Part shown: positions 1-64,000 of the stretch, one piece after another
How positions within the stretch are numbered: the stretch's first letter is position 1
Layout: each line of letters opens with the position of its first letter
Source of the DNA: Pseudomonas protegens CHA0
GTDB taxonomy: Bacteria; Pseudomonadota; Gammaproteobacteria; Pseudomonadales; Pseudomonadaceae
Reading direction: 5' to 3'
Length of the DNA: 64,000 nucleotides
Assembly (NCBI RefSeq): GCF_000397205.1
Contig: NC_021237.1
Location: 1,427,001 to 1,491,000, forward strand
Translations under genes and position numbers: made by a program
Notes under the pieces: generated by a model
What the model saw: only the letters and a program-made list of their open reading frames with translations
The model's database searches: none
What the model was told of the DNA's origin: nothing

Positions 1-220
1 TAGCCAGCTAAGATGCCGCAAAGCTTCACGCTTGACCACCCTGGCTTGGCTGGGCATGCTTGGCGCCGATTAGGGCGCCGGCGCTGTTTGAACCACTGTT
101 TTGCTCAGGCTTTTCGCGGCGTTCGTGCTCTTTGGGTGCGGTGTTCTGGCGTGCCTCCGTGTTGCTTTGGTGAGGGCTGAATGCATCAGTCCTGCCATGA
201 AAAACAGGATCATTTGAAAA
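1..220. other. Intergenic region upstream of erdR
   Basis: No convincing gene is visible in this segment. It ends with the erdR start; an AGGA lies about 11 bases before that ATG, so the ribosome site is weak. The upstream neighbour is outside the window. Confidence 0.5.
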
Positions 221-871
221 ATGGCCACATACGAAATCCTGATTGCCGATGATCACCCGCTTTTTCGCAGTGCACTGCATCAAGCTGTCACCTTGGGCCT
301 GGGCCCTGATGTGCGTCTGGTGGAAGTGGCAAGCATTGCCGAACTGGAAGTGCGACTCACCGAAAAATCCGACTGGGATCTGGTCCTGCTAGACCTGAAC
401 ATGCCCGGTGCCTACGGTTTTTCCGGTCTGGTGCTGTTGCGCGGGCAGTACCCGCAAATTCCGGTGGTGATGGTTTCGGCGCAGGAAGAAGCCTCCGTCA
501 TGGTGCGCTCCAGAGAGTTCGGCGCCAGCGGTTTCATTCCCAAGTCCAGTTCCCTGGAAGTCATCCAGCAGGCCGTGCGCAGTGTGCTCGACGGTGATGT
601 CTGGTGGCCGCCCCAGGCGTTTGAAGAGGTCAGTGTCTCAGCCGAAGCCAAGGCCGCCAGCGAAGGCCTGGCTAGCCTGACGCCCCAGCAGTTCCGGGTT
701 CTGACCATGGTCTGCGAAGGGTTGCTGAACAAGCAGATTGCCTACGAGCTGAGCGTGTCGGAAGCCACGATCAAGGCCCACGTGACGGCGATCTTCCGCA
801 AGCTCGGGGTGCGTACCCGGACCCAGGCAGCGCTGCTCTTGCAACAACTTGAGTCAATTTCCAGCCATTAA
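221..871 (+). CDS. erdR: LuxR/NarL-type response regulator ErdR
   Basis: Two-domain response regulator of 216 residues. The receiver domain (about 5-125) shows the acidic pair ADD near residue 10, the phospho-acceptor Asp58 in LLDLNMPG and the conserved Lys in PKSSS. A LuxR-type helix-turn-helix follows (about 150-210: LTPQQFRVL, NKQIAYELSVSEATIKAHV, a typical GerE fold). In P. aeruginosa the same pair erdR-dgkA is adjacent, and ErdR belongs to the cascade controlling ethanol/alcohol oxidation genes; the orthology is inferred from that synteny and the sequence. No histidine kinase gene is next to it, as in the known case. Function in this strain is inferred. Confidence 0.85.
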   Translation: MATYEILIADDHPLFRSALHQAVTLGLGPDVRLVEVASIAELEVRLTEKSDWDLVLLDLNMPGAYGFSGLVLLRGQYPQIPVVMVSAQEEASVMVRSREFGASGFIPKSSSLEVIQQAVRSVLDGDVWWPPQAFEEVSVSAEAKAASEGLASLTPQQFRVLTMVCEGLLNKQIAYELSVSEATIKAHVTAIFRKLGVRTRTQAALLLQQLESISSH

Positions 872-946
872 CCGGCTGTTTGTTCACGCTTTTTTGACTT
901 TGGTTGAACTAGCTTCCCCACTTCTTTTTCTTCAGTTGCCCAGCTT

Positions 947-1309
947 ATGTCGCCTTTCAAAGGTCAAACCGGTCTTAAACGTATCCTTAACGCCGCCGGC
1001 TATTCGTTCGATGGCTTGCGCGCGGCGTTCACTGGCGAGGCGGCATTTCGTCAGTTGGTGCTGCTCAATGTGATCCTGATTCCCCTGAGCTTCCTGCTCA
1101 ATGTCAGCCGGGTCGAGCGTGCGCTGTTGATCGCCGTGTGCCTGCTGGCGCTGATCGTCGAGCTGCTCAATTCGGCGGTGGAGGCGGCCATCGACCGCAT
1201 CTCCCTGGATCGTCATCCCTTGTCGAAAAACGCCAAGGACATGGGCAGCGCGGCGCAGTTTGTCGCTCTGAGCATGATCACCATCGTCTGGGCAGTGATC
1301 CTGATCTGA
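947..1309 (+). CDS. dgkA: Diacylglycerol kinase DgkA
   Basis: Small integral membrane diacylglycerol kinase, 120 residues, the usual size. It phosphorylates diacylglycerol, recycling the lipid released when phosphoglycerol or phosphoethanolamine groups are transferred to periplasmic glucans. An N-terminal amphipathic segment precedes three hydrophobic helices; the family motif E-LLNSAVEAAIDR-S (about residues 72-86) carries the catalytic Glu and metal-binding Glu, and AKDMGSAAQ is the conserved loop before the last helix. It lies 75 bases after erdR on the same strand, with no strong Shine-Dalgarno, so it may share the erdR transcript. It converges with finR, separated by 1 base. Confidence 0.95.
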   Translation: MSPFKGQTGLKRILNAAGYSFDGLRAAFTGEAAFRQLVLLNVILIPLSFLLNVSRVERALLIAVCLLALIVELLNSAVEAAIDRISLDRHPLSKNAKDMGSAAQFVALSMITIVWAVILI

Positions 1310-1310
1310 A

Positions 1311-2237
1311 TCAGGGAATGCTTGGCAGGACGATTTCATCGCTGCGTTGCACCCCGGCGGTAAAGGCGCGACACAGTTCCAGGAATTCGCGCATGGCCGA
1401 GGTCTGGTACTTCTGCTTGTGCCAGATGAAGTAGAACTGCCGGGCCAGGTCCAGGCCCGGGGTTTCCACCGGCACCAGGCTGCCGCGGCGAAACGCATCG
1501 CGCAGGGCCAGCCGGGAAATGCAGCCAATCCCCAAACCCGACTCCACCGCACGCTTGATGGCTTCGGTGTGCTCCAACTCCAGGCGGATGTTCAGTGCAC
1601 TGCGGTGGTGACGCATGGCCTGGTCAAAGGTCAGGCGCGTCCCGGAACCCTGTTCGCGAAGGATCCAGGCTTCATGGGTCAGTTCTTCCATGGTGGCGTG
1701 GCCGCGCTTGGCCAGTGGATGCTGGGGCGCGCAGAACACCACCAGTTCATCTTCGACCCAGGTCTGGACTTCGATATCCGGATGGCTGCAGTCGCCCTCG
1801 ATTAGACCCAGATCAATTTCGTAGTGGGCCACCTGTTGCACGATATGCGCAGTGTTCTGCACATGGAGCTTCACCTGGCTCTCCGGGTGCACCTGCATGA
1901 AACTGCCGATCAGCAGGGTGGCCAGGTAGTTGCCGATGGTCAGGGTCGCACCCACCGAAAGCGAGCCGAACCCGGACTTGCCGTTGAGCAGGTCTTCGAT
2001 CTCCTTGGCCTGGTCCAGCAGGGCCACTGCCTGTGGCAGCAGCTGTTTGCCCAAGGCATTGAGGCTCAGGCGCTTGCCCGCGCGATCGAACAGCTGGCAA
2101 CTGGATTGGCGCTCGAGTTCGGTGATCGAGGTGCTGGCGGCCGATTGCGACAGGGACAGCAGCCCCGCAGCACGAGAAACGCTCTCTTGCTGGGCGACGG
2201 CGACGAAGACTTGCAGTTGACGGAGAGTAAATCGCAT
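1311..2237 (-). CDS. finR: LysR-family regulator FinR
   Basis: LysR-type transcription regulator, 308 residues from the ATG at 2237 (MRFTLRQLQVF), chosen because the winged-helix begins immediately; an upstream in-frame ATG at 2312 would add a tail of unusual sequence overlapping the promoter. The helix-turn-helix spans about residues 3-60 (SVSRAAGLLSLSQSAAS), followed by a substrate-binding domain of PBP2 type. It is divergent from fpr with a 119-base intergenic region. In P. putida and P. aeruginosa the LysR gene in this position, FinR, activates fpr under superoxide/oxidative stress; the same role is inferred here from the arrangement. Confidence 0.85.
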   Translation of the reverse strand: MRFTLRQLQVFVAVAQQESVSRAAGLLSLSQSAASTSITELERQSSCQLFDRAGKRLSLNALGKQLLPQAVALLDQAKEIEDLLNGKSGFGSLSVGATLTIGNYLATLLIGSFMQVHPESQVKLHVQNTAHIVQQVAHYEIDLGLIEGDCSHPDIEVQTWVEDELVVFCAPQHPLAKRGHATMEELTHEAWILREQGSGTRLTFDQAMRHHRSALNIRLELEHTEAIKRAVESGLGIGCISRLALRDAFRRGSLVPVETPGLDLARQFYFIWHKQKYQTSAMREFLELCRAFTAGVQRSDEIVLPSIP

Positions 2238-2356
2238 ATCGATATAACCGATAACCCTTATCTTAATAATCCAGTTAACAGATATTGTCGCCGCCATTAG
2301 AATGCTGTGCAATTGCGCTCATGGTCAGCGCAGGCAATTTCTAGGAGCCCCCGTAC
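2238..2356. promoter_or_regulatory. finR-fpr divergent promoter region
   Basis: This AT-rich segment (2240-2300) between divergent finR and fpr contains short dyads such as ttatcttaataa and gttaacag, as expected for a LysR-type T-N11-A operator controlling fpr. A good Shine-Dalgarno (AGGAG at about 2343) precedes fpr. The exact FinR site cannot be assigned by eye. Confidence 0.5.
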
Positions 2357-3136
2357 ATGAGCAACATGAACCACGAGCGTGTCCTCAGTGTTCATCACTG
2401 GAATGACACTCTGTTCAGCTTCAAGTGCACCCGCGATCCGGGTCTGCGCTTCGAGAACGGTCAGTTCGTGATGATCGGCCTGCAACAGCCTAATGGCCGT
2501 CCGCTTATGCGTGCCTACTCCATTGCCAGCCCGAACTGGGAAGAGCATCTCGAATTCTTCAGCATCAAGGTTCCAGACGGTCCGTTGACTTCCCAGCTGC
2601 AGCATCTGAAGGAAGGCGACGAGATCATCATCAGCAAGAAGCCAACCGGTACCCTGGTACTGGATGACTTGAAGCCCGGCAAACACCTGTACCTGCTCAG
2701 CACCGGTACCGGCCTGGCGCCGTTCATGAGCGTGATCCAGGATCCGGAAACCTACGAGCGTTTCGAAAAAGTGATCCTGTGCCACGGCGTACGCTACGTC
2801 AACGAAGTCGCCTACCGCGAGTTCATCACCGAGCACCTGCCGCAGAACGAGTTCTTCGGCGAAGCCTTGCGTGAAAAGCTGATCTACTACCCCACCGTGA
2901 CCCGCGAGCCGTTCGAGAACGAAGGCCGCCTGACCGACCTGATGCGCAGCGGCAAGCTGTTCCGCGACATCGGCCTGCCGCCGATCAACCCGCAGGACGA
3001 CCGCGCCATGCTGTGCGGCAGCCCGAGCATGCTGGATGAAACCAGCGAAGTGCTCAACAGTTTCGGCCTGACCGTTTCGCCGCGCATGCGCGAGCCGGGT
3101 GACTACCTGATCGAGCGTGCATTCGTCGAAAAGTAG
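2357..3136 (+). CDS. fpr: Ferredoxin-NADP+ reductase Fpr
   Basis: FAD-dependent ferredoxin/flavodoxin:NADP+ oxidoreductase, 259 residues, standard size for the subclass I bacterial enzyme. The FAD-binding motif RAYSIAS sits near residues 54-60, the NADP-binding GTGLAPFMS near 115-124, a CG motif (MLCGSPSML) near 220 and the C-terminal FVEK end typical of pseudomonad Fpr. It supplies electrons to ferredoxins, Fe-S repair and other reductive pathways and is stress-induced in relatives. Its TAG stop codon is the TAG of a REP element starting GTAGGAGCGAGC, and a terminator follows at 3211. Confidence 0.97.
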   Translation: MSNMNHERVLSVHHWNDTLFSFKCTRDPGLRFENGQFVMIGLQQPNGRPLMRAYSIASPNWEEHLEFFSIKVPDGPLTSQLQHLKEGDEIIISKKPTGTLVLDDLKPGKHLYLLSTGTGLAPFMSVIQDPETYERFEKVILCHGVRYVNEVAYREFITEHLPQNEFFGEALREKLIYYPTVTREPFENEGRLTDLMRSGKLFRDIGLPPINPQDDRAMLCGSPSMLDETSEVLNSFGLTVSPRMREPGDYLIERAFVEK

Positions 3137-3157
3137 GAGCGAGCGTGCTCGCGAAGA
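3132..3157. repeat. REP element overlapping the fpr stop codon
   Basis: The sequence gtaggagcgagcgtgctcgcg matches the common pseudomonad REP core gtaggagcgagc-tt-gctcgcg, with a short palindrome gagcg/cgctc. The TAG of GTAG is the stop codon of fpr. A second copy of this subtype occurs at 10506. Confidence 0.85.
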
Positions 3158-3209
3158 CCGTCCAGGCAGCGCATTGGTGCTGACTGGGCGGATTCTCCCG
3201 GACACAGAA

Positions 3210-3247
3210 AAGCCCGCGTTGCCTGGAAAGGCAGCGCGGGCTTTTTC
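3210..3247. terminator. Bidirectional terminator between fpr and trmO
   Basis: Stem agcccgcgttgcc (3211-3223) pairs with ggcagcgcgggct (3230-3242) with one G-T pair, followed by a T-run on the plus strand and, on the minus strand, by a shorter T-run. It can end both fpr and the convergent trmO. Confidence 0.9.
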
Positions 3248-3258
3248 GTTTCCGGGGT

Positions 3259-3954
3259 TCAGCCCGCCGGGACCACTTCCAGCACCCGGATCACCCCGGG
3301 CTCTGGGTAATGCCAGCGCACGTCCAGATCCCAGAACTGGGCGCCGTACTCACGCTCGGCCGTGGGCACTTGGTAGGCCGGACGCGGATCCTGAGCCAGG
3401 CACTGCTCGATCAGCTCCACCAGGGGCTCCTGCAGACGCTGAGCGTGGATCTGAGCCTGTTGCAGGGCATTGTCCTGCCACTGCACCGGAATAATCTGCG
3501 GCGCGGCGCTAGCGATCTCATTGCTCGCCGTGGCAATGATGTCGGCGTAGGGCACGTAGGGCTTGATATCGAGGATCGGCGTACCGTCCAGCAGGTCGAT
3601 GCCGGAGATCCACAGGCGGTTGGCCTCGACCTTGTCCAGCTTGACCACCGACTGGCCGATGCCATTGGGGCGATGGGTGGCGCGGGTGGCGAAGACCCCC
3701 ATGGACTTGTTGCCCCCCAGGCGCGGCGGGCGCACCTTGAGTCGCGGCTTGTCCTCCAGGGCCTGGTGAAACAGGAATAGCAGCCAGACGTGGCTGACCT
3801 GCTCCAGCCCTTGCACCGCGTCGCCCTGGTCGAAAGGCGCCACCAGTTCCAGCACCCCGCGCGCGGCCGTAGCCAGTTGCGGTTGGCGCGGGATGGCGAA
3901 CTTCTCCTTGAAGCAGGAGCGCACGAAGCCGATGGGGGAAACGCTGTAGGTCAT
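3259..3954 (-). CDS. trmO: tRNA (N6-threonylcarbamoyladenosine37-N6)-methyltransferase TrmO
   Basis: TrmO (TsaA/YaeB, formerly UPF0066) uses S-adenosylmethionine to methylate t6A37 in ACY-decoding tRNA-Thr. The 231-residue protein begins MTYSVSPIGFVRS, the family start, and contains the conserved region RATHRPNGIG (about residues 90-100) and DLLDGTPILDIKPYVPYAD (about 120-140) of the SAM-binding beta-barrel, followed by the C-terminal YRV-type domain. Size and motifs fit the E. coli-type enzyme. It is the last gene before the bidirectional terminator and has REP sequences just upstream, so it is probably transcribed alone. Confidence 0.93.
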   Translation of the reverse strand: MTYSVSPIGFVRSCFKEKFAIPRQPQLATAARGVLELVAPFDQGDAVQGLEQVSHVWLLFLFHQALEDKPRLKVRPPRLGGNKSMGVFATRATHRPNGIGQSVVKLDKVEANRLWISGIDLLDGTPILDIKPYVPYADIIATASNEIASAAPQIIPVQWQDNALQQAQIHAQRLQEPLVELIEQCLAQDPRPAYQVPTAEREYGAQFWDLDVRWHYPEPGVIRVLEVVPAG

Positions 3955-3995
3955 GTTCTGGGGTCGAGGCTGTAAGGGGAGGGCATGATAACCCG

Positions 3996-4058
3996 TTCGC
4001 TGGCAAGCCAGCTCCTACAACACCCGCGCCACCTGTAGGAGCCGGCTTGCCGGCGAAT
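3996..4058. repeat. REP pair (BIME-like) between trmO and rhlG
   Basis: An inverted copy ttcgctggcaagccagctcc (3996 onward) faces a direct copy gtaggagccggcttgccggc (4035 onward) across a short spacer, the classic arrangement of paired REP sequences. It occupies the gap between rhlG and trmO, both on the minus strand. Confidence 0.85.
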
Positions 4059-4071
4059 TGCACAACATCAA

Positions 4072-4842
4072 TCAGAGACTGAAGCCGCCATCCAGAGGAA
4101 TGATGTTGCCGGTCATGTAGGCCCCCGCAGTGCTTGCCAGGCTGATGGCCAGCGCGGCCATTTCCTCTTCCCGGCCCCAGCGTTTCATCGGGATCAGCGC
4201 CACGTCTTCGGCCAGGGCCTGTTCATCGTTACCGATGTGCTGAGTCATCTTGCTGGGAAAACGTCCCGGCGCGATGACATTGACGTTGATGTGCTGGCTC
4301 ACCAGCTCCCGGGCGAGGATCCGCGACATCTGGTGCAGCGCCGCCTTGCTCGGGCCATAGGCGTAGGCCTGTTCGCCGAAGGAGCTGATTCCGGCCACCG
4401 AGCCGATATTGATGATGCGCGCCGGATGGGCCGCCGAGCCGGCACGGCGCAGCAGCGGCAGCAACTGCTGGATACAGCTGAACACCGAGGTCACGTTCAA
4501 TTGCATGACCTTTTCCCAACCCTTGGCCGGGTAGCTTTCCAGTGGCGCGCCCCAGGTCGTGCCGGCGTTGTTCACCAGGATGTCCAGGGAGTCGAGTTGC
4601 TGGCCCAAAGTGGCGGCAAGCTGCTGCACGCCTTCCTCATTGGCCAGGTTGGCGGCCAGCCCCCGGCACTCTCCGAATGCGGCCAGTTCCTCGGCGACCT
4701 GCTGGCAGGCGTCGGGATCACGGGCGCAGATATACACCCGGGCGCCGGCTTCGACAAAGGCCTTGGCAATCATCTTGCCGATACCACGGGTGCCGCCGGT
4801 CACCAGGGCGGTGCGGCCTTGCAGGGAGAAATAGGGATGCAT
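4072..4842 (-). CDS. rhlG: RhlG-like NADPH-dependent beta-ketoacyl reductase (SDR)
   Basis: Classical short-chain dehydrogenase of 256 residues, closely matching the P. aeruginosa RhlG pattern from end to end (start MHPYFSLQGR, end DGGFSL). Visible motifs are the cofactor loop TGGTRGIG (about 15-22), NNAG (about 91), the catalytic Ser in INIGSVAG and the YGPSK Tyr/Lys pair (about 162-166). RhlG was named for NADPH-dependent beta-ketoacyl reduction linked to rhamnolipid and PHA precursors, though its role in rhamnolipid synthesis has been questioned. No rhl genes are nearby, so the physiological substrate here is open. Gene boundaries are secure. Confidence 0.88.
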   Translation of the reverse strand: MHPYFSLQGRTALVTGGTRGIGKMIAKAFVEAGARVYICARDPDACQQVAEELAAFGECRGLAANLANEEGVQQLAATLGQQLDSLDILVNNAGTTWGAPLESYPAKGWEKVMQLNVTSVFSCIQQLLPLLRRAGSAAHPARIINIGSVAGISSFGEQAYAYGPSKAALHQMSRILARELVSQHINVNVIAPGRFPSKMTQHIGNDEQALAEDVALIPMKRWGREEEMAALAISLASTAGAYMTGNIIPLDGGFSL

Positions 4843-4898
4843 GGGAAGTCCTGAGCAGATAGGTGTGTGCCTACCCTAGTCTTCAGGCGCTTGCCGGG

Positions 4899-4929
4899 GA
4901 GCCACTATTGCCTGGGGCAATAGCGGCTC
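4899..4929. repeat. Long imperfect hairpin between rhlG and yehS
   Basis: gagccactattgcc pairs with ggcaatagcggctc (14 positions, one mismatch) around a 3-base loop. No T-run follows on either strand, so it is not an obvious intrinsic terminator. It could be an RNA hairpin in the yehS 3' region or a protein-binding dyad upstream of rhlG. Confidence 0.6.
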
Positions 4930-4969
4930 ATCAGGGCCGCTGAGAATGTACTGCGGCCGCGCGAGGGGT

Positions 4970-5431
4970 TCAGCCGCGTACGCGCAGGGTCAGGCCCTTG
5001 AGAAAGTTGCGCAGCAGCTGATCGCCGCACGGGCGGTAGTTGGTGTGGCCGAACTTGCGGAACAGCGCGCTCAGCTCCGGCTTGGACACCGGGAAGTCGG
5101 CCGCCTTGAGCACGGCGTGCATGTCGTCTTCCTTGAGTTCGAAGGCCACTCGCAGCTTCTTCAGAATGATGTTGTTGGTGACCGGCAGTTCGATCGGCAG
5201 CGGGGGACGGCTTTCGTCCTTGCCGCGCTTGAAGATCACCAGGCCATCGAGGAAGTGCGCCATGACTTCGTCCGGGCAATGCACAAAACCTTCTTCCTCA
5301 TCCTTCTTCAGGTAGCTGACGACATCGTCCAGGCTGACCTTGAAACCGGTGAGCTTGATGATCTCGACGACCTTCTTGTCGCTGATGTCGAGCATGTAGC
5401 GCACGCTGCGCAGTACATCGTTATGAATCAT
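4970..5431 (-). CDS. YehS-like DUF1456 protein
   Basis: A 153-residue protein of the YehS/DUF1456 family, starting MIHNDVLRSVRYML at 5431; upstream in-frame codons would add a non-conserved tail. The family consists of two similar halves, and both are visible here: NDVLRSVRYMLDISDKK near the start and NNIILKKLRVAFELKEDD from about residue 75, each followed by a SKPELSALFRK-like segment in the second copy. The function of YehS proteins is not established; the duplicated helical repeat suggests a nucleic-acid or protein-binding role, which is only inference. It lies 66 bases after the pseudouridine synthase gene on the same strand. Confidence 0.85.
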   Translation of the reverse strand: MIHNDVLRSVRYMLDISDKKVVEIIKLTGFKVSLDDVVSYLKKDEEEGFVHCPDEVMAHFLDGLVIFKRGKDESRPPLPIELPVTNNIILKKLRVAFELKEDDMHAVLKAADFPVSKPELSALFRKFGHTNYRPCGDQLLRNFLKGLTLRVRG

Positions 5432-5497
5432 GGTTACAGTCCTGATCAATGCGCGTGGAGCGCCGCGCAAGGGCACGGCGTCTGAATGGGGGCGGCT

Positions 5498-6208
5498 TTA
5501 GAACTTCTCTTTGGCCGACAGGTAGCGCCACTGGCCCAGCGGCACCTTGCCGATGGACACGCCGCCGACTCGTATGCGGCGGATGGCGACGACCTTGAGG
5601 CCGACGGCCTGGCAAAACAGCGCAATCACACCCGGCTGCGGGTTCTTCATGGCGAAGCGCAGGCGGTTCTCGTTCTGCCAGCTGGCTTTTACCGGTGGCA
5701 GCTCGCGGCCTTTGTAGGTCAGGCCGTGGTTCAGGCGGTTGAGCCCGTGGTCGATCATCTCGCCTTCGACCTCGACCACGTATTCCTGCTCGATCTTGGC
5801 CGCGTCGGCAGTCAGCTTGCGCAGCACTTTCCAGTCCTGGGTGAACACCAGCAAGCCGCTGGCGTTGGGCTGCAGGTCATCGCTGGCGGTCAGGCGCAGG
5901 AAATGCCCGCGCAATGGACGTTTGCCGTAGCGGTGTTCTTCGGACAGGCTGTCGGCGCCAATGGACTGCATGGCGCTGTCCAGGTCCTGGCCGGCAGGCA
6001 CGTTGAGCAGGATGGTCACAGGCTCCGGCGCGGTGGCCTTGGCCTCGGGGTCCAGAGCGACGGTTTGCGCGCCGACCTTGAACTGCGGTTCGTCGATGAC
6101 TTCGCCGTCTACGGTGACCCAGCCGCCCTCGATGAACAGCTCAGCCTCCCGGCGGGAGCAGCCGACCAGTTCGATGAGGCGTTTGGAGAGACGAATCGGG
6201 TCAGTCAT
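5498..6208 (-). CDS. RsuA/RluF-family pseudouridine synthase-like protein lacking the catalytic Asp
   Basis: 236 residues with an N-terminal S4 RNA-binding domain (about 5-50: RLSKRLIELVGCSRREAELFI) and an RsuA-type synthase domain. Members convert a specific rRNA or tRNA uridine to pseudouridine using the Asp of the GRLD-x-x-T/S-x-G motif. Here the aligned stretch reads SDDLQPNASGLL, giving Gln113 where the Asp is expected; nearby Asp110/Asp111 are out of register. The later motif KIEQEYVVEV (the YxV/KxY segment) is preserved and the reading frame is intact. It may be an inactive RNA-binding paralogue or use a shifted Asp. The exact target base cannot be assigned. Confidence 0.8.
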   Translation of the reverse strand: MTDPIRLSKRLIELVGCSRREAELFIEGGWVTVDGEVIDEPQFKVGAQTVALDPEAKATAPEPVTILLNVPAGQDLDSAMQSIGADSLSEEHRYGKRPLRGHFLRLTASDDLQPNASGLLVFTQDWKVLRKLTADAAKIEQEYVVEVEGEMIDHGLNRLNHGLTYKGRELPPVKASWQNENRLRFAMKNPQPGVIALFCQAVGLKVVAIRRIRVGGVSIGKVPLGQWRYLSAKEKF

Positions 6209-6290
6209 GACAGGGGCCGTAACAAAAGAGGGCAGCTATTGTACCTGCCTGGCGCCGGTTAATCGCGGGTCCATTTGCCGGCTGTGGCTT

Positions 6291-6764
6291 TTAGCCGCGC
6301 CGGGCCTGCAGTTGTGCCTGTTTCAGGCGCATGTGCAGCAGCGGGTAGGGCTGGCCCATGCCGTCCTGCTCCGAGCGCCCGACCACTTCGAAGCCTTGCC
6401 TGAAGTAGAAGCCCAGGGCTTGGGGGTTCTGCTCGTTGACGTCCAACTGCTGGGCATTGAGGTGTTCCACCGCGTACTGCAGCAGCTGGCGGCCCAGGCC
6501 TCGGCCCCGGTGGGCCGGGTCGATGAAGAGCATTTCCACCTTGCCCGCCGCGACCCCGGCAAACCCGGTGATGCGCTGGCGTGCATCGCGGGTGCAGATC
6601 AGCATCACTGCGTCCAGGTAGCGGGTCAGCACCAGTTTGCGCAGCAACTCTATATAGCTGTCCGGGAGAAAGTCGTGGGTGGCACGCACCGAGGCTTCCC
6701 AGACCTGGGTCAGTTCCGGGTAATCGCTGAGTTTGGGTGTATGCACGACCGAGTGTTGGCGCAT
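6291..6764 (-). CDS. GNAT-family N-acetyltransferase (YjaB-like)
   Basis: 157-residue GNAT acetyltransferase. The acetyl-CoA loop HRGRGLGRQLL lies near residues 85-95, preceded by the beta-strand VEMLFIDPA, and the C-terminal motif NPQALGFYFRQGFEVVGRSEQD is typical of the YjaB/YesJ-type branch. The substrate is unknown; members acetylate amines, amino acids or protein N-termini. It is followed on the minus strand by the rimO terminator upstream and by the pseudouridine synthase gene downstream, 82 bases away. Confidence 0.85.
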   Translation of the reverse strand: MRQHSVVHTPKLSDYPELTQVWEASVRATHDFLPDSYIELLRKLVLTRYLDAVMLICTRDARQRITGFAGVAAGKVEMLFIDPAHRGRGLGRQLLQYAVEHLNAQQLDVNEQNPQALGFYFRQGFEVVGRSEQDGMGQPYPLLHMRLKQAQLQARRG

Positions 6765-6827
6765 GCCGCCTGCCCCTGAAGTGATAGGCCGCAGTGATTG
6801 CAGGCCTGGCAGAGCAAACGATAGACC

Positions 6828-6866
6828 GAAAAAAGCCCCGCATCTCGTGGCGAGAGCGGGGCTTGG
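6828..6866 (-). terminator. rimO terminator
   Basis: The minus-strand stem gccccgc/gcggggc, formed by 6856-6862 and 6835-6841, is followed on the minus strand by a run of T (the plus strand shows aaaaa at 6829-6834). It sits just after rimO. A second T-rich run on the plus side may allow bidirectional use. Confidence 0.85.
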
Positions 6867-6881
6867 CAGTTTTTTTACGCC

Positions 6882-8219
<1,338 letters not shown>

Positions 8220-8540
8220 GTCTAACCTCGGTATTGGGTGTCGAGCCACTTGGGGGGCAAGTGCGACGGTTGGGCGCTGGCTGCGCCTCTGATCAAAAAG
8301 TGCGCAATTCTAGCGATGGTCGAAGCGCTTGACCAGCTTTATGCGGGGGAAATACGACGAGCGCTGGACTATGCTTCGTCCCGTTATGCCCGGTTGCTTT
8401 CATACGGTGTTAGTTGGTGCCTTAGTGGTAATAAGAATCTGCAAATTACATGGCAAACTGCGCAACTTAAGAGAATAGCGCTTGTATAACCTTGCGCTTT
8501 CTATATAAGAAGCCCCGGTCTTGAGTAGTAGGAGTCATTG
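8220..8540. promoter_or_regulatory. rimO-kup divergent intergenic region
   Basis: A 321-base gap between divergent genes. No coding sequence is convincing; the AT-rich part at 8395-8510 (cttttctatataag and tataac elements) is the likely kup promoter. A clear Shine-Dalgarno (AGGAGT, 8530-8535) precedes kup. No riboswitch could be recognised by eye. Confidence 0.5.
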
Positions 8541-10442
8541 ATGGGTCAGGCAAGTAGTCAGGCGGCGAGTGGCGAGCACTCCGGGGGTAAGCCTCTGGGG
8601 ATGCTGGTGGCGGCGGTCGGGGTGGTGTATGGCGATATCGGCACCAGTCCGCTCTACACCCTCAAGGAGGTGTTTGCCGGCCATTATGGGGTTCAGGTCA
8701 ATCATGACGGGGTGTTTGGCATCCTGGCCCTGATTTTCTGGTCGTTGGTCTGGGTCGTCTCGATCAAGTACGTGCTGTTCGTCCTGCGGGCCGACAACCA
8801 GGGCGAGGGCGGCATCATGGCCCTGACCGCGTTGGCCAGGCGGGCTTCCGGTTCCTATCCGCGCTTGCGTTCGATGCTGGTGATTCTGGGCCTGATCGGG
8901 GCGGCGCTGTTCTATGGCGACAGCATGATCACCCCGGCGATTTCCGTGCTGTCGGCGGTAGAGGGCCTGGAGCTGGCATTCAGCGGCCTGGAACACTGGG
9001 TAGTGCCAATGGCGCTGGTGGTACTGGTGGCCTTGTTCCTGATCCAGAAACACGGCACTGATCGCATCGGCAAGCTGTTTGGTCCGGTGATGGTGGCCTG
9101 GTTCGTGGTTCTGGGCGGGTTGGGGGTCAACGGCATTCTCCAGCACCCCGAGGTGTTGCAGGCGTTGAACCCGATGTGGGGCGTGCGCTTCTTCATTGTC
9201 CATCCGGGCATGGGGGTCGCCATCCTCGGGGCGGTGGTTCTGGCATTGACCGGTGCCGAAGCCTTGTACGCCGATATGGGGCACTTCGGGCGCAAGCCCA
9301 TTGCCCGGGCCTGGTTTGCCCTGGTGCTGCCGGCGCTGGTGCTGAACTACTTCGGCCAGGGCGCGCTGCTGCTGGAGAACCCTGAAGCCGCCCGCAACCC
9401 CTTCTACCTGCTGGCGCCAAGCTGGGCCCTGATTCCGCTGGTGGTGCTGGCCACCCTGGCCACAGTGATCGCGTCCCAGGCGGTGATTTCCGGGGCTTTC
9501 TCCCTGACTCGTCAGGCGATCCAGCTGGGTTACATCCCGCGGATGCACATTCAGCACACTTCCAGCGCCGAGCAGGGGCAGATCTACATCGGCGCGGTGA
9601 ACTGGGCGCTGATGGTGGGTGTGATCCTGCTGGTGCTCGGTTTCGAGTCCTCCGGTGCCCTGGCTTCGGCCTACGGCGTGGCGGTGACCGGGACCATGCT
9701 GATCACCAGCATCCTGGTGTCGGCGGTGATCCTGCTGCTGTGGAAGTGGCCGCCGATGCTGGTGGTGCCGCTCCTGCTGGGATTCCTGTTGGTGGATGGG
9801 CTGTTCTTCGCCGCCAACGTGCCGAAGATCTTCCAGGGCGGCGCCTTCCCGGTGCTGGCGGGGATCGTGCTGTTCATCCTCATGACCACCTGGAAGCGCG
9901 GCAAGGAATTGCTGGTGGATCGCTTGGACGAAGGCGGGCTGCCGCTGCCAATCTTTATCAGCAGCATCCGCGTACAGCCGCCGCATCGGGTGCAGGGCAC
10001 TGCCGTGTTCCTCACCGCCCGTCCAGACGCCGTGCCCCACGCCTTGCTGCACAACCTGCTGCATAATCAGGTGCTGCACGAACAAGTGGTGCTGTTGACG
10101 GTGGTCTACGAGGACATTCCACGAGTGCCTGCAAATCGGCGCTTCGAGGTGGACTCCTACGGCGAAGGTTTCTTCCGGGTGATCCTGCACTTCGGTTTCA
10201 CTGACGAGCCAGACGTGCCGGAGGCCCTGAAACTGTGCCACCTGGACGAGCTGGACTTCAGTCCCATGCGCACCACGTACTTCCTCAGTCGTGAAACCGT
10301 GATCGCCTCCAAGCTGGTGGGCATGGCCCGCTGGCGCGAAGCGCTGTTCGCCTTCATGTTGAAGAACGCCAACGGCAACCTGCGCTTCTTCAAGCTGCCG
10401 GTGAACCGGGTGATCGAACTGGGTACTCAGGTCGAGATGTAA
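8541..10442 (+). CDS. kup: Low-affinity potassium transporter Kup
   Basis: Kup/HAK/KT-type K+ uptake system, 633 residues, using the ATG at 8541 that has AGGAGT six bases upstream. The N-terminal block [17 protein letters not shown] (about 25-41) is the family signature, followed by about twelve hydrophobic segments to residue 450 (for example [23 protein letters not shown] near 120) and a cytoplasmic C-terminal domain (about 455-633). It is thought to work as a H+/K+ symporter in the inner membrane. It is monocistronic: a strong terminator follows at 10458. Confidence 0.97.
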
Positions 10443-10457
10443 ACCCGACCAGACAAA

Positions 10458-10492
10458 AGCCCCTGTTGCCTTGCGGCAGCGGGGGCTTTTTC
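10458..10492 (+). terminator. kup terminator
   Basis: Stem agcccctgttgcc (10458-10470) and ggcagcgggggct (10475-10487) close a TTGC loop and are followed by TTTTTC. Confidence 0.92.
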
Positions 10493-10504
10493 GTTTCACG
10501 GACC

Positions 10505-10530
10505 CTGTAGGAGCGAGCTTGCTCGCGATG
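10505..10530. repeat. REP element
   Basis: ctgtaggagcgagcttgctc is a near-identical copy of the gagcgagc-type REP also present at the fpr stop codon. It lies between the kup terminator and the DUF3077 gene. Confidence 0.85.
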
Positions 10531-10610
10531 ACGGACTGGTAGCCGACATCGATGCTGATGACTGGACGGTTTCTCCCGGAGCCCACCGGCCCCGAGATCA
10601 CCCCTGGCCT

Positions 10611-10886
10611 TTACGCGGCTAGCGCCTGCACCACATCGTCCACCACCGCCTTGCCCATGGCGGTCAGGTAGTGCGCGGCCCAGGCGTGGCGATCGCTGTC
10701 TTTGCTGTAGGCGGCGTCCTCGGCAAACGCCTTGGCCAGGGACAACAGGTCGGAGGCTTGGGCCAGGGCGTCGCCAATGGGCAGGCCGGGACTGACCTGG
10801 AACAGCGGGCGTTCCGAGCAGTAAAGGAAAGTGCTTAAGCCGATAGTTTTCAGATCTGACAGTTGAGGCAGGTTCGCATTGTTCAT
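10611..10886 (-). CDS. DUF3077 domain protein
   Basis: 91-residue small protein of the DUF3077 family, seen mainly in Pseudomonas. Features visible are the segment LFQVSPGLPIGDALAQASDLLSLAKAFAED (about 28-58), the family's core, and a C-terminal helix AVVDDVVQALAA. It has no signal peptide or membrane segment. Function is unknown. The start is supported by AGGAG at 10894-10898, seven bases upstream on the minus strand. The gene has a long structured leader (10887-11055), described separately, suggesting post-transcriptional control. The nearest downstream features are a REP element and the kup terminator, so it is monocistronic. Confidence 0.85.
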   Translation of the reverse strand: MNNANLPQLSDLKTIGLSTFLYCSERPLFQVSPGLPIGDALAQASDLLSLAKAFAEDAAYSKDSDRHAWAAHYLTAMGKAVVDDVVQALAA

Positions 10887-11055
10887 GGTCCAACTCCTGA
10901 ATTCGAGGAGCTACCACGTTCGTTTCCACGCGAATGGGTGGCAGCTGTGCGCAGGTTGGAAAACCGGGAACCCAGGGAACCGGCAGACCCGAAGGTCTCC
11001 CACGCACAGCTGCCATAACTGATGAATTGCAGGTGCTAAATTCGCCTGCAATCAC
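10887..11055 (-). promoter_or_regulatory. Structured 5' leader of the DUF3077 gene
   Basis: Read on the minus strand, a perfect 12-bp stem (ggcagctgtgcg with cgcacagctgcc, 11014-11003 and 10951-10940) encloses a UUCG-type hairpin (agacc-ttcg-ggtct, 10998-10985) and a tandem ggttccc/gggttccc. Just before the start, ctcct (10910-10906) pairs with the AGGAG Shine-Dalgarno (10898-10894). Upstream, attgcagg...cctgcaat (11026-11052) is a perfect 8-bp inverted repeat. A cis-acting RNA or sRNA-target leader is inferred. Confidence 0.6.
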
Positions 11056-11316
11056 TATGGGGTGCTAGTTGCCCAGATTCTTCGGGTTTCCAAGCCCGGT
11101 CACTGAATGCTCAGCGACTCCCGGAGCCTAGCCTGTCGAAGCCAAGGCCAACAAGGCAGCAAAGTGCCCAAAACGCACCCCTTACGCCAGTCTCGGAGTT
11201 TGCCTACAAGCTGCGCGGGAGTCATCCGCAATTAAGCCGTCTTCAGCGGGACAGCTGATGTAAAAAAGCCCCAGCAGCTTCAAGGCTGCGGGGGCTTTTG
11301 TGCGGCGAAGCTCAAC
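11056..11316. other. Rest of the DUF3077-acvB intergenic region
   Basis: No gene is convincing here. On the minus strand this segment would hold the promoter for the DUF3077 leader; near its left end the acvB terminator begins. The whole non-coding gap from 10887 to 11316 is 430 bases. Confidence 0.5.
11262..11300 (-). terminator. mprF-acvB operon terminator
   Basis: On the minus strand agcccccgcagc pairs with gctgctggggct, followed by TTTTTTAC (plus-strand taaaaaagcc at 11261). It lies directly after the AcvB-like gene. Confidence 0.9.
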
Positions 11317-12615
11317 TCACTCTTGAGCGCTAGCCTGATCCTTGGCCTGGCGCTTTTCGATGGCATCCACCAGGCGCTTGGCCAGTGCCGGGTAGTTCTC
11401 ATCGAAGTGATGGCCGCCCGGCAGCTTCATGGCTTCACCGACCGCAGTCTTGTCGGTGCAGCCGCTTTCGTCGACTTCTTCCTCACCGTAGATGCACACC
11501 ACCTTGGCGGCGGGCAGCTTGGCCATTTCCGGGCCGGTGGCAGCTTCCTTGCCGGCATTGCCCAGCCAGCCTTCGACTTCGATCTCGAAGCTGCCGGTAC
11601 GGGCGAAGGCCAGCAGGATAATGGCGTCGATGCGCTGCTGCTCGGCTTCCGGCAGGCGGTTGTAGATCGCCGGCAGCACGTCGGCGCCGAAGGAGTAGCC
11701 GGTCAGCACGAAGCGCTTGGTGCCCCACTTCTGCCGGTAGTGCTGCATCAGTTCGGTGAGGTCAACGGCGCTTTGCTCAGGCGTCTTGTGCTGCCAGTAG
11801 TAGCGCAGGGTGTCGATGCCCACCACCGGGTAGCCGATCTTGGCCATCTCGCCGGCCACGTCGCGGTCCAGGTCGCGCCAGCCGCCGTCGCCGGAGAGGA
11901 ACAGGGTCACGGTGTCCTTGGCCTGGCCGGCCGGGACTTCCACCACGGGAATGTTCAGGCCGCCGTTTTCAGAACCCACCAGCAGCTTGCGCAGCTCGTT
12001 GTTCAGCACTTGGGGCAGGTGGATGTCGTAGTCGCTGATGCTGGTGGTGGCGTTGGGGGTATCACGCACGAAGCCGGCACTTTCGTCATCCGGGTTGTCG
12101 TTCCAGGCCACCAGCCAGTGGCCGTGGGCCAGGGTCTTGGGCAGTGGATCGGTGCAGCCGGGCGCCGGGTTGATGGTGAAGCCTACCGACACGGCCTGGG
12201 CCTTGTCGTCGTTCTGGGAGGCGATCCAGCGCCAGGCCAGGGCGGCGCCAGGGCCGATGCCGCTGACCAGGGTGGCCGGGCCGTTGAGCTGGGGCAGGGC
12301 GCTTTGCAGGGCTTGTTCCTGCAGTTTGCAATCGTCCTTGGGCAGGATCACCTGGACGATCTGCGCCGCGCCGCTGCGGCTCAGGGCCAGCAGTTGTTTG
12401 TCGGTCAGGGTCGAATCAGGCAGCACCGCCACCACCACCCGGGCCTTGGCCTTGGCGCCTGGGGTCACTCGGGTCAGGGTCGAGCCGTCGGCCTGGGCCA
12501 GTTGTTCCAGGGTCGGTTCAGGGGCGGGGCGGTTCCACCACCAGTAGCCACCACCCGCAAGCAAAGCCAGTACCACCAGTGTGGCCAGCAGATACCGCCA
12601 AGAGCGTTGAATCAT
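11317..12615 (-). CDS. AcvB/VirJ-family aminoacyl-phosphatidylglycerol hydrolase
   Basis: 432-residue periplasmic serine hydrolase of the AcvB/VirJ family. A membrane anchor or signal (LLATLVVLALLAGGGYWWW, about 8-28) leads into two VirJ-like halves; the second carries the nucleophile elbow GYSFG near residue 305, in LTGYSFGADVLPA, the substrate-binding DGGW earlier (SGDGGWRDLD) and a C-terminal GGHHFDENY with the catalytic His. In P. aeruginosa PA0919, next to mprF (PA0920), hydrolyses alanyl-phosphatidylglycerol; AcvB/LpiA pairs in rhizobia do the same for lysyl-PG. It shares one base with the mprF stop (TGATG), so translation is coupled. Confidence 0.88.
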   Translation of the reverse strand: MIQRSWRYLLATLVVLALLAGGGYWWWNRPAPEPTLEQLAQADGSTLTRVTPGAKAKARVVVAVLPDSTLTDKQLLALSRSGAAQIVQVILPKDDCKLQEQALQSALPQLNGPATLVSGIGPGAALAWRWIASQNDDKAQAVSVGFTINPAPGCTDPLPKTLAHGHWLVAWNDNPDDESAGFVRDTPNATTSISDYDIHLPQVLNNELRKLLVGSENGGLNIPVVEVPAGQAKDTVTLFLSGDGGWRDLDRDVAGEMAKIGYPVVGIDTLRYYWQHKTPEQSAVDLTELMQHYRQKWGTKRFVLTGYSFGADVLPAIYNRLPEAEQQRIDAIILLAFARTGSFEIEVEGWLGNAGKEAATGPEMAKLPAAKVVCIYGEEEVDESGCTDKTAVGEAMKLPGGHHFDENYPALAKRLVDAIEKRQAKDQASAQE

Positions 12616-15263
12616 CAGCGTTTCACCAATCCAGTCAGGCCGCCTGCGATCAGGGCGGCGGTGTCGGCCAGTGCCACCAGCGGGTCGAGCCCGGCCGGCA
12701 CGGCCATGTAACGGGGTTCCCAGTCGGGCTGGAACTTGTCTTTGAAGCGGCGCAAGCCTTGGAAGTTATACAGTTGCTCGCCACGGCGGAAGACCATCGA
12801 GCCGAGGCGTTGGGTCAGCGGCGCGCCACGCCGGGGTTGCAGGCCGGACAGCGGCACCATGCCCAGGCTGAAGCGGGCGTATCCATGATTTTTATAATGC
12901 TGGATCAGGCCGACCATCATGAACTCCATGGTCAGCTTCGGCGCGTCCGGGTGCGCGCGCATCAAGTCGAGACTGGCCAGGTCATGGCTGTAGGTCTCGA
13001 GCAGGTTGGCGAAGGCCACCGGGCGTCCTTCAAAACGGATGATGGCGATGCGGAAGTGCTTGAGGTAGTCGTCGCTGAAGCGCCCCAGGGAGAAGCCTTT
13101 CTCGCGGACATTCTTGCCGGTCAGCCAGGCATCTGAGATCACTTTCAGCTCGTCCATCGGCGCTTGCCCCGGCTCGTGGATCTCCAGCGACAGGCCGTCG
13201 CGGGTACCGCGGTTCCAGGTGTAGCGCAGGTCCTTCATCTCCTTGCCCTTGGCTTCCAGATCAAAGCGCTTGAGGTCGACCCGGGCTTCTTCGCCGAGCT
13301 TGATCGCCGTCAGGCCGATGTCCATGTAGTAGGGCAGGTTTTCCGCCCGTACCTGGTAGAACACCGGGCGCGCGTGGTGCAGGTCGCACAGGTCGCGGAA
13401 CTGCCAGATCATTTCCGCGCGCTGCTGGGTCGGGCCGATGGGGTCGTACAGCGCCACCAGGCTGCGGCCGCGGCGAGCGTACATCAGGAAGGCGTCGTCG
13501 TTGGGGTGGAACAACAGCGCCTTGTCACCGGTCAGGGCCAGGCCACCATCGGGTTGGGACGAGGCCATGAGAATCTTCGCGGCCTTGGCCAGCTCGTCGC
13601 TGGTGGGCAGGTGGATGACCGGGCGTGCGGTACGCAGCAGCCAGGTCAGGGACACCACCAGCAACAGCACCGCAGCTCCCAACAGCGAGCGCAGGCCCCG
13701 GGGTGCGTCGGCGTCGAGGGTGAACTGCCACCACAGTTGATGGCTGTAGGGCACGTCCTGATAGGCGAACAGCAGCAGCCAGATGGAGGCCCCGAGCACG
13801 CAGACGCTGGCCACCAGGTACAGCGGCGAGAACGGCAGTTCGGTGAGGCGGCTGGGGCGATAGAACGAGCGCCGGAACACCGCCAGCAGGCTGGCGGTGA
13901 GGGTCATCAGGCAGGCTTCTTCCCAGTCAAAGCCTTTAAGCAGCGAGAGCAGGGCGCCCACCAGCAACAGAATGGTGGTGAGCATCCAGGCGGCGGACAG
14001 GCGCCGGCGCAGGCCTTGGGCCAGCAGCAGGCAGAGCACGCCGATCAGACTGGCGCCGAAGTGTGAAGCGTCCACCAGACGGTGGGGAATCAGGAAGCCG
14101 ATGTGCTGCAGGCGGGTATCGATTTCCGGGGTGGCGCCGGAGAACAGCAGCACCACGCCTGAGAGGAACACCAGCACCGCCAGGATCGGCGCCGCCAGGC
14201 CGGAAGCTACCCGCAGGGATTGCCGGGTCTGGAACAGGCGCTGGGCTTCGTTGATCAGCAGCAGGACGCAGGCCACCAACATCGGCAGCACCACGTAGAT
14301 CAGGCGATACAGCAGCAATGCGGCCGCCAGGGGTGCGGCGCCGAGCTTGTCGGCAAACGCCGCCAGCAGGATGGCTTCGAACACCCCGACGCCGCCGGGC
14401 ACATGGCTGAGCACACCGGCGGCCAGGGCCAGCAGGTACACCAGCAGGAAGGCGCCGAACGGCGGCGCTTCGGGCAGCAGCAGGTAGAGCACGGTGGCGG
14501 CTGCAGCGACGTCCAGGGCGGTGATGATCAGTTGCAGGAAGGTCAGGCGGCGTCCAGGCAGGCGCAGGGTGCGACGTCCGACCCGGACCAACAGGTTGTC
14601 GCGCAGGGGCTGTTCCGGCAGGCGTCGGCGATAGATACCGACCGCCAGTACCGCGCCCAGCAGAAGAATAGCCAGGGCAATGCCGGCCAGCAGGCTTTCA
14701 GGCAGGCGCAGGGCCGCCGAGGCTGCCGGCAAGTTGCTCAGGGTGGCCAGGGCCGCCAGCGGTGGCAAGGCACAACCCAGAGAGAGGCTGGCAAACAGGG
14801 TCATGTGCGCGACGTCGGAGGCCCCCAGCCCGTGACGTGCGTACAGGCGATAACGTACCGATCCACCGGACAGCAGCGACAGACCAATGGCGTTGCCAAT
14901 GGCGAAAGCGGTGAAGCCGCCCAGGGCCAGGGTGCGGCCGGGCAGGTTGACCCCGGCGTAACGGCTGGCGGACCACTCGTACCCCAGCAGAATAATGAAG
15001 CCGACGATGGTCGCGCCCAGGGCGCCGAGCAGGGCCGGCTTGGGCACTTCGAGGATCGAGTCGTGCAGGGCGTAGAAATCCAGCTCGCTGAGCAGGTGAC
15101 GGCAAGCGATCAGGGCAATGGCGAACAGCAGCAGGGTTATGGCCAGGCCCAGGGGTTGGCGGTACTTGCTCAACAGGTCCAGCCAGCGCAAGCGAGTGGC
15201 TGTCACAGGTTGAGTGGCGGTAGTGGTATCGCTGTCTTGTGAATCAGACGTGTTGGCGCGCAT
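12615..15263 (-). CDS. mprF: Aminoacyl-phosphatidylglycerol synthase/flippase MprF
   Basis: 882-residue MprF. It has an N-terminal multi-spanning flippase region (about 30-560, with 14 or so hydrophobic helices) and a cytosolic synthase domain of GNAT fold (about 570-870) that transfers an amino acid from aminoacyl-tRNA to phosphatidylglycerol, changing surface charge and resistance to cationic peptides. The synthase motifs KDLRYTWNRGTRDGLS and FSLGMVPLSGLQPRRGAPL are the family's. The ATG at 15263 (GAGGTG five bases upstream) is preferred over the preceding TTG. In Pseudomonas the product is known to be alanyl-PG; the amino acid specificity here is inferred from orthology. It is the first gene of an operon with the hydrolase. 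Confidence 0.95.
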   Translation of the reverse strand: MRANTSDSQDSDTTTATQPVTATRLRWLDLLSKYRQPLGLAITLLLFAIALIACRHLLSELDFYALHDSILEVPKPALLGALGATIVGFIILLGYEWSASRYAGVNLPGRTLALGGFTAFAIGNAIGLSLLSGGSVRYRLYARHGLGASDVAHMTLFASLSLGCALPPLAALATLSNLPAASAALRLPESLLAGIALAILLLGAVLAVGIYRRRLPEQPLRDNLLVRVGRRTLRLPGRRLTFLQLIITALDVAAAATVLYLLLPEAPPFGAFLLVYLLALAAGVLSHVPGGVGVFEAILLAAFADKLGAAPLAAALLLYRLIYVVLPMLVACVLLLINEAQRLFQTRQSLRVASGLAAPILAVLVFLSGVVLLFSGATPEIDTRLQHIGFLIPHRLVDASHFGASLIGVLCLLLAQGLRRRLSAAWMLTTILLLVGALLSLLKGFDWEEACLMTLTASLLAVFRRSFYRPSRLTELPFSPLYLVASVCVLGASIWLLLFAYQDVPYSHQLWWQFTLDADAPRGLRSLLGAAVLLLVVSLTWLLRTARPVIHLPTSDELAKAAKILMASSQPDGGLALTGDKALLFHPNDDAFLMYARRGRSLVALYDPIGPTQQRAEMIWQFRDLCDLHHARPVFYQVRAENLPYYMDIGLTAIKLGEEARVDLKRFDLEAKGKEMKDLRYTWNRGTRDGLSLEIHEPGQAPMDELKVISDAWLTGKNVREKGFSLGRFSDDYLKHFRIAIIRFEGRPVAFANLLETYSHDLASLDLMRAHPDAPKLTMEFMMVGLIQHYKNHGYARFSLGMVPLSGLQPRRGAPLTQRLGSMVFRRGEQLYNFQGLRRFKDKFQPDWEPRYMAVPAGLDPLVALADTAALIAGGLTGLVKR

Positions 15264-15502
15264 CAATCACCTCGTGGATTGTGCGCGACAGGATGGGGGT
15301 ATCCAGCCAAGTTACCAATCCCTGTAGGAAAAATAGTTTCAAATATTAACGCGTCTCACCGTGGCCCGGCGACCCTGGGCAATGGCCACCGGGTGGTCGC
15401 TCGAGACAGAGCATAGCTCGCATCTTGAAGGGTCGAAGCATCGCTAACGGCTCGCAACACTTTGCCAGGTCATTGTTGCGAAAGGACTTTTTCAACAGAT
15501 AC
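15264..15502. promoter_or_regulatory. mprF upstream region
   Basis: Non-coding stretch between mprF and the tRNA terminator. The mprF promoter is expected at 15270-15400; an AT-rich element (aaatagtttcaaatattaac, in 15330-15350) is visible. No other gene is supported. Confidence 0.45.
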
Positions 15503-15535
15503 AAAAAAGGCCACTCTTTCGAGCAGCCTTTTTTG
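15503..15535 (-). terminator. Terminator of the first initiator tRNA gene
   Basis: The minus strand reads aaaaaaggc-tgctcg-aaag-agtg-gccttttttg with a short stem ending in a T-run. An almost identical element follows the second tRNA copy at 15782. Confidence 0.8.
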
Positions 15536-15540
15536 ATGTT

Positions 15541-15617
<77 letters not shown>

Positions 15618-15781
15618 TCTGTGTGGCGGCATTCTACAGGCGAACGACCGAGTGTCAACCGTTAATGGTCCAATAGGTCAAATAAACGTCGAATGGCCAG
15701 TTCTGTCTCTTAAGTCATCGACAGCTAAAGAGTTTTGCCTGTGCCATGTTTGAGAGGGAGTAGTACAAAACAGGCACGCAC

Positions 15782-15813
15782 AAAAAAGGCCACTCTTTCG
15801 AGTAGCCTTTTTT
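15782..15813 (-). terminator. Terminator of the second initiator tRNA gene
   Basis: caaaaaaggccactctttcg... repeats the element at 15503 with one base change, ending in a T-run on the minus strand. Confidence 0.8.
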
Positions 15814-15819
15814 GATGTT

Positions 15820-15896
<77 letters not shown>

Positions 15897-16110
15897 TCTG
15901 TGTGGCCGAATTCTACAGAGCTGGCAGATCCTGTCAATCATTAAATTTTGAAAATTGCTTCCGGTTCAATCGCTTAGCTTCCTTGAAGGGGCTTTTCGGA
16001 AGGCTCGGGCCTAGCTAGAACGGGGCTTGCAGCTCTATTGAAGGCGTTGTTGTCATTGAGCAAATAAATTCAGCCGGACCTGATGAAGGTCAGCGCGAAG
16101 ATGCAAGGTA
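15897..16110. promoter_or_regulatory. tRNA-dinB divergent promoter region
   Basis: The tRNA copy 2 promoter (minus strand) is expected close to 15900-15960, an AT-rich area (caatcattaaattttgaaaattgc). No gene is seen. Confidence 0.45.
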
Positions 16111-16126
16111 CTGGTGCTATATACAG
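16111..16126 (+). promoter_or_regulatory. LexA (SOS) box upstream of dinB
   Basis: CTGGTGCTATATACAG fits the LexA CTG-N10-CAG rule, with the canonical TATATACAG right half. It lies 69 bases before the dinB ATG chosen here. Confidence 0.82.
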
Positions 16127-16194
16127 GTGTCGGTAGATACTTGCCTTCTGCTTTCATTGCGACCTGTGCCTTTCATGATCTCTGCCTTTATATG

Positions 16195-17259
16195 ATGCAG
16201 CGCAAAATCATCCACATTGACTGCGATTGCTTCTACGCCGCCATCGAAATGCGCGACGCCCCGCACCTGGCCAGCAAGCCGCTGGCGGTGGGCGGGTCAG
16301 CGGATCGACGGGGGGTGATTGCTACCTGCAATTATGAGGCGCGGGCCTATGGGGTGCGCTCGGCCATGTCCTCCCGGCACGCCCTGACCCTGTGCCCGGA
16401 CCTGGTGATCGTCAAGCCGCGCATGGAGGCCTATCGGGAAGCTTCCAAAGAGATCCATACGATCTTTCGCGACTACACCGACCTGATCGAGCCCTTGTCG
16501 CTGGACGAGGCCTACCTGGATGTTTCCGAAAGCCCGAGCTTTGCCGGCAGCGCCACGCGTATCGCCCAGGACATTCGCCGTCGGGTTTCCAATCAGTTGC
16601 ACATCACCGTGTCGGCCGGGGTGGCGCCGAACAAATTCCTGGCGAAGATCGCCAGTGACTGGAAAAAGCCCAACGGCCTGTTTGTGATCACCCCTGACCA
16701 GGTGGAGGATTTCGTCTCCGAGCTGCCAGTGAGCAAGCTGCACGGAGTGGGTAAGGTCACGGCGGACAAGCTGGGGCGCCTGGGCATTGTCGACTGCCTG
16801 CAATTACGGGACTGGAGCAAGCTGGCGCTGGTGCGCGAGTTTGGCAGTTTTGGCGAGCGCCTGTGGAGCCTGGCCCGGGGCATCGATGAGCGGCCAGTGC
16901 AGAACGATAGCCGGCGGCAGTCGATCAGCGTGGAGAATACCTACGACGTGGACCTGCCGGATCTGGACAGTTGCCTGCAGAAGTTGCCGGAACTGATGGA
17001 GACCCTGGCGGGGCGCATGGCGCGCATCGACAGCAGCTACCGGCCGGGCAAGCCTTTCGTCAAAGTGAAGTTTCATGATTTTACCCAGACCACCCTGGAA
17101 CAGGCGGGGGCGGGGCGTGACCTGGAGAGTTATCGGCAATTGCTGACCCAGGCCTTCAAGCGCGGCGGCAAGCCGGTGCGCCTGCTGGGAATTGGCGTGC
17201 GTTTGCAGGATATGCGCGGCGCTCATGAACAGCTGGAGCTGTTCCGAGGGGGGTTGTAG
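16195..17259 (+). CDS. dinB: DNA polymerase IV DinB
   Basis: Y-family translesion DNA polymerase, 354 residues from the ATG at 16195 (MQRKIIHIDCDCFYAAIEM); a second ATG immediately before it (16192) is equally possible. Visible are the metal-binding Asp in HIDCDCFYAA (about residue 8), the SLDEAYLDVS active-site pair (about 100-109), the helix-hairpin-helix motif KLHGVGKVTADKLGRLGI (about 178-195) and the little-finger domain to the C-terminus, ending LELFRGGL. It extends mispaired or damaged termini without proofreading. SOS induction is supported by the LexA box at 16111. Confidence 0.96.
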   Translation: MQRKIIHIDCDCFYAAIEMRDAPHLASKPLAVGGSADRRGVIATCNYEARAYGVRSAMSSRHALTLCPDLVIVKPRMEAYREASKEIHTIFRDYTDLIEPLSLDEAYLDVSESPSFAGSATRIAQDIRRRVSNQLHITVSAGVAPNKFLAKIASDWKKPNGLFVITPDQVEDFVSELPVSKLHGVGKVTADKLGRLGIVDCLQLRDWSKLALVREFGSFGERLWSLARGIDERPVQNDSRRQSISVENTYDVDLPDLDSCLQKLPELMETLAGRMARIDSSYRPGKPFVKVKFHDFTQTTLEQAGAGRDLESYRQLLTQAFKRGGKPVRLLGIGVRLQDMRGAHEQLELFRGGL

Positions 17260-17293
17260 GGGCTGGCCGGTTGCGATCCATCCGAGGCATCGC

Positions 17294-17322
17294 TTTCACC
17301 GGCAGCCGGCTCCTACAGGGGG
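17294..17322. repeat. Degenerate REP element
   Basis: ttcaccggcagccggctcctac resembles the inverted REP core with mismatches. It lies between convergent dinB and the lipoprotein gene. Confidence 0.55.
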
Positions 17323-18276
17323 TCAGTTGCTGCCGGGGTCGGCCACCAGGCGGCCGGCATTCTTGGTCAGGGACTTGAGGAACTCGTTCTGCAGCTCCGG
17401 ATCGTTGCGGGTCAGCTCGATCAGGCTTTGCTCCAGTTCGCTGGCTTCTTCCTCCAGGCCCAGCTCCGACAGGCGTTTGACCCGGTGCACCCACTGGCTC
17501 ACCTCATCATCTTCCAGGTCGTCGTAGATCAGTGCATGGGCTTCCTGCAACTTGCTGCGCAGGCCGCTGCTGATGCTCAGGGAGGAGTCCGAATGCACTT
17601 CGTCCTGAGCGTCTTCGACACTGATCTGCAGCTTGCCGATGTGATTCAGGTCCTGCTCGGAAAACGGATTGTCCAGCAGGTTCAAGCGCAGCACGCCATT
17701 GCGGTCGGTGCTCAGCTCGTAGGTCTGCTTGCCGGCCTTGACCTGCACCGGGCGCTCGCTCCATGGCAGGCTCGAATACTCCAGGCGCTTGTCGCGCTGG
17801 ACTTCATCGATGGCTGCCAGGTTCTGCTGGGCACGGCCATGGGACGGCATGTTCATGAACGGGTTGAGTCCGGACACGCCGTAGCTGATCCAGTCCTTGG
17901 TCACGCTGTCCGGCAGGTTGCCCAGGGCGAACACATTGACCACATTGGCCCCGACGCCCGCCACCAGTGCCACCGCGCCCAGCGGGATCTCGTAGATCTC
18001 GCGCCAGGGTTGGTAGGGCGTGTAGCGATCGTAGCGGCGGGTGACCTCGAACTCGGTGACTTCGAAGGTCTTCTGTTCGTGAATGCGCACTCGGCGTTGC
18101 GGCAGCTCAAGCACCTTAGGCTCACCGACATCGATCTGCAGGCTGTGATCGAGCAGTTTGCGCTCTACACGTTCCTCGTGTTCGCTGCGTTGCGACATCT
18201 GGTTGGCACAGCCGCTGACCAGCAGGGCGCCGCATAAAGCGGCGCCCCCGAGGCTTAAGGTGTTTCGCTTGAACAT
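17323..18276 (-). CDS. Outer-membrane-type lipoprotein of unknown function
   Basis: 317 residues. The N-terminus is a lipoprotein signal (lipobox LVSGC, lipidated Cys about 23). A basic/acidic region follows (MSQRSEHEERVERK), then beta-rich segments and a hydrophobic stretch IPLGAVALVAGVGANVVNVFALG near residues 100-122; the C-terminal third is acidic and helical, probably coiled (LGLEEEASELEQSLIEL). A conserved hypothetical sits at the same place, next to proS, in P. aeruginosa (PA0957). No enzymatic motif was recognised. It follows proS by 17 bases on the same strand and is probably co-transcribed with it. Confidence 0.75.
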   Translation of the reverse strand: MFKRNTLSLGGAALCGALLVSGCANQMSQRSEHEERVERKLLDHSLQIDVGEPKVLELPQRRVRIHEQKTFEVTEFEVTRRYDRYTPYQPWREIYEIPLGAVALVAGVGANVVNVFALGNLPDSVTKDWISYGVSGLNPFMNMPSHGRAQQNLAAIDEVQRDKRLEYSSLPWSERPVQVKAGKQTYELSTDRNGVLRLNLLDNPFSEQDLNHIGKLQISVEDAQDEVHSDSSLSISSGLRSKLQEAHALIYDDLEDDEVSQWVHRVKRLSELGLEEEASELEQSLIELTRNDPELQNEFLKSLTKNAGRLVADPGSN

Positions 18277-18293
18277 GACTTCTCTATCTGGTT

Positions 18294-20009
18294 TCAGCGA
18301 CGGATACGGGCTTGAAGGAAGGACAGCACGTCGGCCACGGGCAGTGCTTGCGCCTCGGCTTCGGTACGGCTCTTGTATTCCAGGTTGCCTTCGGCGAGGC
18401 CGCGGTCGCTGACCACGATCCGGTGAGGAATGCCGATCAGCTCCATGTCCGCGAACTTGATGCCCGGGCTGGTCTTCTTGTCACGATCGTCCAGCAGCAC
18501 TTCGAAGCCGGCAGCGGTGAGTTCCGCGTAGAGCTTGTCGGTGGCTTCGCGAACCTGCTCGGTTTCGTAGCGCAGTGGCACCAGGGCAATCTGGAACGGC
18601 GCCAGGGTGTCGCTCCAGATGATGCCGTTGGCATCGTTGTTCTGCTCGATGGCAGCAGCCACCACACGGGATACGCCAATGCCGTAGCAACCCATTTCCA
18701 GGGTCACCGGCTTGCCGTTTTCGCCCAGCACTTCGCACTTCATCGCCTTGCTGTACTTGTTGCCCAGCTGGAAAATGTGCCCGACTTCGATGCCGCGCTT
18801 GATTTCCAGGGTGCCCTTGCCGTCCGGGCTCGGGTCGCCGGCCACCACGTTACGCAGGTCGGCCACGGTCGGAACCGGCAGATCGCGTTCCCAGTTGACG
18901 CCGAAGTAGTGCTTGTCGTCGATGTTCGCACCGATACCGAAGTCGCTCATCAGCTCGACCGAGCGGTCGATGATGATCGGCAGCGGCAGGTTCAGTGGGC
19001 CGAGGGAACCGGCGCCGGCGCCAATGGCGTCACGCAGTTCGGCATCGGACGCCATGACCAGCGGGCTGGCAACGCCAGGCTGGTTGGCGGCCTTGATTTC
19101 GTTGAGTTCGTGGTCGCCACGGATGATCAGGGCAATCAGCTTGCCTGGCTCTTCGGCGTGGACGATCAGGGTCTTGATGGTCTTTTCAATCGGCAGATTG
19201 AATTTTTCCACCAGCGCGGCAATGGTCTTGGTGTCTGGCGTATCGACCAGGCGCAGTTCTTCGGCTGGCGCTGGGCGCGAGGTTTCGCGAGGCACGGCCT
19301 CGGCTTTCTCGATGTTCGCCGCGTAGTCGGAGCCGTTGCTGAAGACGATATCGTCTTCACCGGATTCGGCCAGCACGTGGAATTCGTGGGAGCCGGCGCC
19401 GCCGATGGAGCCGTTGTCCGCTTCAACCGGGCGGAACTTCAGGCCCAGGCGGGTGAAGACATTGCAATAAGCCTGGTGCATGCGGTCGTAGGTGACCTGC
19501 AAGGACGCCTGGTCGGCGTGGAAGGAGTAGGCGTCCTTCATGATGAACTCGCGGCCGCGCATCAGACCGAAGCGTGGGCGGATTTCATCGCGGAATTTGG
19601 TCTGGATCTGGTACAGGTTCAGCGGCAGCTGCTTGTAGCTGCTCAGCTCGTTGCGAGCCAGATCGGTGATCACTTCTTCGTGGGTCGGGCCGGCGCAGAA
19701 ATCGCGACCGTGACGGTCTTTGAAGCGCAGCAGCTCCGGGCCGTATTCTTCCCAGCGACCGGATTCCTGCCACAGCTCAGCCGGCTGAGTGCTCGGCATC
19801 AACACTTCAAGCGCGCCCGCGGCGTTCATTTCTTCGCGAACGATGGCTTCAACCTTGCGCATCACCCGCAAGCCCATCGGCAGCCAGGTGTACAGGCCGG
19901 AAGCCAGTTTACGGATCATGCCGGCGCGCAGCATCAGCTGATGGCTGATCACGACCGCGTCGGAAGGCGTTTCTTTCTGTGTGGCGAGCAAATATTGACT
20001 GGTGCGCAT
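18294..20009 (-). CDS. proS: Prolyl-tRNA synthetase
   Basis: Class II aminoacyl-tRNA synthetase charging tRNA-Pro, 571 residues. It is the bacterial-type ProS with an inserted editing (INS/YbaK-like) domain between motifs 2 and 3 (roughly 230-390). Motif 1 lies near [24 protein letters not shown], motif 2 in [27 protein letters not shown] (about 135-160), motif 3 near [17 protein letters not shown] (about 435-455), and the anticodon-binding domain at the C-terminus. The INS domain removes mischarged Ala. The downstream lipoprotein gene probably shares its transcript. Confidence 0.98.
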
Positions 20010-20138
20010 GGTAGGCCGTTGTCGGTTGCTGAAGACTGGAAGTGACGGAGCATTGTACGGGCGAGTTCCGCTGGCGTACAGGATTGCGCTCGGAGGGGCC
20101 GGGGGCTACTGCGAAAAGTGCGCAACCCCCGGGATTTT

Positions 20139-21704
20139 CTAGGATTCTTCGCCGACTGCGGTGCTGTTGGCGGAGCTTTCGGGCTCGGGTTTCGGCCCGG
20201 CGCGGCGGCTCTCCTGGAACCAGTGAATGGCGATCAGGATCAGTGTCGGCACCCCGAGGATCGCGGTGATGAGAAAGAAGTCGTGATAGCCGAACTTTTC
20301 CACCATGACCCCGGAATAGCCGCCGATCAGGCGCGGCAGCAGCAGCATGATGGAACTGAGCAGGGCGTACTGGGTGGCGGAGAACTTGAGGTTGGTCAGG
20401 CTCGACAGGTAGGCGACGAAGGCTGAAGTGGCCATGCCTGAACTGAAGTTGTCCAGGGAAATGGTGACGATCAGCATCTTCAGGTTCGGGCCCATGTCGG
20501 CAAGCATGAGGAACAGCAGGTTGGTCCCGGCCGATGCGGCGCCGCCGATGAACAGGATCGGCAGGATGCCGAACCGCACGATCAGCAGGCCGCCCATGCC
20601 GGCGCCGAGCAGGGTCATGATCAGCCCGAAGATCTTGCTGACCCCGGCGATCTGGTCTTTGGTGAAACCCTGGTCGATGTAGAACACGTTGGCCATAACG
20701 CCCATGACCGTGTCCGACATGCGATAGGTGGCAATCAGCCCCAATAGCAGAAAGGCTTGCCAGCGATAGCGCAGGATGAAGTCGTTGACCGGCGTCAGCA
20801 CCGGCGCCAGGCCCCGGCGGCCCATGGCCGAGAGGCACAGGGTGCTGAGGGTGATGTAGAGGATGGCCCGCAGGAAGGCGCGGTCTTCCAGCAGCAGGTC
20901 CAGCAGGCTGACGCCGTCGAAGATCACGCTGGCGAAGTCGGTGTTGTACAGCTGGGTGAAGGTGGCGGGGACGGAAACCAGTAGCACGATCAGCACGAAT
21001 ACCGAGATCAACTGGTGAGCGAAGCTGTAGCGCCCGGCGGACAGTTGGGTGCGCAGCGGCACCGCGGGTTCACGCATCAGCAAGGTGGTGATCAGGGCCG
21101 GGATCATCAGCACCCCGAACAGCACGTAGGTGCCAGTCCAGGCCGAGTGCTTGTAGCTGAAACCGGTGGAGCCGAAGCCTTCGGCGAAAAACAGTGCGCC
21201 GGCAGTGGCCAGCAGCACGGCAACCCGATAGCCGGACATGTAGCTGGCGGCAAGGGCGGCCTGTCGGCTGTCGTCGGCGATTTCCAGGCGGTAGGCGTCG
21301 ATGGCGATGTCCTGGGTGGCCGAGGCGAATGCCACGATCACCGCAATGGCGATCAGCCAGGAAAGGTGCTTTTGCGGGTCGCAGAAACCCATGCCGATCA
21401 GGCCGAGAATCACCAGGGTCTGCGCCAGCACCAGCCAGGAGCGACGTCGACCGAGCTTGCCCAGGAGGGGCAGGCGCCATTGGTCGAGCAGGGGCGACCA
21501 TACCCACTTGAAGGCATAGGCCAGGCCGATCAGGCTGGCGTAACCGATGGTTTCACGGGCCACACCGGCCTCGCGCAACCACACCGAAAGAGTCGAGAAC
21601 ACCAGCATGTAGGGCATGCCGGCGGCGAAACCAAGCAGCAACAGCACGAGCGTCGAGGGGCTGGCATAGGCGGCAAGTGCGGCGCGCCAGGTTTTACGGG
21701 GCAT
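20139..21704 (-). CDS. ampG: Muropeptide permease AmpG
   Basis: Major-facilitator transporter of 521 residues with about 14 hydrophobic helices. It imports GlcNAc-anhydroMurNAc peptides released during cell-wall turnover, the signal molecules for AmpR-controlled beta-lactamase induction. The N-terminus LVLLLLGFAAGMPYMLVFSTLSVWLREAGV and the conserved SATQDIAIDAYRLE (about residue 128-141) are strongly AmpG-like. The C-terminus ends in a polar tail (PKPEPESSANSTAV). It follows an alkyltransferase-like gene by 42 bases on the same strand. No ampC or ampR is in view. Confidence 0.93.
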   Translation of the reverse strand: MPRKTWRAALAAYASPSTLVLLLLGFAAGMPYMLVFSTLSVWLREAGVARETIGYASLIGLAYAFKWVWSPLLDQWRLPLLGKLGRRRSWLVLAQTLVILGLIGMGFCDPQKHLSWLIAIAVIVAFASATQDIAIDAYRLEIADDSRQAALAASYMSGYRVAVLLATAGALFFAEGFGSTGFSYKHSAWTGTYVLFGVLMIPALITTLLMREPAVPLRTQLSAGRYSFAHQLISVFVLIVLLVSVPATFTQLYNTDFASVIFDGVSLLDLLLEDRAFLRAILYITLSTLCLSAMGRRGLAPVLTPVNDFILRYRWQAFLLLGLIATYRMSDTVMGVMANVFYIDQGFTKDQIAGVSKIFGLIMTLLGAGMGGLLIVRFGILPILFIGGAASAGTNLLFLMLADMGPNLKMLIVTISLDNFSSGMATSAFVAYLSSLTNLKFSATQYALLSSIMLLLPRLIGGYSGVMVEKFGYHDFFLITAILGVPTLILIAIHWFQESRRAGPKPEPESSANSTAVGEES

Positions 21705-21746
21705 GGGCTGAAGTCTGCCTCAGATTACGGAAACAAAGCGCGCACT

Positions 21747-22100
21747 CTAACCGCTGTGCTCCACCGGGCGCCAGCCATGGCGCTGAATATCCACGCGATT
21801 GTTCAGGATAGAGACACCTTCGCCACGCAGTCTGGCCCGCTGCTCGTCGCCCGAGGGACTGCCGGCCGGCAAGCTCAGGCGACCACCGGCGCCGAGCACT
21901 CGATGCCAGGGCAGGCTGGTGTCGGCGGGCAACTGGCTGAGGGTGCGCCCGACCCAGCGTGCCGCCCGCCCCAGGCCTGCCATCTCCGCCAGTTGGCCGT
22001 AGCTCACCACCCTGCCTTCGGGGACCTGGGCCAGGGTCAGGTACAGCGCCGTACGTCGGATCTGTGCAGGGCTTTGCGGCTCTTCGCTGTGTTCGGTCAC
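21747..22100 (-). CDS. Alkyltransferase-like protein Atl (MGMT fold, no Cys)
   Basis: 117 residues from a GTG start (GGAA eight bases upstream; an ATG two bases away is followed at once by a stop). The MGMT DNA-binding domain is present: RRTALYLTLAQVPEGRVVSYGQLAEMAG and ARWVGRTL. The alkyl-acceptor motif PCHRV of true methyltransferases reads PWHRV near residue 65, giving Trp in place of Cys, and the following GGRLSLPAG is kept. Atl proteins bind O6-alkylguanine and recruit nucleotide excision repair rather than repairing it themselves. Divergent from the DUF481 gene, upstream of ampG. Confidence 0.9.
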   Translation of the reverse strand: MTEHSEEPQSPAQIRRTALYLTLAQVPEGRVVSYGQLAEMAGLGRAARWVGRTLSQLPADTSLPWHRVLGAGGRLSLPAGSPSGDEQRARLRGEGVSILNNRVDIQRHGWRPVEHSG

Positions 22101-22261
22101 ATTCGCGGTTCCAGATAATAGAGGAGGGACGCTGGTCGGCTGTGGTGATCAAAGCCGGATGAGTATTGAACTCACTCTCAATACCCGGGTCAGTCCTGAC
22201 TAAGGCTTGTTCAGCAGGAATAATGCCGTTTTTTTTCGCAAGATCGAGTCCTCTATTGCTT

Positions 22262-23269
22262 ATGTTGCCTAGAACTTTGCTGTGTTTCGCGGTGCTCAGC
22301 GCCTCCATGCCTGTATTGGCCGATACCGTGTGGTTGAAGAACGGTGATCGCCTGAGTGGCAAGATCAAGGTGTTCGACGGCGGCAAGCTGTTGATCCAGA
22401 CCGACTATGGCGGTGCCATCAATATTGACTGGAAGCAGGTCAAGACTCTGGAGAGCGACCAGGAGCTGCTGGTCAAGCAGGATGCCTACACCGGGGAGAA
22501 GGCCAAGTCGCTGCAGGCGGCGGACGAAGGCAAGGTGATCCTGGCCAACGGCGAGGTGCCCAAGACGGTGGAGCTGGCGAGCATCCAGCAGATCATGAAG
22601 CCCAAGCCGCTGGTGGAAGACATGGTCTGGAAAGGCAACGTCGATGTGGCCATGGACTACAAGCGCGCCGAAAAGAACACCGATGACTACGACATCGACT
22701 TCAAGACCTCGGCGCGTCACGGGGCCTGGCGCCACAATGCCCAGGGCGAATACAACCGTGAGTTCCAGGATCATGTGGTGACCACGGACAACTGGAGCGC
22801 CGAGTACGCTCTGGACCGTTTCATCACGGAAAAGTGGTTCTGGGAAGGGCGCCTGACCTACAAGCGGGACAAGGTCGAGGACCTGGCGCGGCAGCGGGTG
22901 GTGGGTACCGGCCCCGGCTACCAGTTCTGGGATGATGAGCTGGGTGCGTTCTCCCTGGGCTCGCTGCTCAACCGTACCGATTACGAGTACGCCGATGGCG
23001 GCAAGGACAACTTCTATTCCCTGGCGATGAAGTGGGACTACAACCGTTACCTGATCGGCAAGCGGGTGGAGTTCTTCACCAATGGCGAGGTGGGGCGACC
23101 GCTTTCGGGGGTGGCCGACTATGCACTGGATGCCGAGATGGGGCTGCGCTACAAGGTCACCGACTGGGCTTCATTGAACCTCAAGGCGGAAAAAGACCTG
23201 ATCCGCGGTACCGAAGACAGCGATCTGGACAAGACCCGCTACACCGTGGGCTTTGGCGTGACCTGGTAA
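22262..23269 (+). CDS. DUF481 outer-membrane beta-barrel protein
   Basis: From the ATG at 22262 the product is 335 residues with a clear Sec signal (MLPRTLLCFAVLSASMPVLA-DT). An ATG at 22223 with AGGAA close by is a possible longer start that would extend the signal. The N-terminal part (VWLKNGDRLSGKI, LEDQELLVKQ-like) is a small beta domain, followed by the DUF481 barrel with alternating aromatic strands (AEYALDRFITEKWFWEGRLTYKRDK, YTVGFGVTW), ending in Trp as is normal for outer-membrane barrels. E. coli YdiY is of this kind; the role is unknown. Confidence 0.82.
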   Translation: MLPRTLLCFAVLSASMPVLADTVWLKNGDRLSGKIKVFDGGKLLIQTDYGGAINIDWKQVKTLESDQELLVKQDAYTGEKAKSLQAADEGKVILANGEVPKTVELASIQQIMKPKPLVEDMVWKGNVDVAMDYKRAEKNTDDYDIDFKTSARHGAWRHNAQGEYNREFQDHVVTTDNWSAEYALDRFITEKWFWEGRLTYKRDKVEDLARQRVVGTGPGYQFWDDELGAFSLGSLLNRTDYEYADGGKDNFYSLAMKWDYNRYLIGKRVEFFTNGEVGRPLSGVADYALDAEMGLRYKVTDWASLNLKAEKDLIRGTEDSDLDKTRYTVGFGVTW

Positions 23270-23322
23270 CCCGGGACGCATGGGCGCCTTTTCAACGAGG
23301 GCGCCGACAAAAGTGACGGGCA

Positions 23323-23358
23323 CAAAAAAGCCCCGCTGTTGAGGGCGGGGCTTTTTTA
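23323..23358. terminator. Bidirectional terminator between DUF481 gene and cold-shock gene
   Basis: aaaaaagccccgc (23325-23337) and gcggggcttttttt (23345-23356) form a GC stem with A/T tails on both sides. Confidence 0.92.
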
Positions 23359-23373
23359 CTGGATCAGTACAAG

Positions 23374-23583
23374 TTAGATAACTTGAACTTCTTCAGCTTG
23401 CATGCCTTTCTGACCGCGGGTAGCGATGAAAGAAACCTGTTGGCCTTCTTTCAGGCTTTTGAAGCCGTCGGATTGGATAGCTTTGAAGTGTACGAACAGG
23501 TCGTCACCGGATTGTGGAGTGATGAAGCCGAAGCCTTTTTCATCGTTGAACCACTTAACGGTACCGGTTTGGCGATTAGACAT
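23374..23583 (-). CDS. Cold-shock protein (CspA/CapB family)
   Basis: 69-residue single cold-shock domain, nucleic-acid chaperone size. RNP1-like KGFGFITP (about 15-22) and RNP2-like DLFVHFKAI (about 28-36) are intact, and the ATG has AAGGAG with good spacing (23592-23597 region on the minus strand). It is closest to the Pseudomonas CapB/CspA type. The 5' region before it is about 350 bases to dcd, long enough for the usual structured cold-shock leader. Confidence 0.95.
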
Positions 23584-23935
23584 GGTGTATCTCCTTGGAC
23601 AAAGTTAACTGCGACTCAGGAAAAGCCCTGGCCGAGACTGAGTGCAAAGAGCAGGAAAAATTCTTGGAGATGGTTGGATCGAAATTCAACATCGTGTAGA
23701 GATTCTCAGTGACACAAGCAGCACAGTGGCGCCACCTTAACCCTTTTTCCTGAACGTGCCAATGGTCAGTGCGAAGGTTTCTCGGTTTTCGTGACTGACG
23801 GCGGGGCGCTCGTCGCCCAGCCCTTGAAAATCGTGGCGTGAGGCGAGAAAAACGTCCCAGACTTTGAACCCGACCTCGCGCCCCGGTAAGATGCCAGACC
23901 GTTTTTTTTCACCTCGCTATTTCAGGACACCCGCC
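23584..23935. promoter_or_regulatory. cspA-type gene leader and dcd promoter
   Basis: 352 bases without a gene. On the minus strand roughly 23584-23720 is the probable leader of the cold-shock mRNA; the right part (23860-23930) is the dcd promoter side. AAGGAG before the cold-shock ATG is clear. No Rfam-type element was recognised. Confidence 0.5.
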
Positions 23936-24502
23936 ATGAGCATCAAATCGGACAAGTGGATTCGCCGCATGGCGCAAGAGCACGGCATGATCGAGCCCTT
24001 CGTAGAGCGCCAGATGCGTGGCGAAGGCCAGGATCGGCTGATCTCCTTCGGGGTGTCGAGCTACGGCTACGACGTGCGTTGCGCCGACGAATTCAAGGTG
24101 TTCACCAACATCAATTCGGCCACCGTCGATCCGAAGAACTTCGATGAAAAGAGCTTCGTCGACATCAAGAGCGACGTCTGCATCATTCCGCCTAACTCCT
24201 TTGCCCTGGCACGCACCGTCGAGTACTTCCGCATTCCGCGCAATGTGCTGACCATCTGCCTGGGCAAGAGCACCTATGCCCGTTGCGGCATCATCGTCAA
24301 CGTGACGCCGCTGGAACCCGAGTGGGAAGGCCACGTGACCCTGGAATTCTCCAACACCACCACCTTGCCGGCGAAGATCTACGCCAACGAAGGCGTGGCG
24401 CAGATGTTGTTCCTGGAGTCGGACGAAGAGTGCGAAGTGTCCTACAAGGACCGTGGCGGCAAATACCAGGGCCAGCGTGGCGTGACCCTGCCACGCACCT
24501 GA
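23936..24502 (+). CDS. dcd: dCTP deaminase
   Basis: Deaminates dCTP to dUTP, feeding dTMP synthesis. 188 residues from the ATG at 23936 ([13 protein letters not shown]), preceded by AGGAC; the in-frame ATG at 23864 would add a non-homologous tail. Family blocks are [14 protein letters not shown] (about 31-44), [29 protein letters not shown] (about 86-113, with the catalytic Ser/Arg of KSTYARCG) and [17 protein letters not shown] with the catalytic Glu. It belongs to the trimeric dUTPase fold. The small proline-rich gene is 106 bases downstream. Confidence 0.97.
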
Positions 24503-24608
24503 GTTCGTCTGTCTGACGAATAGCGGGAATTCCTGAGCCGGCAGGCACTCTATTGGAGGTACTGCCGGTACGCGCAAGGCGTACCCGGCACAGCTCAGGA
24601 GTGCCCTC
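24503..24608 (+). promoter_or_regulatory. Branched RNA leader of the proline-rich small gene
   Basis: TCCTGAGC (24531-24538) pairs perfectly with GCTCAGGA (24593-24600), which includes the AGGAG ribosome site of the next gene. Inside are a 6-bp hairpin CCGGCA/TGCCGG (24538-24543 with 24563-24568) and a 6-bp hairpin GTACGC/GCGTAC (24568-24573 with 24579-24584), giving a three-way junction. A separate hairpin, ttcgtc/gacgaa, lies at 24503-24521 just after dcd. It is a candidate ribosome-occluding leader; the ligand or signal, if any, is unknown. Confidence 0.55.
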
Positions 24609-24821
24609 ATGAAGATAGATCCGCGAATCAGTGCCACCTTGGCCAGGCTGGAACCCAATCAGGTTGGCGTACTGGCCTGGACCCTGCTGGCGCATCCTCC
24701 CGTCAGCATGGCCGGTGGCATTCCCGGCCAGCCGGATCCCGATTCCCCGCAACCCCTTGAACCCACCGAGCCGGGCGAACCGACCCTGCCCGACGAGCCG
24801 CCTCCCGCGCCTGTCGCCTGA
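24609..24821 (+). CDS. Small proline-rich hypothetical protein
   Basis: 70 residues. The first third is ordinary (MKIDPRISATLARLEPNQVGVLAWTLLAHPP), the rest is low-complexity Pro/Glu/Asp (PEPTEPGEPTLPDEPPP). AGGAG lies seven bases before the ATG, inside the hairpin described above. There is no signal peptide or transmembrane segment. No homologous family was recognised; the good ribosome site and structured leader argue that it is translated. It may be co-transcribed with dcd and converges with the ABC transporter ATPase gene. Confidence 0.6.
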   Translation: MKIDPRISATLARLEPNQVGVLAWTLLAHPPVSMAGGIPGQPDPDSPQPLEPTEPGEPTLPDEPPPAPVA

Positions 24822-24873
24822 AGCCCGTACCGCGCCCGCCCGGCCCAGAGCCTGAACGGGTGCGGTACCGCTG

Positions 24874-25638
24874 TTACTTCAGGTTGCCGCTGAGAAACTG
24901 CTGCAAGCGCTCGCTTTTCGGGTTGCCCAGCACGTCCTCCGGAGCCCCTTCTTCCTCTACCAGGCCCTTGTGCAGGAACAGCACCTGGCTTGACACCTTG
25001 CGCGCAAAACTCATCTCGTGGGTGACCATGATCATGGTCCGGCCCTCTTCGGCCAGGCCCTGGATCACCTTGAGCACCTCGCCTACCAGCTCCGGGTCCA
25101 GGGCCGAGGTGGGTTCATCGAACAGCATGACCTCCGGCTCCATGGCCAGGGCTCGTGCGATGGCCACCCGTTGCTGCTGGCCGCCGGAGAGAAACGCCGG
25201 GTACTGGCTGGCCACCCGTGCCGGCAGGCCGACCTTGTCCAGGTAACGCCGGGCGCGTTCCTCGGCCTCCCTGGTGCTGACCCCCAGCACTCGGCGCGGG
25301 GCCATGGTGATGTTTTCCAGCACGGTCATGTGGCTCCACAGGTTGAAGTGCTGGAACACCATCGCCAGGCGGGTGCGAATCCGCTGCAGCTCGGCCGGGT
25401 CGGCCACGTGCATGCCGTGGCGGTCGCTGACCATGCGGATCTGCTGGCCATCCAGGCTCATGGCGCCGTCATCCGGGGTTTCGAGAAAGTTGATGCAGCG
25501 CAGGAAGGTGCTCTTGCCCGAGCCGCTGGCGCCGATCAGGCTGATCACGTCGCCGGTCCTGGCCTTGAGGGAAACACCTTTGAGCACTTCATTGTCGCCA
25601 TAGCATTTATGCAGGCCTTCAACGGTCAATTTGTACAT
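24874..25638 (-). CDS. Basic amino-acid ABC transporter ATPase (AotP/HisP-like)
   Basis: 254-residue ATPase from the ATG at 25638 (MYKLTVEGLH). Walker A is GASGSGKST (about 35-43), the signature LSGGQQQRVAIARAL lies near residue 155, Walker B VMLFDEPTSALDP near 176-188 and the switch His in THEMSFA. This is the polar amino-acid (PAAT) type. The sequence and the order SBP-permease-permease-desuccinylase-like-ATPase match the P. aeruginosa arginine/ornithine operon aotJQMOP. Unlike that operon no argR follows here. The substrate is inferred: arginine, ornithine or another basic amino acid. Confidence 0.9.
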   Translation of the reverse strand: MYKLTVEGLHKCYGDNEVLKGVSLKARTGDVISLIGASGSGKSTFLRCINFLETPDDGAMSLDGQQIRMVSDRHGMHVADPAELQRIRTRLAMVFQHFNLWSHMTVLENITMAPRRVLGVSTREAEERARRYLDKVGLPARVASQYPAFLSGGQQQRVAIARALAMEPEVMLFDEPTSALDPELVGEVLKVIQGLAEEGRTMIMVTHEMSFARKVSSQVLFLHKGLVEEEGAPEDVLGNPKSERLQQFLSGNLK

Positions 25639-25652
25639 GGGGGCGTGCATCC

Positions 25653-26771
25653 TCAAGGCGAAAGTAGGTAACCGCTGCGATAGGCCTCGCGACCGGCGAC
25701 ATGGGCGATCACCATGCCTGCGGTGGCCATGCGTCGCAGCGAGCGGGCGTACATGAGCCCGGCGTTGTTGCAATGGATGGGGGTGACCCGGTCGTGGATC
25801 GGGTCGATGATTTCGGCCACCAGTTGCCCGGCTTCCAGGTATTCCCCCGGCAGGGCGTTGAACACCAGCAGCCCGCCTACCGGGGTCGCCACCGGTTCGA
25901 CACCGGCCAGGGGCGTGGCCGGGAAGGGCAGCTCGGGCAGTGGCGGCGCTTCACCGTCGATGGCCCCAAGCCGGGTCAGGTAGTCGATCAGGGCCTGGCA
26001 GTCGAGGCTGGCCAGGCCGTGGTTGACGTCGCCCTGGCCGCGCAGCTCGACGGTCACCGCAAAGCTGCCTGTCGGGATGGCGAAACGCTCGCCGAAGCGC
26101 TGTTGCAGTTGCCACCACAGCAGGCTGAAGCATTCGTCGAACGACCAGGCCGCGGAGTCGGTGGCCAGCAGGCAGGCTTCGGCGCCCAGGTAGCGAGCCA
26201 GCGGCTCCACCCGGGGCCAGGCTTCGGGGGTGGTGTAGAGATGCGCCACAGCCTCGAAGTCGCAATGCAGGTCCAGCACCATGTCGGCATCGCAGGCCAG
26301 CCGTTGCAGGGTCAACTGCAGGGACTGCAGTTGGGTTTGCGGCCGCTGGCGCGCCAGGGCATCGATCAGGTGACGGCGGATCAGTTCAAGGTTGTGTTCA
26401 GGGTCGGCATTGAGCAGCCCTTCGATGGCATCGCCGACTTGTTCGCCCAGGTCGGCGAAGCCGCGGTTGAAGTTCTGCCCGCTTTCCAGCTGGTAGCGGC
26501 CCAGGGGCACATCCATCAGCACCTGTTCCAGGCCCACCGGATTGGCCACCGGCACCAGGACGATTTCCTGGCGCAGGCGCCCGGCGGCTTCCAGCTCCGC
26601 CAGGTGTTGCTTGAGGTGCCAGGCAACCAGCATGCCGGGCAACTCGTCGGCGTGCAGGGAGGACTGGATATAGACCTTGCCGGCGACCTGGGGCGGGCCG
26701 AAGTGAAAGCTGTGGACCTGGCGCGCGGTGCCCGGCAGCGGGGCGAGCAGGTCGTGGATCTCGTGGCGCAT
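25653..26771 (-). CDS. AotO-like succinylglutamate desuccinylase/aspartoacylase family protein
   Basis: 372-residue member of the zinc carboxypeptidase-like AstE/ASPA family, in the position of aotO in the P. aeruginosa operon. Zinc-ligand blocks are visible: SSLHADELPG (about 37-46, H-x-x-E), the DLHCD at about 165 and the E in VTVELRGQG near 240, followed by a C-terminal biotin-like/lipoyl domain (PLAGVEPVATPVGGLLVFNALPGEYLEAGQLV). A catalytic role on an imported or acylated amino acid is possible; AotO's own activity is not established to my knowledge. Gap to the upstream permease is 23 bases. Confidence 0.85.
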   Translation of the reverse strand: MRHEIHDLLAPLPGTARQVHSFHFGPPQVAGKVYIQSSLHADELPGMLVAWHLKQHLAELEAAGRLRQEIVLVPVANPVGLEQVLMDVPLGRYQLESGQNFNRGFADLGEQVGDAIEGLLNADPEHNLELIRRHLIDALARQRPQTQLQSLQLTLQRLACDADMVLDLHCDFEAVAHLYTTPEAWPRVEPLARYLGAEACLLATDSAAWSFDECFSLLWWQLQQRFGERFAIPTGSFAVTVELRGQGDVNHGLASLDCQALIDYLTRLGAIDGEAPPLPELPFPATPLAGVEPVATPVGGLLVFNALPGEYLEAGQLVAEIIDPIHDRVTPIHCNNAGLMYARSLRRMATAGMVIAHVAGREAYRSGYLLSP

Positions 26772-26794
26772 TGACGGTTTTCCTGCAGCAAGTC

Positions 26795-27505
26795 CTAGTG
26801 GGTCGGCCCGAGGAAGGCCAGCCAGCGGCGTTCAGCGAGGCGGAACAGGCCCACCAGGGCGAAGGTCACGCACAGGTAGATGATGGCGGCGATGCCGAAC
26901 GACTGAAATGTCAGGAAGGTCGCCGAGTTGGCGTCGCGGGCGATTTTCAGGATGTCGGGAATGGTCGCGGTGAAGGCCACTGTGGTGGAGTGCAGCATCA
27001 GGATCACTTCGTTGCTGTAGTAGGGCAACGAGCGGCGCAGGGCCGAGGGCATGATCACGTAGGCGTACAGCTTCCAGCCGCTCAGGCCATAGGCCTTGGC
27101 CGCTTCGACTTCGCCGTGGGCCATGCTGCGGATCGCCCCGGCGAAGATCTCCGTGGTGTAGGCGCAGGTGTTCAGGGCGAAGGCAAGGATGGTGCAGTTC
27201 ATTGCATCGCGAAAGAACGCATCCAGGACTGGCTGTGCGCGAATCGCGGCGATGCTGTAGATCCCGGTGTAGCAGATCAGCAACTGGATATAGAGCGGTG
27301 TGCCACGAAACAGGTAGGTGTAGAACTGCACCGGCCAGCGGATGTAGCGCTTGGGCGAGACCCGGGCGATGGACAGCGGGATCGACACCAAAAAGCCGAT
27401 GCAGATCGAGGCACTGAGCAGCCACATGGTCATGGCCAGGCCGGTCACGTGGTAGCCATCGCTATAAAGGAAGGGACGCCAGTATTCCTGCAGGAGTTCG
27501 ATCAT
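26795..27505 (-). CDS. ABC transporter permease (AotM-like)
   Basis: 236-residue inner-membrane permease of the HisM/AotM type with about five helices. The EAA-like loop is RSMAHGEVEAAKAYGLSGW-K (about 128-147), which docks on the ATPase. Its start overlaps the stop of the other permease gene by four bases (ATGA), so the two are translationally coupled. It forms the membrane channel with the AotQ-like subunit. Confidence 0.93.
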   Translation of the reverse strand: MIELLQEYWRPFLYSDGYHVTGLAMTMWLLSASICIGFLVSIPLSIARVSPKRYIRWPVQFYTYLFRGTPLYIQLLICYTGIYSIAAIRAQPVLDAFFRDAMNCTILAFALNTCAYTTEIFAGAIRSMAHGEVEAAKAYGLSGWKLYAYVIMPSALRRSLPYYSNEVILMLHSTTVAFTATIPDILKIARDANSATFLTFQSFGIAAIIYLCVTFALVGLFRLAERRWLAFLGPTH

Positions 27506-28230
27506 CGCACGGCCTCCCGGGCGCCGGCGGCGTAACGCCGTTCAAGCCTGCGCAGGACAAAGTTGGAGGCACTGGTGATCAACAGGTAGATCAGCGCCGC
27601 CAGAACCAGGAAGTAGAAGAGTTGGTAGGTGCTCTTGCCGGCGTCCTGGGCAGCCTTGACCAGGTCGGCCAGGCCAATGATCGACACCAGGGCCGTGGCC
27701 TTGAGCATCACCATCCAGTTGTTGCCGATGCCTGGCAGGGCAAAGCGCATCATTTGCGGAAAGACCACGAAGCGAAAGCGCTGGCCGCGTTTCAGGCCAT
27801 AGGCGGTGGCCGCTTCCACCTGGCCCCGGGGCACGGCAAGGATCGCCCCGCGAAAGGTTTCGGTGAAGTAGGCGCCATAGATGAAACCCAGGGTGATCAC
27901 CCCGGCGCTGAAGGGGTTGATCTCGATGTAGTCCCACTCCATGAAATCGGTAAAGGAGGTCAACCAGGTTTGCAGGCTGTAGAAAATCAGCAGCATCAGG
28001 ACCAGGTCCGGTACGCCGCGGATCAGGGTGGTGTAGAGCTGGGCCGGAACCCGCAGCAGGGCAACGCTGGACAATTTGGCGCTGGCGCCGATCAGCCCCA
28101 GCAAAACGCTGACCAGCAGCGACAACACCGACAACTTGATGGTCATCCAGGTACCTTCCAGCAGCAGAGGGCCGAAACCCTTCAGGCTGAGCGCGGAAAG
28201 CCCCAGGTTTTTTAGAAGTTCTTCGAGCAT
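27502..28230 (-). CDS. ABC transporter permease (AotQ-like)
   Basis: 242-residue permease from the ATG at 28230 (MLEELLKNLGLSA); the upstream in-frame codon at 28266 would run into the terminator-like hairpin. It has five hydrophobic helices and the loop VPRGQVEAATAYGLKRGQ-R (about 130-149). The HisQ-type partner of AotM. Overlaps the next gene (ATGA) and is separated from the binding-protein gene by a hairpin with a T-run (28252-28280). Confidence 0.92.
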   Translation of the reverse strand: MLEELLKNLGLSALSLKGFGPLLLEGTWMTIKLSVLSLLVSVLLGLIGASAKLSSVALLRVPAQLYTTLIRGVPDLVLMLLIFYSLQTWLTSFTDFMEWDYIEINPFSAGVITLGFIYGAYFTETFRGAILAVPRGQVEAATAYGLKRGQRFRFVVFPQMMRFALPGIGNNWMVMLKATALVSIIGLADLVKAAQDAGKSTYQLFYFLVLAALIYLLITSASNFVLRRLERRYAAGAREAVR

Positions 28231-28251
28231 CGATCTGTGACCCGTAGCGAT

Positions 28252-28280
28252 AAAAAAGGCGCCCATCGAGGATGGGCGCC
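28252..28280 (-). terminator. Terminator-like hairpin between binding-protein and permease genes
   Basis: A perfect 10-bp stem (ggcgcccatc and gatgggcgcc, 28258-28267 and 28271-28280) with a 3-base loop is followed on the minus strand by a six-T run. It lies between the aotJ-like stop and the permease start and would reduce read-through, raising binding-protein levels. Confidence 0.8.
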
Positions 28281-28286
28281 GACAGG

Positions 28287-29069
28287 TTATTTACCGCTGT
28301 AGAGGTTCAGGTCACCGAAGTGTTTTTTCTGGATGGTGGCGTAGGTGCCATCATCGTGTAACGCTTTGATACCTTTATCCAGAAGCGCTTTCAGCTCTTT
28401 GTTACCTTTCGAGATACCCACCGCGGTCTTGGCCGGCAGCAGCGGGTCTTCCACCGGCTTGCTGATCTCATAGTCAGCGCCTTGCGGTGACTTGAGGAAG
28501 CCCAGTTCGGCCTGCAGCATGTCCTGGATCGAGGCATCGAGGCGCCCGGAAGTCAGGTCGGCATAGACCTGGTCCTGGTTCTGATAGGCCTGGGTCTTGA
28601 CCCCGGCCTTGTCCAGCACGGCCTTGGCGTAGGCTTCCTGGATGGTGCCCTGCTCGTAGCCGACGGTCTTGCCCTTGAGCGAGGCGGTGTCTTCGCTCAG
28701 GCCCGAGCCTTTCTTGAACACGAATGCGGTGGGGCCGGAAAACAGTTCGTTGGAGAAGTCGATGACTTTCTCGCGAGCCGGGGTGACGGTCATGGACGAG
28801 ATCACACCGTCGAATTTATTGGCCTTGAGGCCTGGAATCATGCCGTCGAAGTCACTTTCGACCCACTTGCACTTGACCTTCAGCTCGGCACAGATGGCAT
28901 TGCCCAGGTCGATGTCGAAACCCACCAGGCTGCCGTCGGCGGCCTTGGATTCGAAGGGGGCGTAGGAAGGGTCGACGCCGAAGCGCAGTTCCTTGTATTC
29001 CTTGGCCAGCGCGGAGCCGGCGGCCATGCAGAGAGCCAATGCAGAAAGGGTCAGCAATGCTTTTTTCAT
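28287..29069 (-). CDS. Periplasmic basic amino-acid-binding protein (AotJ/ArgT-like)
   Basis: 260 residues with a Sec signal (MKKALLTLSALALCMAAGSALA). It is a cluster F solute-binding protein: the FGVDPSYAPFES block (about 31-42), VGFDIDLGNAICAELK and the ligand-binding FDGVISSMTVTPAREKVIDFS (about 88-108) are typical of lysine/arginine/ornithine-binding proteins. It is the first gene of the transporter operon; the promoter lies in 29070-29394. The substrate is inferred. Confidence 0.93.
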   Translation of the reverse strand: MKKALLTLSALALCMAAGSALAKEYKELRFGVDPSYAPFESKAADGSLVGFDIDLGNAICAELKVKCKWVESDFDGMIPGLKANKFDGVISSMTVTPAREKVIDFSNELFSGPTAFVFKKGSGLSEDTASLKGKTVGYEQGTIQEAYAKAVLDKAGVKTQAYQNQDQVYADLTSGRLDASIQDMLQAELGFLKSPQGADYEISKPVEDPLLPAKTAVGISKGNKELKALLDKGIKALHDDGTYATIQKKHFGDLNLYSGK

Positions 29070-29394
29070 TATTCAATCCCTAAGAACCAATATGAGCGCT
29101 TGTGGCGCATGAGTACTGTTACTGGACCGCATAAGACTTAATGAAAGTAGCAATTTCCGAACCAGAGTCCCGAACAGGTGTTTTAAAAGCGCTGGAAAGC
29201 AGCGACACGAGGGAACCCGTGCGCCGAGATGGGGCGTGATTTTTGGTAGGCGCCAATAAGGTGCGAGGGGGTGGGCAATCTACGATGGGCGAACTGACAG
29301 GGCTGCCAGTGCCAAGCGCGGTTGAGGGCGCCGGTGAGCTGTTCGTTTTGGAGCAGGCCCGCTTGCACAGGACGTGCAAGCGGGTGGGGGAAGG
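29070..29394. promoter_or_regulatory. Region between quiP and the ABC transporter operon
   Basis: 325 bases with no supported gene. It should contain the operon promoter (minus strand, left part). At 29358-29384 a perfect 11-bp stem cccgcttgcac/gtgcaagcggg, five-base loop, lies just after quiP; no T-run follows it on the minus strand. Confidence 0.5.
29358..29384 (-). other. Perfect stem-loop just after the quiP-like gene
   Basis: cccgcttgcac and gtgcaagcggg pair over 11 bases around aggac. It may be a Rho-independent-like 3' end stabiliser; there is no poly-T tail. Confidence 0.6.
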
Positions 29395-31824
29395 TTACTT
29401 GCCTGGAACCAGGGTTAGGCGGGTCTTGCCGTAGCTGCGCTCGAAGTTCTGCGGTTGCATCGGCAGGCTCAGGTACTGGGCCTTGAGCCAGCCGTCGATG
29501 CCGTTGGCATAGTTGGGGCTCACCGGGTTGCCGGACTGGCCGCTGCTGTTGAGGCCCATCAAGGGTTCGCTGAGGCCGAAATCCACGATCAAGCGCAGGG
29601 CCGGTGTATCGGTGATGGCAAAATCCTGCCCCCAACGGTACGCGGCGCTGTTGATGGTGTTGTGGTCGCCCCCGGCCTGAAGCGGGCCACGGATCTGCCG
29701 GCCATTGGCGTTGGTCCACTGGTAGCTGTGCAGCTTGCCCCATTGCCAGGCCTTGCGGTCGGCGCCCAGCAGTTGCTCGCCGGAGCTGATGGCGGCTGCC
29801 AGGCTACGGGCGAGGATGGCTGGCTTATCTTCCTTTTGCGCGGTGCGCGAATCGTCCCAGAACGGGCTGTCTTCCTGGCCCAGCAGGTGGTCGGCCTGGG
29901 CCGAGTAGGAAAGGTTGCCGTTGGCGACGAAGGCTTGCCAGGCGTCACTGGACTCGGGGCCGAGCTTGTCGAGGAAGATCTGCTTGGCGCTCTCCTGCAG
30001 GAACAATTCGTACAACGCCGCGTCGGCCGAGCCGGCGCTGACCTTGCCGTCGAACGCCAGCAAACGGCTATAGGCTTCCCTGGCCTTGGCGCGTTCGGTA
30101 TCGGGCAAGGCCTCGATGGCCTGCTTCAGCGGCTGGGCCATGCCCGGAGCTTCGAACATCTTTTTCAGTTTGGCGGCGAACAGGGTGCTTTGGTCGTACT
30201 GCAGGGCGATCAGGCTGCGGTTGTCCTGCTTGCCGCTGGAGGCCAGACCGGCCATGCGCTCGGCCCGTTCCGGGGCGTGCCAGGAATTGGACAGCTGCAT
30301 GCCGTAGCCCCGCGAGATCACTCGCTGGTTGGCGGTGGCGATCCAGCCCTGGGGCGGGTCCTGGTCGTAGGGGTGGAGCATCGGGTCGGCGTAGCCGTCC
30401 CAGTCGTAACGGCCATCCCAACCCGGTGAAGGCAGCAAGCCTTCGCCTTCGCGGCGGTTGGGGAAGCGCCCGGTGACTTGCCAGCCGATGTTGCTGGCGT
30501 CGGCAAACACCATGTTCAGGGCGATGGCGCGGATTTCCCGACTGGCATCCGAGGCCTTCTCGACGTTCTGCGCCCGGGACAGGTCGAAGAAGGCGTCCAG
30601 GGTCTTGTCGTCCTTGAGCTCCGGCGTCTGCAGGGCCAGGCCGAAACCGTTACCGAGCGCTGCCCCCAGGGCGCTGTTGAGCAGCGGGCCATGGCGGGTT
30701 TCGTACACGGCTTCGCGAATCGGCCGTTGGCCTTTGACGAAATAGGTTTCGTTGCGCACGGTCACCGGCTGCCATTTGCCGTTGTTCTGGTAGTACAGGG
30801 CGTTGCCCTGGCGCTTGAGCTTTTCCAGGAACAGGTCCTGGTTGTCTCCCTCCACCGAGCTCATGCTCCAGGCCACCTTGCCGTTGAAGCCCTGGAGAAT
30901 CGCCGGCAGGCCAGCGATGGACGCGCCAGCGGCCTGGTATTTCGGCGCGCGGATCTGGGTGTAGTACCAGGCTTGCAGGTGGCTGTCGGCGGCCAGCAGG
31001 CTGCGGCCGGTGCGGCTGCGCTGTGGGGCGATGGCCAGGTTGCTGCCGCCGCGGGTGCCCAGGCTGTTGAGCTGGGCCAGACGGTTGATGGCGCGGCTGA
31101 CTTCGTTCAGGCCCGGCACAGTGAGATTCAGGCCCTTGAGCTTTTCCGCTTCGGCCAGGGGCAGGGGTTCATCGGGATAGCTCGGAGTCAGCCACGGCAG
31201 TTTGTCGCTGCCGACTTTCTGCGCCAGCACCAGGGCGTTGATCTCTTCTTGCAGGTTGGCGGACTGGCCGAAGTTCAGCAGGCAGAAGATCAGCGCCGAA
31301 TCCTCGGCTTTCCAGTATTCGGGGGTGTAGCCCTGGGCTGCCAGGTCCGGCGGCAGCTTGTCGCGATAGCGGAACAGGTAGGCGTTGACGCCCCGGGCAT
31401 AGACCTCGAAGAAGCGCTTGATCCGTGGCGACGAAGCCTTGTACAGCTCATCGGCGCTTTTCTTCAGGTTGATCGCGCGCATCAGGCGGTCCACTTCCAG
31501 TGCGTCGGCACCGGACATTTCGGCCAGGCGGCCCTGTGCCAGCAGGCGCAGGGTCACCATCTGGCCAATGCGGTCGCTGGCGTGCACATAGCCCAGGGTG
31601 AACAGGGCGTCATGGAAGCTGCTGCTTTCGATCAGCGGTACGCCGACCGCGTTGCGCCGCACGGAAACGTTCTGTGCCAGGCCCTTGAGCGGTTGCACGC
31701 CAGAGGTGGGGGGCAGGGTGTCTTGAGTGTTCCAGGACTGGCAACCGGCCAGGCTCAGAGCACTGGCCACTGCCGCGGCAACGCCGAACCGGGGAAGAAA
31801 ATGTGAGAAGGCTGGCGAGGCCAT
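29395..31824 (-). CDS. quiP: QuiP-like acyl-homoserine-lactone/penicillin acylase
   Basis: 809-residue Ntn-hydrolase of the penicillin acylase family, starting [14 protein letters not shown] with AGGAG upstream and having a lipobox-like SLAGC, as QuiP of P. aeruginosa (PA1032) does. QuiP hydrolyses acyl-homoserine lactones. The autocatalytic serine is probably Ser261 in [12 protein letters not shown]. Most QuiP proteins I remember read SNNWAIA, and the HLP-containing segment a few residues later is about five residues shorter here (SHLQAWYY). So pocket and processing site have diverged; activity is open. The rest ([27 protein letters not shown]) is canonical. Confidence 0.85.
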
Positions 31825-31965
31825 GGCAAAGCTCCTGCGGGGGGTAGCGTCGATAAAGGCGCTACGTTAGTGAGCAGGCGAGTGCCGCGCAAGCGGGGGC
31901 AGGAGGTATTTCTCGACGACGCTGCAAATAGCGATCGCCGGCGCGTCAGCGCCTGGCAAAACCCG

Positions 31966-32049
31966 TAGGAGCCGGCTTGCCGGCGAAGAGGCCTTCTGGC
32001 CTTGGCTGGCCCTTGCGGGCACCGTGACTGGCAAGCCAGCTCCTGCAGG
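31966..32049. repeat. REP pair (BIME-like)
   Basis: gtaggagccggcttgccggc at 31967 faces ctggcaagccagctcctgca near 32028. The two inverted copies enclose about 40 bases, between the GST and quiP genes. Confidence 0.85.
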
Positions 32050-32057
32050 CACAAGGC

Positions 32058-32699
32058 TCAGGAGGCGGGATTGACCTGCTCTACCAAGGCATAGGCCCGC
32101 TCGGTAGCCGGCCGGGCCTGGATGCTGTTGAACCAGCGCTGCAGATGCGGGAAGTCCTCGAGTTTCTGGCTCTGCTTCTTGTAGGAAGCGATCCAGGGAT
32201 AGATCGCCATGTCGGCAATGCTGTAGTCGCTGCCGGCGACGAACTTGCGGTCCGCCAGGCGCCGATCGAGCACGCCGTACAGGCGCGCGGTTTCATCCAC
32301 ATAACGTTTGATGGCGTAGGGGATCTTTTCCGGGGCGAACTGGCTGAAGTGATGATTTTGCCCTGCCATCGGCCCCAGCCCGCCCATCTGCCAGAACAGC
32401 CATTGCAGGGCTTCCTGGCGCCCGCGCAGGTCCTGGGGCAGGAACTGGCCGGTCTTTTCCGCGAGGTACAACAGGATCGCCCCGGACTCGAACAGCGACA
32501 GTGGCTGGCCGCCATCGGCGGGTTGGTGGTCAACGATCGCCGGAATGCGGTTGTTGGGCGCGATCTTCAGGAATTCGGGCTTGAATTGCTCACCCAGGCC
32601 GATGTTCACCGGGTACAGGGTGTAGGGCAGGCCGGCTTCTTCCAGGAACAGGGAGATCTTGTGGCCGTTGGGGGTGGTCCAGTAATACAGGTCGATCAT
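32058..32699 (-). CDS. Nu-class glutathione S-transferase (YfcG/YghU-like)
   Basis: 213 residues from the ATG at 32699, with GGAG six bases upstream. N-terminal thioredoxin fold (about 1-85) with TTPNGHKISLFLEE, the Nu-class signature in which the Thr-Asn pair replaces the usual Tyr/Ser, the cis-Pro region NRIPAIVDH and the glutathione-binding LFESGAIL; a C-terminal helical domain (FWQMGGLGPMAGQNHHF) follows. Enzymes of this class have disulfide reductase activity towards small disulfides. A GST gene adjacent to quiP is also found in P. aeruginosa. Single gene, no partner. Confidence 0.88.
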   Translation of the reverse strand: MIDLYYWTTPNGHKISLFLEEAGLPYTLYPVNIGLGEQFKPEFLKIAPNNRIPAIVDHQPADGGQPLSLFESGAILLYLAEKTGQFLPQDLRGRQEALQWLFWQMGGLGPMAGQNHHFSQFAPEKIPYAIKRYVDETARLYGVLDRRLADRKFVAGSDYSIADMAIYPWIASYKKQSQKLEDFPHLQRWFNSIQARPATERAYALVEQVNPAS

Positions 32700-32840
32700 G
32701 GAACGCTCCAATTGGGTTGTATCTGTGCTTAAGGACAGCAAACTCCGGCATTAGGTCGTCCTGTCTGCATTCGATGGCTTGCCTGAACAGCTAAGTGATG
32801 CTCAAGTGCGGCAAATTCAATGACCTCGACAGAGAAAAAC
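32700..32840. promoter_or_regulatory. GST-cysteine hydrolase divergent region
   Basis: 141 bases between divergent genes. No distinctive motif was recognised. Confidence 0.4.
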
Positions 32841-33410
32841 ATGCCCCTTCCGGCCAGCACCGCACTGATGCTCATCGACCAGCAGCAAGGCATCCTCCAG
32901 CCTCGGCTTGGCCCGCGCAACAACCCCGAGGCGCAGGTGCGGATGCTCGAACTGCTGGCCCACTGGCGCGCCCGCGGCTGGCCGGTGATCCATGTGCAAC
33001 ACCTGTCGCGTTCGCCGGATTCGGTGTTCTGGCCCGGGCAGTCGGGGGTGGAGTTTCAACCGTGCTTTGAGCCCCGGGACGGGGAATGGCGGGTTCAGAA
33101 GCAGGTGCCGGATGCGTTTTGCGCCAATTCGCTGGAAGCGGATTTGCGGCGCGAGGGGATTGCCGGGTTGGTGATTGTCGGTGTTGCCACCAACAACTCT
33201 GTGGAGTCGACGGCGCGTACGGCTGGCAACCTGGGCTTTGCCGTGTGGGTGGTGGCCGACGCCTGCTACACCTTCGACAAGCCCGACTTCAGCGGTCGGG
33301 CCCGTAGTGCCGAGGAGGTGCATGCCATGTCGCTGGCCAATCTGGATGGCGAGTACGCCACCGTCCTGGACCTGGCGCAGTTGCTGGCCCAGGAGGCCGG
33401 GCGCAGCTGA
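32841..33410 (+). CDS. Isochorismatase-like cysteine hydrolase family protein
   Basis: 189 residues from the ATG at 32841. The fold's Asp (LMLIDQQQG, about residue 12) and Lys (RVQKQVPDAF, about 84) are in place, as is the cis-peptide GVATNN. The nucleophile position of isochorismatases and nicotinamidases, Cys in TNxCVESTA, reads Ser here (TNNSVESTAR). This is shared by a common nicotinamidase-related subgroup, so it is probably a subfamily trait, with uncertain activity. The in-frame ATG at 32820 is less likely. The gene stands alone between divergent and convergent neighbours. Confidence 0.85.
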   Translation: MPLPASTALMLIDQQQGILQPRLGPRNNPEAQVRMLELLAHWRARGWPVIHVQHLSRSPDSVFWPGQSGVEFQPCFEPRDGEWRVQKQVPDAFCANSLEADLRREGIAGLVIVGVATNNSVESTARTAGNLGFAVWVVADACYTFDKPDFSGRARSAEEVHAMSLANLDGEYATVLDLAQLLAQEAGRS

Positions 33411-33448
33411 AGGCGCAAGTGCTAAGGCAGGCCCCGCCCGCGCTCAGG

Positions 33449-33649
33449 TCAGGCGCCGTGGCACTTCTTGAATTTCTTGCTGCTGCCGCATGGGCAAGGG
33501 TCGTTGCGGCCAACGTCTTTCAGTGCGTTGCGTACCGGCTCCTGGTGGGCGTGGTTGCAGTGCGGGCCGTGAACATGGCCATGGTCGTGATCGTGATGGT
33601 CATGATCGTGGTTGCAGTCAGGGCCATGGACATGAGGTTGCTGGGTCAT
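33449..33649 (-). CDS. His-rich SEC-C motif protein
   Basis: 66 residues. The N-terminal half is extremely His/Asp-rich ([16 protein letters not shown] and [11 protein letters not shown]), and the C-terminus holds the SEC-C zinc motif [19 protein letters not shown]. It is a likely zinc/nickel-binding protein; the SEC-C motif is also the SecA C-terminal zinc finger. It is the last gene of a four-gene leftward cluster with the LEA lipoprotein, YchJ-type protein and methyltransferase-like gene; YchJ has the same SEC-C motif at both ends. Confidence 0.85.
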
Positions 33650-33655
33650 TGCGGG

Positions 33656-34141
33656 TTACTCCGGGATAAAATCGCCGGGAATTATCACGCCATTGCGCTT
33701 CAGGTGCACGTCCTGGCCGATGAATAATCCGATTTCCAGTTCCCCTTCGAGGCGGTAGGGGATAGGTCGCTCGGGCTTGCGCAGCAATTTCACCACATCG
33801 CGGATCTGCGGCCACAGGTTGGTCCGCACCGGCACCTTGAAGAAGCGGCTGCTGTGGGGCGTGACGGTGAACCAGTGTTCGTGCTCGCCTTCGCTGAGCA
33901 GGAAGCGCTCCAGGTAGACCTTGTAGGTCAGGCGACGCACGGTCAGGTCGCTGTCGTTGGGGTTATCCACCCGCAGGTGCAGGGTGAAGCGTTGTTCCAG
34001 CAGGTTGGCCTTGACCACCTCGACCTTGACCAGATGCACCGTCGGGTCGACGGACTCATCGCTGAACCAGGAGGCACAACCCGTCAGGCCCAGCGCGCCG
34101 AGCAGGCACAAGGTTCGTAACGCACGCAGCTCACCGATCAT
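33656..34141 (-). CDS. LEA type 2 (WHy domain) lipoprotein
   Basis: 161 residues from the ATG at 34141 with GGGAGT upstream. Lipoprotein signal (LGLTGC, lipidated Cys about 22), then a single LEA_2/WHy beta-sandwich: VEVVKANLLEQRFTLHLRVDNPNDSDLTVRRLTYKVYLERF (about 40-80) and a PYRLEGELEIGLF strand near the end. Such bacterial lipoproteins are associated with stress or outer-membrane processes, but no biochemical function is known. Seven bases separate its stop from the SEC-C gene start. Confidence 0.85.
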   Translation of the reverse strand: MIGELRALRTLCLLGALGLTGCASWFSDESVDPTVHLVKVEVVKANLLEQRFTLHLRVDNPNDSDLTVRRLTYKVYLERFLLSEGEHEHWFTVTPHSSRFFKVPVRTNLWPQIRDVVKLLRKPERPIPYRLEGELEIGLFIGQDVHLKRNGVIIPGDFIPE

Positions 34142-34205
34142 TGCAAGACTCCCTCTGGATGCCGGTGCCCATCCTGGGCCCGGGTTGGTATCGGCCGGTA
34201 GTGGC

Positions 34206-34682
34206 TCAGCGGCTGAAATAGCTGGCGCAGCACTTCTTGAACTTGTGCCCGCTGCCACAGGGGCAGGCGTCGTTGCGGCCGGATTTGAGGGGAACCGTGG
34301 GGTCGATGAAATACCAGCGTCCCTGGTTCTGCACGAAGGATGAGCGTTCGCGGTGGCTATGCTCGCCCTGGCTGTCGTGCCAGCGGGCAGTAAAGGTGAC
34401 AAAGGCATGCTCGGGCTGGCCGCCGAAGACTTCCGAGCTTTCGACCTGCAACCCCAGCCAGGTGCTTTGGGCGCTCCAGTCGCTGATGGACTGGCGATCC
34501 AGGCCCGCCTGTTGCGCCGGCAGGGTGGTGGCCAGCAGGTAATCCACCTGCCCCAGCACATAGGCACTGTAGCGCGAACGCATCAGGGCTTCCGCGCAGG
34601 GCGCGGGATGGCCGGCATGGTAGTGGCCGCAGCAGGCATCCAGCAGGTTGCCGCTGCCGCAGGGACAAATCGAGGCACTCAT
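34206..34682 (-). CDS. ychJ: YchJ-family protein with two SEC-C motifs
   Basis: 158 residues, from the ATG at 34682. SEC-C motifs are at both ends: [16 protein letters not shown] (about 4-19) and [19 protein letters not shown] (C-terminal). The central NTF2-like domain has [25 protein letters not shown] and FVTFTARW. This matches YchJ and the UPF0225 family; the function is unknown. It begins four bases after the methyltransferase-like gene and is followed by the LEA lipoprotein gene. Confidence 0.9.
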
Positions 34683-34686
34683 TGTG

Positions 34687-35184
34687 TTACCACCAATACT
34701 TTCCAAAGTTTTCCGGGTTTGCCCAGAATCGTGAGTTGAGCCAATCGGGCACTTGCTTGTATTCAAGCAGATCGTAGGTGAACAGGGTCAGGACCTGTTC
34801 ATCGCGCTGAAAGCGTTCGCTGGCCTGCAACGCCAGGGAATAGAAGTCGGTTTCCTGCCAGCCGCAGGCACACAGGTCGGCCAGCACGGCGATCCGGCTG
34901 GCATTGAGGTTGCGAATGCCCCCAAGCAGGTTCAGGCCGTCGCGCTTGGGCAAGTGCTCCAGGCAATCCACGGCCAGGGCCAGGTCGAAACGCCGCGCTG
35001 CCAGTTCCGCAGGCAGAGGGCCGGGTGCCGCCTGGGCCACTTGGGTCGTGGGGTGGGCCTCCTTGAAGGCAGCCAGGGCGGGGAAGTCGCTGGCACCGAT
35101 CAGCAGCAGCTGTTGTGGTGCGTAGCGATCCAGCAAAGCCGCCAGGGCCTGCTGCGGGGTACGGTTGGAAATGCCGGCGCTCAT
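34687..35184 (-). CDS. Putative methyltransferase-like protein (unassigned)
   Basis: 165 residues. A Rossmann-like opening ([18 protein letters not shown], about 22-40) and a later [23 protein letters not shown] (about 88-110) recall SAM-dependent class I methyltransferases in which the catalytic domain is shortened; a complete glycine-rich motif I is not clear. The C-terminus ([32 protein letters not shown]) is distinctive. An equivalent gene sits beside the YchJ-type gene in P. aeruginosa. I would not assign a substrate. Confidence 0.7.
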
Positions 35185-35374
35185 CTTAGCTCCTCGGTCA
35201 GAACGCTAAAGACTAGCGTGCCGGCATCTGCGGGCCTAGAGCGGTTCACCACTAAATCGGCGAACCTCCCGTGTTTACGGGGCGAAACCGGTGATAGCCA
35301 GGTGCTGGCGCAGATGAAATGCGCGGTCTTTACTCCGTGAATCGGCCTTGAGCCGATCCCTCAGGAGAAATCAG
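35185..35374. promoter_or_regulatory. Divergent promoter region before the first OmpA gene
   Basis: 190 bases. The Shine-Dalgarno AGGAGA (about 35363) precedes the OmpA gene by seven bases, and a hairpin (cggccttgagccg-like, about 35344) precedes that. No motif was assigned. Confidence 0.4.
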
Positions 35375-36064
35375 ATGAGCATCATTCGGACGGCAGTACC
35401 CCTGGTTCTGTTAACCAGTGTGTTGACTGGTTGTGCAGGTTTGCAGAAAACCGACTGGCCGATCTGCGCCGCGGTAGGTGGCGTCACGGGCGCGGCGCTG
35501 GGCGCCACCGAAAGCTCCTCGTGGGCGGGCGGCGGCGCACTGGTGGTCGGTGGCCTGGCGGGTGCGTACTGCTGGGTAAAAGGTGATGGCGACGAGGACG
35601 GCGATGGCGTGCCGGACAGCCGCGACAAGTGCCCCCACACACCCAGAGGCGTCCAGGTCGATGCCAACGGCTGCCCACCACCGCCACCGGTGGTAGAAGA
35701 GGTGGTAGTGGTCAAGGAAGAAACCATTGTCATTCGTGATGTGCACTTCCATTTCGACTCGGCCAAGCTGACCGATGCCGACAAAACCAAGCTCAACACC
35801 ATTGTCACCCGACTGAAACAGGAGGCGTCGAGTGCCCAACTGCGAGTGACCGGCCATACCGACAGCGTCGGCAGCGATGCCTACAACCAGAAACTCTCGG
35901 ACAAGCGCGCCCACTCGGTCGTGGAGTACCTGATCAGCAACGGCATTCCCCGCAGCAGCTTCGTCTCGGTAACCGGCGCCGGTGAAAGCAAGCCAGTGGC
36001 GGATAACAAGACCGCCGAAGGCCGGGCGATGAACCGTCGTACGGAAATCCAGATCAACCGCTGA
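35375..36064 (+). CDS. OmpA-family lipoprotein with thrombospondin type 3-like repeat
   Basis: 229 residues from the ATG at 35375. A lipobox (LTGC, Cys about 18) is followed by a Gly-rich hydrophobic segment (TGAALGATESSSWAGGGALVVGGLAGAYC), a calcium-binding DxDGDGxPD stretch (GDEDGDGVPDSRDKC, about 76-90), a Pro/Val-rich linker and an OmpA-like peptidoglycan-binding domain (about 120-229; TGHTDSVGSDAYNQKLSDKRA, GAGES, NRRTEIQ). It tethers the outer membrane to peptidoglycan. The equivalent PA1041-like gene lies by ychJ in P. aeruginosa. A second OmpA gene lies at 44040. Confidence 0.93.
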   Translation: MSIIRTAVPLVLLTSVLTGCAGLQKTDWPICAAVGGVTGAALGATESSSWAGGGALVVGGLAGAYCWVKGDGDEDGDGVPDSRDKCPHTPRGVQVDANGCPPPPPVVEEVVVVKEETIVIRDVHFHFDSAKLTDADKTKLNTIVTRLKQEASSAQLRVTGHTDSVGSDAYNQKLSDKRAHSVVEYLISNGIPRSSFVSVTGAGESKPVADNKTAEGRAMNRRTEIQINR

Positions 36065-36313
36065 AACCCCAGGGCCTGTGCGGCGACGAGCCGCACGTGG
36101 CCGCCTCTGCTCCTGTGCCAGGACCATGCTGATGGCGCAGGAGCCTTTGATCCCGGTGTCTTCTCGGCGATGGGCTCAGCCTGTCTGTAACGGGCGATCC
36201 TCGTCGATCCGGTGGCTAAACAGCCACTTCGTGAAGAATTTTCATTCCCCTCTGGCTTACCCCCGGGATAAGTCGTTACTGTGCGCGCAAAGAATAATTC
36301 ACGAGGGGAGCGT
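36065..36313. other. Intergenic region after the first OmpA gene
   Basis: 249 bases. No gene was supported; GAGGGGAG before the DUF1145 ATG is a good ribosome site. Palindromic segments with gcggctcgtcgccgc character are seen near 36080-36110. Confidence 0.4.
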
Positions 36314-36592
36314 ATGAAGGTTTTATGGGGGCTGGGGAAGTTTCTGACCTTGGTTTTCTGGTTGGTGGTGCTGATCAACCTGGCCAGGCCGTTGATCAAC
36401 CCGCTGCATCTTCTAGTGAATCTGGCGGGCAGCCTGTTGCTGCTGACCCATTTGCTGGAACTGCTGCTGTTCAACGGCAGCCTCAAGGATCGGCCACATC
36501 CCTGGCGTGACCGGCTGTACATCCTGCTGGTGGGGATCTTCCACCTGCAGACTCTTCCTGCTCCTGTCGTTGTCGAGGCCGACCATGCGTAA
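36314..36592 (+). CDS. DUF1145 membrane protein (YhhL-like)
   Basis: 92 residues from the ATG at 36314, after GGGGAG. Two or three hydrophobic helices (LGKFLTLVFWLVVLINLARPLINPL and LLVNLAGSLLLLTHLLELLLF), then a short polar tail; the family block is THLLE and HPWRDRLYILLVGIFHLQTL. Homologues are inner-membrane proteins of unknown function. The gene overlaps the collagen-like gene by eight bases and the two are probably translated together. Confidence 0.85.
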   Translation: MKVLWGLGKFLTLVFWLVVLINLARPLINPLHLLVNLAGSLLLLTHLLELLLFNGSLKDRPHPWRDRLYILLVGIFHLQTLPAPVVVEADHA

Positions 36593-37343
36593 GCTCTGCC
36601 TGCTGGCTCTTTTCTGCAGCCCCCTGGCCATGGCCCAGGTGGTCAAGGTCGAAACCAACTCCCTGATGCGTCTGCCCAATACCGCCAGCACTCTGCAACT
36701 GGAGCGGCTGGAAGTGGCGGACTATGGCACCTTGCTGATCCCGGCCAATGTCACCGAGCTCAAGGTGGACGAACTGCTGCTGGGGCATGAGGCGCGGATC
36801 GCCATCGTCCCTACCGAACAGAGCCTGCACTTGACTGTCCGCCGTGCGGAGCTGGAAGCGGGTAGCCAGATCACTTCCCGAGGCGCGCCGGGTACCTACC
36901 TGAAGGCCGCCAAGCCGGGGCGCAACCTGAACCTGCGCATCGAGTCGTTGCAGGCCGAGACGCTGTCCGTGGACGCCCGGGGTGGTGCCGGTGCGCCGGG
37001 TTATGTCGGTCTGGATGGCGCCAATGGCCAGGAACCGGGCTGCACCTGGGGCAGCGCGGGGCGTGGGGCTGACGGTGACAATGGCGGCGATGGCCGTCCT
37101 GGTGCGGCAGGCGCCCAGGTCCGGGTGGAACTGCCGCGAGACTTCCCCAGCGAGCAGATCAAGGTCTGGGTCGATGGTGGCGCAGGCGGGCTGGCCGGTG
37201 CCGGTGGCAAGCCGGGTGCGGGCGGCAAGTCCAAGGGGTGCCTGGTGTACCGCACCGACGGTGGCAAGAGCGGACGGCCCGGCGCCCAGGGGCAGCCTGG
37301 CCCAGCCGGCGAGCCTGGCGCGCTGACGGTGCAGCGCCTATAA
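36585..37343 (+). CDS. Secreted collagen-like Gly-rich protein
   Basis: 252 residues from the ATG at 36585 with signal MRKLCLLALFCSPLAMA. The first ~120 residues form an ordinary beta-rich domain, with an LEAGSQITSRGAPGTYLKAA-type segment. The rest holds collagen-like Gly-X-Y stretches (GAPGYVGLDGANGQ, GADGDNGGDGRPGAAG and RPGAQGQPGPAGEPG) around a Cys-containing Gly-rich block (GAGGKPGAGGKSKGC). Export to the periplasm or outside is predicted. The function is unknown; the upstream DUF1145 gene overlaps it. A terminator follows. Confidence 0.85.
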   Translation: MRKLCLLALFCSPLAMAQVVKVETNSLMRLPNTASTLQLERLEVADYGTLLIPANVTELKVDELLLGHEARIAIVPTEQSLHLTVRRAELEAGSQITSRGAPGTYLKAAKPGRNLNLRIESLQAETLSVDARGGAGAPGYVGLDGANGQEPGCTWGSAGRGADGDNGGDGRPGAAGAQVRVELPRDFPSEQIKVWVDGGAGGLAGAGGKPGAGGKSKGCLVYRTDGGKSGRPGAQGQPGPAGEPGALTVQRL

Positions 37344-37368
37344 GCCGTAACGCTTGCGTTGAACCTTG

Positions 37369-37402
37369 CCCGGCCGCCCGCTTCTGTAGCGGGCGGCCTG
37401 TT
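37369..37402. terminator. Bidirectional terminator between collagen-like gene and copD-like gene
   Basis: ggccgcccgc (37372-37381) pairs with gcgggcggcc (37389-37398) and the plus strand continues into TTTT. Both convergent genes could use it. Confidence 0.85.
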
Positions 37403-37403
37403 T

Positions 37404-37868
37404 TCAGAAGGTCGGCCGGGCCGCCGCCAGGGCGACCAGCACCAGGCCGATGATCAGGTTGCTGCCCACCAGCCGGCGGATCTTGCCCAGCGCCGCGGCA
37501 CCAGCGGGCCAATCCTCGGCCGCTACTGCCTTGCGCAGCTCCGGCAACTGCAGGGACTGGATGCGGATGAACAGGGCGGTCATCACCAGGTACAGGCCCA
37601 TCATGATCTGCACATACTTGGGCGCGGTTTCAAAGCCGCTGAAGCGCAAATGCAGCAGGCCGATACCGCTGATCGGCAACAGCACCACGGCGATCCACAC
37701 CCAGACGAAAAAACGCGGAAACACTTGCGCCCACAACTTCAGCCGCGCCGGCCCCTCCAGGGCCACCATGGCCGCCGGGCGCAGGACCATCCAGGCGAAG
37801 AACATGCCGCCGACCCAGACCAGGGCGGCCAGGACATGCAGGGTGTAGGCAAGGGCGAAAGGGGTCAT
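37404..37868 (-). CDS. CopD-family small membrane protein
   Basis: 154 residues with four hydrophobic helices (YTLHVLAALVWVGGMFFAWM, FFVWVWIAVVLLPISGIGLL, VQIMMGLYLVMTALFI and LIIGLVLVALAAA). H10 in the HVLAALVWVGG motif is characteristic of CopD/DUF2214-like proteins. A role in copper or heme handling is not demonstrated. The gene is divergent from dinG. Confidence 0.8.
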   Translation of the reverse strand: MTPFALAYTLHVLAALVWVGGMFFAWMVLRPAAMVALEGPARLKLWAQVFPRFFVWVWIAVVLLPISGIGLLHLRFSGFETAPKYVQIMMGLYLVMTALFIRIQSLQLPELRKAVAAEDWPAGAAALGKIRRLVGSNLIIGLVLVALAAARPTF

Positions 37869-37929
37869 TCGGGTACTCCGTTCTGCGCGGGATGAATTAG
37901 CGGGGTATGATAGCGGCCGATTCGAACCA

Positions 37930-37945
37930 CTGAAAATTTATCCAG
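37930..37945 (+). promoter_or_regulatory. Probable LexA box upstream of dinG
   Basis: CTGAAAATTTATCCAG fits CTG-N10-CAG with an AT-rich interior. It is 23 bases before the dinG ATG, next to a -10-like TATGAT at 37907-37912. The fit is weaker inside than that of the dinB box. Confidence 0.65.
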
Positions 37946-37967
37946 CGTTTTGTGCGCCCGAAAAACC

Positions 37968-40112
37968 ATGATCAGCAACGAACTCAAAACCACGATCCAG
38001 GGCGCCTACTCGCGTTTTCTCGAAGCCAAGAGCCTCAAGCCGCGTTACGGCCAGCGCCTGATGATCGCCGAAGTGGCCAAGGTCCTGGGTGATATCGACA
38101 CCGACGACGAAGGCCGGCGCAGTGGCGACCCGGCGGTGGTCGCCGTGGAAGCCGGCACCGGTACCGGCAAGACCGTGGCCTACAGCCTGGCGGCAATTCC
38201 CACGGCCAAGGCCGCCGGCAAGCGCCTGGTGATCGCTACCGCCACCGTCGCCCTGCAGGAGCAGATCGTCTACAAGGACCTGCCCGACCTGATGCGCAAC
38301 AGCGGGCTGAACTTCAGCTTCTCCCTGGCCAAGGGCCGCGGTCGCTACATGTGCCTGTCCAAGCTCGACATGCTGCTCCAGGAAGGCCACGCCCAGACCG
38401 CCACGGCCCAGCTGTTCGAGGAAGAAGGCTTCAAGATCGAAGTGGATGAAGCCAGCCAGAAGCTGTTCACCAGCATGATCGAAAAACTCGCCGGCAATAA
38501 ATGGGACGGCGACCGCGACAGCTGGCCCACGGCCCTGGAAGACGCCGACTGGGCGCGCCTGACCACCGACCACAGCCAGTGCACCAACCGCCATTGCCCG
38601 AACTTCGGCCAGTGCGCCTTCTACAAGGCTCGTGAAGGCATGGGCAAGGTCGATGTGATTGTCACCAACCACGACATGGTCCTGGCCGACCTGGCACTGG
38701 GCGGCGGCGCCGTGCTGCCGGACCCGCGCGACACCCTCTATGTGTTCGACGAAGGTCACCACCTGCCGGACAAGGCCATTGGCCACTTCGCCCATTACAC
38801 CCGCCTGCGCTCCACTGCCGACTGGCTGGAGCAGACCGCCAAGAACCTCACCAAGCTGCTGGCCCAGCATCCGTTGCCGGGTGATCTGGGGCGCCTGATC
38901 GAGCAGGTGCCGGAGCTGGCGCGGGAGATCAAGACCCAGCAGCAGTTCATGTTCACCGCCTGCGAGCAGATCGCCGATTTCCGCACCGGCGAAGACATGG
39001 AAGGCCGCGAGCGGCCACGCCACCGTTTTGTCGGCGGGCTGATCCCCGAGCATATGCGCGAGATGGGCCTGGAGCTGAAAAAGGGCTTTTCCCGTCTCAC
39101 CGACCTGTTCACCCGCCTGACCGAGTTGCTCAAGGAAGGCATGGATGGCGAGGTCAACATCGGTATCGCCAGCAACCAGGCCGAAGAGTGGTACCCGCTG
39201 TTCGGCAGCCTGCTGGCCCGTGCCTCGGGCAACTGGGAACTGTGGACCGCCTTCACCATCGAGGACCCGGAAGACAATCCGCCCATGGCCCGTTGGCTGA
39301 CCCTGGCCGAAAGCGGCTCGCTGTTCGACATCGAGGTCAACGCCAGCCCGATCCTCGCTGCGGAAATGCTCCGGCGGAATCTGTGGAACGTGGCCTACGG
39401 TGCCCTGGTTACGTCGGCGACCCTGACTGCCCTGGGCACTTTCGACCGTTTCCGCATGCGTGCCGGCCTGCCGAAAAAGGCCGTGACCGCCGTGGTGCCG
39501 AGCCCTTTCCACCATGCCGATGCCGGGGTGCTGCGGGTGCCCGACCTGCGGGCCGACCCGCGGGACGCGCCGGCGCATACCGCGGCGATCATTCGCGACC
39601 TGCCGGAACTGGTGGAGGGCTCGCGGGGCACCCTGGTGCTGTTCTCCTCGCGCAAGCAGATGCAGGACGTGTTCGACGGCCTGGACCGGGACTGGCGCAA
39701 GCAGGTGTTCATCCAGGGCAACCTGTCCAAGCAGGAAACCCTGAACAAGCACAAGGCGCGGGTCGACGGTGGCGATTCCAGCGTGCTGTTCGGCCTGGCG
39801 AGTTTCGCCGAAGGGGTGGACTTGCCCGGGGCCTACTGCGAACACGTGGTGATCGCCAAGATCCCGTTCTCGGTGCCGGATGACCCGGTAGAGGCGGCGC
39901 TGGCGGAGTGGATCGAAGCCCGTGGCGGCAACCCGTTCATGGAAATCTCGGTGCCGGATGCATCCCTCAAGCTGGTCCAGGCCTGCGGTCGCCTGCTGCG
40001 CACCGAACAGGACCGCGGCACCATCACTCTGCTGGACCGCCGTCTGGTCACCCAGCGCTATGGCAAGGCTATCCTCAATGCCTTGCCGCCGTTTCGCCGA
40101 GAAATATCTTAA
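37968..40112 (+). CDS. dinG: ATP-dependent 5'-3' DNA helicase DinG
   Basis: 714 residues from the ATG at 37968. Superfamily 2 XPD-like iron-sulfur helicase. Walker A is VEAGTGTGKT (about 60-69), the DEAH-box equivalent is DEGH in YVFDEGHHLP (about 265), and four Fe-S cluster Cys lie in RYMCLSK, SQCTNRHCPNFGQCAF (about 130-220). The late helicase motif GRLLRTEQDRGTI (about 670) is present. E. coli DinG resolves R-loops, D-loops and G-quadruplexes and is LexA-regulated; the box at 37930 supports the same here. Confidence 0.95.
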   Translation: MISNELKTTIQGAYSRFLEAKSLKPRYGQRLMIAEVAKVLGDIDTDDEGRRSGDPAVVAVEAGTGTGKTVAYSLAAIPTAKAAGKRLVIATATVALQEQIVYKDLPDLMRNSGLNFSFSLAKGRGRYMCLSKLDMLLQEGHAQTATAQLFEEEGFKIEVDEASQKLFTSMIEKLAGNKWDGDRDSWPTALEDADWARLTTDHSQCTNRHCPNFGQCAFYKAREGMGKVDVIVTNHDMVLADLALGGGAVLPDPRDTLYVFDEGHHLPDKAIGHFAHYTRLRSTADWLEQTAKNLTKLLAQHPLPGDLGRLIEQVPELAREIKTQQQFMFTACEQIADFRTGEDMEGRERPRHRFVGGLIPEHMREMGLELKKGFSRLTDLFTRLTELLKEGMDGEVNIGIASNQAEEWYPLFGSLLARASGNWELWTAFTIEDPEDNPPMARWLTLAESGSLFDIEVNASPILAAEMLRRNLWNVAYGALVTSATLTALGTFDRFRMRAGLPKKAVTAVVPSPFHHADAGVLRVPDLRADPRDAPAHTAAIIRDLPELVEGSRGTLVLFSSRKQMQDVFDGLDRDWRKQVFIQGNLSKQETLNKHKARVDGGDSSVLFGLASFAEGVDLPGAYCEHVVIAKIPFSVPDDPVEAALAEWIEARGGNPFMEISVPDASLKLVQACGRLLRTEQDRGTITLLDRRLVTQRYGKAILNALPPFRREIS

Positions 40113-40205
40113 GCACGGCCCGCATATTTGCGTGCCGTGCTGTCTATTTCATGTCACCGCTTCAGCACCGGCCGTTCATCGGTCTTTAGGGAGAGCCAGG
40201 TTCAT

Positions 40206-42593
40206 ATGATTCGCCGTTCGTTGCCCGCTGTATTTGCCCTGTTGTTTGCCGCGCCCGTCTGGGCGGCCCCTGCCGGACAACAGACGCTGTTCAACTTTGT
40301 CCGACCTGCTGCTGTGGTGCAGGTGGCGACACAGGATGCCAGCCTGCCGCAATCCAACGCAGAGCAAACGGCCGAAGGCGAAGTGCTGCGGCGCATCATC
40401 TTCAACCCCACGAGCCGGCCGAGCCTGAGCCTGGCGCCCCAGAGCGGGGCCTGGGACTGGTCGCAGTCGGGAATGATGAGCCTGCGTATCCAGAGCGCGA
40501 TGAACTGGGCCCTGACCCTCTACGTGACCATCCAGAGCAATGATGGCAAGACCCTGGTCAGCCGCGTCGACCTGCCGGCCGGCCCGGCGCAGACCCTGCT
40601 GGTGCCGCTGGTGGCCAGCAGTCCGCTGAGCCAGGGCATGAAGGCCGCGCCACCGATGCCGATGACCCTGGACGGCCAGCGCATCCTGCTGGCCAGCAGT
40701 GAAGGGCAGCTGGACCGCAGCCAGGTGGTGTCGGTGACCTTGTCCATGGACAACCCCAAGGCGGCCCAGAGCATTCTGCTGGAGCGTTTCGGCGTGCAGG
40801 ACGGCGAGGGGGTGATCAAGGCGGTCTACGGTTCCCTGGTGGATGCCTACGGTCAATCGACCCGGGCCCGCTGGCCGGAAAAGATCACCAGTGACGATCA
40901 GCTCAAGGCGGCCGACGCCAAGGAGCAACAACAGCTCCAGGGCTGGCTGGGGGAGCGCGAGAAGGCTTCGCTGGACAGCTACGGTGGCTGGAACAAGGGG
41001 CCGAGCTTCAAGGCCAGCGGTTTCTTTCGCACGGAAAAACGAGATGGCCGCTGGTTCCTCGTGACCCCGCAGGGGCATCCGTTCTATTCCCTGGGGGTCA
41101 ATACTGTGGCGCCCGACAACAACCAGACCTATGTCGCGGGCCGGGAATGGATGTTCGGTGCCTTGCCCAAGGACGACGAACCCCTGGCGGCGTATTACGG
41201 TGAAGGCGACAACCGTGGCGGCAATGGCGCCGACCAGGGCCGTGGCTATGGTTCAGGGCGCTGGTATGACTTCTATCAGGCCAACCTGCAACGGACCTAC
41301 GGCAAGCCCTGCACCGCGGACAGCGCCACTGCGCAGCAGACGCCGGCCGACACCTCGCCGGCGCCCCAGGCAACTCCTTGCGTGGCACCGGCCTTCGACC
41401 AGAAACGCTGGGTTGGCCACACCCTGGACCGCTTGCAGGCCTGGGGCTTCAATACCATCGGCAACTGGAGCGCTCCGGCCCTGGGGCTGGCCGACCGGGT
41501 GCCTTACACCTTGCCGCTGTCGATCGTGGGTGATTACGCCAGCATCAGCACCGGCAGTGACTGGTGGGGCGGCATGCCGGATCCTTTCGACCCGCGCTTT
41601 GCCATGGCCACCGAACGTGCCGTGGCCATTGCCGCCCGCGACCATCGGGACGACCCCTGGCTGATCGGCTACTTTGCCGACAACGAATTGGCCTGGGCCG
41701 GCCCCGGCGATGATGCCAAATCCCGCTATGCCCTGGCCTACGGCACCCTGCGCCTGACCACCGACGTACCGGCCAAGCGCGCGTTTCTCAAGCAACTGCG
41801 GGACAAGTACCGCAACCAGGCCGGGCTGTCGAAAGCCTGGGGCATCGACCTGCCGGCCTGGGAGTTGATGGAAGACCCGGGGTTCGTGCCGCCGTTGCCG
41901 AGCCCGGAGCACCCGGAGATCGAGGCCGACTTCAAGTATTTCCAGAAGGTCTTCGCCGATACCTACTTCAAGACCATCTCCGACTCGCTGAAATGGCACG
42001 CCCCCAACCACCTGCTGCTGGGCGGGCGGTTTGCCGTGAGCAACCCTGAGGCCGTGGCTTCCTGCGCCCAGTACTGCGATGTCCTGAGCTTCAACATGTA
42101 CACCCTCAAGCCCCAGGAGGGTCAGGACTTTGCCTACCTGCGCAGCCTCGACAAGCCGGTACTGGTGACCGAGTTCAACTTCGGTTCCCGGGATCGCGGT
42201 CCGTTCTGGGGCGGTGTGACCGAGCTGGCCCGGGAAGAGGACCGTGGCCCGGCCTATGCCAACTTCCTCAAGCAGGCGGTCAGCGAGCCGTCGATTGTCG
42301 GTGTGCACTGGTTCCAGTACCTGGACCAGCCGGTGACCGGGCGCTTGCTGGACGGTGAAAACGGCCATTTCGGCCTGGTGGGCATCACCGATGTGCCGTT
42401 CCAGGGCTTTGTCGACAGCGTGCGCAAGAGCAACCTGCAGGCCATTGACCAGTTGGGCAAGGCCGCGGAGCAGGCTCGGGTCGAGGCGGAGCAGGCCGTG
42501 GCTGGCGAGCATGGGGGCGATGGTGCTGACAAAGGCCGTGCCGGCAAGGGCCCGGGCGGGCATGCCGGAGGCCATGCCGGCAACGGTCATTGA
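40206..42593 (+). CDS. Agarase-like (GH50/GH42-type) glycoside hydrolase
   Basis: 795 residues from the ATG at 40206 with a Sec signal (RRSLPAVFALLFAAPVWA). After an N-terminal beta-rich part, the TIM-barrel shows GVNTVAPDNN, the acid/base-like Glu in GYFADNELAWAG (about 490) and a nucleophile-like Glu in KPVLVTEFNFGSRDRG (about 655), the pattern of bacterial beta-agarase/galactosidase families. A Gly/His-rich tail (GEHGGDGADKGRAGKG...) ends the protein. The substrate is unknown; the genome neighbourhood is not agarolytic. A role on exopolysaccharide or cell-surface galactans is possible. Confidence 0.7.
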   Translation: MIRRSLPAVFALLFAAPVWAAPAGQQTLFNFVRPAAVVQVATQDASLPQSNAEQTAEGEVLRRIIFNPTSRPSLSLAPQSGAWDWSQSGMMSLRIQSAMNWALTLYVTIQSNDGKTLVSRVDLPAGPAQTLLVPLVASSPLSQGMKAAPPMPMTLDGQRILLASSEGQLDRSQVVSVTLSMDNPKAAQSILLERFGVQDGEGVIKAVYGSLVDAYGQSTRARWPEKITSDDQLKAADAKEQQQLQGWLGEREKASLDSYGGWNKGPSFKASGFFRTEKRDGRWFLVTPQGHPFYSLGVNTVAPDNNQTYVAGREWMFGALPKDDEPLAAYYGEGDNRGGNGADQGRGYGSGRWYDFYQANLQRTYGKPCTADSATAQQTPADTSPAPQATPCVAPAFDQKRWVGHTLDRLQAWGFNTIGNWSAPALGLADRVPYTLPLSIVGDYASISTGSDWWGGMPDPFDPRFAMATERAVAIAARDHRDDPWLIGYFADNELAWAGPGDDAKSRYALAYGTLRLTTDVPAKRAFLKQLRDKYRNQAGLSKAWGIDLPAWELMEDPGFVPPLPSPEHPEIEADFKYFQKVFADTYFKTISDSLKWHAPNHLLLGGRFAVSNPEAVASCAQYCDVLSFNMYTLKPQEGQDFAYLRSLDKPVLVTEFNFGSRDRGPFWGGVTELAREEDRGPAYANFLKQAVSEPSIVGVHWFQYLDQPVTGRLLDGENGHFGLVGITDVPFQGFVDSVRKSNLQAIDQLGKAAEQARVEAEQAVAGEHGGDGADKGRAGKGPGGHAGGHAGNGH

Positions 42594-42753
42594 CGTTCAC
42601 AAGGCCTGAGCGGCTTTCCGGGAAACCCCGGGCAGCCCTCTGAAACGAGGGTTTGCCGGTGATAGCCGGCAGCTCGCCGGCTGTTCCCAAATGCCTTCGG
42701 GGCTGGAACAATGCGCGCCACGTTGTCGAGCTTTGTTGCAGGGGGAGTCAGGG

Positions 42754-43899
42754 GTGCAGATTCAAGGTCATTACGAGCTTAAATTCGAAGCGGTACGCGA
42801 GGCGTTCGCCGCCCTGTTCGAGGACTCCCAGGAGCGCGGCGCGGCGCTGTGCATCCAGGTCGGCGGGGAAACCGTCATCGACCTGTGGGCCGGTACCGCA
42901 GACAAGGACGGCGCCGAGGCCTGGCACAGCGACACCATTGCCAACCTGTTCTCCTGCACCAAGACCTTTACCGCAGTCACCGCGCTGCAGTTGGTGGCCG
43001 AGGGCAAGCTCAAGCTGGATGCGCCCGTGGCCGACTACTGGCCGGAATTCGCCGCGGCGGGCAAGGCAGCCATTACTTTGCGCCAGTTGCTCTGCCATCA
43101 GGCCGGCCTGCCGGCAGTGCGTGAGCTGTTGCCCGCGCAAGCCCTGTACGAATGGCAGACCATGGTCGATGCCCTGGCCGCCGAGCAGCCCTGGTGGACG
43201 CCCGGTGAGGGGCACGGCTACGCAGCCATCACCTATGGCTGGCTGGTGGGCGAGTTGATCCGGCGTGCCGATGGGCGCGGGCCGGGGGAGTCCATCGTGG
43301 CCCGGGTCGCCAGGCCTTTGGGGTTGGACTTCCATGTCGGCCTGGCCGATGAGGAGTTCTACCGCGTGGCGCATATCGCCCGTGGCAAGGGCAATATGGG
43401 CGATGCTGCGGCCCAGCGCCTGCTGCAAGTCACCATGCGCGAACCCGATGCGATGAGTACTCGGGCGTTTACCAATCCACCGTCTATCCTGACCAGCACC
43501 AATAAACCCGAGTGGCGGCGCATGCAGCAGCCGGCGGCCAACGGCCACGGCAATGCCCGCAGCCTCGCCGGGTTCTACAGCGGCCTGCTGGACGGCAGTT
43601 TGCTGGAAGCCGACATGCTCGAAGAGCTGACTCGGGAGCACAGCCTGGGCATGGACAAGACGTTGCTGACCCAGACCCGCTTCGGCCTGGGTTGCATGCT
43701 CGATCAGCCCCAGGTAGCCAATGCCACCTTTGGCCTGGGCGCGCGGGCGTTCGGGCATCCGGGGGCAGGGGGCTCCATCGGTTTTGCTGACCCGGAGCAT
43801 GATGTGGCGTTCGGTTTTGTGACAAATACCCTGGGGCCCTATGTATTGATGGACCCTCGGGCACAGAAGCTGGTGCGGGTTTTGTCGGATTGTCTGTAA
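42754..43899 (+). CDS. Serine hydrolase of the beta-lactamase/family VIII esterase type
   Basis: 381 residues from a GTG start at 42754 that follows GGGGGAG by about eight bases; the alternative ATG at 42691 is further from the conserved start. The S-x-x-K motif reads SCTKT (about residue 67) in LFSCTKTFTAVTALQL, the Tyr of the second motif lies in GYAAITYGWLVGE (about 155) and the third in GAGGSIGFADPEH (near the C-terminus). Such proteins are esterases or low-activity penicillin-binding relatives; the substrate is unassigned. It has no signal peptide, so a cytoplasmic protein is predicted. P. aeruginosa has a similar gene, PA1047, between dinG and OmpA genes. Confidence 0.88.
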   Translation: MQIQGHYELKFEAVREAFAALFEDSQERGAALCIQVGGETVIDLWAGTADKDGAEAWHSDTIANLFSCTKTFTAVTALQLVAEGKLKLDAPVADYWPEFAAAGKAAITLRQLLCHQAGLPAVRELLPAQALYEWQTMVDALAAEQPWWTPGEGHGYAAITYGWLVGELIRRADGRGPGESIVARVARPLGLDFHVGLADEEFYRVAHIARGKGNMGDAAAQRLLQVTMREPDAMSTRAFTNPPSILTSTNKPEWRRMQQPAANGHGNARSLAGFYSGLLDGSLLEADMLEELTREHSLGMDKTLLTQTRFGLGCMLDQPQVANATFGLGARAFGHPGAGGSIGFADPEHDVAFGFVTNTLGPYVLMDPRAQKLVRVLSDCL

Positions 43900-43935
43900 A
43901 AAGGTTGCTGTTAAGAACTTTTTTGCTTAAACATG

Positions 43936-43982
43936 CTTGGAAAGCTGCAGGATGGAACCCTGTGGCTTTTATAATTTCCAAG
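43936..43982 (+). promoter_or_regulatory. Hairpin and promoter-like element upstream of the second OmpA gene
   Basis: CTTGGAAA (43936-43943) pairs with TTTCCAAG (43975-43982), and an inner gctgcagg/cctgtggc stem fits with two wobbles. TATAAT at 43970-43975 is a perfect -10, although a matching -35 was not found. Confidence 0.5.
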
Positions 43983-44039
43983 CGTCTGTTTGTAACGGTT
44001 GTTTAGACCGAATTTTTTATCTCATTTTGTGGATATCCC

Positions 44040-45290
44040 ATGTCGTCGAACAAGTCTCTAGCCTTGGCCATCTGCCTGACCGTTACCGGTTGCGCGCAAA
44101 CCCCACAAAATGAAGCGGATGGCGGCCATTGGTGGTCATTCGGCTCCGATAAGGCCAGCAGCAAGGAAACCGCAGCTGCGCCTGAAAAGCCGGTTGCCAC
44201 CACTGAAGCCGCACCTGCCGCTTCTGCAAGCAAGCCTGCGGTAGTGGCCAAGGCCGCTGCACCGGCCCCTGCTGCCAAGAACACAGCCGCTGGCAAGCAC
44301 CCAGCCCCTGCCGCCAAGGCCGCTGCTGGCGCCAAGCCGGCGCCTGTCGCTGCTGCCGAGCCCGCTCCAGCTCCAGCGCCGGTCGTTGCCGCAGCCCCTG
44401 CCGCTCCTGCCGCCAAGGCCGAGAGTAGCAAGTGGTGGTGGCCGTTCTCCTCCAAGGATTCTTCCGACAAGCCAGTGGCCGAAGCGAAGAAGGCCGAGCC
44501 TGCCCCAGCGCCGGCAGTGGCAGCGGCAGCCGACTCCGAAACCCACTGGTGGTGGCCGTTCCCCAAGAGCCAGCCCAAGCCTTTGAGCAAGGTCAATGTG
44601 GCGGACATCCCGATGCCCGACCCGAAAATCACCCAAGCCTGGCTGGACGACTACGAGCCACGCCTGCGCGAAGCGGTGAAGGACAGCAAGCTGCAGATCG
44701 AGCGTCGTGAAAATGTGCTGGTGGTCACTGCGCTGGTAGATGCCTCGTTCAACCCGGATCGTCCAGCCATGCTGCTGCCGGTCACCCTGGGTCCGTTCAC
44801 CCGCGTCGCCAAGGCGGTGGAAGGTGATCCGAAGACTGCCGTATTGATTCTCGGCCATGCCGACGCCACCGGCCCGACCCTGGCCAACCAGAAGCTGAGC
44901 CGTGATCGTGCCCAGTCCGTAGCGGCGATCTTCAGCCTCAGCGGCCTGAAGCAGGACCGCCTGATGCTGCGTGGCATGGGTTCGGTGATGCCGCGTGCCG
45001 CCAACGACAGCCCCCAGGGTCGCTCGCTGAACCGTCGGGTGGAAATCATGCTGACCCAGCGCAGCACCATGCTGGGCCTGCTGAGCAAGTACAACCAGCC
45101 GACGCCTTCCGAGACTGAAATGGTTGCCGTACAGGATGCCGTGCCTCCAGTACCCGCGGCTTCTGCCAAGAAAGCGGCGCCTGCGAAGAAGGCTACCGTG
45201 GCCAAGAAGCCGGCAGCCAAGAAGGCTCCGGTGAAGAAGGCCGCCGCCTCTTCGAAGACCGCAACGGCTACCGCCCAGGCTAAAAACTGA
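44040..45290 (+). CDS. OmpA-family lipoprotein with Trp-rich modules and histone H1-like tail
   Basis: 416 residues. A lipobox (VTGC, Cys about 18) leads into a long Ala/Pro low-complexity region containing three Trp-rich modules ([22 protein letters not shown]; about 30, 137, 172). The OmpA-type peptidoglycan-binding domain is at about 200-345 ([22 protein letters not shown]). The last 55 residues are Ala/Lys/Pro repeats ([25 protein letters not shown]) like AlgP/histone H1. Whether such a tail on an outer-membrane lipoprotein is real or assists surface charge is not known. The next gene is pdxH 23 bases away. Confidence 0.88.
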
Positions 45291-45313
45291 TTTTCAAGGA
45301 TAAGGAAGCAGGC

Positions 45314-45961
45314 ATGACTCAGTCCCTGGCTGATATGCGCCGCGACTACACTCGCGACGGCTTGTCCGAGGCGCAGGCCCCGGCTGAACCTTTTGCGCTG
45401 TTCCACCAGTGGTTTGCCGATGCGGTGAAAACCGAGCAACCGCCGGTGGAAGCCAATGCCATGACCGTGGCGACCGTCGATACCGATGGTCGCCCTCACT
45501 GCCGCATCCTGTTGCTCAAGGGCCTGGATGAGCAGGGCTTCACCTTCTTCACCAACTACGAGAGCGCCAAGGGCCAGCAGCTGGCTGCACGGCCCTTCGC
45601 CGCCATGACGTTCTTCTGGCCGACCCTGGAGCGTCAGGTGCGGATTGAAGGGCGGGTGGTCAAGGTCACTCCGCAGGAGTCCGATGCCTATTATCAGGTG
45701 CGTCCCCTGGGCAGCCGGCTGGGAGCCTGGGCTTCACCGCAGAGCCGGGTGATCGCCGATCGTGACGAACTGCAAGAGTTGCTCAAGGCCACTGAAGCTC
45801 GCTTCAGCGATAGCCAGCCCGATTGCCCGGAACACTGGGGTGGTTATCGCCTGCTGCCGGAGCGCATCGAGTTCTGGCAGGGGCGCCCCAGCCGACTGCA
45901 TGACCGTTTGAACTATCGCCTGCAAGGCCAGGAGTGGGTCCGCGAACGTCTGGCTCCTTGA
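45314..45961 (+). CDS. pdxH: Pyridoxamine 5'-phosphate oxidase
   Basis: 215 residues; FMN enzyme making pyridoxal phosphate from PNP or PMP. Conserved blocks are the [25 protein letters not shown] region (about 40-62), [11 protein letters not shown] and the [16 protein letters not shown] near 150-165. The ATG at 45314 has AAGGAAGCA upstream. In P. aeruginosa pdxH follows the OmpA gene (PA1048-PA1049) in the same way. It is convergent with a small membrane protein gene; no terminator is obvious between them. Confidence 0.97.
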
Positions 45962-45973
45962 TCGGATTGCAGG

Positions 45974-46210
45974 TCACTCGCCGGGGTAGCCGGCCGCAGC
46001 GGTTTCCAGCCATTGCGGCAGGTCCCGGCGTTTTACTTTCTGGCGCTGGGCCTCGGCCAGTTGCTCCAGCATGAATTGCTTCTTCTGGGCGTCGGCTCCG
46101 GCCAGGGAGAGGGCCAGGTCCCGATCGGTCCAGCGCTTGATGCGTACATACAGCCACCAGTGGAAATACAAGCCTGCGGCGGTGGTCGCGATGATGATGA
46201 AGTAGTCCAT
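45974..46210 (-). CDS. Small membrane protein of unknown function
   Basis: 78 residues. One N-terminal hydrophobic segment (DYFIIIATTAAGLYFHWWLYV) followed by a charged, probably helical tail (KRWTDRDLALSLAG...QFMLEQLAEAQRQKVKRRDLPQWLETAA). The equivalent of PA1050 by position. It is convergent with pdxH and divergent from slyB. No family was recognised. Confidence 0.7.
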   Translation of the reverse strand: MDYFIIIATTAAGLYFHWWLYVRIKRWTDRDLALSLAGADAQKKQFMLEQLAEAQRQKVKRRDLPQWLETAAAGYPGE

Positions 46211-46384
46211 GGAAAATCCTTTGTTCGGTGGCGCTATGCAGGGAGCTGGAGCTACCGTAATGAGAAAGCCTGGCGTTTACACAGCCTGTACTTTGGCTGA
46301 ATGAAAGCAATTTTATCCGGGCGACGCCGTGACAGGCGTCAAGCTGCGGAGTCTAATGATTATCTGTCCTTTGGAGTTGATCCT

Positions 46385-46849
46385 ATGCGTAAGTCTGTTT
46401 TGCTGGTTGCATCCTTCACCACGATGGCAATGTTGCTCGGTGGCTGTGCCTCCAACCTGACCGGTGACTCCTATTCCCGTGATGAAGCGCGTCGTGTGCA
46501 AACCGTGCGCATGGGCACCATCGAATCCCTGCGTCCGGTGAAAATCGAAGGCACCAAGACCCCGATCGGCGGCGCTGCAGGTGCTGTGATCGGCGGCGTT
46601 GGCGGCAGCGCCATCGGCGGCGGCCGTGGCAGCATCGTCACCGCAGTCATCGGTGCAGTTGCCGGCGGCCTGCTGGGCTCGGCCACTGAAGAAGGCCTGA
46701 CCCGTACCCAGGGCGTTGAAATCACCGTGCGTGAAGACGACGGCAGCATGCGTGCCTATGTGCAGCAGGTTCAGGAAAACGAAGTGTTCCGCGTGGGCGA
46801 CCGCGTGCGCATCATGACGGTCAACGGTACCAGCCGCGTTACCCGCTGA
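46385..46849 (+). CDS. slyB: SlyB-like glycine-zipper lipoprotein
   Basis: 154 residues from the ATG at 46385. Lipobox LLGGC (Cys about 21) and a glycine-zipper 2TM region (IGGAAGAVIGGVGGSAIGGG, GAVAGGLLGSATEEGL; about 62-106) are followed by a beta-rich C-terminal domain (VEITVREDDGSMRAYVQ). It is an outer-membrane lipoprotein of the SlyB/PcpA type, in E. coli part of the PhoP stress response. The second half is clearly SlyB-like. A strong bidirectional terminator follows. Confidence 0.9.
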   Translation: MRKSVLLVASFTTMAMLLGGCASNLTGDSYSRDEARRVQTVRMGTIESLRPVKIEGTKTPIGGAAGAVIGGVGGSAIGGGRGSIVTAVIGAVAGGLLGSATEEGLTRTQGVEITVREDDGSMRAYVQQVQENEVFRVGDRVRIMTVNGTSRVTR

Positions 46850-46866
46850 CCTTCCCTGCTACAAAA

Positions 46867-46903
46867 CAAAACCCCGGCCAGGCAACTGGTCGGGGTTTTG
46901 TGT
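46867..46903. terminator. Bidirectional terminator between slyB and nhaA
   Basis: aaaccccggccag pairs with ctggtcggggtttt (46868-46900) around gcaa, with T-rich tails on both strands. Confidence 0.9.
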
Positions 46904-46928
46904 TTTCAGCCTGGCCAAGCGCTGCGGA

Positions 46929-48116
46929 TCAGGACGCCAGGGTGTTGTTTCTGCGGCTGGCAGCGGCGGTGACGGCGTAACCGATCAGGGCCGCAAACAG
47001 TGAACCGGTCAGGATGCCCATGCGGTCCATGCCGGCGTAATCGCTGCTGCCGGGCTCGAAGGCCAGGGAGCCGACGAACAGGCTCATGGTGAAGCCGATA
47101 CCACACAGAATTGCCACGCCGAGCACCTGGCCCCAGTTGGCCCCGGACGGCAAGGCAGCGATACCGGTTTTCACTGCCATCCAGGTCAGGCCGAAGACGC
47201 CGATGGTCTTGCCCAGCAGCAGGCCGACTGCGATCCCCATGGGGACATGGTGGGTGAAGCTCTCAAGTGTCACGCCGCTCAGCGACAGCCCGGCATTGGC
47301 GAAGGCGAACAGCGGCAGGATGCCGAACGACACCCAGGGATGCAGGGCGTGTTCCAGCGCCTTGAGCGGCGAGGGTTCGGCGTTGCGGGTGCGCAAGGGT
47401 ATGCAGAAGGCCAGGGTCACGCCGGCCAGGGTCGCGTGGACTCCGCTCTTGAGCACGCAGACCCAGAGGATCAGGCCGATGATCATGTAGGGTCCGAGCT
47501 TGACCACGCCCATCCGGTTCATCGCCACCAGGGCGGCGATGCAGGCGCCAGCCAGCATCAGCGACAGGGTCGACAGCGTGCCGGAGTAGAAGATCGCGAT
47601 GATCACGATCGCTCCCAGGTCATCGATGATCGCCAGGGTCATCAGGAACAGTTTCAGCGAGGTCGGCACCCGCTTGCCCAGCAAGGCCAGCACCCCGAGG
47701 GCGAAGGCGATGTCGGTGGCGGTGGGAATCGCCCAGCCATTGAGGGCGGGCGGGTTGTCACGGTTGAGGAACCAGTAGATCAGCGCCGGCACCAGCATGC
47801 CGCCGATGGCCGCTGCGCCGGGTAGGACGATCTGCGACGGCTTGGCCAACTGCCCCTCCAGCACTTCGCGCTTGACCTCCAGGCCTATCAGCAGGAAGAA
47901 CAGTGCCATCAGGCCATCGTTGATCCACAGCAGCAGCGGCTTGGCGATCTTCAGGGCGCCAACCTGGGCCACCACCGGGGTTTCCAGCAGGCCGTTGTAC
48001 AGCCAGGACAGGGGGGAGTTGTTGATAATCAGGGCCAGGATGGCTGCGGCGATCAATAACAGACCGCTGGCAGCTTCCATGGCAAAGAAACGAGTGAAAG
48101 TGCTACGCAGAGGCAA
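46929..48116 (-). CDS. nhaA: Na+/H+ antiporter NhaA
   Basis: 395 residues from a TTG start at 48116 (GGAGAG six bases upstream); an ATG at 48080 is the alternative. NhaA has about 12 helices; the ion-binding pair of Asp is in [33 protein letters not shown] (about 150-172). Conserved ATDIAFALG and [20 protein letters not shown] are typical. It exports Na+ or Li+ for protons and helps pH and salt tolerance. In P. aeruginosa this site holds the multisubunit sha/mnh antiporter instead, which appears absent here. Confidence 0.95.
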
Positions 48117-48437
48117 GGTCGCTCTCCATCTAAAAACTAAAAAGGTGGCACACCCTAACCCGTACAGTTAGTTGTTAAAACAAAAGTTATATTCTTTTTT
48201 GTTATATGCAGAAGGCAAGCGGGCTGCTGAAAAATCCCCCTTGCAGTTGTGTTTCCAATTGCTTCATAGCTGTACCTGTAAGGGGGGCAGGATATTTCCT
48301 AACATGTCCGTCCGCAGCGGCTGACGGGGCATTTTTTCCAGGAAAAGGCGCCTGCCCGTCGCGAGCCTGGATCACCTATGCTGGGTGCATTTCATCTTCT
48401 TGCGCCGGTACGGCGTGCGATCCAACGAGAATAGAGC
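48117..48437. promoter_or_regulatory. nhaA-cysteine-synthase-like divergent region
   Basis: 321 bases with no gene. It is AT-rich at 48165-48200 (ttaaaacaaaagttatattc), the likely nhaA promoter on the minus strand. A second promoter for the plus-strand gene is expected near 48380-48430. Nothing else was recognised. Confidence 0.45.
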
Positions 48438-49532
48438 ATGAGCGACAATCGCCAGTGGGCCCGTGAGGCCATCCGTATCATCGAAGCCGACTTCCAGCGC
48501 AGCGCCGACACTCACCTGATCCCGCTGCCGTTGCCGGGCCTGCCGGGCATCGAGCTGTATTTCAAGGATGAATCCAGCCATCCCACCGGCAGCCTCAAGC
48601 ATCGCCTGGCCCGCTCGCTGTTCCTCTATGCCCTGTGCAATGGCTGGCTCAAGCCCGGCGCGCCGGTGATCGAGGCCTCCAGTGGCTCCACGGCGATCTC
48701 CGAAGCCTATTTCGCCCGGCTGCTGGGGCTGCCGTTCATTGCCGTGATGCCGGCGACCACTTCCCAGGAGAAAATTGCCCAGATCGCCTTCTATGGCGGC
48801 AAGAGCCACCTGGTGCAGGACCCGACGCAGATCTACGCCGAGTCCGAGCGCCTGGCCCGGGAGAGCGGCGGCCATTTCATGGACCAGTTCACCTATGCCG
48901 AGCGCGCCACCGACTGGCGGGCTAACAACAACATCGCCGAGTCGATATTCCAGCAGTTGCGTTTCGAGCGGTACCCGGAGCCCAGCTGGCTGATTTCCAG
49001 CCCGGGCACGGGCGGTACCACCGCGACCCTGGGGCGCTACGTGCGCTATCGCCAGCACTGCACTCGGGTGCTGTGTGCCGACGCCGAGCGCTCGGTGTTC
49101 TTCGACTATTACCAGAGTGGCGACGCCAGCCTGCGCCTGGACTGCGGTTCGCGGATCGAGGGCATCGGCCGGCCGCGGGTCGAGGCTTCGTTCCTGCCCA
49201 AGGTGATCGATGCCATGGTCAAGGTGCCGGATGCCCTGTCCCTGGCGGCCATGCATTATCTGGCCCAGCGCCTGGGTCGTCGGGTTGGCGGCTCCAGCGG
49301 CACCAACCTGATCGGCGCGCTGATGGCCGCGCAGCAGATGGTTGCGGCCGGTGAGTCGGGGTCGATCGTGGCGATTCTGTGTGATGGGGGCGAGCGCTAT
49401 GCAACCACCTACTACGATGGGCAGTGGCTGGCAGAGCAGGGTTATGAACTGACGGTGTTGATCGAGGCGGTAGCCGCCAGTGTCGAGCGTGGTGAGGCGC
49501 TACCTGCCAGCGTATTGCGCGCCGGTATCTGA
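48438..49532 (+). CDS. PLP-dependent cysteine synthase-fold enzyme
   Basis: 364 residues of fold type II. The PLP Lys is in [11 protein letters not shown] (about residue 54), followed by [20 protein letters not shown] and the phosphate loop [15 protein letters not shown] (about 185-200), and a C-terminal [12 protein letters not shown]. Likely a cysteine desulfhydrase or cysteine synthase-like beta-elimination enzyme; no CBS domain or partner gene fixes the reaction. It follows no other gene closely and is flanked downstream by REP elements. A P. aeruginosa homologue near PA1061 exists in comparable context, as far as I recall. Confidence 0.82.
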
Positions 49533-49537
49533 ACTTG

Positions 49538-49656
49538 TCGTAGGCGCCGGCTTGCCGGCGAAGAGGCCCTTGAGCCTTGCGTTGTTCTGGACGACGCCTT
49601 CGCTGGCAAGCCAGCTCCTACGGTAGGCGGTAGGAGCCGGCTTGCCGGCGAAAGGG
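49538..49656. repeat. Triple REP cluster
   Basis: Three REP cores: gtaggcgccggcttgccggc (49540), an inverted ctggcaagccagctcctac (about 49604) and gtaggagccggcttgccggc (49629). They fill the gap between the PLP enzyme and the FAD protein gene. Confidence 0.88.
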
Positions 49657-49664
49657 CCCGTCCC

Positions 49665-51278
49665 TCAGGCCTGGATACCGAGAATGTCGCGGGCCACGGC
49701 TTCGGCAATGCGAATCCCGTCGACCCCGGCGGAGAGAATCCCACCGGCATAACCGGCGCCTTCACCGGCCGGGTACAGCCCCTTCACATTCAAGCTCTGC
49801 ATCGAGGCGTCGCGGGTAATGCGCAGCGGCGATGAGGTGCGGGTCTCGATACCGGTCAGCACCGCGTCATGCAGCGAATAGCCCTTGATCTGCCGTTCGA
49901 AGGCCGGCAGGGCTTCACGAATGGCCTCGATGGCAAAGTCCGGCAAGGCCAGGGCCAGGTCACCCAGGGTCACGCCGGGCTTGTAGGACGGCTCGACGCT
50001 GCCCAGGGCGGTGGTGGGCTTGCCGGCGATAAAGTCGCCCACCAGCTGCGCCGGGGCCTGGTAGTTACTGCCACCCAGGACAAAGGCGTGGGACTCCAGG
50101 CGTTCCTGCAACTCGATGCCTGCCAGCGGGCCGCCCGGGTAGTCCACTTCCGGGGTGATGCCCACGACGATGCCGGAGTTGGCGTTGCGCTCGTTGCGCG
50201 AGTACTGGCTCATGCCATTGGTCACCACCCGGTTCGGCTCGGAGGTTGCCGCCACCACGGTGCCGCCCGGGCACATGCAGAAGCTGTAGACCGAACGGCC
50301 GTTCTTGGCGTGGTGCACCAGCTTGTAGTCGGCGGCGCCGAGTTTCGGGTGGCCGGCGTACTTGCCCAGGCGCGCGCTGTCGATCAGCGATTGCGGGTGC
50401 TCGATACGAAAGCCCACCGAGAACGGCTTGGCTTCCATGTACACGCCGCGGCTGTGGAGCATGCGGAAGGTGTCGCGGGCGCTGTGGCCCAGGGCCAGGA
50501 TCACGTGCCGCGAATGCAGTTGTTCGCCGCTGGCCAGTTCCACACCTTGCAGTTGACCGTCTTCGATCAGCACGTCGGTAACCCGCTGCTCGAAGCGCAC
50601 TTCACCGCCCAGGGCGATGATCTGCTGGCGCATGTTTTCGACCACGCCGGTGAGGCGGAAGGTGCCGATGTGCGGCTTGCTGACGTAGAGGATCTCGTCC
50701 GGAGCGCCGGCCTTGACGAACTCGTGGAGCACCTTGCGGCCGTGGTGCTGCGGGTCCTTGATCTGGCTGTAGAGCTTGCCGTCGGAGAAGGTCCCGGCGC
50801 CGCCTTCGCCAAATTGCACGTTGGACTCGGGGTTGAGCACGCTCTTGCGCCACAGGCCCCAGGTGTCCTTGGTGCGCTGGCGCACTTCCTTGCCACGCTC
50901 GAGGACGATCGGCTTGAAGCCCATCTGCGCCAGCAAGAGGCCGGCGAAGATCCCGCAGGGGCCGAAGCCCACCACGATCGGCCGCTGGCTGAGGTCGGCC
51001 GGAGCCTGGCCCACCACCTTGTAGCTGACATCCGGCGCCGGGTTGACGTTACGGTCGTCGGCGAACTTGAGCAGCAGCGGCGCTTCGTCGCGCACGCTGA
51101 GGTCGATGGTGTAGATGAAGCACAGCTCGGAAGACTTCTTGCGCGCATCGTAGCTGCGCTTGAACAAGGTGAAATCGAGCAGCTCATCGCTGGCGATCCC
51201 CAGGCGCTGCACGATGGCGGCGCGCAGGTCTTCATCGGGATGGTCGATCGGCAACTTGAGTTCGGTGATTCGTAACAT
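49665..51278 (-). CDS. FAD-dependent oxidoreductase (NAD(FAD)-utilising, HI0933-like)
   Basis: 537 residues from the ATG at 51278 (MLRITELKLPIDH). An N-terminal ferredoxin-like/alpha-beta domain (about 1-75) precedes the FAD Rossmann motif VVGFGPCGIFAGLLLAQMG (about 93-111) and the ERGKEVRQRTKDTWG region; PAGEGAGYAGGILSAGVDGIRIAEAVA near the C-terminus binds FAD. Conserved in bacteria as an uncharacterised NAD(P)/FAD protein. The substrate is unknown. It stands alone, with REP elements after it. Confidence 0.87.
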   Translation of the reverse strand: MLRITELKLPIDHPDEDLRAAIVQRLGIASDELLDFTLFKRSYDARKKSSELCFIYTIDLSVRDEAPLLLKFADDRNVNPAPDVSYKVVGQAPADLSQRPIVVGFGPCGIFAGLLLAQMGFKPIVLERGKEVRQRTKDTWGLWRKSVLNPESNVQFGEGGAGTFSDGKLYSQIKDPQHHGRKVLHEFVKAGAPDEILYVSKPHIGTFRLTGVVENMRQQIIALGGEVRFEQRVTDVLIEDGQLQGVELASGEQLHSRHVILALGHSARDTFRMLHSRGVYMEAKPFSVGFRIEHPQSLIDSARLGKYAGHPKLGAADYKLVHHAKNGRSVYSFCMCPGGTVVAATSEPNRVVTNGMSQYSRNERNANSGIVVGITPEVDYPGGPLAGIELQERLESHAFVLGGSNYQAPAQLVGDFIAGKPTTALGSVEPSYKPGVTLGDLALALPDFAIEAIREALPAFERQIKGYSLHDAVLTGIETRTSSPLRITRDASMQSLNVKGLYPAGEGAGYAGGILSAGVDGIRIAEAVARDILGIQA

Positions 51279-51391
51279 GACAGGATCCGGGGTAGGCGGT
51301 GCGCAACAGTGCGCCGGCTTGCTTTGCACAAACCGGCGATTATAAGCCGCAAACCACCTTGGCCGTGAGGCTAAAACCGCTGCTCGTCGAA

Positions 51392-52069
51392 TCAGTCGTT
51401 GCGCGAGCCGCCGAAATAGCCGCAGCCGCGCTGCACCTGGCCGTCCACCCGAAGCTCTGCGCTCAGGTGCTGAACGCTGCCGGTGACGGGGTCGACGCAG
51501 CGTTGCGGGGCCACCCACAGCTCCACGCGCTGGTGATTGGCTTCACTGGTGAGGTTGAAACGGCCATCCCCCAGCTGTTCTTCCAGATAGGGCAGGGCCA
51601 GGGTCGGCTGGCCGGCGCGTTCGATCATCATGCCCTTGGCGCTGACATCGACGTTCCACGCCGGGTTCTTGCTACCGGCCCGCAGGATCAGGCGCTGGAA
51701 GTTCGGATCGCTGCAGGCGCTGGCGGAGCGCTCGACGCGGTACAGCTGGCGCAGGTCCAGCTGGCCGTCGCTGCTGGCACTGGCGGAGAACTTGCCCCGC
51801 AGGTCGGCAAACAGCTTGCCCTGCTTCTCGGCCAGGGTTGCCGCTTCCTGCAGCACACTGGTGTTGCCGCCATCGTTGACCACATAACGGCGGTCTTCGG
51901 TGCAGGGTTTGAACAGCAGCTTGCCATCGGCGGCACTGAGTTCACCCTGCATCCGGGTCAACCCGGCCATGGACGGCGCCTGGGGCTGTTGGTTGAACAT
52001 CGGCAGCATCTGGCAGCCGGCAAACAGCGGCAGCAGGGCGAAACAAAGCAGTGAACGAGCGGTGCGCAT
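51392..52069 (-). CDS. COG3650-type periplasmic lipoprotein
   Basis: 225 residues from the ATG at 52069; GGAGG lies seven bases upstream (an ATG three bases before, at 52072, is also possible). Lipobox LFAGC (Cys about 19), then a domain with two similar halves: LLFKPCTEDRRYVV (about 52) and RVELWVAPQRCVDPVTG (about 190) bear the C-x motif and the C-terminal CGYFGG. COG3650 proteins are envelope proteins of unknown function, related in fold to heavy-metal or lysozyme-binding types. The segment QAPSMAG-LTRMQGELSAADG is the mature start. Confidence 0.8.
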   Translation of the reverse strand: MRTARSLLCFALLPLFAGCQMLPMFNQQPQAPSMAGLTRMQGELSAADGKLLFKPCTEDRRYVVNDGGNTSVLQEAATLAEKQGKLFADLRGKFSASASSDGQLDLRQLYRVERSASACSDPNFQRLILRAGSKNPAWNVDVSAKGMMIERAGQPTLALPYLEEQLGDGRFNLTSEANHQRVELWVAPQRCVDPVTGSVQHLSAELRVDGQVQRGCGYFGGSRND

Positions 52070-52154
52070 CATTGGGCCTCCAAGCGGAAGCCGACACGTT
52101 ACGCAGCCCGCCCGGTCACCACAACCCCGGATTGAACGCGGCAGCGCCATCAAC

Positions 52155-52235
52155 CGTAGGAGCCGGCTTGCCGGCGAAGAGGCCCTGAAGCCTTGTGTGG
52201 TTCGGGAGGACGCCTTCGCTGGCGAGCCCTACACA
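52155..52235. repeat. REP pair
   Basis: gtaggagccggcttgccggc at 52157 and a partial inverted copy cttcgctggcgagccctac at 52213. The second copy lacks part of the core. Confidence 0.8.
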
Positions 52236-52242
52236 AGCCGGA

Positions 52243-52842
52243 TCAACCGACGTGGTAGGTCTGGCCGGTCTGCAGGCCTTCCACGCTCTTGGCGTAGGCC
52301 AGGGCCACGTCGGCCGCCGGCACCGGCTTGAAGCCGCGGAAGTAGGGCGCGTAGCTGCCCATGGCTTCCAGCAGCACGTTGGGGCTGATGGAGTTGACCC
52401 GCAGGCCCCGGGGCAGCTCGATGGCAGCGGCCCGCACGAAGCTGTCGATGGCGCCGTTGACCAGGGCGGCCGAGGCGCCGCTGCGGATCGGGTCATGGCT
52501 CAGGACGCCGGTGGTGAAGGTGAAGGAGGCGCCGTCGTTGGCGTACTCGCGGCCGATCAGCAGCAGGTTGACCTGGCCCATCAGCTTGTCCTCGAGGCCC
52601 AGGCTGAAGTGCTCGGCAGTCATTTCCCCCAGCGGCGCGAAGGTCACGTTACCGGCTGCGCACACCAGCGCATCGAAGCGCCCGGTCTTTTCGAACAGCG
52701 CGCGGATCGACTGGCTGTCGCTGATATCCACCTGGAAATCACCGCTGGTACGGCCGATGCGCACCACTTCGTGACGTTGTTCCAGCTCCCGCGCGACCGC
52801 CGAACCAATGGTGCCATTGGCACCGATCAAGAGAATCTTCAT
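52243..52842 (-). CDS. Short-chain dehydrogenase, LysR-linked
   Basis: 199 residues from the ATG at 52842. A short SDR with the nucleotide loop IGANGTIGSAVA (about 6-17), a VCAAGNVTF segment in the NNAG position (about 63-71), and a catalytic-like TTGVLSHDP. The usual YxxxK is replaced by SAALVNGAIDSF (about 128-139), common in small Pseudomonas atypical SDRs. It is divergent from a LysR gene 102 bases away, so LysR regulation is likely. Substrate unknown. Confidence 0.85.
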   Translation of the reverse strand: MKILLIGANGTIGSAVARELEQRHEVVRIGRTSGDFQVDISDSQSIRALFEKTGRFDALVCAAGNVTFAPLGEMTAEHFSLGLEDKLMGQVNLLLIGREYANDGASFTFTTGVLSHDPIRSGASAALVNGAIDSFVRAAAIELPRGLRVNSISPNVLLEAMGSYAPYFRGFKPVPAADVALAYAKSVEGLQTGQTYHVG

Positions 52843-52944
52843 GGGCTGTTCCTCGAAAAGGGGGTGAGGTTGCAGTCTAGAGTGGTTTTTTTCATGAATT
52901 AACGCGCTAATAGGCAACCTTTGGTTTTCAAATGGAAACAATCC
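52843..52944. promoter_or_regulatory. SDR-LysR divergent promoter region
   Basis: About 100 bases with AT-rich gtttttttcatgaattaacgc at 52884-52905, the probable LysR operator between the divergent genes. Confidence 0.5.
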
Positions 52945-53853
52945 ATGAGCGAGATGGATGACCTGGCGGCATTTGCGGTGCTGGTGGAAGCCGGCAGCTT
53001 TACCCTGGCAGCCCAGCAGTTGGGGTGCAGCAAGGGCCAGCTCTCCAAACGCATCAGCGCCCTGGAAGCCCGCTACGCCGTGGTACTGCTGCAACGCACC
53101 ACCCGACGTCTGGACCTGACCGCCGCCGGGGCGGCGCTTCTGCCTCAGGCCCAGGCGCTGGTAGTCCAAGTGGAGCGGGCCCATCAGGCCCTGGCCCGGC
53201 TCAAGGACGATATGGCCGGCCCGGTGCGCCTGACGGTTCCGGTGTCCCTGGGAGAGACTTTTTTCGATGGCCTGCTGCTGGAGTTCTCCCGGCACTATCC
53301 CCAGGTGCAGATCGAGCTGGACCTGAACAACAGCTACCGCGACCTGACCCGGGAGGGTTTCGATCTGGCCGTGCGCTCGGAGGTGGCCAACGACCAGCGC
53401 CTGGTGGCCCGGCCGCTGTTGGCCTGGCATGAAATGACCTGCGCCAGCCCGGCCTACCTGGAGCAATACGGCGAGCCGCGCACGCCTCAGGAGCTGGCCG
53501 GGCATCGCTGCCTGCTCAATAGCCATTACAGCGGTCGGGAAGAGTGGTTGTACCACCAGCGCCATGAACTGTTGCGGGTGCGGGTCAGCGGCCCCTTCGC
53601 CAGCAACCACTACAACCTCCTGAAGAAGGCTGCCCTGGTGGGCGCGGGGATCGCCCGGCTACCGTCCTATGTGCTGCACAGCGAACTGGCGGACGGCCGC
53701 CTGTGCTGGCTGTTGCGGGACTACCAGACCCGCAGCATGCCGATGTACCTGGTGCACTCCTATCAGGGCGGCCTGCCCAAGCGTACCCAGGTGCTGGCCG
53801 ATTACCTGATGGACTGGTTTCGTCGCAGCGGTGAGGCGCTGGATCGTTTGTAG
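52945..53853 (+). CDS. LysR-family transcription regulator
   Basis: 302 residues from the ATG at 52945 (MSEMDDLAAF). HTH at about 5-60 (AGSFTLAAQQLGCSKGQLSKRIS), then the PBP2-like sensing domain (VRLTVPVSLGETFFDGLLLEFS...). It belongs to the CrgA-like group. It probably controls the divergent SDR gene; the effector is unknown. Confidence 0.93.
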   Translation: MSEMDDLAAFAVLVEAGSFTLAAQQLGCSKGQLSKRISALEARYAVVLLQRTTRRLDLTAAGAALLPQAQALVVQVERAHQALARLKDDMAGPVRLTVPVSLGETFFDGLLLEFSRHYPQVQIELDLNNSYRDLTREGFDLAVRSEVANDQRLVARPLLAWHEMTCASPAYLEQYGEPRTPQELAGHRCLLNSHYSGREEWLYHQRHELLRVRVSGPFASNHYNLLKKAALVGAGIARLPSYVLHSELADGRLCWLLRDYQTRSMPMYLVHSYQGGLPKRTQVLADYLMDWFRRSGEALDRL

Positions 53854-53883
53854 CTTCCTCCGGCTTTACCGTCGTTTGTGAAC

Positions 53884-53932
53884 TTGATGGGCCTGCGGCC
53901 CTTTTCGCAGCCTGCGGCAGCGGCTACAGAGG
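53884..53932. repeat. GTAGCCGCTGCCGCAGG-type repeat supplying the doxX stop codon
   Basis: The minus strand reads gtagccgctgccgcaggctgc followed by ggccgcagg. The TAG of GTAG is the stop codon of the DoxX gene, as with the REP at fpr. The arms gcctgcgg and ccgcaggc form an inverted repeat. Confidence 0.7.
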
Positions 53933-54433
53933 ACGGTGGCGAAAATGCCGGGCCAGCAGGTGGTCGAGGGACAACACGCCCGGGCCGCGGGCCATCAACA
54001 GCAGGAAGATCGCCGCCCAGGTGCCGTGGGTCGGGTAGGCGTCCGGGTAGACGAAGAGCTGGATGGTCAGGGTCATCCCCAGCAACGCCAGGGCGGAAAA
54101 GCGCGTGGCCAGGCCCAGCAGGATCAGCATCGGGAAAAAATGTTCGGCAAATGCCGCCAGGTGCGCCGCCACTTCCGGCGTCAACAGGGGCACGTGGTAC
54201 TCGCTCTTGAACAGGGGAATGGTCGAGTCCGCCAGGCGCGGCCAGCCCAGCTGGAAGGTGCCATCGACCAGATCGACGGCCAGCCCCTCGACCTTGGTCT
54301 GTCCGGATTTCCAGAACACCGCGGCAATGGAAAAACGCGCGATAAAGGCGATCAGGCTGTAGGGAATGCGCTCAAACCCTTGAATGATCCGATTCACCAG
54401 TCCGGCAATGGGTGTTTCTGTCTGGGTGTTCAT
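53924..54433 (-). CDS. DoxX-family membrane protein of the bufferin operon
   Basis: 169 residues from the ATG at 54433, two bases after the bufC-like stop. Four hydrophobic helices (LIAFIARFSIAAVFWKSGQTKVEG, HLAAFAEHFFPMLILLGLATRF, LTIQLFVYPDAY, AAIFLLLMARGPGVLSLDHLLARHF) match DoxX proteins that accompany MNIO RiPP operons (HvfX-like). A terminal electron transfer or redox role in modification or export is inferred only. The last gene of the operon; its stop is within a repeat. Confidence 0.87.
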   Translation of the reverse strand: MNTQTETPIAGLVNRIIQGFERIPYSLIAFIARFSIAAVFWKSGQTKVEGLAVDLVDGTFQLGWPRLADSTIPLFKSEYHVPLLTPEVAAHLAAFAEHFFPMLILLGLATRFSALALLGMTLTIQLFVYPDAYPTHGTWAAIFLLLMARGPGVLSLDHLLARHFRHRPL

Positions 54434-54435
54434 GG

Positions 54436-55206
54436 TCAGGCCTTCTTCTGGGGTTGCAGGTCGATAAGAGCGCCGTGGCCGAGCAGCAGGCCCAGGCACT
54501 GGCCCAGGTCGAAGTCGGCCTGGGCGTCCAGGGCATGGGCCGCGGCGATTTCCAGCGGCCAGTGGTTGCGTAGGGCTTCAATGAAGGTCATGGCGCCGGT
54601 ATCCACGGCGATCACCTCGACCTCCAGGGCGTTGCGCAGCACCAGGGCGTTCTGCCCCTGCTGCAGGTCGAAAGCCGGCCAGGGCTGATCGCTCTGGTGC
54701 GCCGCCCACAGGCTCACTACGGCGTAGCCGGAGTGCAGGGTGCGCAGTGACGGATGCAGGAGCAGTTGCGCCTGGCCGAGGCGGTCGGGCTGGTTCATCG
54801 CCGCCAGTAGCCGTGACGGCTCCAGGGGGCGGGCGTCGGCGGCGTGGTAGGCCTCGACCCGCAGCCGTTCAAGGCGGGCCATGTCGGCCAGGTAGGGCAG
54901 GCCGGCGGCCGGCCCGAAGCCCTGGATAAAGTCGCCCAGGTCCCGGCCATAGTCGTTGAGCAGAGGGCTGGCGGGGGCGAAGTCCCGGATGTAGAGCGCG
55001 GCCATGGCGTTGAAAAACTCGCGACCAACCAATTGCATGACGACCGGGTATGACTCGGCCAGGGCGTTGCTCAACGAGGCCTGCACATTGTTGCGATAGA
55101 CCGCGAAGCGGCTGGCCGGATCGGCGCCGTTGCTGCTGGACAGCCCCTGTGGGCAGCCCGGTTCGGCGCTCAGCAGGGCCCTGGCGAATTCCCCCTGGCC
55201 ACTCAT
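54436..55206 (-). CDS. BufC/HvfC-like RiPP maturation partner (DUF2063)
   Basis: 256 residues. N-terminal DUF2063 domain ([29 protein letters not shown], about 33-61) and a C-terminal helical part. In MNIO RiPP operons such as Hvf and bufferin, this partner binds the precursor and presents it to the MNIO enzyme; that role is inferred here. Its start overlaps the bufB-like stop (ATGA), so the pair is translationally coupled. The family is often annotated as a DNA-binding-domain protein, which is misleading. Confidence 0.9.
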
Positions 55207-56093
55207 GGCTGCACCTGGGCGCCGAGCAACAGCGCTTCTGCCTGGCTGGCCTCGGCCATCAGGGTGGCAAAGGCCGGCAGGTGGTTGTCGCGCTCGATCA
55301 GGGTGGCCATCGGGCCGATGAGCCCCAGCACCTCCTGGTACAGGGCCCAGACCGCAGCGTCGACCGGGGCGCCGTGATCGTCGATCAACAGCCGGTCACC
55401 GAGGCTGTCCCGGTCTTCGGCGAACCCGGCCAGATGAATCTCGCCCACCGCCTGCAGCGGCAGTGCTTGCAGGTAGGCCAGGGGATCGCGCTGGTGATTG
55501 ATGCACGACACATAGAGGTTGTTGACGTCCAGCAGCAGGCCGCAGCCGCTGCGCTGGACCACTTCGCGGATGAAGTCGGTCTCGTCCAGGGTCGAGCGTT
55601 GGAATTGCAGGTAGGTGGCCGGATTTTCCAGCAGCATGGTTCGTCCCAGTTGGTTCTGCACCTGGTCGATGTGCTCGCAGACCCGGCGCAAGGTGGGCCC
55701 GTCGTAGGCCAGGGGCAGCAGGTCGTTGAGGAACACCGGGCCGTGGCTGGACCAGGCCAGGTGTTCGGAAAAGGACTGGGGCTGATAGCGTTCGATCAAG
55801 CCGGCCAGCCGCTCCAGGTGAGCCAGGTCCAGGGAGCCTTCGCCACCGATGGACAGGCCGACACCGTGCAGCGACAGCGGGTAGCGTTCGCGGATCAGGC
55901 CCAGGTAATGGTGGAAAGGGCCGCCCGCCACCATGTAGTTCTCCGCATGCACCTCGAAGAAACCGATGTCGGGCCGCTGTTCCAGCACGTGTTTGAAATG
56001 CTCGGTCTTGAGCCCCAGCCCGGCGCGGGGCGGCAGGCTGGAGGCGCGCGCCTGAATGTCGTGGCCAGGGTGGTGCAGCGGGGCGGTGTTCAT
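55203..56093 (-). CDS. BufB/HvfB-like MNIO-family oxygenase (DUF692)
   Basis: 296 residues from the ATG at 56093 (a GTG nine bases upstream is possible). Multinuclear non-heme iron oxidase of the DUF692 family that modifies Cys residues of RiPP precursors, to thiooxazoles in bufferins. Metal-ligand-type residues are visible in [10 protein letters not shown] (about 45-55), [10 protein letters not shown] (about 74), [25 protein letters not shown] and LIDDHGAPV. It shares four bases with the bufC-like gene and follows the precursor gene by 25 bases. Confidence 0.92.
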
Positions 56094-56118
56094 CGTCGAC
56101 ACTCAGGCAGGCGCAGGA

Positions 56119-56421
56119 TCAGGGCTTGGCTTTGAAGGCTTCGAGCTGGCCGAAACCGGTAGGCGAGGTACTGCTGGCGGTTTTCTCGCAACTGCCCTTG
56201 GGTACCAGCTTCCAGGCGTTGGCCTGGTCGTTGACCTTGGAGGTCCCGGCGCAGGTGGTGCCGGCGCCCGCGGCGCAATCGTTCTTGCCCTTCATGGCCA
56301 CGCCGAAGCACTTTTCCATGTCGTCCGCGGCATGGGCGGTGGTGGGCAGGGCGGCGACGCTGAGGGCAGAGCCCAGGGCCAGGACCAGGGCAGTGGCGGA
56401 CAGGGTACGAGTGTTGCTCAT
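56119..56421 (-). CDS. BufA1-type (DUF2282) RiPP precursor, four Cys
   Basis: 100 residues with GGAG seven bases upstream of the ATG. Signal peptide cleaving at THAHA-like AHA-AD (about 31), then a Cys-bearing core with Cys38, Cys49, Cys57 and Cys78 (motifs [28 protein letters not shown]) typical of DUF2282 bufferin precursors. After modification by the MNIO enzyme the Cys groups chelate copper in the periplasm; the metal and the modification are inferred from the family. The first gene of a four-gene operon. Confidence 0.9.
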
Positions 56422-56530
56422 GATGTTTCTCCAGTGCGGTTGGGGTAAGGAAGCATCTGTGCTTGCTTACCCCTCTAGAGAAGGCTCATGGGGATTCGTT
56501 ACAGCCCGGGGCAGTTTTTTATCCCGGAAT
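56422..56530 (-). promoter_or_regulatory. bufferin operon promoter region
   Basis: 109 bases between the livF terminator and the bufA1-like start. It must contain the operon promoter on the minus strand; no sigma or metal-responsive operator could be fixed. A cttgcttacccctctagag stretch lies at 56462-56480. Confidence 0.45.
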
Positions 56531-56562
56531 AAAAAAAACGGCCCCGAAGGGCCGTTTTCAGT
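56531..56562 (-). terminator. bra operon terminator
   Basis: aacggccc (56537-56544) and gggccgtt (56549-56556) close a CGAA-type loop; the minus strand continues into eight T residues. Confidence 0.92.
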
Positions 56563-56573
56563 GACGCAGGTGC

Positions 56574-57275
56574 TTAGCCGCCCAGGTAGGCTTCACGCAC
56601 CTTCGGATCGGTCAGCAGCGATTCACCGGTGCCTTGCATCACCACCCGGCCGTTCTCCAGCACATAGGCACGGTCGGCGATCTTCAGCGCCTGGTTGGCG
56701 TTCTGCTCTACCAGGAACACCGTCACGCCGTCGCGGCGCAGCTGTTCGATGATGTCGAAGATCTGCTGGATGATGATCGGCGCCAGGCCCAGGGACGGTT
56801 CGTCCAGCAGCAGCAGCTTGGGTTTGCTCATCAGCGCACGGCCGATGGCGAGCATCTGCTGTTCGCCGCCGGACATGGTGCCGCCGCGCTGGGTGAAGCG
56901 CTCCTTGAGCCGCGGGAACAGCTCCAGGACCTTGTCCATCTGCTCCTGGTAGTCGCCCTTGTCGGTGAAGAAGCCGCCCATGGCGAGGTTCTCTTCCACG
57001 GTCAGGCGGGCGAATACCCGGCGGCCTTCCGGCACCACGGCAATGCTCTTGCGCATGATCTGCGCCGAGCTTTGCCCCACCAGTTCTTCACCCAGGTAAC
57101 GGATGCTGCCGCTGTGGGCCTGGGGCGAGCCGCAGAGGGTCATCAGCAGGGTGGACTTGCCGGCACCGTTGGCGCCGATCAGGGTGACGATCTCGCCCTG
57201 GCGGATCTCGACGTTGACGCTGTGCAACGCCTGGATCTTGCCGTAGAAGGTGGAAACGTTTTCGAACTGCAGCAT
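56574..57275 (-). CDS. braG: Branched-chain amino-acid ABC ATPase BraG/LivF
   Basis: 233 residues. Walker A is GANGAGKST (about 33-41), the signature TMSGGEQQMLAIGRAL (about 134-149), and Walker B KLLLLDEPSLGLAP. The second ATPase of the high-affinity leucine/isoleucine/valine transporter. It begins immediately after the stop of the other ATPase gene (TAA-ATG). In P. aeruginosa the same order is braCDEFG. The last gene of the operon, terminated at 56531. Confidence 0.95.
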   Translation of the reverse strand: MLQFENVSTFYGKIQALHSVNVEIRQGEIVTLIGANGAGKSTLLMTLCGSPQAHSGSIRYLGEELVGQSSAQIMRKSIAVVPEGRRVFARLTVEENLAMGGFFTDKGDYQEQMDKVLELFPRLKERFTQRGGTMSGGEQQMLAIGRALMSKPKLLLLDEPSLGLAPIIIQQIFDIIEQLRRDGVTVFLVEQNANQALKIADRAYVLENGRVVMQGTGESLLTDPKVREAYLGG

Positions 57276-58043
57276 TTACGCTTCCCCCAGGTAGGCTTTG
57301 ATCACTTCGGGATTGTCGCGGATCTGTTCCGGCGTGCCGTCGGCCAGGGGCGTGCCCTGGTTGATCACCACGATATGGTCGGAAATGCTCATGACCAGTT
57401 TCATGTCGTGTTCGATCAGCAGCACGGTGACGTTGTGCTCTTCGCGCAGCACACTGATCAGCGCTTTGAGGTCCTCGGTTTCCTTGGGGTTGAGGCCGGC
57501 GGCTGGCTCGTCGAGCATGAGGATCCGCGGGCGGGTCATCATGCAGCGGGCGATTTCCAGGCGCCGTTGCTGACCATAGGCCAGGGTGCCGGCGGGGCGG
57601 TTGGCAAACTCCCGCAGGTTGACCTTGTCCAGCCAGTAGCCGGCGTACTCCATGGCCTCGCGCTCGCTCTTGCGAAACGCCGGGGTCTTGAACAGCCCGG
57701 AGAGGAAGTTGGTGTTCAGGTGCCGGTGCTGGGCGATCAACAGGTTCTCGACCGCGGTCATGTCCTTGAACAGCCGCACGTTCTGGAAGGTACGCACCAC
57801 GCCCTTGCGGGCGATCTTGTGGCCCGGCAGGCCTTCGATCGGCTCGCCGTCCAGGAGGATGCTGCCGGCGCTGGGCTGGTAGAAACCGGTCAGGCAGTTG
57901 AACACCGTGGTCTTGCCGGCACCGTTCGGGCCGATCAATGCCACCACTTGTTTTTCCTTGACGGTCAGGGCCACTCCGTTGACCGCCAGCAGGCCGCCGA
58001 AGCGCATCGACAGGCCGGTTACTTTGAGGATCTCACGGCTCAT
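57276..58043 (-). CDS. braF: Branched-chain amino-acid ABC ATPase BraF/LivG
   Basis: 255 residues. Walker [10 protein letters not shown] (about 38-46), signature [15 protein letters not shown] (about 155-169), Walker [15 protein letters not shown]. LivG-type long insert is visible between ([20 protein letters not shown]). Its start overlaps the stop of the braE-like gene (ATGA). It pairs with BraG. Confidence 0.95.
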
Positions 58044-59296
58044 TTGCGCAGCTCCATGTGAGGACGTTGCATGGGCAGCAGACCTTGAGGACGCCAGATC
58101 ATCATCAGCACCATCATGGCGCCGAACATCAACATCCGGTATTCGCTGAATTCACGCATCATTTCAGGCAAGAGGATCATCACGATCGCCGCCAGGATCA
58201 CTCCCAGCTGCGAGCCCATGCCACCCAGCACGACGATGGCGAGGATGATCGCCGACTCGATGAAGGTGAAGGACTCCGGGGTTACCAGGCCTTGGCGCGC
58301 GGCGAAGAAGCTGCCGGCGAAACCGGCGAACGCGGCGCCCAGGGTAAAGGCCGAGAGCTTGATCACGGTGGGGTTCAGGCCCAGGGCACGGCAGGCGATC
58401 TCGTCTTCACGCAAGGCTTCCCAGGCACGGCCGATGGGCATGCGCAGCAGGCGATTGATGACGAATAGCGCCGCCAGTGCCAGCAGCAGGGCCACCAGGT
58501 AGAGGAAGATCACCTTGTTGATCGAGTTGTACTGCAGGCCGAAGAACTCGTGGAAGGTCTGCATGCCTTCTGCTGCCTTGCGCTCGAAGGTCAGGCCGAA
58601 GAAGGTCGGCTTCTCGATGTTGCTGATGCCGTTGGGGCCGCCGGTGAGATCGGTCATGTTGCGCAGCAGCAGACGGATGATCTCGCCAAAGCCCAGGGTC
58701 ACGATTGCCAGGTAGTCACCCCGCAGGCGCAGCACCGGGAAGCCCAGCAGGAAGCCGAAAGTGGCCGCCATCAGGCCGGCGATCGGCAGGCAGATCCAGA
58801 AGCTCAGGCCGAAGTAGTGCGACAGCAGCGCATAGCTGTAGGCGCCGACGGCGTAGAAACCCACGTAACCCAGGTCCAGCAGGCCGGCCAGGCCGACCAC
58901 GATGTTCAGGCCCAGGCCCAGCATCACGTAGATCAGGATCAGCGTGGCAATGTCCACCGCCCCGCGGGAGCCGAAGAACGGCCAGACCAGGGCGCCAAGG
59001 ATCAACGCCAGGATGATCCAGCGCTGGGTGCTGGGCAGGGTCAGGAAGTTGCTGGCCTTGGCCGGGATCAACGGCATGCTGGGAGATGACTTCCAGGCGG
59101 CGCTGATCTGGCTATGGAACAGCACCCGCAGGAACATCAGCACCGAGCACACCGCGATGGTGGCAAGAATGGTCGGGCTGGTGTTGTGGACTTCCAGGTT
59201 GATGCCGACGATGGTCAGTTTCAGGCCTAGCACCGGGTAGGCGACAGCCCAGACCAACAAGGCGCTGAACAGCGCCGATTTAAGATTCCTAGTCAT
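58040..59296 (-). CDS. braE: Branched-chain amino-acid permease BraE/LivM
   Basis: 418-residue inner-membrane permease with an N-terminal extension typical of pseudomonad BraE, then ~10 hydrophobic helices ([27 protein letters not shown] near 130-157 is the hallmark). The LivM-type loop [19 protein letters not shown] faces the ATPase. Start and stop overlap neighbours by four bases on both sides. Confidence 0.95.
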
Positions 59297-60216
59297 ACTT
59301 TCTCAACCTCCGGACGGCCCAGAATGCCGGTCGGACGGAACAACAGCACCAGAACCAACAGGCCGAACGCCACGACGTCCTTGTACTGGTCGCCGAACAC
59401 GTCGGCACCAAAGGCTTCGGCCACCCCCAGCACCAGCCCGCCGAGCATCGCGCCCGGGATACTGCCGATGCCGCCCAAGACCGCTGCAGTGAAGGCCTTC
59501 AGGCCCACCAGGAAACCGGCGTTGGGGTTGATCACACCGTATTGCATGCTCAGCAGCACGGCGGCGATGGCCGCCAGCGCGGCGCCGATCACGAAGGTCA
59601 GGGCGATGATGTTGTTGGTATTGATCCCCAGGAGGTTGGCCATCTTGATGTCCTCGGCACAGGCGCGGCAGGCGCGACCCAGGCGAGAACGGGAGATGAA
59701 CAGCGTCAGGCCGAGCATGGCGATGAGGGTCACCACGAATACCACGATCTGCATGTAGGAAATCAGCACTTCATGTGCGCCGCCTGGCCCGATGGAGAAG
59801 TTGCCCGGGATCAGGTTGGGAATGGATTTGTCCTTGGAGTCCTGCGCCAGCAGAACGGTGTTCTGCAGGAAGATCGACATGCCGATGGCGGAGATCAGCG
59901 GGATCAGGCGGTTACTACCCCGCAAGGGGCGGTAGGCGATCCGTTCGATGCTGTAGCCGTAGGCACTGGTGACGACGATGCTCGCGATGAAGGCTGCGGT
60001 CATCAACAGCGGGACGCTGTCGAGTCCCATCATGGCCAGCCCGGCGATGGCGATGAACGCCACGTAGGAACCGATCATGTACACCTCGCCGTGGGCGAAG
60101 TTGATCATTCCAATGATGCCGTAAACCATCGTATAGCCGATGGCGATCAGGGCATACGTGCTGCCAACGGTGAGACCGTTAACCAGCTGTTGGAAAAAGT
60201 GATAGATGTCAGGCAT
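59293..60216 (-). CDS. braD: Branched-chain amino-acid permease BraD/LivH
   Basis: 307-residue permease. Eight or so helices begin with [41 protein letters not shown] (about 10-50), strongly LivH-like; [16 protein letters not shown] is the ATPase-docking loop. Overlaps braE by four bases (ATGA-like). A 230-base gap with a terminator-like hairpin separates it from braC. Confidence 0.95.
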
Positions 60217-60446
60217 TACAACGCTCCTAAAAACCTGATACGCATTTCACTGGTGGAGTCATTTTCCCGCCCAGGCCCCGTGGATCTGCACCCACTTCGG
60301 GCTGGGTTTTGCCAGCGAACCGCTGATGACGGTTTTGAGATTTTCAGGTGGGCGGGATTCCGGATCACGGAACACAGGCCCATACATTCGTAAAACAAAG
60401 CCCACGGCACGCCGTGGGCTTTATTGGCAGTCAGTCAGGCCGTGCC
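60217..60446. other. braC-braD intergenic region
   Basis: 230 bases. No gene is supported. It contains the terminator-like hairpin just after braC (60396-60424). Confidence 0.5.
60396..60424 (-). terminator. Terminator-like hairpin after braC
   Basis: agcccacggc (60399-60408) and gccgtgggct (60411-60420) form a nearly loop-less stem; the minus strand then continues TTTGTTTTA. It likely gives partial termination, so braC is expressed above the downstream permease genes. Confidence 0.75.
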
Positions 60447-61574
60447 TTACTGAGGGGAAACTTCGGTTTTAGGTTTGCCGAAGTGCCACTCGTAGACCAC
60501 GAACTTGAAGTCTTTCAAGTCGCCCTTGGCGTCGAAGCTCAGGTCGCCGGTAGGGGTCTTGAAGGTGCCGGCGTGGATGGCTTCAGCCACCTTGGCCGCG
60601 TCTTCGCTCTTGGCGTTGGTGATGGCGCCGGCGATGACTTCAACTGCGGAGTAGGAAGGGAATACGAAAGGACCGCTCGGGTCTTCTTTCTTGGCCTTGA
60701 ACGCGTCAGCCAGGGCCACGTTGGCCGGGTCCTGGTCGAAGGATTTAGGCAGGGTGACCAGCAGGCCTTCGGAAGCATCCTTGGCGATCTGCGAAATGGA
60801 GTCGTTACCCACGCCTTCCGGGCCCATGAACTTGGCCTTCAGGCCTTTCTCCTGGGATTGGCGCAGGATCAGGCCCAGCTCAGGGTGGTAGCCGCCGTAG
60901 TAGACGAAATCGACGTTGGCCTGCTTGAGCTTGGCGATCAGCGAAGAGAAGTCCTTGTCGCCGGCGTTGATGCCTTCGAATACGGCGACCTTGGTGCCTT
61001 TCTTCTCCAGGGTCTGCTTCACGGCGGTGGCGATGCCTTCACCGTACTGCTGCTTGTCGTGGAGCACGGCAACCACTTTGGGTTTCACGTGGTCGGCGAT
61101 GTAGTTACCGGCGGCCGGGCCCTGGGCGCTGTCCAGGCCAATGGTGCGGAACACCATCTTGTAACCACGGGCGGTGATGTCCGGGCTGGTGGCAGCCGGG
61201 GTGATCATGATCACGCCTTCGTCTTCGTAGATGTCGGAAGCAGGTTGAGTGGAGCTGGAGCACAGGTGGCCGACCACGTACTTGACGCCATCGTTGACCA
61301 CTTTGTTGGCGACTGCCACGGCTTGCTTGGGATCACAGGCATCGTCGTATTCAACGGCTTCGAGCTTCTTGCCGTTGACGCCGCCTTTGGCGTTGATCTG
61401 TTCGATGGCCATTTTCGCGCCACTGAACTGCATGTCGCCGTATTGGGCTACAGGGCCGGTCTTGGGGCCGGCGATACCGATCTTGATGGTGTCAGCTGCG
61501 AACGAATGGCTGGCAACCCCGGCCAGGACCATAGCGGCAAACAGTTTGGAAATCTGCTTAGTAGCCTTATTCAT
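60447..61574 (-). CDS. braC: Branched-chain amino-acid-binding protein BraC
   Basis: 375-residue periplasmic LIV-binding protein with a signal peptide (KLFAAMVLAGVASHSFAAD). The type I solute-binding fold has IKIGIAGPKTGPVAQYGDMQFSGAKMAIEQINAKGGVNGKKLE (about 28-68) and a BraC/LivK Cys pair region with DDACDPKQAVAVANKVV (about 75). GGAG five bases before the ATG is a good ribosome site. It is the substrate receptor of the operon; the DNA upstream holds a 16-bp palindrome (61677-61692). Confidence 0.95.
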   Translation of the reverse strand: MNKATKQISKLFAAMVLAGVASHSFAADTIKIGIAGPKTGPVAQYGDMQFSGAKMAIEQINAKGGVNGKKLEAVEYDDACDPKQAVAVANKVVNDGVKYVVGHLCSSSTQPASDIYEDEGVIMITPAATSPDITARGYKMVFRTIGLDSAQGPAAGNYIADHVKPKVVAVLHDKQQYGEGIATAVKQTLEKKGTKVAVFEGINAGDKDFSSLIAKLKQANVDFVYYGGYHPELGLILRQSQEKGLKAKFMGPEGVGNDSISQIAKDASEGLLVTLPKSFDQDPANVALADAFKAKKEDPSGPFVFPSYSAVEVIAGAITNAKSEDAAKVAEAIHAGTFKTPTGDLSFDAKGDLKDFKFVVYEWHFGKPKTEVSPQ

Positions 61575-61914
61575 AGTGCTCCACTCTTACTGTTGTAATT
61601 TTTATAGTTCCGGCGGCCTTGGTCGCAGAACCGAATCAGATATTTCGTGAATACCCGTCGGAAAATGCCCCTGGCAACTGTACCGGTACAGTGTAGAGCG
61701 CCGGTTGTTCGCTTGAAAAGCTGGCTGCTGGGGGCAAAAACGCGGGGTGTCGCTTAATTGAAAGAAAAAGACAGATTTGCGGCGTGGCTTGCGCCCGGTT
61801 CGGCGTCAGTCCCTGGCGCTTCTGAGCTTCTCGATCGGTGTCGCGCTTGCTTCTGGGTTTTTCTGCCAGAGCCCCGACGTTATGATTGCGCCGATTTCAT
61901 TTCTGGACAGTCCC
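61575..61914. promoter_or_regulatory. braC-DUF2288 divergent region
   Basis: 340 bases between divergent braC and the DUF2288 gene. The perfect palindrome at 61677-61692 is the main feature; AT-rich DNA near 61595-61650 suits the braC promoter on the minus strand. Confidence 0.5.
61677..61692. promoter_or_regulatory. 16-bp perfect palindrome upstream of braC
   Basis: ACTGTACCGGTACAGT equals its own reverse complement. It lies 103-118 bases before the braC ATG and about 225 bases before the DUF2288 start. It resembles dyad operators of GntR/MocR-type regulators; the cognate protein is unknown. Confidence 0.7.
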
Positions 61915-62220
61915 ATGACTCAAGAACCTAGCACCCTCTATGCCAAGCTGCTTGGTGAGACCGCATCTATCAGCTGGAAGGAACTGGAGCCGTTCTTCGC
62001 CAAGGGTGCCCTATTGTGGGTCGAGGCTGACCTGGATCTGATCGAGGCGGCCCAGGCCGTGGCCGAGAACCAGGCAGAAAAAGTGGCGGCCTGGCTGGCC
62101 GAAGGAAAGGTCGAGAAACTGTCTGCGACGCGGGCATCCGATCTGCTGGAACGTGATCCGACGCTGTGGGCGGTGGTGGTTTCACCCTGGATCCTGATCC
62201 AGGAAAGGGCATCGCGCTAA
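61915..62220 (+). CDS. DUF2288 protein
   Basis: 101 residues from the ATG at 61915 (MTQEPSTLYAKLLGE); longer in-frame upstream sequence does not look homologous. It is an all-helical small protein with family blocks ISWKELEPFFAKGALLWVEADLDLIEAA (about 15-44) and LWAVVVSPWILIQE at the C-terminus. Function unknown. PA1075-like position next to braC. A terminator-like hairpin follows. Confidence 0.85.
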   Translation: MTQEPSTLYAKLLGETASISWKELEPFFAKGALLWVEADLDLIEAAQAVAENQAEKVAAWLAEGKVEKLSATRASDLLERDPTLWAVVVSPWILIQERASR

Positions 62221-62305
62221 GAGCGTGCACCGATAAGGGGCAGGTTTTTGTCGGACAAAAGTGTGTAGCCGAGTAACCGTGAATCCAGTGATGGCACCTT
62301 GCCGT

Positions 62306-62334
62306 AGAGAAAGGCCCCACGGGCTTTTCTCTCA
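62306..62334 (+). terminator. Hairpin downstream of the DUF2288 gene
   Basis: agagaaa-ggcccc and gggc-tttctct pair around cac; tttctctcag follows. It may act as a bidirectional terminator for DUF2288 and the tubulin-like gene. Confidence 0.6.
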
Positions 62335-62417
62335 GGGTGACGTTCACGGAAGGGGAACAGTTTCAAGCGCAGCCGACGAGCTGCTTAATTGTTTCGCGAT
62401 GTGAGTAAATTGACCAT

Positions 62418-62488
62418 TCGCCAGCCAGCCGGCTCCCACAGGACAGCAGGTTTTTCCCTGCCGTGCAGGAGCCGGCTGGCCGGCGAAG
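62418..62488. repeat. REP pair, diverged subtype
   Basis: gccagccggctcccacag (62423) faces caggagccggctggccggc (62466), in inverted orientation around ggtttttccctgccg. It follows the tubulin-like gene. Confidence 0.8.
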
Positions 62489-62494
62489 CCCTTC

Positions 62495-64000
62495 TTAATA
62501 CGCGGTCTTGCCTGTGTGACTGTTGAGCGAGATGACCCGGGTCTTGCCGATACGGTGGCGGTAGATTTCCCGCAGGTACTTGATGGCCTTCTTCACGCAA
62601 TCCCGGGACAGGCGGATGTCGTTGATCGAGACGAACTTGTCCTTGTCGTTGATCAGCTCGCGGTACTTCTTCTCGTACATCGGCTTGATCGCATACCAGT
62701 TGGTGTCGAGGATCTTCGCCGGGTTCTCGAATTCGTTGAGCAGATCGTCGATGCGGTCTTCATCGAACTGGTCACTGACGATGAAATCCAGCACCGAGTT
62801 GTCCAGGGTGTCGTCGAAGCGGTACGGATTGCGCGCAAAGCAACGCTTGATAAAGGCCACGATCAGGGTCAGGAAGTCATCCGACAGGCACGGGCTCTTG
62901 GCGATCAGGGTGGTCAGCGACAGGTTGGCCGAAGCGCCGATCACCAGCGCATAGCGCTTGAGGGTGGTGTTGGGGAACAGGCTGTTGAGGTGGGTCTTGA
63001 GCCGGTTCAGGTCCATGTAGGACAGCTTGTAGTCCTTGGGCAGGGACACGATCGATACCACCGACGAGCAGTTCTTGAAGAAGTGCAGGTCATGCAGCGC
63101 CGCGGCGTCATAACCCGAAGCCTTGTATTGCTCCAAGGCCGCGCGGTAGCGCTTGGACTCGATCGGCAGCAGGCTGATGCCCTCGATGGCCTGGGTCACC
63201 TTGTTGAAGTGCGGCAGATCGATGGAGCGGAAGAACAGGTCGTCGATGTTCAGGCGCTGGGGTTCTTTTTCGAACACCTTGAACTTGTCGCCGGTGGGCA
63301 CCGGCTGCTCCGGCACCACGGACTCGGCATAGGCGATCGCCACCGGGCCAGCCAGGCTCATGAACAGGTCGTTGGCATCCAGGCGGATGGTTTCGCCGAT
63401 GTCGATGCCGGCCCGCCGGAAGTAGTTCTGGTCGTAGTCGGTGGTCACCGCCTGGGCGGTGAGGATGTTGAAGATCTGCTGGGAGATGTACTGGTTGGCG
63501 TGCTTCTCCATGGCGTTGACGTCGATGTTCTGGATGTTGCCGTCATCGCTTTCTTCGGCGTAGCGCATGATGTCGTTGGAGATCAGCATCATCGCGTTCC
63601 AGGGGCGGATCCGTCCCATCACGCTGGCTTCGCTGCTGTCTTCATTGTCGAAGTTGTAGGAGAAGTCCCACTCTTCCGAAAGGTACTTGCACAGCAGGCG
63701 GCCGGCGTTGATGTGCAGCGCCTCGGACATTTCGCTGCGATGGTCCGAAATGTTCGGCAGCACGCAGATGCCGCTGGTGAAGATCGGCTCGAAGACGAAG
63801 GAGTGCCCGCTCTTGCTGTCGTGCTCGTCCATCGGTTTGGTGTCGAAGGTCTTGTTCATGTACGAGTACTGCTGGGCCAGGCCGAACTCCGAGGCCATGC
63901 CCGAACCGGTACCGCCGCCGGCACTGAAGATCGAGAAGTACAGGCGCGACTGGTTGGCCTTGATCCCGCAGGAGTCGATCAGGTACGAGTGGATCATCTT
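62495..64000 (-). CDS. Tubulin/FtsZ-like GTPase, N-terminus outside the window
   Basis: At least 501 codons are present up to the window edge; the true start lies beyond 64000, because the tubulin signature GGGTGSG (63899-63919) appears only 27 residues after the first in-window Met, whereas in FtsZ it comes after about 100 residues. Context around it (FSIFSAGGGTGSGMASEFGLAQQ) is the GTP-phosphate T4 loop. The rest is unlike FtsZ or alpha/beta tubulin; LNIDDLFFRSIDLPHFN (about residue 260) could be a T7-like catalytic loop. It has no Trp-rich membrane tail and ends in NSHTGKTAY. The partner genes are out of view. Confidence 0.75.
   Translation of the reverse strand, partial: KMIHSYLIDSCGIKANQSRLYFSIFSAGGGTGSGMASEFGLAQQYSYMNKTFDTKPMDEHDSKSGHSFVFEPIFTSGICVLPNISDHRSEMSEALHINAGRLLCKYLSEEWDFSYNFDNEDSSEASVMGRIRPWNAMMLISNDIMRYAEESDDGNIQNIDVNAMEKHANQYISQQIFNILTAQAVTTDYDQNYFRRAGIDIGETIRLDANDLFMSLAGPVAIAYAESVVPEQPVPTGDKFKVFEKEPQRLNIDDLFFRSIDLPHFNKVTQAIEGISLLPIESKRYRAALEQYKASGYDAAALHDLHFFKNCSSVVSIVSLPKDYKLSYMDLNRLKTHLNSLFPNTTLKRYALVIGASANLSLTTLIAKSPCLSDDFLTLIVAFIKRCFARNPYRFDDTLDNSVLDFIVSDQFDEDRIDDLLNEFENPAKILDTNWYAIKPMYEKKYRELINDKDKFVSINDIRLSRDCVKKAIKYLREIYRHRIGKTRVISLNSHTGKTAY

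Follow-up and report, generated by a model that had tools for sequence, protein, structure and literature searches.

The window, a stretch of 64,000 nucleotides from the single-contig genome (6.87 Mb) of Pseudomonas protegens CHA0 (G000:C1:1427001-1491000), ends inside a gene on the minus strand, which the frame list gives as a 501-codon frame with an open 5' end (62495-64000). The flanking DNA completes this gene (L002:496-2676, minus strand; window 62495 to 64675), which consists of 726 codons and a stop, with its start codon at the window-equivalent positions 64673-64675. The window holds codons 226-726 and the stop, and the other 225 codons (675 bases of the 5' part) lie past its edge; as the start is outside, the initial annotation, which advised reading the flanking DNA for the full gene and its neighbours, was based on the last two thirds of the gene. 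The intact gene encodes an FtsZ-like 2 (FtsZl2) protein, a member of a family named in print in 2010 and thus not new. The best 19-residue Kyte-Doolittle mean of the 726-residue protein is 1.40, which makes it likely to be soluble.

Upstream of the FtsZl2 gene lies a divergent dehydrogenase-like gene, 199 bp away, followed by a gene for an MHYT-GGDEF-EAL protein on the same strand as FtsZl2. On the downstream side are a convergent DUF2288 gene (61777..62220, plus strand), a gene for a braC-like periplasmic amino-acid binding protein (60447..61574, minus strand) and the liv genes; the DUF2288 and braC genes, identified from the frame list and domain annotation, are outside the system. With a divergent gene upstream and a convergent one downstream, FtsZl2 looks monocistronic in P. 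protegens CHA0, and a promoter and terminator scan at the gene gave no signal above chance. The 8.1-kb region is 89.5% identical to that of P. protegens FD6, whose FtsZl2 relative is 99% identical, and 91.5% identical to that of Pseudomonas sp. Au-Pse12.

The protein contains five loop motifs of the tubulin/FtsZ superfamily in the order found in FtsZ: T1 (GLGRCGSN), T3 (AGGAGNAP), T4 (GGGTGSG; residues 253-259, 63899..63919, minus strand), T6 (SND, within ISND; residues 365-368, 63572..63583, minus strand) and T7 (LDAND, within RLDAND with the DxxD pair D433/D436; residues 431-436, 63368..63385, minus strand). The loop names come from comparison with FtsZ, those of T6 and T7 being assigned by eye with the backing of the family description in PMC2875224. 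Among the loops T1-T3, whose absence the initial annotation held to speak against a tubulin/FtsZ GTPase, T1 and T3 are present and T2 was not identified; the same goes for T5. In an alignment of the window protein with 28 relatives sharing 56-94% identity with it (set A2, picked from a larger locus set for lineage spread and including two sequences, L216 and L149, for which the start codon is uncertain), 28 of the 29 counted motif columns are identical in all 29 sequences. The counted columns are G88, G90, G93, S94 and N95 in T1, residues 195-202 in T3, 253-259 in T4, 366-368 in T6 and 431-436 in T7, so that T4, T7 and S366, N367 and D368 are identical throughout (I365 is also invariant); the sole exception is A198 of T3 (alanine in 24 sequences, serine in 5), and the variable L89 within the T1 stretch was left out of the count. 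The five ordered motifs, their conservation and the purifying selection described below rule out a chance occurrence of GGGTGSG. Conservation extends into the family-specific C-terminal region (residues about 476-726; 62498..63250, minus strand), where 47 of the 85 positions from 531 to 615 are invariant in A2; invariant positions are scarce over residues 1-75 and within a small number of inserts, among them 111-145, 456-475, 511-530 and 616-648. The most diverged FtsZl2 members found, L227 and L228 of family f286 (56% identity to the window protein, branch about 1.05), retain the counted loop residues.

The window protein scores 18.3 bits against PF00091 (Tubulin; cut-off 33), with positions 113-128 of the model falling on residues 247-262 around T4, and 14.9 bits against PF13809 (Tubulin_2; cut-off 27), the latter alignment covering residues 197-371 from T3 to T6. 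At E up to 1, all 29 aligned members match Tubulin (best E 0.00023) and 28 match Tubulin_2 (best E 0.00056); the unrelated family DUF6562 attains a comparable value (11 of 29 members, best E 0.00041). The window protein has no match to FtsZ_C in Pfam and none in NCBIfam, and its C-terminal region has no Pfam match at E up to 1. Among solved structures, tubulin/FtsZ was not found by phmmer or profile search, the latter returning only chains of ribosomal protein L23 (E 0.45-1.2), and with Tubulin_2 as the query the own genome yielded nothing at E 0.001. When aligned with 12 FtsZ-family sequences by hhalign, the family scored 29.7, a weak result that does not exceed the reversed alignment (30.2), though it lies above the best of 60 column shuffles (28.4). 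This alignment puts T3-T4 of the family on T3-T4 of E. coli FtsZ, and T1 falls on T1 if the comparison is confined to the T1 part or if T4 is masked (26.6). T6 and T7 did not register on FtsZ with hhalign; residues 280-460 alone matched elsewhere in FtsZ (E 0.45), out of T6/T7 register, and global mode yielded no useful alignment with the FtsZ family.

A canonical FtsZ would match PF00091 above the cut-off and carry FtsZ_C, and the window protein does neither, which agrees with its initial placement in the tubulin/FtsZ superfamily apart from FtsZ. It resembles E. coli FtsZ in T1, T3 and T4 (by hhalign) and in the T6- and T7-like motifs (by eye), but differs in its large inserts, its length (726 versus 383 residues) and its patchy distribution. 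The further suggestion that a new cytoskeletal system may be defined here is overstated, the family not being new. Makarova and Koonin (2010; PMC2875224) searched RefSeq for GGGTG(S/T)G and, in the passages on this family, defined FtsZl2 with PFL_1302 of P. fluorescens Pf-5 as its type. They reported an HHpred E of 0.0033 to PF00091 and core elements among which are T1, T4, T6 and T7, described the C-terminal region, about 300 residues long, as unrelated, noted neither a coiled coil nor associated genes, and predicted filaments. The window protein likewise contains the GGGTG(S/T)G loop, the T1, T4, T6 and T7 motifs and, behind an FtsZ-like domain, a C-terminal region unlike other families; it comes from the same genus as PFL_1302, and both the published and the present family lack recurrent gene partners and are found in Proteobacteria in the material searched. 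No difference between the two was found, the comparison being one of descriptions. Orthology with PFL_1302 is inferred from this description and from the single match in nearly every gene-carrying Pseudomonas genome, two matches each being present in G076, G223 and G270. The link to membrane remodelling raised in the initial annotation belongs elsewhere, since the relevant passages of PMC2875224 argue it for FtsZl1, another family. FtsZl1 and Tubulin_2 proteins share with the window protein the weak profile match from T3 to T6 and a large non-FtsZ C-terminal part, but the window protein stays below the Tubulin_2 cut-off and has no recurrent vWA, kinase, GTPase or OmpA neighbour. As for later literature, PMC9871819, in the pertinent section, notes FtsZ-like sequences that carry Tubulin_2 but leaves them out of its treatment and does not use the name FtsZl2; this name appears as a string three times in PMC7327170, and Tubulin_2 or PF13809 is mentioned in other papers as well. 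No experimental work on FtsZl2 was found in the full text of the open-licence papers searched. TubZ and PhuZ are alike to the window protein in superfamily only, and are carried by plasmids or phages, whereas the window gene is chromosomal.

In FtsZ and tubulin, the DxxD pair of T7 acts on the nucleotide of the neighbouring subunit. As the invariant DxxD pair of FtsZl2 is read as T7, a GTP-dependent head-to-tail polymer is the form in which the protein would be expected to work. It could instead be a GTP-binding tubulin-fold switch or scaffold forming no long polymers. Its filament interface would then be capped by the inserts and the C-terminal region, and it would function as a monomer or in a small assembly, together with a partner whose gene lies elsewhere. 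In line with this alternative are the large family inserts (the spacing from T1 to T3 is about 108 residues, by manual count, versus about 50 in E. coli FtsZ), the C-terminal region without a family match, and the arginine of RLDAND, which occupies the position of the asparagine in the T7 loop of FtsZ. The identity of the DxxD pair in 29 of 29 sequences, a pair that works across the subunit interface in FtsZ and tubulin, argues against it, and the switch is regarded as unlikely.

The initial annotation expected operon partners just beyond the window. In the best 80 of 565 relatives, braC is found at 75 of 80 loci. Of 106 loci compared (these 80 plus 26 more), the most frequent three arrangements, with 27, 16 and 15 loci, all have FtsZl2 flanked on one side by the MHYT gene, the dehydrogenase gene being present or absent, and on the other by DUF2288-braC. 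An all-against-all BLAST of the flanking frames (at least 80 codons) from 52 loci in 13 lineages, Pseudomonas and genus g19 being treated as separate lineages, found no neighbour common to most lineages; the flanks extended to about 8 kb at the most, or 11 kb on the upstream side of L002, and were shorter at contig ends. Together with the divergent and convergent flanking genes of P. protegens CHA0, this leads to the rejection of an operon. Neighbours shared by a pair of lineages comprise a CxxCxxCC protein (Pseudomonas and one f267 locus, 52% identity), endonuclease I (f185 and g19, 34%) and an RND pump pair (f267 and f183, 32-36%). Those recurring more often belong to abundant families, namely GGDEF/GGDEF-EAL proteins (6 of 13 lineages), chemoreceptor-like proteins (three families of bacteria) and ABC ATPases. 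Loci L207 (f141) and L229 (f199) have several neighbours in common, up to 72% identical, and FtsZl2, broken in L229, occupies a differing position in this shared stretch.

The recurrence of GGDEF/EAL proteins raises the question whether FtsZl2 acts with cyclic-di-GMP signalling, the nearby proteins controlling it or being positioned by it. They occur in the flanks of Pseudomonas, g19, f38, f185 (5 of 9 loci), f267 (1 of 7) and f192 (1 of 4), and an EAL domain lies within 5 kb of FtsZl2 in four of six genomes, where the density of such domains (29, 25, 15, 36, 11 and 27 per genome) predicts about 3-10% each. This observation was, however, made post hoc among very abundant families, and chemoreceptor-like genes recur too. 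Moreover, the proteins concerned are non-orthologous, with MHYT, Amt-PAS, PAS/GAF or TPR input parts, their distance from FtsZl2 ranges from 198 to 4678 bp, and one of the five f185 cases lies on the opposite side of FtsZl2; by BLAST, GGDEF/EAL is found at none of eight f203 loci and none of three PsdB Pseudomonas loci, and PMC2875224, in its account of the family, found no gene association. A cyclic-di-GMP partner is therefore a weak lead only, and this reading is very improbable. At five of the nine f185 loci (L154, L157, L158, L160 and L161), the gene adjoining FtsZl2 encodes an ammonium transporter fused to PAS-GGDEF-EAL, as identified by Pfam at three of the five and by similarity at the remainder.

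The FtsZl2 gene is under purifying selection, with a median dN/dS of 0.087 over 80 Pseudomonas pairs and a median protein identity of 92.4% to the window protein (the best 80 of 565 relatives, each with Pseudomonas in its title). Each locus was compared with the window genes only, and hits had to span 90% or more of the protein with dS under 1.2, which left 45 to 80 loci per gene. Similar medians are obtained for braC (0.100, 75 loci), livM (0.117, 75), an MFS gene (0.078, 74) and the dehydrogenase gene (0.106, 45 of 51), and higher ones for the MHYT-GGDEF-EAL (0.229, 73) and DUF2288 (0.221, 75) genes. This value and the intact frame rule out a pseudogene for the P. protegens CHA0 copy.

FtsZl2 is present in 194 of 298 sampled Pseudomonas genomes. 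As it was not found in the other 104, the gene is accessory at genus level, although the initial description of a core-chromosome gene beside braC fits P. protegens CHA0. Elsewhere the distribution is patchy: FtsZl2 occurs in 3 of 59 genomes of the family sample (two of the own genus), 2 of 369 of the class sample (own genome included) and 9 of 398 of the phylum sample (six of the own genus), the last two being sparse draws. It was also detected in 11 of 12 genomes of family f203 (in one as broken pieces only), 29 of 48 of f185 and 1 of 3 of f38, and in 31 of 394 from the order of G1071 and 22 of 390 from the order of G840 (five of the own genus). The hit rates are not strictly comparable between samples, as the phylum sample was queried with one protein (L105), and f203, f185, f38 and both order samples with a 10-sequence profile (A1). 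Only broken pieces of FtsZl2 are left in G1071 (L175 6896-9730) and G1244 (L229 7622-8099), while intact copies persist in their relatives; loss of the gene is thus possible.

In the maximum-likelihood tree of the 29 sequences, families and orders are intermingled at supported nodes. Family f185 (order of G840) falls inside f203 (order of G1071) and genus g19 of f1 pairs with a member of f267 (support 100 each), an f141 member groups with f184 (90), and f38 lies among Pseudomonas (94-95); several deep nodes are weak (19-76). Gene exchange between proteobacterial chromosomes would be the simplest reading of this tree, and the lack of shared neighbours suggests transfer as a single gene.

Phages and plasmids are not apparent as the origin. 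Neither the 72,556 plasmid records nor the 50,697 phage records searched contained an FtsZl2 relative, and two stretches of viral contigs that matched a pattern encode no relative; the initial statement that this chromosomal gene is in no visible phage is borne out. In PHROG, no match fell below E 0.08. An anti-phage or mobile-element gene would account for single-gene transfer and patchiness, and both the patchy presence and the family-mixing tree accord with it. PADLOC, run on two proteins, gave no match, however, and, besides the absence of relatives from the phage, plasmid and viral-contig records searched, 43 of 47 flanking stretches are without tRNA, the position beside braC is retained in Pseudomonas, and the protein is strongly conserved instead of changing fast. 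Such a gene is the least probable of the readings considered. A tRNA-linked island is not supported either: four flanking stretches have a tRNA, and only in L220 is it within 500 bp of FtsZl2, this being a predicted selenocysteine tRNA (L220 10464-10555, G1162) about 380 bp downstream.

A self-sufficient accessory filament is suggested by the solo context, by the apparent transfer and by the lack of relatives among the phage and plasmid records. The best explanation, and a probable one judging from sequence comparisons, is that FtsZl2 is a self-sufficient, horizontally exchanged, GTP-dependent filament protein of the tubulin/FtsZ superfamily, not devoted to division. As a putative diverged GTPase of this superfamily, it would bind GTP in a pocket formed by T1, T3, T4 and T6, and polymerise by head-to-tail contacts in which each subunit supplies its T7 DxxD loop to complete the active site of its neighbour. 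GTP turnover would then make the cytoplasmic filament dynamic, and the FtsZ_C or Tubulin_C domain would be replaced by an additional C-terminal region some 250 residues long. The gene may be an accessory module that stands alone and passes singly between the chromosomes of proteobacteria, and its task is probably the positioning or scaffolding of something cytoplasmic. Counting against this explanation are the Tubulin and Tubulin_2 scores below cut-off, the comparable DUF6562 value, the lack of matches in NCBIfam and of tubulin or FtsZ among solved-structure matches, the weak hhalign score and the arginine in T7. A stronger version, in which FtsZl2 is a complete one-gene cytomotive system with no cognate adaptor or operon and a non-division positioning role, held under housekeeping-level selection in about two thirds of sampled Pseudomonas and dispensable to a third, is offered tentatively and is more doubtful.

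FtsZl2 was named about sixteen years ago and occurs in easily handled Pseudomonas of the fluorescens group. New here are its frequency in the genus, its patchiness elsewhere, the tree mixing families and orders, and the absence from the plasmid and phage records searched. Should FtsZl2 form polymers, it would count as a bacterial relative of tubulin that belongs neither to division nor to plasmid partition or phage biology.

Elsewhere in the window, the minus strand carries a run of genes for a DUF2282 protein, an MbnB/TglH/ChrH-type enzyme, a DUF2063 protein and a DoxX protein (53924-56421). This run looks like a RiPP-precursor modification cassette and presumably resembles the bufferin-type copper operons.
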